From: Clostridiaceae bacterium
GTDB lineage: Bacteria; Bacillota; Clostridia; Saccharofermentanales; UBA5734
Reading direction: 5' to 3'
Length of the DNA stretch: 38,220 nucleotides
Assembly (NCBI GenBank): GCA_012727965.1
Contig: JAAYFZ010000449.1
Coordinates: 1 to 38,220 of the forward strand
Shown here: positions 1-38,220 of the stretch, piece by piece
How the letters are laid out: the number at the start of each line of letters is the position of its first letter
Position numbering within the stretch: position 1 is the stretch's first letter
Position numbers and translations under genes: made by a program
Notes under the pieces: model-generated
The model's database searches: none
The model's input: only the letters and a program-made list of their open reading frames with translations
Told to the model about the DNA's origin: nothing

Positions 1-51
1 GACCGCAATAGCGGCGATGCCTTTGGTCGGAAGATTTCCACAGCTTCGTAG
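1..51 (+). CDS. Possible 3' end of an upstream gene truncated by the window (frame 1: DRNSGDAFGRKISTAS*)
   Basis: Open frame from base 1 to TAG at 49-51, followed by a promoter-like region; too short to identify. Confidence 0.25.
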   Translation, partial: DRNSGDAFGRKISTAS

Positions 52-151
52 AACTTAGTATGCGAATAACGGTCAAGTGTATGTCTGTAATGTGGGTACA
101 TGTTATACTAATCAGAGATGTTGAGGCCTTGGCCTGGAGGGTTTTAGATAG

Positions 152-751
152 ATGATTTTTAGCGAGTGGGTTGTTTTTGGTATTTTGCTATTTATGTATC
201 TGCTCTTAGCAGTACTGAACCCTTTTCTGCTCAGACTTAATATTTTCATCAGGCAATTTATTCTTCTGACCAGACCTCTGCAATTGCGTCCGCTAATGGT
301 CATAACGCATCGTTATAATGATGTGCTATCACTGTCGCTGCAATTGATTCTGTTATCTCTTTTGATGGGCTTCTATTGGGATGACTGGCGGCGGGCAATG
401 GTGCTTACATCTGCTATGTTTATTCAGACTACTGCTGTTACTGCAACCAAACAGCTGGCTGCTGCAACTAGACCACCGCAGGATATAGCCCATGTAAAAA
501 TGCGTTCCGGCTCATATCCCAGCGGCCACAGTGCGGCCAGCATGACTTTTGCCTTGCTGGTACCGACAATGCTAGCGCCGTATTTGCCAACTGCTGCTAT
601 CATAGCAATTACCTGTTATCTGTTTTTTGTCGCAATTGTGACTGCCTATGGCAGACTATTTCTTGATGTCCACTGGCTCAGTGATATTATCGGTGCCTGG
701 CTGATTTCTCCTGCAACCTGGCTGATAGCCAGAGGCTTCCTCAGAGTTTGA
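152..751 (+). CDS. PAP2-family membrane phosphatase
   Basis: PAP2 motifs KQLAAATRPP, SYPSGHSAAS and GRLFLDVHWLSDIIGAW in a multi-TM protein. Confidence 0.85.
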   Translation: MIFSEWVVFGILLFMYLLLAVLNPFLLRLNIFIRQFILLTRPLQLRPLMVITHRYNDVLSLSLQLILLSLLMGFYWDDWRRAMVLTSAMFIQTTAVTATKQLAAATRPPQDIAHVKMRSGSYPSGHSAASMTFALLVPTMLAPYLPTAAIIAITCYLFFVAIVTAYGRLFLDVHWLSDIIGAWLISPATWLIARGFLRV

Positions 752-808
752 GTTTAAGCTTCGTAAATTGCAGTTTAGATCAGATCAAATATAGAGAAGG
801 AAACAAAT

Positions 809-2032
809 ATGGATTTTAATATTATCGCAACTACGCTCTTTGGCGTTGAATCAGTCACAGCTTCGGAAATGCAGGAGCTCGGCTATGATCGATCGCAGAT
901 CAAGGTTAGTGATGGACAGGTCGTGCTGACAGTCTCCGGACTTGATGAAATGAGACTTGCCGCTGCCCGCCTGAATATTTGGCTGAGAACGGCAGAGAGA
1001 GTATTGATCGAACTTGGATCGTTCGAGGCCAGAGATTTTGACACTCTGTTCGAGCGGGCGCAAGAATTGCCCTGGGAGAACTGGATCGAGAAGGGCTCTG
1101 CTTTTCACGTTAATGGTTATTCCAGAAAATCAGCGTTGTTTGGCATTCCCGCCTGTCAGAGGACGATTAAAAAAGCAATCGTACTGCATCTTTCCCGTAT
1201 ATATAATTTAGCACCCGGTGCTGAGCTGCCTGAGAGCCAGTCGCTTGGTCTTCTTAAACTGCAATTCGGTATCGTCTCTGACCGCGTAACTATCATGGCT
1301 GATACCTCCGGTGATGGTCTTCATAAGCGAGGCTACAGACCTCTGCGGCATGAGGCGCCGATCAGAGAGACACTGGCCGCAGCTATGCTCTACTTGTCAC
1401 GATTCGGACTAGCCGGGGAACAGGAAGCTGTTTATGATCCCTTTTGCGGTTCCGGCACGATTCCAATAGAGGCTGCGCTTATCGCATCGAAAACCGCACC
1501 GGGACTACGCCGACGCTTCTCGGGCGAAGAATGGCCCTTCGTAGGAGCAAAAGTTTTCGATCAGGTCAGAGCTGAGGCTGAGGCGGCAGTTATTTCAAAT
1601 CCGCCGGAAAAAATTAAGATTTTTGGATCTGATATAGATGAAGGTGCCATTAAGGTTGCTCAGGCCAATGCGGCAAAAGCCGGTGTCAGCCGCTGGGTCG
1701 GGTTTCGCTGTCAGGATGTACTGCAGATCACGCCTGAGAGCCTGACTGAATGGACTGGAGCGCCCTGGCATCTTGTGATCTGCAATCCGCCATATGGTGA
1801 GAGGCTGCTTGATGCTGATACAGCACAAGTGCTTTACAGTGGGTTGGCCTCATGGACTATCGATTCCGCTGGTAATGCCAGAGCAGGTATTCGCTTGTCC
1901 GTAATTACTCCTGAAATGGGGTTTGAAGATATAGCAGGGGGCAAGGCAGATAAACGGCGTAAGCTATATAATGGTATGATACAGTGTACAATGTATCATT
2001 ATTTTAAACAGACTAGACATAACAAGAACTAA
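809..2032 (+). CDS. THUMP-domain class I SAM-dependent RNA methyltransferase (RlmL/YpsC-like)
   Basis: N-terminal THUMP-like region, YDPFCGSGTIPIEAA SAM motif, CNPPYGERL catalytic motif; RBS aaggaaac. Confidence 0.88.
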   Translation: MDFNIIATTLFGVESVTASEMQELGYDRSQIKVSDGQVVLTVSGLDEMRLAAARLNIWLRTAERVLIELGSFEARDFDTLFERAQELPWENWIEKGSAFHVNGYSRKSALFGIPACQRTIKKAIVLHLSRIYNLAPGAELPESQSLGLLKLQFGIVSDRVTIMADTSGDGLHKRGYRPLRHEAPIRETLAAAMLYLSRFGLAGEQEAVYDPFCGSGTIPIEAALIASKTAPGLRRRFSGEEWPFVGAKVFDQVRAEAEAAVISNPPEKIKIFGSDIDEGAIKVAQANAAKAGVSRWVGFRCQDVLQITPESLTEWTGAPWHLVICNPPYGERLLDADTAQVLYSGLASWTIDSAGNARAGIRLSVITPEMGFEDIAGGKADKRRKLYNGMIQCTMYHYFKQTRHNKN

Positions 2033-2072
2033 ATGATCAGCTTATGAACCTAAGCTGTAAGGAGGTTTGAAA

Positions 2073-2840
2073 ATGAAAGGTATATTACTTGCGGCTGGCT
2101 ACGCGACCAGGCTTTATCCACTTACGAAGGACAGACCGAAGGCGCTTTTGCCAGTAGGCGGCAGACCAATTCTCGATTATATCGTCGATGAAATGAACAC
2201 GATACCAGAGCTTGATCAAATCGTTGTTATCAGCAATCATCGATTTGCTGCACAAATGCAGGATTGGGCTCATACACGCAACGGTCAGCAGGCGCCAGAT
2301 AAGCAGATCATAGTAGTAGATGATATGACCACGTCAGACGATGATAAACTTGGTGCTATTGGTGATATCAGCTTCTGTATTGATGAGCTTGGAATTGATG
2401 ATGATGTCGTCATTATTGCTGGAGACAATCTTTTCACATATAAGCTTGCAGATGCCTGGGAAGCCTTCAGACAGCGCGATAGTGACATGATACTGATTCA
2501 GGATCTGCCACCGAATGAGGACCCCAGGCGTTTCGCGATAGTTTCGACAGATGAGAATGGATATGTTACCGATATGGTTGAAAAACCTAAGGAGCCTCTA
2601 TCTCGCCTTGCGGCCTATGCAACATACTTTTACAAGCGTGAAACATTACCGCTTATCCGGGAATATCTTATCAGTGGAAATAAGCCTGATGCACCGGGAA
2701 ATTTCCCGGCGTGGCTACACAAACGCCAGCCTGTATACGCTTATGAGTTCCAGGGAGTATGTATAGATATCGGCACACCGGAGTCTTATGAGGATGTTAG
2801 GACAACATTCCCGTCTGTCCACGACACAGGGACTGTTTGA
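2073..2840 (+). CDS. Sugar-phosphate nucleotidyltransferase family protein
   Basis: N-terminal KGILLAAGYATRLYPLTKDRPKALLPVGGRPILDYIV signature; RBS AAGGAGG at 2059-2065; ATG at 2073 preferred over TTG 2067. Confidence 0.85.
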   Translation: MKGILLAAGYATRLYPLTKDRPKALLPVGGRPILDYIVDEMNTIPELDQIVVISNHRFAAQMQDWAHTRNGQQAPDKQIIVVDDMTTSDDDKLGAIGDISFCIDELGIDDDVVIIAGDNLFTYKLADAWEAFRQRDSDMILIQDLPPNEDPRRFAIVSTDENGYVTDMVEKPKEPLSRLAAYATYFYKRETLPLIREYLISGNKPDAPGNFPAWLHKRQPVYAYEFQGVCIDIGTPESYEDVRTTFPSVHDTGTV

Positions 2841-3003
2841 TAGTGAATTCATAACGCTTATATCGGCAAAAGGCTTGCATACTCGCAGTTATAACAGCTA
2901 TTCTGAATATGAGCATGTTTGGAGCAATAACAATATCGGAAACCATAATGTAGAGATAGCAGTAGTTTCACGCTTGCTAAACAGTGAAGTAGCTGTCCCG
3001 AGG

Positions 3004-3068
3004 TTATCCACAGAGTTATCCACACTATCCACAATTTGAGCAAAAACTTCCACACGGAAAATGTGGAA
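3004..3068. promoter_or_regulatory. Cluster of DnaA-box-like motifs
   Basis: TTATCCACA at 3004-3012 and 3016-3024, CTATCCACA at 3025-3033, TTCCACA at 3048-3054 and inverted TGTGGAA at 3062-3068; AT-rich stretch follows. Confidence 0.6.
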
Positions 3069-3133
3069 AAATAGAAGAAAATATGAAAACAACATGATAA
3101 TTATAGATATAACGATAGGCAAGGAGGATATAT

Positions 3134-4423
3134 ATGAATACTGTTGATGCTGCGGCATCCGCGCGCAAAGCAGCCAGGATCATGGCTGGACTCAGTTCAG
3201 AAGATAAGAATAAAGCATTGGCAAAAATAGCAGAGCTGATGTTGTCTCAGACAGACGAGATTACTAAGGCAAATGCTGAAGATTTGAAGCGTAGTCAAAA
3301 TGAGGCGCTTGCTGCACCGCTGCTTAAGAGGCTTAAGTTTGATCATACCAAGCTGGCTGAATCGGCAGAAGGTCTGAGAAGCCTGATCGGGCTTGATGAT
3401 CCTTCCGGTCGTACTTTGCTGGTAAATGAACTTGATGATGGACTCGAGCTCTATCGTGTCAGCTGTCCGATCGGTGTGATCGGTGTAATCTTCGAATCGC
3501 GTCCAGATGCGCTGGTTCAGATTGCCGGCCTCTGTCTTAAGAGCGGTAATGCCCTGCTTCTCAAGGGTGGATCAGAGGCAAGAGCAACTAATCGTATTCT
3601 GACTGATCTGATAATCAAGGCTGGTCAAGAAGCTGGTCTGCCTGATGGCTGGATATATTTACTGGAGACAAGGGCTGATGTTCAGGAGATGCTCAAGCTC
3701 GACCAGTTCGTAGATCTGATCATTCCACGCGGCTCAAATGAATTTGTCCGTTATATCATGGACAATTCACGCATCCCGGTCCTGGGTCATGCCGATGGTG
3801 TCTGCCATATGTTTATCGACAGCACAGCTGATCCACAAATGGCGGTGAAGCTTACTGTTGACAGCAAGACTCAGTACACAGCCGTCTGTAATGCCATGGA
3901 AACTCTGCTTGTCCATTCCGATCATGCCCAGAAACTTCTTCCTGAGCTTGCACAAGCACTTATGGAAGCCGGAGTCGATATGTATGGCTGCGATCGTGTC
4001 AGTGCCCTGCTAGGCTGTCCAGAGGTCGAAAACTGGCATACAGAATATCTTGACCTCAAGATCTCGATCAAGCTAGTGGATAGTCTGGAAGATGCTATCG
4101 ATCATATCAATACAAATGGTTCAGGCCATACAGAAGCAATCGTTACGTCTGACAAGGACAAGGCAGCAAAATTCATGCTGCTTGTAGATGCAGGTAATGT
4201 GTTCTGGAACTGTTCAACTAGATTCAGCGATGGTTTCCGTTATGGTTTCGGGGCTGAAGTGGGAGTAAGTACAAGTAAGCTGCATGCCCGCGGACCTGTT
4301 GGGCTCGATGGCCTGATGACTTATAAGTATAAATTACTTGGACATGGTCAGACTGTCGGTGAATATGCTGATGGTACCAGAAGATTTAGTCATCGCAAGC
4401 TGGACCGCAGCTGTCCTCTGTGA
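3134..4423 (+). CDS. proA: Glutamate-5-semialdehyde dehydrogenase (gamma-glutamyl phosphate reductase)
   Basis: ProA-like sequence throughout, e.g. VIGVIFESRPDALVQIAGLCLKSGNALLLKGGSEA, and TSKLHARGPVGLDGLMTYKY C-terminus. Confidence 0.95.
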   Translation: MNTVDAAASARKAARIMAGLSSEDKNKALAKIAELMLSQTDEITKANAEDLKRSQNEALAAPLLKRLKFDHTKLAESAEGLRSLIGLDDPSGRTLLVNELDDGLELYRVSCPIGVIGVIFESRPDALVQIAGLCLKSGNALLLKGGSEARATNRILTDLIIKAGQEAGLPDGWIYLLETRADVQEMLKLDQFVDLIIPRGSNEFVRYIMDNSRIPVLGHADGVCHMFIDSTADPQMAVKLTVDSKTQYTAVCNAMETLLVHSDHAQKLLPELAQALMEAGVDMYGCDRVSALLGCPEVENWHTEYLDLKISIKLVDSLEDAIDHINTNGSGHTEAIVTSDKDKAAKFMLLVDAGNVFWNCSTRFSDGFRYGFGAEVGVSTSKLHARGPVGLDGLMTYKYKLLGHGQTVGEYADGTRRFSHRKLDRSCPL

Positions 4424-4492
4424 TCTATATCGCTTGCTACCCCACTATGTGCGTGTTACAATTTTGAGTAGAAAAAATGGGAGGTTGGGTCC

Positions 4493-4948
4493 ATGAAAAT
4501 AGCTCTTGGAAGTGATCATGCCGGATATCAGCTTAAGCGGCATATAATGGATCACTTGAATAAGAACTGTCATGAGTGCGAAGACTATGGCGCACCAAAC
4601 GGTGTGGATGCCGCAAGCTACGTACCTTATGGCCAGGCAGTTTCTCAGGCAGTTTTATCAGGTGCTTGCGATTTTGGTATTCTCATCTGCGGTACCGGGC
4701 TTGGTATATCTATCACAGCAAACAAGCACAAGGGTATTCGGGCGGCACTATGTACTAATGAGTATATGGCGAGAATGGCAAGACAACATAATGATGCCAA
4801 TATATTAGCTCTTGGCGGACGTGTTGTTGGTTCATCGCTGGCTTTTTCGATCGTTGATGCTTTTTTAGCCGAACCATTTGAGAGCGGCGGGCGTCATCAG
4901 ATCAGAGTCGATGAGATCAAGTCTACAGAACAGACGAATTTTAAATAG
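4493..4948 (+). CDS. rpiB: Ribose 5-phosphate isomerase B
   Basis: MKIALGSDHAGYQLK, GILICGTGLGISITANKHKGIRAALC, NDANILALGGRVVG. Confidence 0.95.
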   Translation: MKIALGSDHAGYQLKRHIMDHLNKNCHECEDYGAPNGVDAASYVPYGQAVSQAVLSGACDFGILICGTGLGISITANKHKGIRAALCTNEYMARMARQHNDANILALGGRVVGSSLAFSIVDAFLAEPFESGGRHQIRVDEIKSTEQTNFK

Positions 4949-5023
4949 ACCAAGATATCATTATTTAGTTTGCAGGCCGGTTGCTCCGATGTGCCGGCAC
5001 AAAATATGAGGAGGCCATTACAG

Positions 5024-5653
5024 ATGGAGAACGTATTTATATTTGATCACCCGCTGATTCAGCACAAGATTTCGCTCATGCGCGACAAGAGAACAACGAC
5101 TAAGGAATTTCGCGAGCTGGTCAACGAAGTGGCTATGCTGATGGCCTATGAAGTAACACGCGACATGCCTCTGAAAGAGGTTGAGATCGAGACACCAGTC
5201 GCTATCGCCAAAACAAAAGTACTTGCCGGCAAGAAGCTGGCAGTAGTTCCGATACTTCGTGCCGGCCTCGGTATGGTTGATGGTATGCTAAGTCTTCTGC
5301 CAATGGCAAAAGTCGGACACATCGGTTTATATCGTGATCCCAAAACGCTCGAGCCGGTTGAATATTATTGCAAGCTTCCTGAAGATGTCGAGGAGAGAGA
5401 AATCGTAGTACTTGACCCGATGCTCGCAACAGGCGGTTCAGCTTCTGCTGCTGTCAGTTTTCTTAAGAAAAAGGGTATTTCGAGCATCAAATTCATGTGT
5501 CTGATAGCTGCTCCAGAGGGTATCAAGAGATTACATGAGGATCATCCTGACGTGCCTATATTCTGTGCTGCCATGGATGAAAAGCTTAATGATCATGCTT
5601 ATATTGTTCCTGGTCTCGGTGATGCCGGTGACAGATTGTTCGGTACGAAGTAG
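5024..5653 (+). CDS. upp: Uracil phosphoribosyltransferase
   Basis: [44 protein letters not shown] and [14 protein letters not shown] motif; RBS GAGGAGG at about 5008-5014 supports ATG 5024 over the upstream TTG 4970. Confidence 0.96.
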
Positions 5654-5680
5654 AAAATAATTAGTTTTGAATTTTATATT

Positions 5681-5717
5681 GGTCCTGCGAATAACTGCCC
5701 AGGCAGCTCGCAGGGCC
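5681..5717 (+). terminator. Long nested stem-loop after upp, probable terminator
   Basis: GGTCCTGCGA (5681-5690) pairs with TCGCAGGGCC (5708-5717), with inner CTGCC/GGCAG; only an imperfect T-rich tail follows. Confidence 0.6.
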
Positions 5718-6029
5718 ATATATTGTTTTATATGCCCCCGTTCTGAAGCTTTGTCTATTAAATACAACCTTAAGCAGAAAGCATCTGATAATCATTGTTA
5801 TAAGACCGAATATTTGACTTTTCACACTGTTCGGCTTGTAATTTTCTGAGAAGGGGAGTATTATCAAATATCGTTAGCAATGAAGTCCGGAGGAAGCATT
5901 CCTTGAGGACTTTGTGTATTTTTAGCCCTATATCCGACCACTGCCGATTATTTTTCAACCGACAGTTCTCGGTGACAAATATATTAAGAAGGCAGGTGTT
6001 TCGGGCTGCGTCTGGGCGGCTTCATTATT

Positions 6030-6830
6030 ATGATGACTGTAATGAGCTATATAAGTGAATTTTGGCACCATTTCGTCGAGAAACTGATTGAAGAAATTAA
6101 GATCGGTGATATTGGCGAGGAAATTAGCCATGCAATAGCACCGAATATTTTATTTTCAGCTAGAATTGCCGGAAAAAACTGGCTGATCTCAGACGCCGTT
6201 GTGGCGACCTGGGGCGTTATGATAGTTATGTTTTTCATAATCTGGTATCTCGCGAAGAAAATGGAACTTGTGCCTAACAGCAAACGTCAACAGCTGACAG
6301 AGTCACTTGTCAATATTCTTATCAAATTGTGTCAGACCTCAGGAATGACATATGCGCAAGCAGAAAAAGTCGTTCCGTATGTTGGAAGCATCGGTATCTT
6401 CATCGCTTTGACAAATATGGTTACACTGCTAAAAATACCAGCCCCTTCCAAGAATCCCGCTTTTCCCATTACGCTGGCATTGATCAACATAGTCTATGTT
6501 GTATATATGTCCATCAGGCTGGCTGGTATAAAAGGATTTTGGGCATCTCTGATCTATCCGAAGGCGGCGTTGTTGCCTTTCAAAATACTGGACTATCTCA
6601 TTAAACCGATCTCGCTGTCACTGCGTCTCTTCGGCAATGTTTTTGGCGCATATATTCTAATGGAGTTCATATATATCATCATTCCAATAATTGTTCCCGG
6701 CGTTATCGGACTATGGTTCGATCTGGCAGACGGTATCCTGCAGGGCGTGATTTTCACTTACCTGTCAGTAACCTATATAGGTGAGGTGCTTGAAGGTGCC
6801 CATCATGCTCGTGAAGCAGCACATTCTTAA
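6030..6830 (+). CDS. atpB: F1Fo ATP synthase subunit a
   Basis: SLSLRLFGNVFGAYILMEFIY (conserved Arg helix) and C-terminal FTYLSVTYIGEVLEGAHH; first gene of the atp cluster. Confidence 0.95.
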   Translation: MMTVMSYISEFWHHFVEKLIEEIKIGDIGEEISHAIAPNILFSARIAGKNWLISDAVVATWGVMIVMFFIIWYLAKKMELVPNSKRQQLTESLVNILIKLCQTSGMTYAQAEKVVPYVGSIGIFIALTNMVTLLKIPAPSKNPAFPITLALINIVYVVYMSIRLAGIKGFWASLIYPKAALLPFKILDYLIKPISLSLRLFGNVFGAYILMEFIYIIIPIIVPGVIGLWFDLADGILQGVIFTYLSVTYIGEVLEGAHHAREAAHS

Positions 6831-6844
6831 GGAGGTTTTTGATA

Positions 6845-7072
6845 ATGGAAAGAGGATTAATCGCGCTAGGCGCAGCTATAGCAATCGCGATCGCAGCAGG
6901 AGCTGCCGCTATCGGTATCGGACTTGCAGCTGGTAAGGCATTCGAGGCATCTGCCCGTCAGCCTGAGGTTGCCGGAAAAGTTCAGGCACTCATGATGACA
7001 GCTATCGTTTTTATTGAAGCAACAGCTATTTATGCTCTTGTTGTCAGTCTGCTTCTGATTTTTGCGTTTTAA
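6845..7072 (+). CDS. atpE: F1Fo ATP synthase subunit c
   Basis: Two-helix proteolipid, AAGKAFEASARQPE loop, ion-binding Glu in FIEATAIYALV; RBS AAGGAGG; ATG at 6845. Confidence 0.95.
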   Translation: MERGLIALGAAIAIAIAAGAAAIGIGLAAGKAFEASARQPEVAGKVQALMMTAIVFIEATAIYALVVSLLLIFAF

Positions 7073-7121
7073 TAGCAAAACATCTGCAGAACGACTGAAA
7101 GAAAGAAGGTAAGGTGCCATC

Positions 7122-7652
7122 ATGTTTACCCCTGAAGCAATGGCGAGCTATGCAGTAGCTGCGATTTTTACATTAATAAATCTATTTATTTCGTATTTCG
7201 TTTTGAAGAGGTTTCTCTTCAAACCCATCCTTAAGCTGCTGCGAAAACGCAGAGATTCAGTCGAAGGAGATCTAAGCGAGGCTGAAAAGCGATTAACTGA
7301 AGCTCAGGATAAGCTATCGACAGCTGATCTTCGTCTTGATCATTCTGCGCAGGAGGCTGCTGAGATTATTACGACGGCAAGAAGTCAGGCCGAAGTTCAG
7401 CGTGAGGCGATTCTCTCAGAAGCTAAGAAGGAAGCCGCATCAATGTTGGCCCGCGCCGATGGTGAGATCGACAGGATGCGTGTAACCATGCTCAACGATA
7501 TCAGGAATGAAGTTGCTGATCTCTCAGTTGCCATCGCGTCGAAGGTCATCGGCAAAGTAATGGATGAGAAACATCAGCTTCAGCTGGTCGATCAATTTCT
7601 GGATGAAGAAATGTCAAAACGTCAGCCAGCCCAAGATGGAGGTGAAGGCTGA
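7122..7652 (+). CDS. atpF: F1Fo ATP synthase subunit b
   Basis: N-terminal TM helix, KPILKLLRKRR, long Ala/Glu-rich coiled coil, C-terminal VAIASKVIGKVMDEKHQLQLVDQFLDE. Confidence 0.93.
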   Translation: MFTPEAMASYAVAAIFTLINLFISYFVLKRFLFKPILKLLRKRRDSVEGDLSEAEKRLTEAQDKLSTADLRLDHSAQEAAEIITTARSQAEVQREAILSEAKKEAASMLARADGEIDRMRVTMLNDIRNEVADLSVAIASKVIGKVMDEKHQLQLVDQFLDEEMSKRQPAQDGGEG

Positions 7653-9566
7653 TGTCTGAGACTGGATTCCGTGTAATCAGGATCGTTTCATCTGTTCCGC
7701 TTGAAAAGAGTAAGGGCGATGCCATCGGCAAGCGTTTCGCAGAGCATTTCGGCATCGTTGAATATAGTGTGCGTCTGGAAACTGATTCAACGCTGATCGG
7801 CGGCATGATCATATATGCGAACGGCTTCCGCTATGATTATAGTATCAAGGGACAGCTGGCACGAATTTCCAATACGCTAAAAACACAAAAAACTATTGGA
7901 GTAGACGATAATCCTACAACAGAAGATGCGAATGATCTGATAAAAGCAAATCTGGCAAAAGCTCTCGACTTGTTCGATGAACAGCCTGTAGCGCCTGAAG
8001 GTATGGATTTGTTCTCGGACAGTGAATCGTTATCCATTCAGGATGATGATATAACTAATACTCAAGTAGTTGACCGTCTGCGCGAATCGCTCGAGAGTAT
8101 GACTACCAGCTCTACAGTGGATGAGATCGGCCAGGTCCTCAGTGTAAGTGACGGTATTGCCTATATCAGTGGTATGCAGAATTGCCGCAGCAGTGAACTT
8201 ATAATGTTCTCTCGAGATACTTATGGTATTGCTATGAATATCGAGGAAGACCGAATAGGCGCAATTATTCTTCAGGACGATGACAACATTCGCGAAGGAA
8301 CCATCTGCAAAAGGACCGGTTCGACGGTATCTGTGCCTGTAGGCAAAGCTCTTATCGGCAGAGTCGTTGATCCTCTTGGTGTACCCATAGATGGTATGGG
8401 TCATATCGCGACAGATAAGAAGCGACCTATAGAATATGGAGCTGCCTCAATTATTGACAGACAGCCAGTCAATCAGTCACTGCATACAGGGATAACAGCG
8501 ATCGATGCCATGACACCGATCGGACGTGGACAGCGCGAGCTGATCATTGGTGACAGACAAACCGGTAAAACCACTATAGCGATCGATACAATTCTTAATC
8601 AGAAGGGCAAGAATGTATATTGTATCTACGTGGCGATCGGTCAGAATCTATCTACTCTTGCTAATATTGTCAACAATCTGCAGACACGAGGTGCCATGGA
8701 TTATACGACTGTAATTGTCGCAAGTGCTTCTGCTTCAGCTTCTATGCAATATATCGCACCTTTCTCGGGCTGTGCTATGGCTGAGGAATTGATGTATAAC
8801 GAAAAAGCAGATGTTTTGATCGTTTATGATGATCTTACTAAACATGCTCAGGCTTATCGTGCAATTTCGCTGCTTCTGCGCCGTCCGCCTGGACGTGAAG
8901 CTTATCCAGGTGATGTTTTTTACCTTCATTCGAGACTACTTGAGCGTGCAGCTCGTCTCAATGATCGGCTCGGAGGCGGTTCGATGACAGCGCTGCCTAT
9001 AATCGAGACTCAGAGTGGTGATATTTCGGCTTATATTCCGACTAATGTAATTTCAATTACTGATGGACAGATATATCTTGAATCCGAGCTGTTTTATCAA
9101 GGTCAAAGACCAGCAATCAATGTTGGCCTGTCGGTCTCACGTGTTGGTGGCGCCGCGCAGTCGAAGGCTATGAAAAAGGTTGCAGGTCCCCTGCGTATTA
9201 ATCTGGCTCAATATAGAGAGCTCGAAGCTTTTTCACAATTCGGATCTGAACTTGATGACGCGACGCTGCATCAGCTCAGAACAGGCGAGCGATTGATCGA
9301 AGTACTCAAACAGCCTCCATATTCACCGCTGCCGATGGAAGATCAGGTAATCATGCTTTATCTTTCTAATCAAGGTATTTTGACCGGTTTAGACCGGGAG
9401 GATGTAAGAATATTCCTGACATCTTATATGACATACATGCGTGACCGACATCCGGTTTTGCTGGAGGAATTGGCTGAGAGCCAGATATTTACCGATGCCA
9501 TTGCAGCGACTGTAGACTCTACGATCAAGGACTATATGAGGCTATGGCAGATGGAGAATGAGGATA

Positions 9567-9583
<17 letters not shown>
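7652..9583 (+). CDS. atpA: F1Fo ATP synthase alpha subunit with fused N-terminal delta-subunit C-terminal domain (delta-alpha fusion)
   Basis: Residues 1 to ~75 (FRVIRIVSSVPLEKSK...ETDSTLIGGMIIYANGFRYDYSIKGQLARI) match the AtpH C-terminal domain; from about residue 135 canonical AtpA (GQVLSVSDGIA, GDRQTGKTTIA, SLLLRRPPGREAYPGDVFYLHSRLLERAA). Confidence 0.93.
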
Positions 9584-11940
<2,357 letters not shown>

Positions 11941-11999
11941 TCAGCAATACAGTTGGTATCCATAAGCATTTACCTGCAGAAGCAGAGGAGATTATCAGT

Positions 12000-12440
12000 A
12001 TGGCTGATCACAAAATACATGCAGAAATAGTTACACCCTATGAGGTCTTCTTCGATGACATGGTTGATATGGTTATCGTATCATCCAAAGAGGGAGAAAT
12101 CGGTATACAGCCGGGTTATACACCTATGATGGCTGCCTTGACACCAGGTGAAATACGCTTGAAAACAGGTGACAAGGTAATGGTTGCATCAGGTACAAAC
12201 GGCTATGCCGAGGTTGGCAGAGATATGGTCATTGTAGTTGTTAATGCTGCTGAATGGGCAGAAGAGATTGATCTGCCTCGAGCAGAGAAAGCTTTGGCCA
12301 GAGCTGATAAGCGTTTCCACGACCCTGAAACTGATCCTCAGGAGCGGAACCATGCCAGACATGGTATTGAAAGAGCAAAAGCCCGCATTAAGATAGCTAA
12401 AAAGTATCAGGACAAATCCTATAGCGGCTCTTCATTTTGA
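12000..12440 (+). CDS. atpC: F1Fo ATP synthase epsilon subunit
   Basis: ATP-synt_DE-like beta domain (EIVTPYEVFFDDMVDMVIVSSKEGEIGIQPGYTPMMAAL) and C-terminal helices; position after atpD. Confidence 0.93.
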   Translation: MADHKIHAEIVTPYEVFFDDMVDMVIVSSKEGEIGIQPGYTPMMAALTPGEIRLKTGDKVMVASGTNGYAEVGRDMVIVVVNAAEWAEEIDLPRAEKALARADKRFHDPETDPQERNHARHGIERAKARIKIAKKYQDKSYSGSSF

Positions 12441-13660
12441 AAGAATAGCACATAATCAGCAAACTGAAGTCTGCAGCGGTCAGGCAGCAAGTATTCCTCA
12501 TTGCGATTTAAGCGGCGTCCGTCTAACCGGGTGCCGTTTTTTGAGCCCAGATCAGCAATAAAATATGAACCCTCATGTCTGCAAATGCGGGCATGTTTAC
12601 GGCCAACAGTCTTGCTTTCGAGACATAGATCAGACAGAGCTTCATCTCTACCGATTATAAATTCGTCAAGCAGAATGAAGGCTCTCTTGCCTTCGTTTTC
12701 CTGAGGTGTGCCCGGGAGTCCTTCTGAGAGGATCGCCATACCATAGCTATCTGCGTTTCGGCTGATCAGCTCTGTACAATTATTGGCTGATTTGCCCCTG
12801 AACATCTCTATATCTGGCAGCTTAAACAGTTTGCTTATTTTTGGAAGGGAGAAGGGCTTGTCAGTTCTAATGATAAAAATGATTCCAAACAAAACCAATA
12901 TTGTTGACATAATGATTTTGAATAAGCGCCAGTTAGGAATAATTTGAATTCTAAGGAGCAGCAAATAGACGGCTGCTGCCATCAGCCAGCCGATCAATAA
13001 TCTTGATCGGCCATTATACCTGTTTTCAAAGTTACCAGGCTGTTTCATAACTGCCATGAAGCGACTTTTTTTCTTTGGCGTTTTATTAATCATCATTTCA
13101 TTTTCAATCACTGATTTTGCAGCCGTTGTCAGTCCGGACCATTGGCCGGACTGATAGCTCTCCAAAAGTTCAAGCTGCAGATCATCAGAGAAACCATAGA
13201 ATCTGGCCCAATCAGGAATAAGCGATTCCTCTACCAAGTTATCATGGTCAACAATTGAGTTTGAAGGCAGGATAACAAGCATCGGTTGAATCTCGGTATC
13301 ATCATAAATGCTATTTTGATATCTGATCGTATCCGGATGGATCAGGATCTGCTGTGGCAAAAATAGATACTCTTCTGCCACACCTATTATTTCTGAAAGC
13401 TGAATCAACCTTTCCAGACCTGTCTTGGGTTTGCCCTTATGTTCGGCATCAACAGTTTCATAGGTATTATTCATGCCGAGTTCAGCAGAGATTATTAAGT
13501 GATCATTTCTCTTTATGACCGCCAGCGGAATAACTGATTCCATATCCCGACTGTTGATTAGCTGAAGCTGATAGTCGATAATTTTAGTATCTTGTTCCAG
13601 CGTGGCTATGAACTGGCTGCTTGACCTGCCAGACCTTATTTCCCAGTCTATATTTTCCAT
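12419..13660 (-). CDS. FHA-domain membrane protein (DUF6382-like N-terminus) of Tad locus A
   Basis: C-terminal FHA signature FIIGRDEALSDLCLESKTVGRKHARICRHEGSYFIADLGSKNGTRLDGRRL; central TM segments; last gene of the minus-strand pilus cluster. Confidence 0.82.
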   Translation of the reverse strand: MENIDWEIRSGRSSSQFIATLEQDTKIIDYQLQLINSRDMESVIPLAVIKRNDHLIISAELGMNNTYETVDAEHKGKPKTGLERLIQLSEIIGVAEEYLFLPQQILIHPDTIRYQNSIYDDTEIQPMLVILPSNSIVDHDNLVEESLIPDWARFYGFSDDLQLELLESYQSGQWSGLTTAAKSVIENEMMINKTPKKKSRFMAVMKQPGNFENRYNGRSRLLIGWLMAAAVYLLLLRIQIIPNWRLFKIIMSTILVLFGIIFIIRTDKPFSLPKISKLFKLPDIEMFRGKSANNCTELISRNADSYGMAILSEGLPGTPQENEGKRAFILLDEFIIGRDEALSDLCLESKTVGRKHARICRHEGSYFIADLGSKNGTRLDGRRLNRNEEYLLPDRCRLQFADYVLFFQNEEPL

Positions 13661-13678
13661 GTGAAGCCTGCTTTCGTT

Positions 13679-13915
13679 CTAGCTTAGTGTGTAGTCTCCC
13701 ATATTATCAATAATCGACTGATCAAAAACAGCATCGATAAGTCTGCCTGCATAGTCCGAAAGAGTTTTTCTGAAGATCAGAGCAACTGTAAGCAACACAG
13801 CTATAATTATTACTACCTCCAATGTACCGAAGCCATTACGAGAACGTAATGATTGAGCTAATTTACTGTTTTGAACCTTGTTTTGCAGTGAGCAGATCCA
13901 TGAAATAGTGAACAT
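13679..13915 (-). CDS. Flp-like pilin (Tad locus A); true start may be internal
   Basis: Type IV-like leader RNG|FGTLEVVIIIAVLLTVALIF with Glu at +5 followed by a hydrophobic helix. Confidence 0.72.
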   Translation of the reverse strand: MFTISWICSLQNKVQNSKLAQSLRSRNGFGTLEVVIIIAVLLTVALIFRKTLSDYAGRLIDAVFDQSIIDNMGDYTLS

Positions 13916-13969
13916 ATGACTCTCCTTTCATATTCTGTCGGTTATAACAACCACAATTAGTTTTCCTGA

Positions 13970-15607
13970 TCAATTTTGGATCATCAGCATTGCTGCTGCT
14001 GGTATCAGCGCTGTAGCTATAACAGCAATCAGGCTTAAACCGCAAGGTAGCAGGTATAATAGATTCTTTGTCTGAAGTTTTTTCTTAAGTTCATCTCTGT
14101 ATATCTGCCAGCTTGAAGCAGCTCCCAACGCAATAATTCCCAATACTTCATTTCCACCGTCTCTTTCATATCTAACGATTAAGTCGAGCACATATTTTAT
14201 CTGAAAAATCGTACACCGCCCTGACAACTCGCTTATCATGATTGCTGGTGAGACACCATTTTCCAGTTGTACCCTTAATTGCTTGAGTTCAGCTTCAAAA
14301 TAGTCAGTATCGCGCTTATCCTCGTGCTCTACATTTGTTGTGCCAGAACGACAGCATATCTGAATAGCTCTTTGAAGTGATAGACCGCTGCTTAGTAGAA
14401 TCGATAGAAGATTAAGCCACTGTGGAAACCTCATGTTTTCCTGGCTGCTTCTCAGACTATATCTGCTTAGTAGATACAGATCTTGCAGAAGCGGAGTCAG
14501 AGGCAATAGCAAGAAGAGATAAGCAAGAGTTATATCAAATATGGCAATAAGCAAAATTGCTATGCCACTAATCAGTAATAGAGCAAATTTAGCCGTGAAG
14601 AAGCCAAGCTCCATTGTTTCAAGAGTTAGAGAATATGTCTTACTATCAATTTTCAACTGAGAGCTGATACGTTGCCAGATATGCGCAGGAAGATATTCTT
14701 TGTATACGTTTTTGATAATTCTGCCGCCTTGTTCAAGTTTTGTTCGAATTATATTATCAGTTGATGATATTGTTCGAATACTTGAAGATGTTAGTGACAA
14801 TAGCAATTGTATTAATTTGCTGTTTTTGACCAATTTGTAATTGTCGTAAGAGCTGCTGCTGATCAGCAATGTTATTAGCAACGAACTACAGGCGGCAAGA
14901 TATACGACAGCCATAGCGTAGGTGCCCCATGTTGTACTGTATATGTGCGATTGGAAGCTGCCTGCATTTTTTAGGATAAGAGCCATCAAGAAAGGGGCTA
15001 TTGTCATGATGTATGTTTCAGTAGCCTTGCCGCTCTGTTCAGCCTCCATACTTCTTCTTAATTCAAGCCGTTCTCTGAGCATTCTTGTACAGTCTTGAAT
15101 ATATTGATCGATCCTGCCGCCGGATCGTCTTAGATTAGGAATAATCCCCAGAATCTGCTGAGCGCTCTTACAATCAAAATCTCTGACAAAAGTCTGGATA
15201 GAATGATCAAGGTCAAGGTGAATATTCAAACCGCTCCTAAGTTTATTCAGCGCCTTACTGAGTTCTCTATATTTATCGCTGCTTTGCTCGCTTATGTCTT
15301 CTGCGGCCTTGATCAGGCAGCTTTCAAGAGCAGCGCCGGTAGTAAGTGAAGTTGAAATATGGTCCATGAGCCAGAGAAACTGAAGCTCATAAGAATTCTT
15401 TCTGCGTCTGTTTCGATATTGCCTGATGACAAGAATCGCAGAAACAGACACTAATAGTACCGGCAGCAAACCTAGCTTCAAATCGTTCAGGAAAAAAGCG
15501 AAAGCCGCAGCGCTGGTAAAAACTATGAAGAAAACTCTGATCAGCTTCCTTAATATCAGGCTGATATATTCATTCCTAGTAGATGTTGTGATAGCAAAAT
15601 TCACCAT
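13970..15607 (-). CDS. TadB-TadC fused inner-membrane platform protein (two GspF/T2SSF-like halves)
   Basis: 545 aa with a duplicated organisation: TM pair, cytosolic helical T2SSF-like region (LLSSGLSLQRAIQIC...ELKQLRVQLENGVSPAIMISELSGRC), TM pair. Confidence 0.78.
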   Translation of the reverse strand: MVNFAITTSTRNEYISLILRKLIRVFFIVFTSAAAFAFFLNDLKLGLLPVLLVSVSAILVIRQYRNRRRKNSYELQFLWLMDHISTSLTTGAALESCLIKAAEDISEQSSDKYRELSKALNKLRSGLNIHLDLDHSIQTFVRDFDCKSAQQILGIIPNLRRSGGRIDQYIQDCTRMLRERLELRRSMEAEQSGKATETYIMTIAPFLMALILKNAGSFQSHIYSTTWGTYAMAVVYLAACSSLLITLLISSSSYDNYKLVKNSKLIQLLLSLTSSSIRTISSTDNIIRTKLEQGGRIIKNVYKEYLPAHIWQRISSQLKIDSKTYSLTLETMELGFFTAKFALLLISGIAILLIAIFDITLAYLFLLLPLTPLLQDLYLLSRYSLRSSQENMRFPQWLNLLSILLSSGLSLQRAIQICCRSGTTNVEHEDKRDTDYFEAELKQLRVQLENGVSPAIMISELSGRCTIFQIKYVLDLIVRYERDGGNEVLGIIALGAASSWQIYRDELKKKLQTKNLLYLLPCGLSLIAVIATALIPAAAMLMIQN

Positions 15608-16694
15608 GATCGATCCCTTTTACCTCGATTATTTCTTTTACCTGTCTATGACCTTCCGGAGTTCTTTCCAACTGGATGACGAGGTCGGCTGCCATACCGA
15701 TGAGCCGCCGGCAGGCGTCCCAGGGCAATGGAGAGTGCATGATCAGCATCAATGCAAGTCTCTCAAGCATGTCACCGGCGCTGTTTCCATGACCAGTGCT
15801 CATGGAGCCAGGATGGCCTGTATGCATAGCCTGTATCATTTCATAGGCCTCGCCGCCTCGGACTTCGCCAACGATTATTCTGTCAGGCCGCAAACGCAGA
15901 GATAGTCTGATCAAATCAGATAGGCTGATTTCGCCACTGCCATCTGGACCTGCCTTTCTTGCCTGGAGTCTGACCAGGTTAAGAGAATTTTGCAGATCCA
16001 GTTCTGCCTCGTCCTCGATAGTGACGATCCTTTCACCTAATGGTATGCATCCTGAAAGGGCATTGAGAAAAGTAGTTTTACCTGTGCCTGTACCACCTGA
16101 AATAAAGATGTTTCTCTTGCCTGCAACTGCTTGATTGAGAAAATCAGCCATTTGGGCTGTTAAGAAGCCAGCTTGAACAAGTATCTCCATTGCTGGTTTT
16201 ATTCCTCCGAAGCGTCTAATTGAAAGGTATGGGCCATCTGTCGCTGCCGGTTCCAGTACAGCTTGTACGCGTGAACCATCTTCAAGACGCATACCTGCAA
16301 TTGGAACCTGCTCGCTGATCAATCTATTTGCTCTGCCAAAACAGCGATCGATTAGACCTCTCAAATGATTCTGATCTTCAAAAACAAGCTGAGAACTGTA
16401 GATTATGCCTCTCTTCTCATAGAAGATACTATGAGGACCATTTACCATGATTTCTGTTATTTCCTGATCTTCAAAAAGCTCTTGCAAAACATCAAGACCG
16501 CGCATATCAGCGAATATCCTGGCGGCCAACTCTCTGTTTTCAGCCAAAGTGCTTTTCCTATCGGCCGAACTTGTCATCAGGGCTCTTAAAATAAGCGCTT
16601 TCAGCTGCTGATCTGATAGATTGGCACCAGAAGAGGATAGACTTACTACTTCTTCGATAATTCGCTGCCTGGTTGCACGATCTTTTACCATCAT
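15576..16694 (-). CDS. tadA: TadA/CpaF-family secretion ATPase (Tad locus A)
   Basis: FISGGTGTGKTTFLNAL Walker A, RIVTIEDEAEL, LRPDRIIVGEVRGGEAYEMIQAMHTGHPGSMSTGHGNSA. Confidence 0.95.
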   Translation of the reverse strand: MMVKDRATRQRIIEEVVSLSSSGANLSDQQLKALILRALMTSSADRKSTLAENRELAARIFADMRGLDVLQELFEDQEITEIMVNGPHSIFYEKRGIIYSSQLVFEDQNHLRGLIDRCFGRANRLISEQVPIAGMRLEDGSRVQAVLEPAATDGPYLSIRRFGGIKPAMEILVQAGFLTAQMADFLNQAVAGKRNIFISGGTGTGKTTFLNALSGCIPLGERIVTIEDEAELDLQNSLNLVRLQARKAGPDGSGEISLSDLIRLSLRLRPDRIIVGEVRGGEAYEMIQAMHTGHPGSMSTGHGNSAGDMLERLALMLIMHSPLPWDACRRLIGMAADLVIQLERTPEGHRQVKEIIEVKGIDHGEFCYHNIY

Positions 16695-17740
16695 ATCTTC
16701 AGCCTCTCCGCTAGCTGTTGCCTGCTCTCATATATATTGCAGCTGTTAGGTAAACTTGCCAGCATCAGCCCTGCTTCGCGGCGGGCGCTGGCAGCAGCGA
16801 AATCTTCTCCTGTTGATAGATCAAGCAGCAGATGGTCACATAGTGCAGCCAGTCTTCCGGCGGTCTGTATGCTGATATCGCGACAATCGACCCAACAATA
16901 CGTGTCTTGATCATCGCATTTCACTTTTTGTCTGATCAACAATAGCAGTTTTCGCAAGTGTTCCGGTTCACAGGAAATCAGATCATCTCCTCTCGCCGGA
17001 GGCCGAAACTGGAAATAACCATCCGGATGAAGCTGTGTGAATATACCGATTTTTTCTGCTTCAGGAGGACAATGCTGATGTATAGCTAACAATAACGATG
17101 AAAGATCAGGACCGGTTGAGTCGGGTGTACAGCATAAATGCATATTCCAGCTAGGCATGATTGCTAGATAATAGACTTTTTTCCCTTGTCTTATTTGTGC
17201 TCTCATCAGGTCTTGAAGACTTCTGCCAACATTGTCACTAAGCAAAAGGTGCATACACATAGTGCCTTCATTGGACATTTGCTGTTCCGATAGCATTTCA
17301 GGTTTTTCTGCTGACGATGCTTGTTCTGAATCTATGTTAGCCTGCAGTAAATTCAGTATATGGCTTACAGTTGCCGGCCACTTGATTAGGGTATTATCAT
17401 CCGTAATCCTGTCTGGCTTCTGGTTACCGCTGCAAAAATAATAAAATGAAGAACCCATATCGATGTCTGCTCTATTCAGATAAAAGCAAGCCAGGCAATG
17501 GTGATTACTTCGGCAATTACCGCAGCTTCGCGTGCAACCGTCTATGGCAGTGCCGAGAAAAAGCAGGGCTCTGCGCTGCGGTTGGCTAGAGTCGAAATTT
17601 GAGTTCATCGCTTCAAGCTCTGAGCTCACCGCAAATATTTCAAGACGCGTACTGTGCTGATAGTATCTTCTAAGCCTGTCTGCCAGAATGACATTATAAT
17701 TGTGATCATTGCTGGCAATGATGATCGTGTACAATTTCAT
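16691..17740 (-). CDS. TadZ/CpaE-like protein with receiver-like N-terminus, Cys-rich insertion and degenerate P-loop
   Basis: Position directly upstream of tadA (ATGA overlap); TadZ-like layout GKKVYYLAIMPSWN...FRPPARGDDLISCEPEHLRKLL; no Walker A; CTRSCGNCRSNHHCLAC. Confidence 0.6.
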   Translation of the reverse strand: MKLYTIIIASNDHNYNVILADRLRRYYQHSTRLEIFAVSSELEAMNSNFDSSQPQRRALLFLGTAIDGCTRSCGNCRSNHHCLACFYLNRADIDMGSSFYYFCSGNQKPDRITDDNTLIKWPATVSHILNLLQANIDSEQASSAEKPEMLSEQQMSNEGTMCMHLLLSDNVGRSLQDLMRAQIRQGKKVYYLAIMPSWNMHLCCTPDSTGPDLSSLLLAIHQHCPPEAEKIGIFTQLHPDGYFQFRPPARGDDLISCEPEHLRKLLLLIRQKVKCDDQDTYCWVDCRDISIQTAGRLAALCDHLLLDLSTGEDFAAASARREAGLMLASLPNSCNIYESRQQLAERLKI

Positions 17741-17978
17741 AGGGAACACCTCTTGATCAGCATTCTAAAACATTAAACATATGCTGTTTACGACCAACAG
17801 AAGACAAAATAATACAAAAAAGGCATTTGCTCGACAAAGGCCGTGCAGGACCTGCTATATGCAGTAAGTAATAATGGTAGAAGGTCAGGAAGAACATAAG
17901 ATACAGATATAGTATGAGTTTGTAGGAGGGCTTGCTCAGTCTTAATGCTCGTGGTAATATAAAGCAAATTCAGATCAA

Positions 17979-18006
17979 TTGACGATCTGTATGTTTAATT
18001 TAATAT
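17979..18006 (+). promoter_or_regulatory. Predicted sigma-A-type promoter of the metK riboswitch transcript
   Basis: TTGACG (17979-17984), 16-nt spacer, TAATAT (18001-18006); places the TSS at the riboswitch 5' edge. Confidence 0.6.
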
Positions 18007-18010
18007 TAGA

Positions 18011-18110
18011 TCATCTTATCAAGAGTGGTGGAGGGACTGGCCCTTTGAAGCCCGGCAACCGCGGTCATGCGGCGGTGCCAATTCCAGCAGACATGTTGTC
18101 TGACAGATGA
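18011..18110 (+). ncRNA. SAM-I (S-box) riboswitch
   Basis: CTTATCAAGAGTGGTGGAGGGACTGGCCCTTTGAAGCCCGGCAACC core; P1 TCATCT (18011-18016)/AGATGA (18105-18110); precedes a terminator and metK. Confidence 0.95.
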
Positions 18111-18125
18111 GGATTGTTTATTTTG

Positions 18126-18149
18126 CCTCTTCTGTTGAAGAGGTTTTTT
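18126..18149 (+). terminator. Riboswitch-controlled intrinsic terminator
   Basis: CCTCTTC-TGTT-GAAGAGG-TTTTTT; ACAGATGAGG (18103-18112) can pair with CCTCTTCTGT (18126-18135) as antiterminator (9 of 10 positions). Confidence 0.92.
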
Positions 18150-18174
18150 GTTTTTTAGAAAGGAACTTAGAGAA

Positions 18175-19371
18175 ATGAAAAAATCAGGAAAGTGGCTATT
18201 TTCATCAGAATCAGTAACCGAGGGACATCCCGATAAGGTCTGTGATCAGATATCAGATGCAGTTCTCGATGCTATTCTTGAGCAGGATCCAATGGCAAGG
18301 GTTGCTTGCGAGACGGCGACTACAACCGGTATGGTCGTAGTAATGGGAGAAATGACTACCAGCGCATATGTTGATATTCCAAGTATTGTCAGAAAAACAA
18401 TTCGTGAAATTGGCTATACAGGTCATGGCGGTGGTTTCGATGCCGATACCTGCGCCGTCCTGACTTCTATAGACGAACAATCGCCTGATATAGCGATGGG
18501 TGTAAATAAATCGCTTGAAAATAGAAGCGGAACTGATATTGAGATCGATATGAGTACTGGTGCCGGTGATCAAGGCATGATGTTTGGTTTTGCCTGTAAG
18601 GATACACCTGAGCTTATGCCGCTGCCTATCGCTCTCGCTCACAAGCTATCGAAGCATCTGGCTGAGGTTCGCAAGCTTGGCCTGGTAGATTTTCTGCGGC
18701 CTGACGGTAAATCACAGGTTACGATCGCTTACGATGGTGATCGCCCTATGCACATTGATACTGTGGTGGTATCAAGTCAACATGACGAAAACGTCAGCAG
18801 AGAAGAGCTTGAGCAAGCGATATCCGAATTGGTCATTAAGCCTGTACTGCCTCTAGAGCTGATCGATGAGAAGACAAGGATATTGATCAATCCAACTGGT
18901 CGCTTTGTTGTAGGTGGTCCTCAGGGTGATGCCGGTTTAACAGGCAGAAAAATTATCGTTGATACATATGGAGGATATGCCCGGCATGGCGGAGGCGCTT
19001 TTTCCGGAAAAGATCCGACCAAGGTTGACCGTTCGGCTGCTTATGCTGCCCGGTATGTCGCGAAAAATATCGTTGCTGCCGATCTGGCAGATATGTGTGA
19101 GATTCAGCTTGCTTACGCTATTGGTGTAGCCAGACCGGTTTCAATAAATGTTGATACATTCGGCACTGGTCGTATATCAGATGAGCAGCTAGCTGTATTG
19201 ATTAATCAGCTGTTTGACTTGCGTCCGTCTGCAATCATCCGCGACCTGGATCTGCGCAGACCAATTTACAGGCAGACAGCATCTTACGGTCATTTCGGTC
19301 GTAATGATCTTGACCTGCCCTGGGAGCAGACCGACAAGGCAGAGCTGCTACGGAAAAATGCAGGGCTTTGA
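18175..19371 (+). CDS. metK: S-adenosylmethionine synthetase
   Basis: [60 protein letters not shown] 18175 after RBS-like AGGAAC. Confidence 0.97.
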
Positions 19372-21670
19372 TAAACATGAGTTGAGCATTGATGATCTGG
19401 CCGGAGCGCAAGAGGATAATTTATCCGGTCAGGTCGACACCATTATCTTTCGCAACCATGATAATGGCTATTCAGTACTGGGCATCGAAGGTGATTTCCA
19501 GTTTATTGCAGTCGGTACAATGCCGGAACTTGAAGAGGGTGACCATGTTAAGCTTTATGGAACATGGACGAAACATCATGAATATGGCAGGCAGTATCGT
19601 GTTAGTCAGTATGAACCGATCTTGCCGCATACAGAAGCAGGGATTATAGCCTATTTGTCATCCAGTATGATAAAAGGTCTTGGTCCTAAAAGAGCAGCCC
19701 GACTCGTGCGTGAGTTCGGTTTGGATACCCTTGAAATATTGGCAAAAGATCCTTACGCAGCAGCTTCTGTAAAAGGAATATCAACAGCTCTGGCAGATAG
19801 TATCTCTGAACAACTACGCGAAAAAAGACAATACCAGGAACTAGTCATATTACTTGCACCCATCGGTACAGGTCCGGGTAGAATAATGCGGATCTTCAAG
19901 AAGTGGGGCAGCTCGGCGGTAGAAAGAATAAGACATAATCCATATTGCCTGGCTGAGGAGATTGAAGGTACAGGTTTTCTGACAGCAGATAAACTAGCCA
20001 GAGAATTAGGTATAGACCCGCTTGACGATAAGCGGCTCGAGAGCGCATTGCTCTATTGGCTATCCCGCAATTTGTCTTCAGGCCATACCTGGAGTCAAAC
20101 AGGCGAGGCGATTATCGGTGCGTCAAATCTTATTTCAGAAAATAATCATGAGCTGATTTCTGCAGCCATCAAACGTTTGACTGCAGCCAATCGCTTGATT
20201 TGCTGTGATGAGTCCGGGTTTCCGGCAGATCAGGATGACCCGGAAGCAAGACTGATACTTCCACAGATATATAAGTCAGAGAGATCAGTATTCGAGAGAT
20301 TGTTGCTGCTTGCAGGCAGCAGACCTCAGCGCTATCCGGATTGGCAAGATATTCGAGAAGTCGCCGGTTTGATCAGGGGAAAAGGATATCTTGATGCTGA
20401 TGCCATGCCAGCTCTCTCTCAAGAGCAGACTGAACATCTCGCATCAATTATTTCCTCACAGATAAGTGTTTTGACCGGTGGACCTGGAACTGGGAAAACT
20501 ACAATGATCAAGACCCTCTGCCAGTTTGTTAAATCAGAGGGCGGCAGAATAATTTTAGCTGCACCTACCGGACGTGCTGCCCGGAGACTGTCAGAAACTA
20601 CAGGCGAGGACGCCAGTACTCTGCATCGACTGCTGGCACTGCCTGTGAATGGTCAACAGAGATCAGCTGCTGCCGCGGTGCCGGTCAGCCTGCAGGCTGA
20701 TTTTGTTGTAGTTGATGAGGCCTCGATGCTCGATATTTTTGTGTTTGACAGTTTGCTGCAGGCGATTCTTCCTGGCACAAGACTTGTACTGACTGGTGAT
20801 GCCGACCAGCTGCCTTCGATCGGTCCCGGGCAGATCTTAAGAGATATTATCCAATCCAACAAGATTCCGGTCATGCGATTAACACAGATCTACCGTCAGG
20901 CAGAACGCAGTCTGATAGTAAGCAATGCACATAGAATCAGAGAAGGCAAAGGTATCGAAATTGATCAGAGCCTCTCAAGTTCATTTATCTGGATTCATCG
21001 CGATAATACGGCACAAATGGCACAAGCAGCAGAAAATCTCTGTTCGAGGGTGCTGTCAAGAGAATATAAGATTGATCCAATTCGCGATGCGCAGGTCCTG
21101 ACACCAGTTCGCAAGGGCGAATGTGGGACTTATGAGCTTAACAGAAGACTTCAGGCTGTACTAAATCAATCTGCTGATAGCACTCAGTCTTCTGAAAACT
21201 CTTTTCAGGTATTGAACAGACAATTTAGTATAGGCGACAAGGTGATCCAGCTTCGTAATCAATACGAACTTGAATGGGTATCTGTGACAGATGGAGAACG
21301 TGGTCAGGGAATCATGAACGGGGAAACTGGTATAATCACTGCTATTGACAGAGTTAACCGTTGTATCCGTGTACTGTTTGATGACGAGAGACAGGTTATA
21401 TACACAGAGGATACTATCGATGATCTAGATCTTGCCTATGCTGTTACAGTTCATAAGAGTCAAGGTAGTGAATACCCGGCGGTTGTACTTGTTCTGCCAC
21501 CAACTGCCCCTTCACTCTTAAATAGGCAACTTTTGTACACCGCAGCCACCAGAGCAAGACAGCACTTATTTATTATCAGCAATCGTTTTGTGCTGGACAG
21601 GGCTATTGCCAATAATTCATCAGCTGACAGAAGAACTATGCTTGGTTCATGGCTTAGCAGAAGTCAATGA
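19358..21670 (+). CDS. recD2: RecD2-type ATP-dependent DNA helicase
   Basis: [16 protein letters not shown] Walker [31 protein letters not shown]-terminal [22 protein letters not shown]; start overlaps the metK end. Confidence 0.93.
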
Positions 21671-22371
21671 AGATCTTGTCGGAAATATTGTCACCTAATA
21701 TCTGTGTGATCTGCCAGAGACCGTGTGTTGAGATTCCGGACCACCCCTGTTTATGTCGCCGTTGTCTGCAGACACTGCCCTGGCGTGCCGATAGATCCCG
21801 AATCGAAATAGGTGATATTACTGCGAATAGGCCAGACTTTTACCGTAATAATAAGAAGGCTGATATTTTTGCCGCCTGTGACTATGAGGGCAGACTGCGG
21901 CGCTGCCTGATAGATCTGAAATTTTACGGCCGTACAGGCATGGCAAGACCGCTTGCCGCCATACTGGCCAGAGCAATTCGCTGTCTGCGCATAGATCCAG
22001 ATGCGATTGCTGCCGTTCCCTTGCATTCGACGAGGTTAAAAGAGAGAGGATACAATCAGGCAGGTCTATTGGCTGCATATTGTGCCGATCTGATTACAAG
22101 GCCTGATATTTCAGAGCTTATGCTTAGAGTCAAAAACACAGAGCGACAGAGTGAACAAGCTGACCGCTTCGCCAGAATGGATAACCTGCAAGGCGCTTTT
22201 AGCCTGGACCTTACTAAAACCAGACAACTGGAAAATTTGCTGCTGCACCGCCATATACTGCTTATTGATGATGTGCTTACGACTGGAGCTACGATGATGG
22301 AGGCAGCCAGGCCATTGCTTGAACAGGGGGCTGTTGTCAGTTGTATAGCTGTAGCTTCAGATCATCCATAG
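21667..22371 (+). CDS. ComF-family protein / phosphoribosyltransferase
   Basis: N-terminal CVICQRPC...CLCRRCLQTLPW zinc-finger-like motif, AAVPLHSTRLKERGYNQAGLLA, ILLIDDVLTTGATMMEA PRPP motif. Confidence 0.9.
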   Translation: MKILSEILSPNICVICQRPCVEIPDHPCLCRRCLQTLPWRADRSRIEIGDITANRPDFYRNNKKADIFAACDYEGRLRRCLIDLKFYGRTGMARPLAAILARAIRCLRIDPDAIAAVPLHSTRLKERGYNQAGLLAAYCADLITRPDISELMLRVKNTERQSEQADRFARMDNLQGAFSLDLTKTRQLENLLLHRHILLIDDVLTTGATMMEAARPLLEQGAVVSCIAVASDHP

Positions 22372-22409
22372 TGTATTGTGTAACAGAGAGCATTGACATT
22401 TCAGCGCAG

Positions 22410-22438
22410 TTCACAAAGCTATGAAAACAGGGTATACT
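22410..22438 (+). promoter_or_regulatory. Predicted promoter of the 6S-like RNA
   Basis: TTCACA (22410-22415), 17-nt spacer, TATACT (22433-22438). Confidence 0.65.
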
Positions 22439-22443
22439 AATAC

Positions 22444-22629
22444 TGCCTGGAGTGTTTGTGACCCTCAGTTTTGAACCTTCATGACATAAACGGGAGCTCG
22501 AGTTATCGTGGATAGAGATCATATCCCCGGATGAAAGTCCGACAGGGAAAGATCCAAGGCCTCAGCAGGGCACCCACCTGGTAAATTGCCGGGTGTCAAA
22601 ATGAGGGAACGGCATTTCGGGTTTTTTTT
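22444..22629 (+). ncRNA. ssrS: Probable 6S RNA
   Basis: About 190 nt, with promoter; closing stems CCTGGAGTG (22446-22454)/CATTTCGGG (22613-22621, with G-U) and CCCTCA (22462-22467)/TGAGGG (22602-22607); internal CACCC...GGGTG hairpin; TTTTGAACC element resembling Firmicutes 6S; T8 tail. Confidence 0.68.
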
Positions 22630-22752
22630 CTGCCCGCAAATCGAACATGGTGACGGGTATTACGGACTTATAGAGAATATTTGATATAATAAAAAGTTGT
22701 AAATTTAATAAACCGTATAACGGATAGATAATAATGTTTGAGAGGTTATTTC

Positions 22753-23457
22753 ATGGGTCTGCTAGCTGATGCCAGATCGATCGCAGATAGAGATCCTGCA
22801 GCTAAAAGTGCGCTGCAGGTCGTTTTGCTTTACCCTGGCTTCCACATTTTGATTTTTCATCGCATGGCACATTGGTTTTATAGACTTCGCCGCTTTATGA
22901 TAGCCCGCTGGATTTCACAAACCGGCAGATTCTGGACTGGAATCGAGATACATCCCGGTGCAAAAATTGGCACGGGACTTTTTATTGACCATGGCAGCGG
23001 TATCGTTATCGGAGAAACGGCTGTCATCGGCAATGAATGTACGATCTATCATGGGGTAACTCTGGGCGGAACCGGTAAGGAAAAAGGCCGCAAACGCCAT
23101 CCTTCTTTGGGTGACTGTGTTTTGATCGGCGCTGGAGCAAAAGTGCTAGGTCCAATCAATGTTGGCAGCAATGTCATGGTTGGAGCTAATTCAGTTGTAC
23201 TGCATGATGTTCCTGAAGGTGCAACGGTTGTTGGTGTTCCAGGACATGTGGTCAAACAGCAAGGTAAAAAAGTAGTACAACATAGCACTGAACTCGATCA
23301 CGGCAATGCGCCCGATCCTTTGGAGCAGGAAATCTGTCGTCTGATGCGCAGAGTGTCACTTCTCGAAAAATCAATGTCAATGCAGAAGGGCCCCGATTGT
23401 ACTGTTTTGCCGGATCAGGTTGTCAAACAGAACCAAAAGAACAATAATAATGATTGA
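22753..23457 (+). CDS. cysE: Serine O-acetyltransferase
   Basis: Hexapeptide-repeat LbH fold: GIEIHPGAKIGTGLFIDHGSGIVIGETAVIGNECTIYHGVTLGGTGKEKGRKRHP; ATG 22753 preferred over TTG 22738. Confidence 0.95.
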   Translation: MGLLADARSIADRDPAAKSALQVVLLYPGFHILIFHRMAHWFYRLRRFMIARWISQTGRFWTGIEIHPGAKIGTGLFIDHGSGIVIGETAVIGNECTIYHGVTLGGTGKEKGRKRHPSLGDCVLIGAGAKVLGPINVGSNVMVGANSVVLHDVPEGATVVGVPGHVVKQQGKKVVQHSTELDHGNAPDPLEQEICRLMRRVSLLEKSMSMQKGPDCTVLPDQVVKQNQKNNNND

Positions 23458-23541
23458 TAAAAACTGTTAGCGAATGACATATTCAGTTGCAAATCTGTTT
23501 ATGAACATGCTGCAGAGTATTATATTTCAGGAGGTCTCTAC

Positions 23542-24960
23542 GTGAAGGTATACAATACGCAAACAAGACAGAAAGAAGAGCTGATTCCACTTGAAGACAA
23601 CCATTTCAAGGTATATGTCTGCGGGCCGACAGTCTACAATTATTTCCATCTCGGCAATGCCCGGCCATTCATTACCTATGATACCTTCCGCCGCTATTTA
23701 GAGTATAGGGGCAATAAAGTTTCATATGTCCAGAATTTCACTGATATAGATGACAAAATGATCAAGCGCGCTGCCGAAGAGGGAATTACGGTCAGAGAAC
23801 TTGCGGATCGTTTCATCGCTGAATATTTTAAGGACGCCGACGGGCTTGGCATCAAGCGTGCGACCGTTCATCCGCGTGCTACCGATTGTATTGATGAAAT
23901 GCTGGATATGATAAGCACATTAATGACAAAAGGCTTCGCCTATGTAGCCGAAGATGGTGTCTATTTTGATATGAGCCGGTTTGCAGACTATGGCAAGCTG
24001 TCACACTATAATCTGGATGAGCTTGAAGCCGGGGCCAGTGATAGAGTGCAGGCAGACAGCGGCAAGCGCAACCAGATGGACTTCGCTCTCTGGAAATTCC
24101 GCAAGCCTGATGAGCCGTTCTGGCCAAGCCCATGGGGCGACGGCCGCCCAGGCTGGCATATAGAATGCTCAGCAATGGTTCGAAAATATCTTGGAGAAAC
24201 CATTGATGTGCATGGCGGTGGGCAGGATTTGATTTTCCCCCATCATGAAAATGAAATAGCTCAGAGCGAGGCTGCAAACGATAAGCCTTTTGTCCGCTAT
24301 TGGCTGCACAATGGCTTCATTAACATCGACTATGAGAAAATGTCTAAATCATCAGGTAATTTTTTCACAGTTAGAGACTTGGTGGAAAATTTCGATTATG
24401 TTGTCCTGAGATTCTTCATGTTGAGTGGTCATTACCGTATGCCGATCAATTTTTCGACAGAACTGTTAACCGCCGCTGCTAATGGCTGGGAACGCATTAC
24501 AACATGTATTGAAAATCTCGATTTCGTGGCAGCGAGCGCTCCATCCAAGGCAGACAACGAACAAGCTCAGGAAGCACAACAGAATCTAAGAGCAGCGACT
24601 GAACAGTTTCAGGATGAGTTTGTCAGTGCCATGGATGATGACCTAAATACAGCCGATGCGCTGGCTGCAGTCTTTGAAATGGTAAGAGCTGCCAATAGTG
24701 CTGCTGCTATCGATGGAGTCAGTGCTGCTTCGCTCAGGCAAGCTGCCCACAAGCTGCGTGAATGGCTTGATGTATTGGGACTCGACCCGAATCGAGGTAA
24801 ACAAGCAATTCCTGCAGAGATTATGGAATTGGTTGAAGAGAGAACACAGGCTAAGATGGCGCGCAACTTCGCAAGAGCTGACCAGATCAGGCAGGATGTC
24901 CTGGAAAAAGGTTATCAAATTGCTGATACACCTCAAGGCCCGAAGGTCTCCCTACTATGA
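23542..24960 (+). CDS. cysS: Cysteinyl-tRNA synthetase (GTG start)
   Basis: YVCGPTVYNYFHLGNARPFITYD, GWHIECSAM, HGGGQDLIFPHHENEIAQSEA, KMSKSSGNF. Confidence 0.97.
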   Translation: MKVYNTQTRQKEELIPLEDNHFKVYVCGPTVYNYFHLGNARPFITYDTFRRYLEYRGNKVSYVQNFTDIDDKMIKRAAEEGITVRELADRFIAEYFKDADGLGIKRATVHPRATDCIDEMLDMISTLMTKGFAYVAEDGVYFDMSRFADYGKLSHYNLDELEAGASDRVQADSGKRNQMDFALWKFRKPDEPFWPSPWGDGRPGWHIECSAMVRKYLGETIDVHGGGQDLIFPHHENEIAQSEAANDKPFVRYWLHNGFINIDYEKMSKSSGNFFTVRDLVENFDYVVLRFFMLSGHYRMPINFSTELLTAAANGWERITTCIENLDFVAASAPSKADNEQAQEAQQNLRAATEQFQDEFVSAMDDDLNTADALAAVFEMVRAANSAAAIDGVSAASLRQAAHKLREWLDVLGLDPNRGKQAIPAEIMELVEERTQAKMARNFARADQIRQDVLEKGYQIADTPQGPKVSLL

Positions 24961-25400
24961 CTGGCAGCGAAAAAGAACTCAAGGAATTACCGGTATCTGT
25001 AATGGCCTATATTGGAGACGCAGTCTATGAACTTGCTGTCCGCAAAGCACTAGCTGCGCGTTTCCGCGGCAAATCCGGAGAACTTCACCGTCGTTGTGTC
25101 AGACTGGTAAAAGCCGCCGCTCAGGCCGATGCTGCCCGTCGACTGCTAACAGATCTTACTGAGGAAGAGGATTCTGTATTTCGCCGAGGCAGAAACAGTG
25201 CACCTGGCAGTCAGCCCAAACATGCGGCTCCTGTCGATTATAGAGTTGCCACCGGCCTGGAGGCATTGATTGGCTGGCTGCATTTATGCGGTAGAAATGA
25301 CCGTATAGATGAGCTTATGCTGAGAATATTGGAGGATTATGAATATGGAGAAGACCGCCGGCAGTCCGGACAGATTAGAGGGACGCAATCCAGTACTTGA
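24957..25400 (+). CDS. mrnC: Mini-ribonuclease III
   Basis: MAYIGDAVYELAVRKAL and ATGLEALIGWLHL RNase III-like motifs; follows cysS with ATGA overlap. Confidence 0.9.
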   Translation: MTGSEKELKELPVSVMAYIGDAVYELAVRKALAARFRGKSGELHRRCVRLVKAAAQADAARRLLTDLTEEEDSVFRRGRNSAPGSQPKHAAPVDYRVATGLEALIGWLHLCGRNDRIDELMLRILEDYEYGEDRRQSGQIRGTQSST

Positions 25401-26103
25401 AGCTCTGAGAGCTGGCAGGACTATCAATAAGCTCTGGGTCCAGAAGCGAGAGGGCAAGCCTGATCCAACTATGGCTAGAATTATAAATACAGCCAGAGAA
25501 GCGGGCATAATTATAATTGAACTGGAAAAGACAGCTTTGGATCAAATGGCTGAATCTCATGGGCATCAGGGCGTTATTGCTCAAGTAGCTGCACATGAGT
25601 ATGTCGATATCGATCAGCATATAGACAAGCTGCAACAAGAGGGCAAGCAGCCTTTTGTCATTATTTTGGATTCTTTGCAGGAGAGCTACAATCTTGGATC
25701 TGTACTCAGGATAGCAGACGCTGCTGGTGTCGATGCTGTAATTATTCCGGAGAGAAGATCAATAGCTCTCGATGCCGCAGTGGCAAAAGCATCTGCCGGT
25801 GCGATCGAATATGTTCCGGTGGCGAGAGTCGGCAATCTGACAAATACCGTTATGAAGCTAAAAGATAAGGGTTTCTGGATCGCTGGTGCAGATGCTGGAG
25901 CAGATCAGTTCTATTATCAAGCTGACTGGAAAGGTCCGATGGCTATAGTAATAGGCAGCGAAGGACAAGGTATTAGCCAGGGATTGCTCAAACATTGTGA
26001 TTTTTTGGTTTCTATTCCGATGGCCGGCAATGTCAATTCGCTGAATGCGGCTGTGGCAACTGGTATAATAGTGTTTGAGGCAATTAGACAGAGAAATAAG
26101 TAG
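25339..26103 (+). CDS. rlmB: 23S rRNA (guanosine-2'-O)-methyltransferase, SpoU family (start 25339 or 25345)
   Basis: EGRNPVLEALRAGR, LDSLQESYNLGSVLRIADAAGVDAVIIP, AIVIGSEGQGIS, SIPMAGNVNSLNAAVATGI. Confidence 0.95.
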   Translation: MNMEKTAGSPDRLEGRNPVLEALRAGRTINKLWVQKREGKPDPTMARIINTAREAGIIIIELEKTALDQMAESHGHQGVIAQVAAHEYVDIDQHIDKLQQEGKQPFVIILDSLQESYNLGSVLRIADAAGVDAVIIPERRSIALDAAVAKASAGAIEYVPVARVGNLTNTVMKLKDKGFWIAGADAGADQFYYQADWKGPMAIVIGSEGQGISQGLLKHCDFLVSIPMAGNVNSLNAAVATGIIVFEAIRQRNK

Positions 26104-26126
26104 ATGATTTAGCTGGAGGTTAGTCA

Positions 26127-26756
26127 GTGCCGGATCAGCAGAACAATATCTATCAACAACGTGATCTAGAGCTCATAGCCAGGATCCATGAAGGCGATAA
26201 CGAGGCAATGGAAACCATCCTTGATTGTTACAAAGGACTGGTCAGAGCCAAGGCAGCGGCAATGTTTATGGCAGGCGCAGACAGTGAAGACGTCATCCAG
26301 GAGGGCATGATAGGCCTGTTCAAGGCGATCAGGAGCTATGAACCCGAAAAAGGACTCATGTTTTCGTCTTTTGCCGGTTATTGTGTCATGGCCCAGATTA
26401 CAGATGCAGTCCGCAAGGCTTCGAGACAGAAGCACCGACCTCTCAACGAATCGCTATCGTTGCAAGCCACAGTAGTTCAGAACGATGAGAACGAGCTTAA
26501 GTGGCAGGATCTACTGGCAACACAGGATCAGCAGGACCCGGAGCAACAGCTGATCAAGCTTGAGAAACAGCAGGCGCTGCAGGAATTTATACAAAGGGAG
26601 CTCAGCTCTTTTGAAAGACAGATCGTATTACTTTATCTACAGTCGCTGAGTTATCAGCAAATTGCCGGTTTTTTGGATTGTTCTGTAAAAAGTGTCGACA
26701 ATGCACTTGGCAGAGTTCGACGTAAGATGCGAGAGTATAGAAGAAGTCAAATCTAA
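26127..26756 (+). CDS. sigH: Sigma-70 family factor, SigH-like (GTG start)
   Basis: AGADSEDVIQEGMIGLFKAIRSYEPEKGLMFSSFAGYCVMAQITDAVRKASRQKHRPLN; region 4 helix-turn-helix; canonical position after rlmB. Confidence 0.88.
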   Translation: MPDQQNNIYQQRDLELIARIHEGDNEAMETILDCYKGLVRAKAAAMFMAGADSEDVIQEGMIGLFKAIRSYEPEKGLMFSSFAGYCVMAQITDAVRKASRQKHRPLNESLSLQATVVQNDENELKWQDLLATQDQQDPEQQLIKLEKQQALQEFIQRELSSFERQIVLLYLQSLSYQQIAGFLDCSVKSVDNALGRVRRKMREYRRSQI

Positions 26757-26775
26757 GAGAGGAGGGATGACAGCA

Positions 26776-28107
26776 ATGAATAGAGAAATAGGCGTCATAC
26801 TGAAAAAAGCAGCCATTATTATCATTGCTTTGTCAATGATCCTTTCGCTTGGAGGCTGTGTCAGGATAAGTACTGCCTGGCACGATCTGACTAGAAGCTT
26901 CGGCATAGATGAGCCTGAGAATATAGCTACAGCCCGCAGATTGAATGAGGTGGAGATGATCAAGCTCCTGACCGGCGCTGTCCGTGGGGATCAAGAGTTG
27001 ACGACCTTTTATAATTCTGTCAGCCTTAGGCAGCTAAATGGTCTGACTCAGGATGAATTTCATCAGTATATTAGACTTCTTCGCCGTGGTATCAGTGGAG
27101 ATATCCATTCTTTTACCGTAATGGATGACAACGAATTGATAGAAAACAAGGCAGTAATGACAGCTGCGCTTCCTGATCAAAAAGAGCTGATAGACTCGAG
27201 CATAGCTTATTGGATCATTTATAGACAATCAGGCAGAAGCGATGAACGCTTCGCTGTCTACATGCAGCTTGATGAGGACGGCCAGGTTTATCTTTCTGCA
27301 GCATGGATCAGACAGATACTGCAGTTATCTGGTTATGCCAATCTCTATTTCGATGCGCTTGATAAGTCTGACAGTGAAGCTCTGGCTTTTTTGATCAGTC
27401 AGGACGAAACGGACAAACGCGTTATCGAAGCCAAGTCGGATTTTCTAGTAAAATTCTACCAGAACAATATATCATCGAGAACCAGCGAATACAGTCTGAA
27501 TATGGCTAGAATTGATAGTATATCGTATGAACAGTTCGGTATAATCAATCCTGATCAGACACAATCGGTCAGCCGGACTGTCGCCTTCCGTATCGGCAAT
27601 TCTGGTGTTCTAAGAGTTGATGATAATGTGATGCATGTTTTAGCTCGCGAAGATATGAAGATATTGCTCAATGGTGAGCCTCTGTTTACAATTGCTGCCC
27701 GCAGCAATGATACTTTTGAACGCGTCTGGTCTTATCGTTTGGAACAGGCCACTGGATTGCCTTTTGTACATGATGATAGTAATTGCAAGCCATATGTCGA
27801 TGGAGTTGATCTGATCAATCTATCTTACAATGGAATTAGTATCAGTGCCCAAGGGGATTGTCAGGACCATGATTCATGGAATGGTATCATTCGTTCTTTG
27901 TCTATCATTAACGGCATGTACCACACTGGCGGCGGTCTTAGACCAGGTCAGCCTGTAGAAGAATTGCTGATTAAATATCCTTTTGCAGAACAGAGCGGAT
28001 ACCAGCTTAAAACACTGGTAGAAGGCGGTATTGTTACTATGACAGTGACCATTGAAGACGATATCATCAAAAAAATCGATTATAATTTTCTACAGACGGA
28101 GCAGTAA
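26776..28107 (+). CDS. Putative lipoprotein of unknown function
   Basis: Signal peptide with lipobox-like LSLGGC after a hydrophobic stretch; no domain recognised with confidence. Confidence 0.65.
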   Translation: MNREIGVILKKAAIIIIALSMILSLGGCVRISTAWHDLTRSFGIDEPENIATARRLNEVEMIKLLTGAVRGDQELTTFYNSVSLRQLNGLTQDEFHQYIRLLRRGISGDIHSFTVMDDNELIENKAVMTAALPDQKELIDSSIAYWIIYRQSGRSDERFAVYMQLDEDGQVYLSAAWIRQILQLSGYANLYFDALDKSDSEALAFLISQDETDKRVIEAKSDFLVKFYQNNISSRTSEYSLNMARIDSISYEQFGIINPDQTQSVSRTVAFRIGNSGVLRVDDNVMHVLAREDMKILLNGEPLFTIAARSNDTFERVWSYRLEQATGLPFVHDDSNCKPYVDGVDLINLSYNGISISAQGDCQDHDSWNGIIRSLSIINGMYHTGGGLRPGQPVEELLIKYPFAEQSGYQLKTLVEGGIVTMTVTIEDDIIKKIDYNFLQTEQ

Positions 28108-28112
28108 TATAG

Positions 28113-28607
28113 ATGGAGCATCATGGCAGCTGGACAGCAAATGAATCAGATTTACAAACAGGCAGAAGAATTCTTGTCGATGCTGATGCCTGCCCGCAGG
28201 CTGTCCGCAGGATCGTGGAAAAAGCATGTATCCGTGAAGGCATAGATCTTGTATTTTTTACTGACACCAATCATGAGATCTCCGCTGAATACGGCAGTGT
28301 GATCATTGTCGATCAGGGTCATGATTCGGTTGATCTGGCTATTGTAAACAGACTTAAGGTCCAGGACATTGTAGTAACTCAGGACTATGGACTTGCCTCG
28401 CTTGCTTTGGCAAAAAAAGCCAGGGCTATCCATCCTAGCGGAAAAATATTTGATGAGAGTAATATTGATTTTTTGTTGATGGACAGGCATCTGTCGGCTC
28501 GTTCACGCAAGGCCGGTGAGAGGTTTTCCAGACAGCGCCGGCGCGATGGTCGTGACGATAACAGCTTCGCTGATAATCTAAGAAAATTATTGGCTGAAAA
28601 TACTTGA
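28113..28607 (+). CDS. YaiI/YqxD family (DUF188) protein
   Basis: RILVDADACPQAVRRIVEKAC and VDLAIVNRLKVQDIVVTQDYGLASLALAKKARAIHPSG. Confidence 0.93.
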   Translation: MEHHGSWTANESDLQTGRRILVDADACPQAVRRIVEKACIREGIDLVFFTDTNHEISAEYGSVIIVDQGHDSVDLAIVNRLKVQDIVVTQDYGLASLALAKKARAIHPSGKIFDESNIDFLLMDRHLSARSRKAGERFSRQRRRDGRDDNSFADNLRKLLAENT

Positions 28608-28632
28608 CAAAAAGCATCGGGCAGATTAGAAT
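28604..28632 (+). promoter_or_regulatory. Predicted tRNA promoter
   Basis: TTGACA (28604-28609), 17-nt spacer, TAGAAT (28627-28632), overlapping the stop codon of the DUF188 gene. Confidence 0.75.
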
Positions 28633-28648
28633 AACCTACGCTGCACAT

Positions 28649-28725
<77 letters not shown>

Positions 28726-28737
28726 TAAGCAGTAAAC

Positions 28738-28768
28738 CCTGGAACTATTAAGTTCCAGGTGTTTTTTT
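28738..28768 (+). terminator. Intrinsic terminator of tRNA-Arg
   Basis: CCTGGAACT-ATTA-AGTTCCAGG then TGTTTTTTT. Confidence 0.93.
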
Positions 28769-28790
28769 GTCGTTTTTGCAAGTTGCGGCA

Positions 28791-29558
28791 TCAGCTGAAC
28801 CAAGTAGCGCCGCCGTGATGAAGAAGCGCTCCGCAAAGGCTAAATAGAGCCAGCATTGGAGCCAGCCAGCGACCCGGCTGAAGATTCTCATTTCTGTTTC
28901 TATTGATCCACACATTTAATATAGCCAGCATAATTGCGGTTAGACCGCCAAATATAGCTGTACCAGGCCAGGCTGTCATCAAGCCTCCTGCCGCAGCGAT
29001 AATAATTTCATGACCGGGATGACGCAGCTGTAGCTGCCATAAACGTAACACATATAATAGAAGTGCCGTAAGCAGCATCGATAATAAGCCAACAAGGTGC
29101 AGCAGCCTATCAGCCTCAAGCATTGCATTTATAAACGCAGGAATAAATAACCAGAAATACAGAATGACAGGGGGTTTATTGTCGTCGAACCGGATCATCG
29201 ACCAGACGATAAGGGCGCTGGCGGTGACTGCGAGTAGAACAGCCTGTCCCAGCTTGATATCTAGTCCAGTCGGCCCCATTACTGCTGCTATCGCGGCAAA
29301 GACGGCCATGGTGGCTGTCTCGATGATTGCATAACGAGACGAAATGGGCTCGCTGCAGTAGCGGCATTTGCGTTTAAGCGCAAGGTAGCTGAAAACAGGC
29401 ACAAGATCACGCGCTGCCAGCTGATGTCCGCAAGATGTACAATGAGATCTGTCTGTTGTGATGTTCATTTTGCGTGGCAGCCTGTAAATACAGACATTCA
29501 GGAAACTACCTATAAGTGCGCCATAAAGGGCAAAAAGTACAATTATATAAGATGTCAT
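28791..29558 (-). CDS. Prepilin peptidase (A24 leader peptidase/methyltransferase)
   Basis: GSFLNVCIYRLPRKMNI, two CxxC pairs (CTSCGH, CRYCSEPISSRYAIIE), multi-TM C-terminal half. Confidence 0.9.
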   Translation of the reverse strand: MTSYIIVLFALYGALIGSFLNVCIYRLPRKMNITTDRSHCTSCGHQLAARDLVPVFSYLALKRKCRYCSEPISSRYAIIETATMAVFAAIAAVMGPTGLDIKLGQAVLLAVTASALIVWSMIRFDDNKPPVILYFWLFIPAFINAMLEADRLLHLVGLLSMLLTALLLYVLRLWQLQLRHPGHEIIIAAAGGLMTAWPGTAIFGGLTAIMLAILNVWINRNRNENLQPGRWLAPMLALFSLCGALLHHGGATWFS

Positions 29559-29618
29559 CTGCTGCTGCTCCTCGCTGAATAGAAGATTCTTGGTAAGTGT
29601 AACATAAGCCGGCTAACC

Positions 29619-29647
29619 TTTACATTTTAACATGCCTATGCTAAAAT
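29619..29647 (+). promoter_or_regulatory. Predicted tig promoter
   Basis: TTTACA (29619-29624), 17-nt spacer, TAAAAT (29642-29647). Confidence 0.6.
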
Positions 29648-29702
29648 CTTGTAGCTATTGTCAACATGGCACCAAGGGTGCTTTTTAGGAGGAATATACA
29701 AT

Positions 29703-31046
29703 ATGGCTTCTGTGATGGAAAAGAAAGAAAAGAATGTGGTCACACTGACTATTGATGTCTCAGCCGAAGCTTTTGCCGAAGCTCTTCAGCGTGCTTTTGC
29801 AAAGAACAAGAACAAATTCAGTGTTCCTGGTTTCCGCAAGGGCAAGGCTCCTATGCAGATAGTAACTAAGTACTATGGCGAAGGTGTACTCTATGATGAC
29901 GCGATAGATTTCGCGGCTACTCCTGCTTATACAGCAGCGATCAAAGAGCATGATATCGAGCCGGTATCACGTCCTGATATGGATATAATCGAAATCGGCC
30001 GCGAAGTTGGCATGAAATTTACTGTTGAAGTCACAGTTAAGCCTGATGTCGAGCTTGGTCAGTATAAGGGCGTAGAAGCTGTTATGCCAGTTGTCGAGAT
30101 CTCTGACGAAGACGTTGAACGCGAGCTAAAGAGTGTTCAGGAACGTAATTCTCGTCAGATCAAGATCGATGACCGTGCTATTTTGCAAGATGATACAGCA
30201 AATATTGACTATGAAGGCTTCCTCGAGGGTGTTCCTTTTGAAGGCGGTAAAGGTGCTGATTATGACCTGAAAATTGGCTCCAATACATTTATTCCAGGTT
30301 TTGAAGAGCAGCTGATCGGCAAGAATGCCGGTGAGGAATTTGATATTGATGTCTCTTTCCCTGAGGATTATGGCAGTGAAGAGCTCAAGGGCAAGGCCGT
30401 TGTTTTCCACGTTAAGATCAATGAGATCAAGGTGCGTGAGCTGCCTGAGCTCGATGATGAGTTTGCCAAGGACGTAAGTGAGTTCGACACCCTTGAAGAA
30501 TATAAATCAAGTCTGCGCGAGAAACTGATAGATAATGCTCAGAAACGTGCTGACGGCACCTTCGAAGATAATGTTGTTCAGGCTGTTTCCGCAAATTCGA
30601 CTGTTGATATTCCGGATGCGATGATCGACAGAGAAGTCGAGCAGATGATTCAGGAACAGAGCCAACAGATGCGTTATCAGGGAATTGAGCTTGAGCAGTA
30701 TCTTGGTTATATTGGTCAAACGATGGATGCTTTCAGAGAGCAGCTTCGTGATGCGGCCAGCCGCAGAATTCTGATGAGTCTCGTTATTGAGGCCGTTGCC
30801 AAAGCTGAAAAGATTGAGGCGTCAGAAGAAGAGGTTGATGCAGAAATCGAGAGACTTGCAGGCATGTATCAAATGAAGGCCGAAGATCTTAAATCCAGAA
30901 TGCTCGGCGATGATGACAATTTTGTAAAAGAAAATGTTATCCGTCAGAAGGCTGTTGAACTACTGAAGGCTGAAGCAGTTAAGGTAGCTCCACCGGTTGA
31001 AGCAGAAGCTGATGAAACTGCAGAGACTGAAGAGACAGCCGAATAA
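29703..31046 (+). CDS. tig: Trigger factor
   Basis: KNKFSVPGFRKGKAPMQIVTKYYGEGVLYDDAID and FKBP-like DDTANIDYEGFLEGVPFEGGKGADYDLKIGSNTFIPGFEEQLIG; RBS AGGAGG before ATG 29703. Confidence 0.96.
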   Translation: MASVMEKKEKNVVTLTIDVSAEAFAEALQRAFAKNKNKFSVPGFRKGKAPMQIVTKYYGEGVLYDDAIDFAATPAYTAAIKEHDIEPVSRPDMDIIEIGREVGMKFTVEVTVKPDVELGQYKGVEAVMPVVEISDEDVERELKSVQERNSRQIKIDDRAILQDDTANIDYEGFLEGVPFEGGKGADYDLKIGSNTFIPGFEEQLIGKNAGEEFDIDVSFPEDYGSEELKGKAVVFHVKINEIKVRELPELDDEFAKDVSEFDTLEEYKSSLREKLIDNAQKRADGTFEDNVVQAVSANSTVDIPDAMIDREVEQMIQEQSQQMRYQGIELEQYLGYIGQTMDAFREQLRDAASRRILMSLVIEAVAKAEKIEASEEEVDAEIERLAGMYQMKAEDLKSRMLGDDDNFVKENVIRQKAVELLKAEAVKVAPPVEAEADETAETEETAE

Positions 31047-31219
31047 TCCAAGAACGAAAGCGCTGTTGTTTAGACAAGTAACCTGTGTATCAGGTGAGCA
31101 GATGCGTAATCTGGAACAGTCCCAACATGACGCAAATATGATAGTATATAAAGTAGAATAAAAAAGGTGAGGGGGAGCTTGTATGAGTTCCCCATCGCCA
31201 TATGGAAGGAGTTTTATTT

Positions 31220-31804
31220 ATGAGTTTAGTACCTGTTGTTGTTGAACAAACTAATCGTGGTGAACGGTCATATGATATTTTTTCAAGACTGCTTAAGGAG
31301 AGAATTATCATCCTTAGTGATGAGGTGAATTCCGTTACTGCCAGTCTAATTACAGCGCAGCTGCTGTTTCTTGAGGCTGAAGATCCAGATAAGGATATCC
31401 AGCTATACATAAACAGCCCCGGAGGCGAGGTCACTTCAGGACTTATGATCTACGACACCATGCAGTATATCAAGGCTGATGTACAGACTATATGTATGGG
31501 TATGGCGGCGAGTATGGGTGCATTCTTGCTGGCGGCCGGTGCTCCTGGCAAGCGCTTTGCTCTGCCAAATGCTGAAATTATGATCCATCAGCCCTCTGGC
31601 GGTGCCCAGGGGCAGGCAACTGACATCCATATTGCAGCTGAGCATATACTTAAGATGAAACACAGACTAAACAAAATACTGGCTGAGCGTACTGGACAAT
31701 CCATCGAGAAGATCGCTCTTGATACCGAGAGAGATAGATGGCTGGATGCTGAGCAGGCTAAGGAATATGGAATAATCGACCAGATAATGGAGAAGAGGGC
31801 TTAA
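31220..31804 (+). CDS. clpP: ATP-dependent Clp protease proteolytic subunit
   Basis: [44 protein letters not shown] (Ser), [16 protein letters not shown] (His); RBS GGAAGGAG. Confidence 0.97.
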
Positions 31805-31807
31805 TAG

Positions 31808-33181
31808 ATGTCAGAAAACGGAAACAAAGGCAAGGGTGGCGGCGGACAGCAGCCGCGCAGTAAAAAAGGGACTGGTTCTTCGCAGGATATATACACACCT
31901 GTGTCCTGTTCCTTTTGTGGCAAATCAGAAGGTCAGGTGAACAGACTGATCGCGGGACCAGGTGTTTTTATCTGCAACGAATGTGTTCAGTTGTGTGAAG
32001 AAATTCTTGATGAAGAGATGGAGGTTCTGGAAGCGGAAGCTGCCGAATCGCCGGCTTTTACCGAGTTGATGTCACCTCTGAAGATCAAGGAAGCACTCGA
32101 CCAATATGTTATTGGTCAGGATCGGGCCAAAAAGGCCTTATCAGTTGCTGTATATAATCATTACAAACGTGTTTTTACAGCAGGCAGCGATAGCGACACC
32201 CGCAAGAATAAAAAGCAAAAAGACAAGGCAAAGGCAGATTCACAGGATGTTGAGCTGTCAAAGAGCAATATTATGCTGCTTGGTCCTACCGGCAGCGGTA
32301 AAACATTGCTGGCACAGACTCTTGCAAGGATACTTGATGTACCCTTTGCAATTGCTGATGCAACGGCTTTGACAGAAGCTGGCTATGTCGGTGAGGATGT
32401 CGAGAATATACTGTTGAAGCTGATTCAGAATGCTGATTTTGATATTGAAAAGGCTCAGCGCGGTATAATCTATATCGATGAGATCGACAAGATCACAAGG
32501 AAGTCGGATAATCCTTCGATAACCCGTGATGTCAGCGGCGAAGGTGTTCAGCAGGCTCTCTTGAAAATTCTTGAAAGTACGATTGCAAATGTACCGCCTC
32601 AGGGTGGACGTAAGCATCCGCATCAGGAATTCATTCAGGTCGACACGACCAATATTCTCTTCATCTGTGGTGGCGCTTTTGACGGAATGGAAAAAATTAT
32701 CCAGAATAGAATCGGTCAGAAGTCAATTGGCTTCGGCGCGAAAATTGAAACCAGACAGGAAAAGGAAGCTGTAAATCTTCTTAGCAGCATCATGCCGCAG
32801 GATCTGTTGAAATATGGTCTGATTCCTGAGTTTATCGGACGTGTTCCGGTAATTGTATCGCTGGAAGGACTCTCGGAGGATGCTCTCGTAAAAATCCTTC
32901 AGGAACCTCGGAATGCGCTGGTTAAGCAATACAAAAAGCTTCTGGAGTTTGATGATGTCGAGTTAATATTTGACGAAGATGCGATCCGTGAGATTGCCAA
33001 ACAAGCACTTGAGCGCAAAACAGGTGCCCGTGGTCTAAGAGCGATTCTTGAGGAAATCATGCTTGATATTATGTTTGATATTCCCTCGAGAGACGATGTT
33101 GCGACATGCACTATTACAAAAGCCTGTGTCCTGAAAGAGGAACAGCCACAACTCACTTTGAAGGAAGAAAAATCAGCATAA
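31808..33181 (+). CDS. clpX: ATP-dependent Clp protease ATP-binding subunit ClpX
   Basis: Zinc finger [68 protein letters not shown]. Confidence 0.98.
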
Positions 33182-33244
33182 ATACTGATGCTTGAACAGG
33201 TCTAAAGATAGTATATTGTCATAAAATGTCGTAAATTGTCATTT

Positions 33245-33270
33245 AGCAGGTGCCCTCAGGGGTGCCTGCT
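33245..33270 (+). terminator. Intrinsic terminator after clpX
   Basis: AGCAGGTGCCC-TCAG-GGGTGCCTGCT then TTTTT. Confidence 0.9.
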
Positions 33271-33338
33271 TTTTATATGCTGTTATCAAGTTATCTGCGG
33301 AGTCTATTAGATCTTTGCAATCAGGAGGTACAGGATAA

Positions 33339-34874
33339 ATGATCGACGGTGAATTCAGACACTTTGATAATGTAGCGGCTGAAAATTTGATCGCAGCTGG
33401 TATGAGAGGATCTACCTGGGTTGTTTATTCTGATGCCGGTAAACCGGAATATATTGCTAAGAAAAATGCTGTTTTTGCCGACATTACAGTTACTGAACTA
33501 CTTGAGCAGACGTGTCATCCTTGTTTGCCAAGATGTTTTGGCAGTTCATATATAGTTCCAACTGAGGATTCCTGCTGTCTCTTCGAATATGTTGAGGGCC
33601 AGGTTTTGAGCAATTATTCGGAAACTGACATAAGAGTCATAAGCAATTTGTTTTCGCAGCTGTTTGATCTGTTGACATTTATTCAGACAATGTTTGACAA
33701 ACCGCTTCTTCACCTAGATATTAAGCCAGATAACATCATAATACGAAAAAATGGATTGCCTGTTCTTATTGATTTCGATTCCGCTTGTCTAGATCCGCAT
33801 AATGTCAAGAGCTGTACCCACCGTTATGCTGCACCTGAACACCGAGGTGGAAGGCCGCAGACAGCAAGCGATACTTATTCGCTGGCACTTGTCATGTTTG
33901 AGTATTTGCTTAAGAAGTCTGTATCGGTAATCTCAGAAACACCACTTGCAGAGTTAGCCTCATCACTGCCTGCAGAATTATCAGCTGTAAGCAGAGTGCT
34001 CGTCCGATGTCTGGCTGCAGATCCAAATGAACGGCCTCATCCTGATGAGGTTGCCTCAGCTCTCAAACAGTCAAGAATTGTTGATTTACATCAAGAAAGA
34101 GAGAGTCAGGAAGATTTGCCCTGCGAAGACGCATCTGTCATCTGTGTCTGGCATTCGGCAGAAATGGCTTGTGAGCTAGCTGCTGCTGCTACGAAGCATA
34201 AGAAAAACGTTCTACTTATAGATGCAGATTGGCTTGATCCGCGATCTGATCTTTTGTTAGGCCTGGAAAAAATTGATCGTAAAAGCATGGGTTCAGTGCT
34301 GACGGCATATCTCGATTCGGCACTAAATGCTGCAAGAGATGGCAATCTTGATTTCGATAAACTGCAGTCATTGTCCAGGAAGACTGCGGTTCCAGGGCTG
34401 TCGCTCTTGATGCCTTCTGGAAGATTTGAGTATTTTGAGCGAGAATTGTCTGCTGATTTCTGTCAGGTTATCAGTTTGGCCAGAAAACATTATGAACTGG
34501 TTATAATTTTGGCTGGACCTCTGATTTATGATGATTTGACCTGTGTTTCTCTAGCTCTGGCAGATCGTGTCATAACCGCAGTCCATGCGAATACCGCCGA
34601 CCTCAGAACTATTGGTCGGATCATGACATTTATGCGTCTATATCAGCTTGCTGACATGAACAAATTTCATATAGCGGCACATGACTATCAGAAGGGGCAG
34701 GAGCTGAGTTTATCATCACTAAATGAACTTTGTAATGACAGGCTTATAGGAACTGTGTCATACGACCAGAGACGTCGAGGTCTTGTCGGTAGCAGTAAAC
34801 CCTATGCTTTGATGCCGTCACGGGCAAATAAGAAAGAATATAGAGCCATGTTCAGGAAGCTGAACATAATTTGA
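33339..34874 (+). CDS. Hanks-type Ser/Thr protein kinase fused to a TadZ/MinD-like domain
   Basis: Kinase: GMRGSTWVVY loop, IAKK lysine, HLDIKPDNIII, IDFDSA, YAAPEH, ADPNERPHPDEV. C-terminal: SVICVWHSAEMACELAAAATKHKKNVLLIDADWLDPRSDLLLGL (Walker A' type strand, degenerate P-loop); immediately precedes tadA. Confidence 0.85.
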   Translation: MIDGEFRHFDNVAAENLIAAGMRGSTWVVYSDAGKPEYIAKKNAVFADITVTELLEQTCHPCLPRCFGSSYIVPTEDSCCLFEYVEGQVLSNYSETDIRVISNLFSQLFDLLTFIQTMFDKPLLHLDIKPDNIIIRKNGLPVLIDFDSACLDPHNVKSCTHRYAAPEHRGGRPQTASDTYSLALVMFEYLLKKSVSVISETPLAELASSLPAELSAVSRVLVRCLAADPNERPHPDEVASALKQSRIVDLHQERESQEDLPCEDASVICVWHSAEMACELAAAATKHKKNVLLIDADWLDPRSDLLLGLEKIDRKSMGSVLTAYLDSALNAARDGNLDFDKLQSLSRKTAVPGLSLLMPSGRFEYFERELSADFCQVISLARKHYELVIILAGPLIYDDLTCVSLALADRVITAVHANTADLRTIGRIMTFMRLYQLADMNKFHIAAHDYQKGQELSLSSLNELCNDRLIGTVSYDQRRRGLVGSSKPYALMPSRANKKEYRAMFRKLNII

Positions 34875-34933
34875 ATGGTCTTATGTCTGATATAGGTTCA
34901 ATCTATACAGCAAAAACAATAGGAGTACTGACT

Positions 34934-36217
34934 ATGAGCTTGATCCAATCACCTGAATTGCTTGTACAGACGATAGCAAGCTGTGGCGTTTCATCAGACA
35001 GCAGTTTTTGTATGTTTAGTGATCGCTCTGATCAACAGAAAGAGGGAGATAGCCTTACTGATTTGATCAGCAAGGTTTGCATACGAATTCTCGATGAGCA
35101 CCCAGAACTTGCAGCTTCCGCTGACGAAGGGAATGACAGAGCAGCTCTCAAAGATTTGATCGTGAAGTATGCAGAGGAACTGAGCATTCGTGCTGGACTT
35201 TACCGAAATCAACTGCAGCAGCAAGTGCTTGACTCGCTTTTTGGCTACGGTCCTTTGCAGTATCTGATCGATGACCCGGACATATCAGACATTGATGCTG
35301 TATCGCCAACTGAAATCACCGTTAAGAAATTCGGTGTGCGTATGCGTGTTAGTACTGCCTTCGAGAGTTCTTCTGCCTATGAAACTTTCTGCCGTCTTCT
35401 GATAATACGACAGGGCGGACTAATCAATGAAAATGACAGTCATTGTCGAGTGACTGATTCGAAGCGACGGCTACGCATAAATGTAACTGTTCCGCCAAGA
35501 AGTGTAGAACATTCCAGTCTTAGTATTCGTAAGCATCCAAGCGTCTCGTTAAGCTTAGAAGATCTCGCGGCTGCTGGTATGTTTGAGCCATCGGATACTA
35601 CTCTGTTATCAGATATCGCCGGATCACAGTGCAGTTTTCTTATTTGTGGCAAAGGAGGATCAGGCAAGACAACTCTGTTGAGAGCCATGATCAATGCCAT
35701 GCCTCCGCTCGAACGGGTCTTAATTGCTGAGAGTGATTCTGAAATTTATGCTGACAAACCCTGCTGTATGAGCCAGCGCATCAGAAGAGTTAATGAAGGC
35801 GGCAGGCCGGTTAGTTTGCGTGATCTGGTTTCTGATGGTTTGACTATGTCGCTTGATACCTACTGCATAGGTGAAATCGTAGGTGATGAAGCTTATGAAT
35901 TTATGCGCGCTGCTTATTCAGGACATCGTTGCCTGGCTACGATCCATGCAATCAGCGCTGAAGATGCGCTTGATCGTCTGATATCGCTGGCCAGAACTGT
36001 ATCAGCCGGTGAACAAGATTACTCGCTAAAACAGATGCTTGCTAGAAGTGTAAATATGATCATTTATCTAAACTCGTTCAAGGTCCAAAAAATAGTGAAA
36101 GTCAATGGGTATAACAAGGAGAAGGATTCATATGCATTTGAAATTATCCGGGAAAAGGAAAATGAGGAAACAAGTGATTATACTTACCTCGGCACTGAGT
36201 CGCTGGTGCCAAGTTAA
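34934..36217 (+). CDS. tadA: TadA/CpaF-family secretion ATPase (Tad locus B)
   Basis: GYGPLQYLIDDPDISDIDAVSPTEITVKKFG, FLICGKGGSGKTTLLRAMINAMP, YCIGEIVGDEAYEFMRAAYSGHRCLATIHA; AGGAG upstream of ATG 34934. Confidence 0.93.
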   Translation: MSLIQSPELLVQTIASCGVSSDSSFCMFSDRSDQQKEGDSLTDLISKVCIRILDEHPELAASADEGNDRAALKDLIVKYAEELSIRAGLYRNQLQQQVLDSLFGYGPLQYLIDDPDISDIDAVSPTEITVKKFGVRMRVSTAFESSSAYETFCRLLIIRQGGLINENDSHCRVTDSKRRLRINVTVPPRSVEHSSLSIRKHPSVSLSLEDLAAAGMFEPSDTTLLSDIAGSQCSFLICGKGGSGKTTLLRAMINAMPPLERVLIAESDSEIYADKPCCMSQRIRRVNEGGRPVSLRDLVSDGLTMSLDTYCIGEIVGDEAYEFMRAAYSGHRCLATIHAISAEDALDRLISLARTVSAGEQDYSLKQMLARSVNMIIYLNSFKVQKIVKVNGYNKEKDSYAFEIIREKENEETSDYTYLGTESLVPS

Positions 36218-36698
36218 ATCCGATCTCATTTATGCCTTCGAACAAACTCTGAATGCGGATATATCTGAAGATCTCAAAGAGTCCATCAGGGCTATGCTAA
36301 ACAGGATCAAGGGTGGTATGCCACTTGAACAGGCCCTGGACAAATTCAGTGAGTTCTCGCATCAGGAGCAATTTCTTGACCTGATTGCTGCGGTAAAAGT
36401 AAATACACGTCATCGAGGTGATTTGCCTGTGCTCATGGAGACGCTTGAACTCCAGTTTTTTAGACTTGAGGAGGCATATCAGCAAAGAAGAATCAGCAGC
36501 AGAACAGACCTTCGCAGTACCATTTTGTGCTTCGCATTTGGCTTCGTTGTTTTTGCCGGCCGCATAATCAGCAATGAAAGTGTGAGATCAGCATTTTTAT
36601 CGTCAGCCATAGGCTTTTTACTTCTAATTGCGTCGATTGTAAGCTTCGCCTCAGGCCTGGCAATATTACTGATCATAATTAGAAGAATTAATGATTAA
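36132..36698 (+). CDS. TadB-like platform protein (short, T2SSF-like)
   Basis: LKESIRAMLNRIKGGMPLEQALDKFSEFSHQEQFLDLIAAVKVNTRHRGDLPVLMETLE followed by two TM helices; AGGAG before ATG 36132. Confidence 0.78.
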   Translation: MHLKLSGKRKMRKQVIILTSALSRWCQVKSDLIYAFEQTLNADISEDLKESIRAMLNRIKGGMPLEQALDKFSEFSHQEQFLDLIAAVKVNTRHRGDLPVLMETLELQFFRLEEAYQQRRISSRTDLRSTILCFAFGFVVFAGRIISNESVRSAFLSSAIGFLLLIASIVSFASGLAILLIIIRRIND

Positions 36699-37530
36699 GG
36701 AGGCTGTTGTCGTGAAATACCTTCTCCTGTTCGTGGTTGCTATTCTGTTGATCTTCTTGATATATCGGCTAATACCAGCGATTATCTGCCGGTCGAGCTC
36801 GCTATTGAAGGAAATCAGAAGACAGATGGACAATGATCATGACGAACAATTGAACGATATTAGCTTGAAATCAACAAATCTGATTACCAGTGTGCGCAGT
36901 TTGTTGCAAGCAGCTGGAATAAGCAGTAAAAAGAGTCTGCTATATCTGTGTTTAGCTTATATGTTGCTTCCAATTTTACTTGTTATAAGTGGAAACAACC
37001 ATACCTTGCTATTAGGTCTCTGCTGGATCTGTTTACTGAATAGTATGATTTCAGCGCAAGCGAAGAAGAGATCACAATATTTCGGCAGTCTGCTCTATAA
37101 AATATATCGATTCATAAATATGGAGCTTGATTCCGGTCTGCTGCTGGGCGATATTCTAGTTTCTTTACCTGAATCTGCGAACGATCAGGAGTTGCGTCTA
37201 GCTCTTGAAAAAATGTCTGCCGCCTGGCAGCTAACAGGCGATCTGGATTTAGCCCTTCGTGAACTAGAACTGAAATTCGGTAAGCATGAGACTGCCCTGT
37301 TGGCGAATAATCTCAGACAGTGTCTGGTGACTGGTGTCGCCGGCAAGGCTTTTGCCCAGATGGAGAACCTTCTTTTTGCCCGTTATGTTGAGCATGTCCG
37401 CAGGAGAAGTAAGCAACTTCAGAGTGCATTGTTGTTATGTGCAGTGCTCGCACTCTTACCTGTTATGATCCTTATGCTCTGGCCAATCATTACCGAAATG
37501 TTGAATTCGCTGGGCAGTATATTCAGTTAG
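36691..37530 (+). CDS. TadC-like platform protein
   Basis: N-terminal TM, mid TM pair, FINMELDSGLLLGDILVSLPESANDQELRLALEKMSAAWQLTGDLDLALRELELKFG T2SSF-like region, C-terminal TMs. Confidence 0.75.
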   Translation: MIKEAVVVKYLLLFVVAILLIFLIYRLIPAIICRSSSLLKEIRRQMDNDHDEQLNDISLKSTNLITSVRSLLQAAGISSKKSLLYLCLAYMLLPILLVISGNNHTLLLGLCWICLLNSMISAQAKKRSQYFGSLLYKIYRFINMELDSGLLLGDILVSLPESANDQELRLALEKMSAAWQLTGDLDLALRELELKFGKHETALLANNLRQCLVTGVAGKAFAQMENLLFARYVEHVRRRSKQLQSALLLCAVLALLPVMILMLWPIITEMLNSLGSIFS

Positions 37531-37625
37531 CATTGACGCATAAGTTCAAGCTTGCACAGGACAGGATAGTGATACATGTTATTTGGCGGAGTTGCCGCTG
37601 AAAATAAAGAAAGGATGTACAGACA

Positions 37626-37850
37626 ATGAAAAAGAAAATGAGGATTGAAAAAACGTCTAAATTTAAGCTTGAAAGAGCCGCTCTTCTTAACAGGAGAGGA
37701 TTTGGTATCAATGAGGTCATTGGTATAGCCGCAGGCATCATAATTGCAGCTGCCATAATCATTCCTGGATTGAAAGAGTTTTCGGGAACCGTTATTGCCC
37801 AGCTAACAACTTGGTGGTCGTCTTTGGCTGCAGAAATATTCCAGGGTTGA
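37626..37850 (+). CDS. Flp-like pilin (Tad locus B)
   Basis: Leader RRG|FGINEVIGIAAGIIIAAAIIIPGL with Glu at +5; small size; follows tadC. Confidence 0.7.
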   Translation: MKKKMRIEKTSKFKLERAALLNRRGFGINEVIGIAAGIIIAAAIIIPGLKEFSGTVIAQLTTWWSSLAAEIFQG

Positions 37851-37855
37851 CTGAA

Positions 37856-38220
37856 ATGGGTCGCGTAATTGTGATAGCATTTGGAATCATGATCATGACA
37901 ATTATACTGGTTCAATCGATTCTCCTGATGATTCCTTTTATCAAAAGGGTGGAGTTTGATGATCTATGCTATCAGTACTCAGCCAGACTCATTCGAGATG
38001 GTGAACTTGACGAGAGCGAGAGATTGCAATTGAGCCAGGACCTGGAGTCGCTTGGTTTTAGAAATAGCAGCTGCAGCTTTCCTGACGATGTATCCGCAGA
38101 CTGCTTCATAATAAAAGTGCGGGCATTTTATCCTATGAAACGTATTATGCCTGATTTCACTACAAGGGAGTTGATGATGCCATTTCGATTCAACATATCA
38201 TCAATCGCAAGACTAGAAAC
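37856..38220 (+). CDS. Partial TadE/DUF4320-like pseudopilin, continues beyond the window
   Basis: Open frame from ATG 37856 to the window end: MGRVIVIAFGIMIMTIILVQSILLMIPFIKRVEFDDLCYQYSARLIRDGELDESERLQLSQDLESLGF; N-terminal TM; position after the pilin. Confidence 0.6.
   Translation, partial: MGRVIVIAFGIMIMTIILVQSILLMIPFIKRVEFDDLCYQYSARLIRDGELDESERLQLSQDLESLGFRNSSCSFPDDVSADCFIIKVRAFYPMKRIMPDFTTRELMMPFRFNISSIARLE

Follow-up and report, generated by a model that had tools for sequence, protein, structure and literature searches.

A Hanks-type kinase domain joined to a TadZ/CpaE half at the head of a clostridial Tad pilus operon

We identified a single protein in which a Hanks-type Ser/Thr kinase domain is joined to a CpaE/TadZ half, encoded at the head of a Tad pilus operon in a Clostridiaceae bacterium (contig JAAYFZ010000449.1; the window, that is, the whole stretch analysed, is the complete contig of 38,220 nucleotides). 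The two domains were found independently by HMM search, profile-profile comparison and fold comparison. The fusion occurs in many anaerobic bacteria of one class. We somewhat favor the interpretation that the protein is a TadZ-type scaffold with a pseudo-ATPase half and a kinase input module that phosphorylates pilus-related targets. The features of the locus are as follows.

33245..33270 (+), intrinsic terminator-like hairpin of 11 pairs with a T tract, between clpX and the fusion gene
33323..33328 (+), Shine-Dalgarno sequence AGGAGG of the fusion gene
33339..34874 (+), kinase-TadZ fusion gene, 511 aa, a single ORF (Pkinase E 7.8e-14; hhalign to CpaE 99.1%; AF2 pLDDT 81.5)
33396..34073 (+), Hanks-type Ser/Thr kinase domain, aa ~20-245, with K41, D127, K129, N132, D145 and E167 kept
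34131..34871 (+), CpaE/TadZ (MinD/ParA-fold) half, aa 265-511, from hhalign and Foldseek
34871..36217 (+), CpaF/TadA-type T2SSE ATPase, TTG start uncertain (Pfam T2SSE 1.2e-25; TIGR03819 2.7e-39, under the cut-off)
36105..36698 (+), TadB-like T2SSF platform protein, start uncertain (weak Pfam match; the same slot holds TadB in relatives)
36691..37530 (+), TadC-like T2SSF platform protein (Pfam T2SSF 1.4e-5)
37626..37850 (+), small Flp-type prepilin, 74 aa, with a cleavage-like RRG/FGINE(VIG) motif (relatives L022 and L023)
37811..38218 (+), TadE-like pseudopilin, clipped by the contig end (a relative weakly matches DUF4320)

The Tad (type IVc) core is present, with a CpaF-type ATPase, TadB, TadC and an Flp prepilin, and the gene order is tig-clpP-clpX-[kinase-TadZ]-cpaF-tadB-tadC-prepilin-tadE-like, the start of cpaF overlapping the stop codon of the kinase-TadZ gene. 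An earlier note, made from the sequence alone, had proposed a kinase fused to a TadZ-like domain heading a Tad operon, and both halves as well as the cpaF-tadB-tadC-pilin-tadE neighbors were recovered here. The Tad cluster of the window ends at the contig edge; in relatives it runs on with a tadF-like gene, an RcpC/CpaB-type SAF protein, araC and folE-folP. No Pfam match was obtained for the small prepilin, and the Tad operon of the window showed neither an FHA nor a PP2C gene. Three other accounts of the locus were considered and rejected: read-through from clpX into the fusion gene, by the strong terminator between them; a T7SS component, as no T7SS genes surround the locus, although the kinase module is common to both; and a viral origin, as viral contigs gave no match.

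The fusion gene is one open frame of 511 codons for amino acids, with an ATG start and the ribosome-binding site AGGAGG upstream, and the AF2 model of the full protein has a pLDDT of 81.5. Both halves lie in one frame in 19 of the 22 sampled genomes of the same family, not counting that of the window; in two of these 22 (genus g4), the kinase is present and this Tad operon is absent. A pair of genes merged by a frameshift, in this sequence only, was one of two outcomes that the earlier note had itself named as fatal to its proposal. We found no point in support of such an artefact, whether by frameshift or by misassembly; a stop-free single frame in 19 further sampled genomes of the family, and in many families unrelated to it, leaves it next to no probability.

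The kinase half was matched by Pfam Pkinase (E 7.8e-14, residues 60-238), phmmer and profile searches with it returned PknB, StkP and other kinases, and the AF2 model of the fusion protein matches kinase folds. The motifs that had been read by eye are where they were reported: IAKK at 39-42, HLDIKPDN at 125-132, DFD at 145-147, APE at 165-167 and DPNERP (NERP at 230). The window protein carries the ATP-binding Lys (K41), the HxD Asp (D127), K129, the Asn (N132), the DxG Asp (D145) and the APE Glu (E167). Among 20 members of the window's family, D127, K129, D145 and E167 do not vary. N132 is present in 17, with His in its place in the other three (L023, L026 and L039); K41 gives way to Arg or Met in four of the 20 (L023, L026, L028 and L039), and to Arg also in the partial sequence L040. 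Throughout the family, the Gly-rich loop and the alpha-C Glu are absent, and the Arg of HRD is replaced by Leu (HLD, non-RD), except for Cys in L038. Hence the proposal that the catalytic Lys, Asn and Asp are retained holds for the window protein itself, and does not extend to an intact N-lobe or to the relatives that have lost the Lys or Asn. Judged on sequence, the kinase of this family is divergent, not a textbook one, and because of the gaps in the N-lobe and the loss of Lys or Asn in several relatives, kinase activity is not assured; for the window's lineage we infer catalysis from the residues that are kept.

The fused kinases of nine other families (f15, f16, f19, f25, f27, f65, f77, f81 and f87) keep the Lys, the alpha-C Glu, the RD pair, the Asn and the DFG Asp, and a Gly-loop is also present in most of them; Pkinase scores of fused proteins in other families reach down to 1e-51. 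In view of these canonical kinases, the wider family is likely to act by phosphorylation. In a subgroup of f42 (L191, L202 and L203), the catalytic Asp is replaced by Asn or Ser and the ATP-binding Lys by Glu, so that these are apparent pseudokinases, still fused to TadZ. Fused pairs are under purifying selection (dN/dS 0.05-0.25), including the L023/L026 pair with K to R and N to H replacements (dN/dS 0.23). A second, full-length Hanks kinase was found in 10 of 10 genomes checked, and some genomes contain just two Hanks kinases, the fused one and the separate full-length one, so phosphoproteomics could assign substrates cleanly in them.

The main rival interpretation is that the kinase-like domain needs no catalysis and, akin to a pseudokinase, serves as a scaffold or switch that binds partners from the position otherwise occupied by the receiver-like domain. 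We regard it as possible, though on the whole rather unlikely, and for the window's lineage it is a serious one, given the missing Gly-loop and alpha-C Glu, the replacement of K by R or M and of N by H in some members, the purifying selection that persists in L023/L026, and the f42 proteins that stay fused despite the lost catalytic Asp. It also has a precedent in EssB of T7SSb, the cytoplasmic pseudokinase domain of which binds FHA domains (PMC11217815). Against it stand the invariance of D127, K129 and D145 in the window's family, with N132 in 17 of 20, and the full set of catalytic residues in the TadZ-fused kinases of other families. The pseudokinase versions in sister lineages let catalytic and scaffold roles be told apart.

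With the C-terminal half as a single sequence, Pfam yielded a weak AAA_31 match (E 0.0035, below the Pfam cut-off), whereas a family profile of this half reached Etk/Wzc, MinD, FleN and ParA-type chains. In hhalign comparison with canonical CpaE ATPase domains, the probability was 99.1% (E 6.9e-19, 232 columns), and the AF2 model of this half (pLDDT 86) matched MinD/ParA in Foldseek with a best E of 9.5e-11 and TM up to 0.78. The ParA/MinD-like fold suggested for this half was thus borne out by both profile and fold, and a C-terminal half unlike TadZ/MinD, the other outcome named as fatal, was not what we found. As was also suggested, a canonical Walker A is missing (ICVWHSAEMACELA): all through the window's family, ICVW....xCELA stands where the P-loop would be, with no Gly-Lys-Thr, and the Walker B Asp is substituted by other residues. 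We therefore call the C-terminal half of this family a predicted pseudo-ATPase. Among the features that define TadZ/CpaE, the MinD/ParA-fold domain and the adjacency to cpaF-tadB-tadC-pilin are present, and the receiver-like N-terminus and Walker A are absent.

Across the window's class, a CpaE half matching the A2 profile was present in 43 of 388 genomes. The N-terminus was a kinase in 31 of them (16 families; two cases are clipped by a contig end) and receiver-like in 12, a ratio that is biased because the profile was seeded mainly with kinase-type proteins. The same architecture had been suggested as something to look for beside cpaF in other genomes, and the kinase-TadZ gene was indeed found directly 5' of cpaF and platform genes in six families, the window's and five others, a count that includes f15, whose contig retains just cpaF and the start of tadB. 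In f18, f19, f69 and f81, the genes behind kinase-TadZ are those of a different ATPase operon, of T4P-like type. Spread beyond the class was not supported, as 398 genomes sampled across the phylum gave only two weak matches besides the window. In fused proteins tested from other families, Pfam detects the kinase only, so that routine annotation would probably label them serine/threonine kinases, which may be the reason these fusions were overlooked.

As a separate observation, a kinase-TadZ or receiver-TadZ adjoins a T2SSE/PilB-like ATPase, not CpaF, at L176, L177, L187 and L190, which is the same module in another type IV filament operon.

Related CpaE halves with a receiver-like N-terminus occur in equivalent operons at L181, L182, L183 and L186, and the receiver-type N-terminus aligns to the CpaE receiver with 94.5% probability (E 7e-8) by profile comparison, which was used because a single-sequence Pfam scan is nearly blank for most receiver-type proteins of the subfamily. 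In the CpaF tree, kinase-type and receiver-type operons fall into one strongly separated CpaF subfamily. The CpaF tree requires two changes and the CpaE tree five; when only well-supported branches are counted, the minimum is one and two, respectively. Thus, the modules were swapped at least once. To our knowledge, the function of the TadZ N-terminal domain is not settled; a swap of receiver-like and kinase domains on one scaffold implies that regulatory input enters TadZ through its N-terminus, and the receiver and kinase forms of TadZ are a natural comparison set to test this idea. A broader proposal, which we rate a little short of even, is that a clostridial Tad subfamily is switched directly at its base by Ser/Thr phosphorylation, with TadZ bearing its own kinase and the receiver-like and kinase input modules interchanged.

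In genus g4 (L046 and L047) and in family f3, the same kinase is encoded alone, adjoining clpX, and this Tad operon is absent; the sole CpaF of these genomes is distant (23-31% identical over long matches). The g4 solo kinase has Lys replaced by Arg and Asn by His. In the kinase tree, the solo kinases and the fused kinases of the window's family lie on one well-supported side (100/97). Here, the g4 kinase is nested among the fused ones, so that the solo form in this genus looks like a fission remnant, and the f3 kinases are placed next to the window pair, a placement that is poorly supported. The solo kinases are under purifying selection (dN/dS 0.15-0.21), and their retention in genomes that lack the operon weakens the idea that the kinase serves this pilus alone. 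They are also the ground for another explanation, namely, that the role of the kinase, as a neighbor of clpX, is mainly independent of Tad and that the fusion arose as a side effect of gene order. We consider this improbable, for a terminator parts clpX from the fusion gene, the fusion occurs in differing neighborhoods in other families, where neighborhoods were read, and in the tree the solo kinase of g4 branches from within the fused ones, like a fission remnant.

Under the favored interpretation, the protein would be a TadZ/CpaE-type pilus organizer with a Hanks Ser/Thr kinase where the receiver-like domain usually is. Its MinD-fold half would be a nucleotide-dead scaffold bound to the Tad base that CpaF, TadB and TadC form, and the kinase half would act as a regulatory input module. 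The most likely substrates would be TadZ itself, other parts of the Tad machine or a partner with an FHA reader, and pilus assembly could thereby track a cytoplasmic signal. The N-lobe gaps, the losses of Lys41 and Asn132, the f42 pseudokinases and the kinase that outlives the operon in g4 and f3 count against this reading. Either Ser/Thr phosphorylation or a scaffold in the shape of a kinase may control the pilus; of these, phosphorylation control is plausible.

Two further loci in the window are of note. A second Tad-type locus (12419-17749, minus strand) encodes a TadZ-like protein without a recognizable P-loop, CpaF, a protein with two T2SSF stretches and a DUF6382-FHA protein. In several relatives, the DUF6382-FHA protein shares a contig with a distant CpaF, and it could act as a phospho-reader. 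Beside tig, a prepilin-peptidase homolog (28791-29558, minus strand) has an intact A24_N methylase half, GHE instead of GxGD and no recognizable protease half, which in several relatives is wholly missing; a full prepilin peptidase is encoded elsewhere in the genome (G000:C431).

Compared with known systems, the window protein is a variant of TadZ, and the suggestion that no system of this layout has been described agrees with our search for the kinase-TadZ fusion, which covered open-access literature and found no description. It resembles TadZ/CpaE in the C-terminal MinD/ParA fold, the atypical P-loop, the gene position just 5' of cpaF-tadB-tadC and the cytoplasmic location. The TadZ/CpaE proteins with an N-terminal receiver-like domain include Eubacterium rectale TadZ (Xu et al. 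2012, as cited in PMC11217815), whereas the window protein has a Hanks kinase domain instead. Furthermore, TadZ is described as retaining ATP binding with low ATPase activity (PMC6668835), whereas in the window's family neither the Lys/Thr of Walker A nor the Asp of Walker B remains. With the PrkC/PknB-type Hanks kinases of Bacillota, the protein shares the kinase fold, the HxD, K+2, N and DxG elements and related sequence; it differs from them by its fusion to CpaE, the lack of a transmembrane or PASTA part, and the family's HLD (non-RD) motif and missing Gly-loop.

The kinase/PP2C/FHA modules associated with T7SS (PMC11217815) are similar in that kinases lie within clostridial envelope-machine clusters, but they are without the CpaE half, and no T7SS genes were seen around the window locus. 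As an observation on these modules, the fused kinase domain of f77 (L172) is 52% identical to the L217 kinase on the Agathobacter rectalis plasmid NZ_CP143948.1, where PP2C, kinase and FHA genes follow one another and a WXG100 protein is also encoded. TsfV of T7SSf is likewise a case of a TadZ-type module mixed into another machine; unlike the window protein, it consists of a TadZ-like receiver and an AAA+ domain, with no kinase fusion (PMC11217815). The nearest described systems are the T7SS clusters that combine genes for a kinase, a phosphatase and FHA proteins, together with TsfV and its TadZ-like receiver (PMC11217815).
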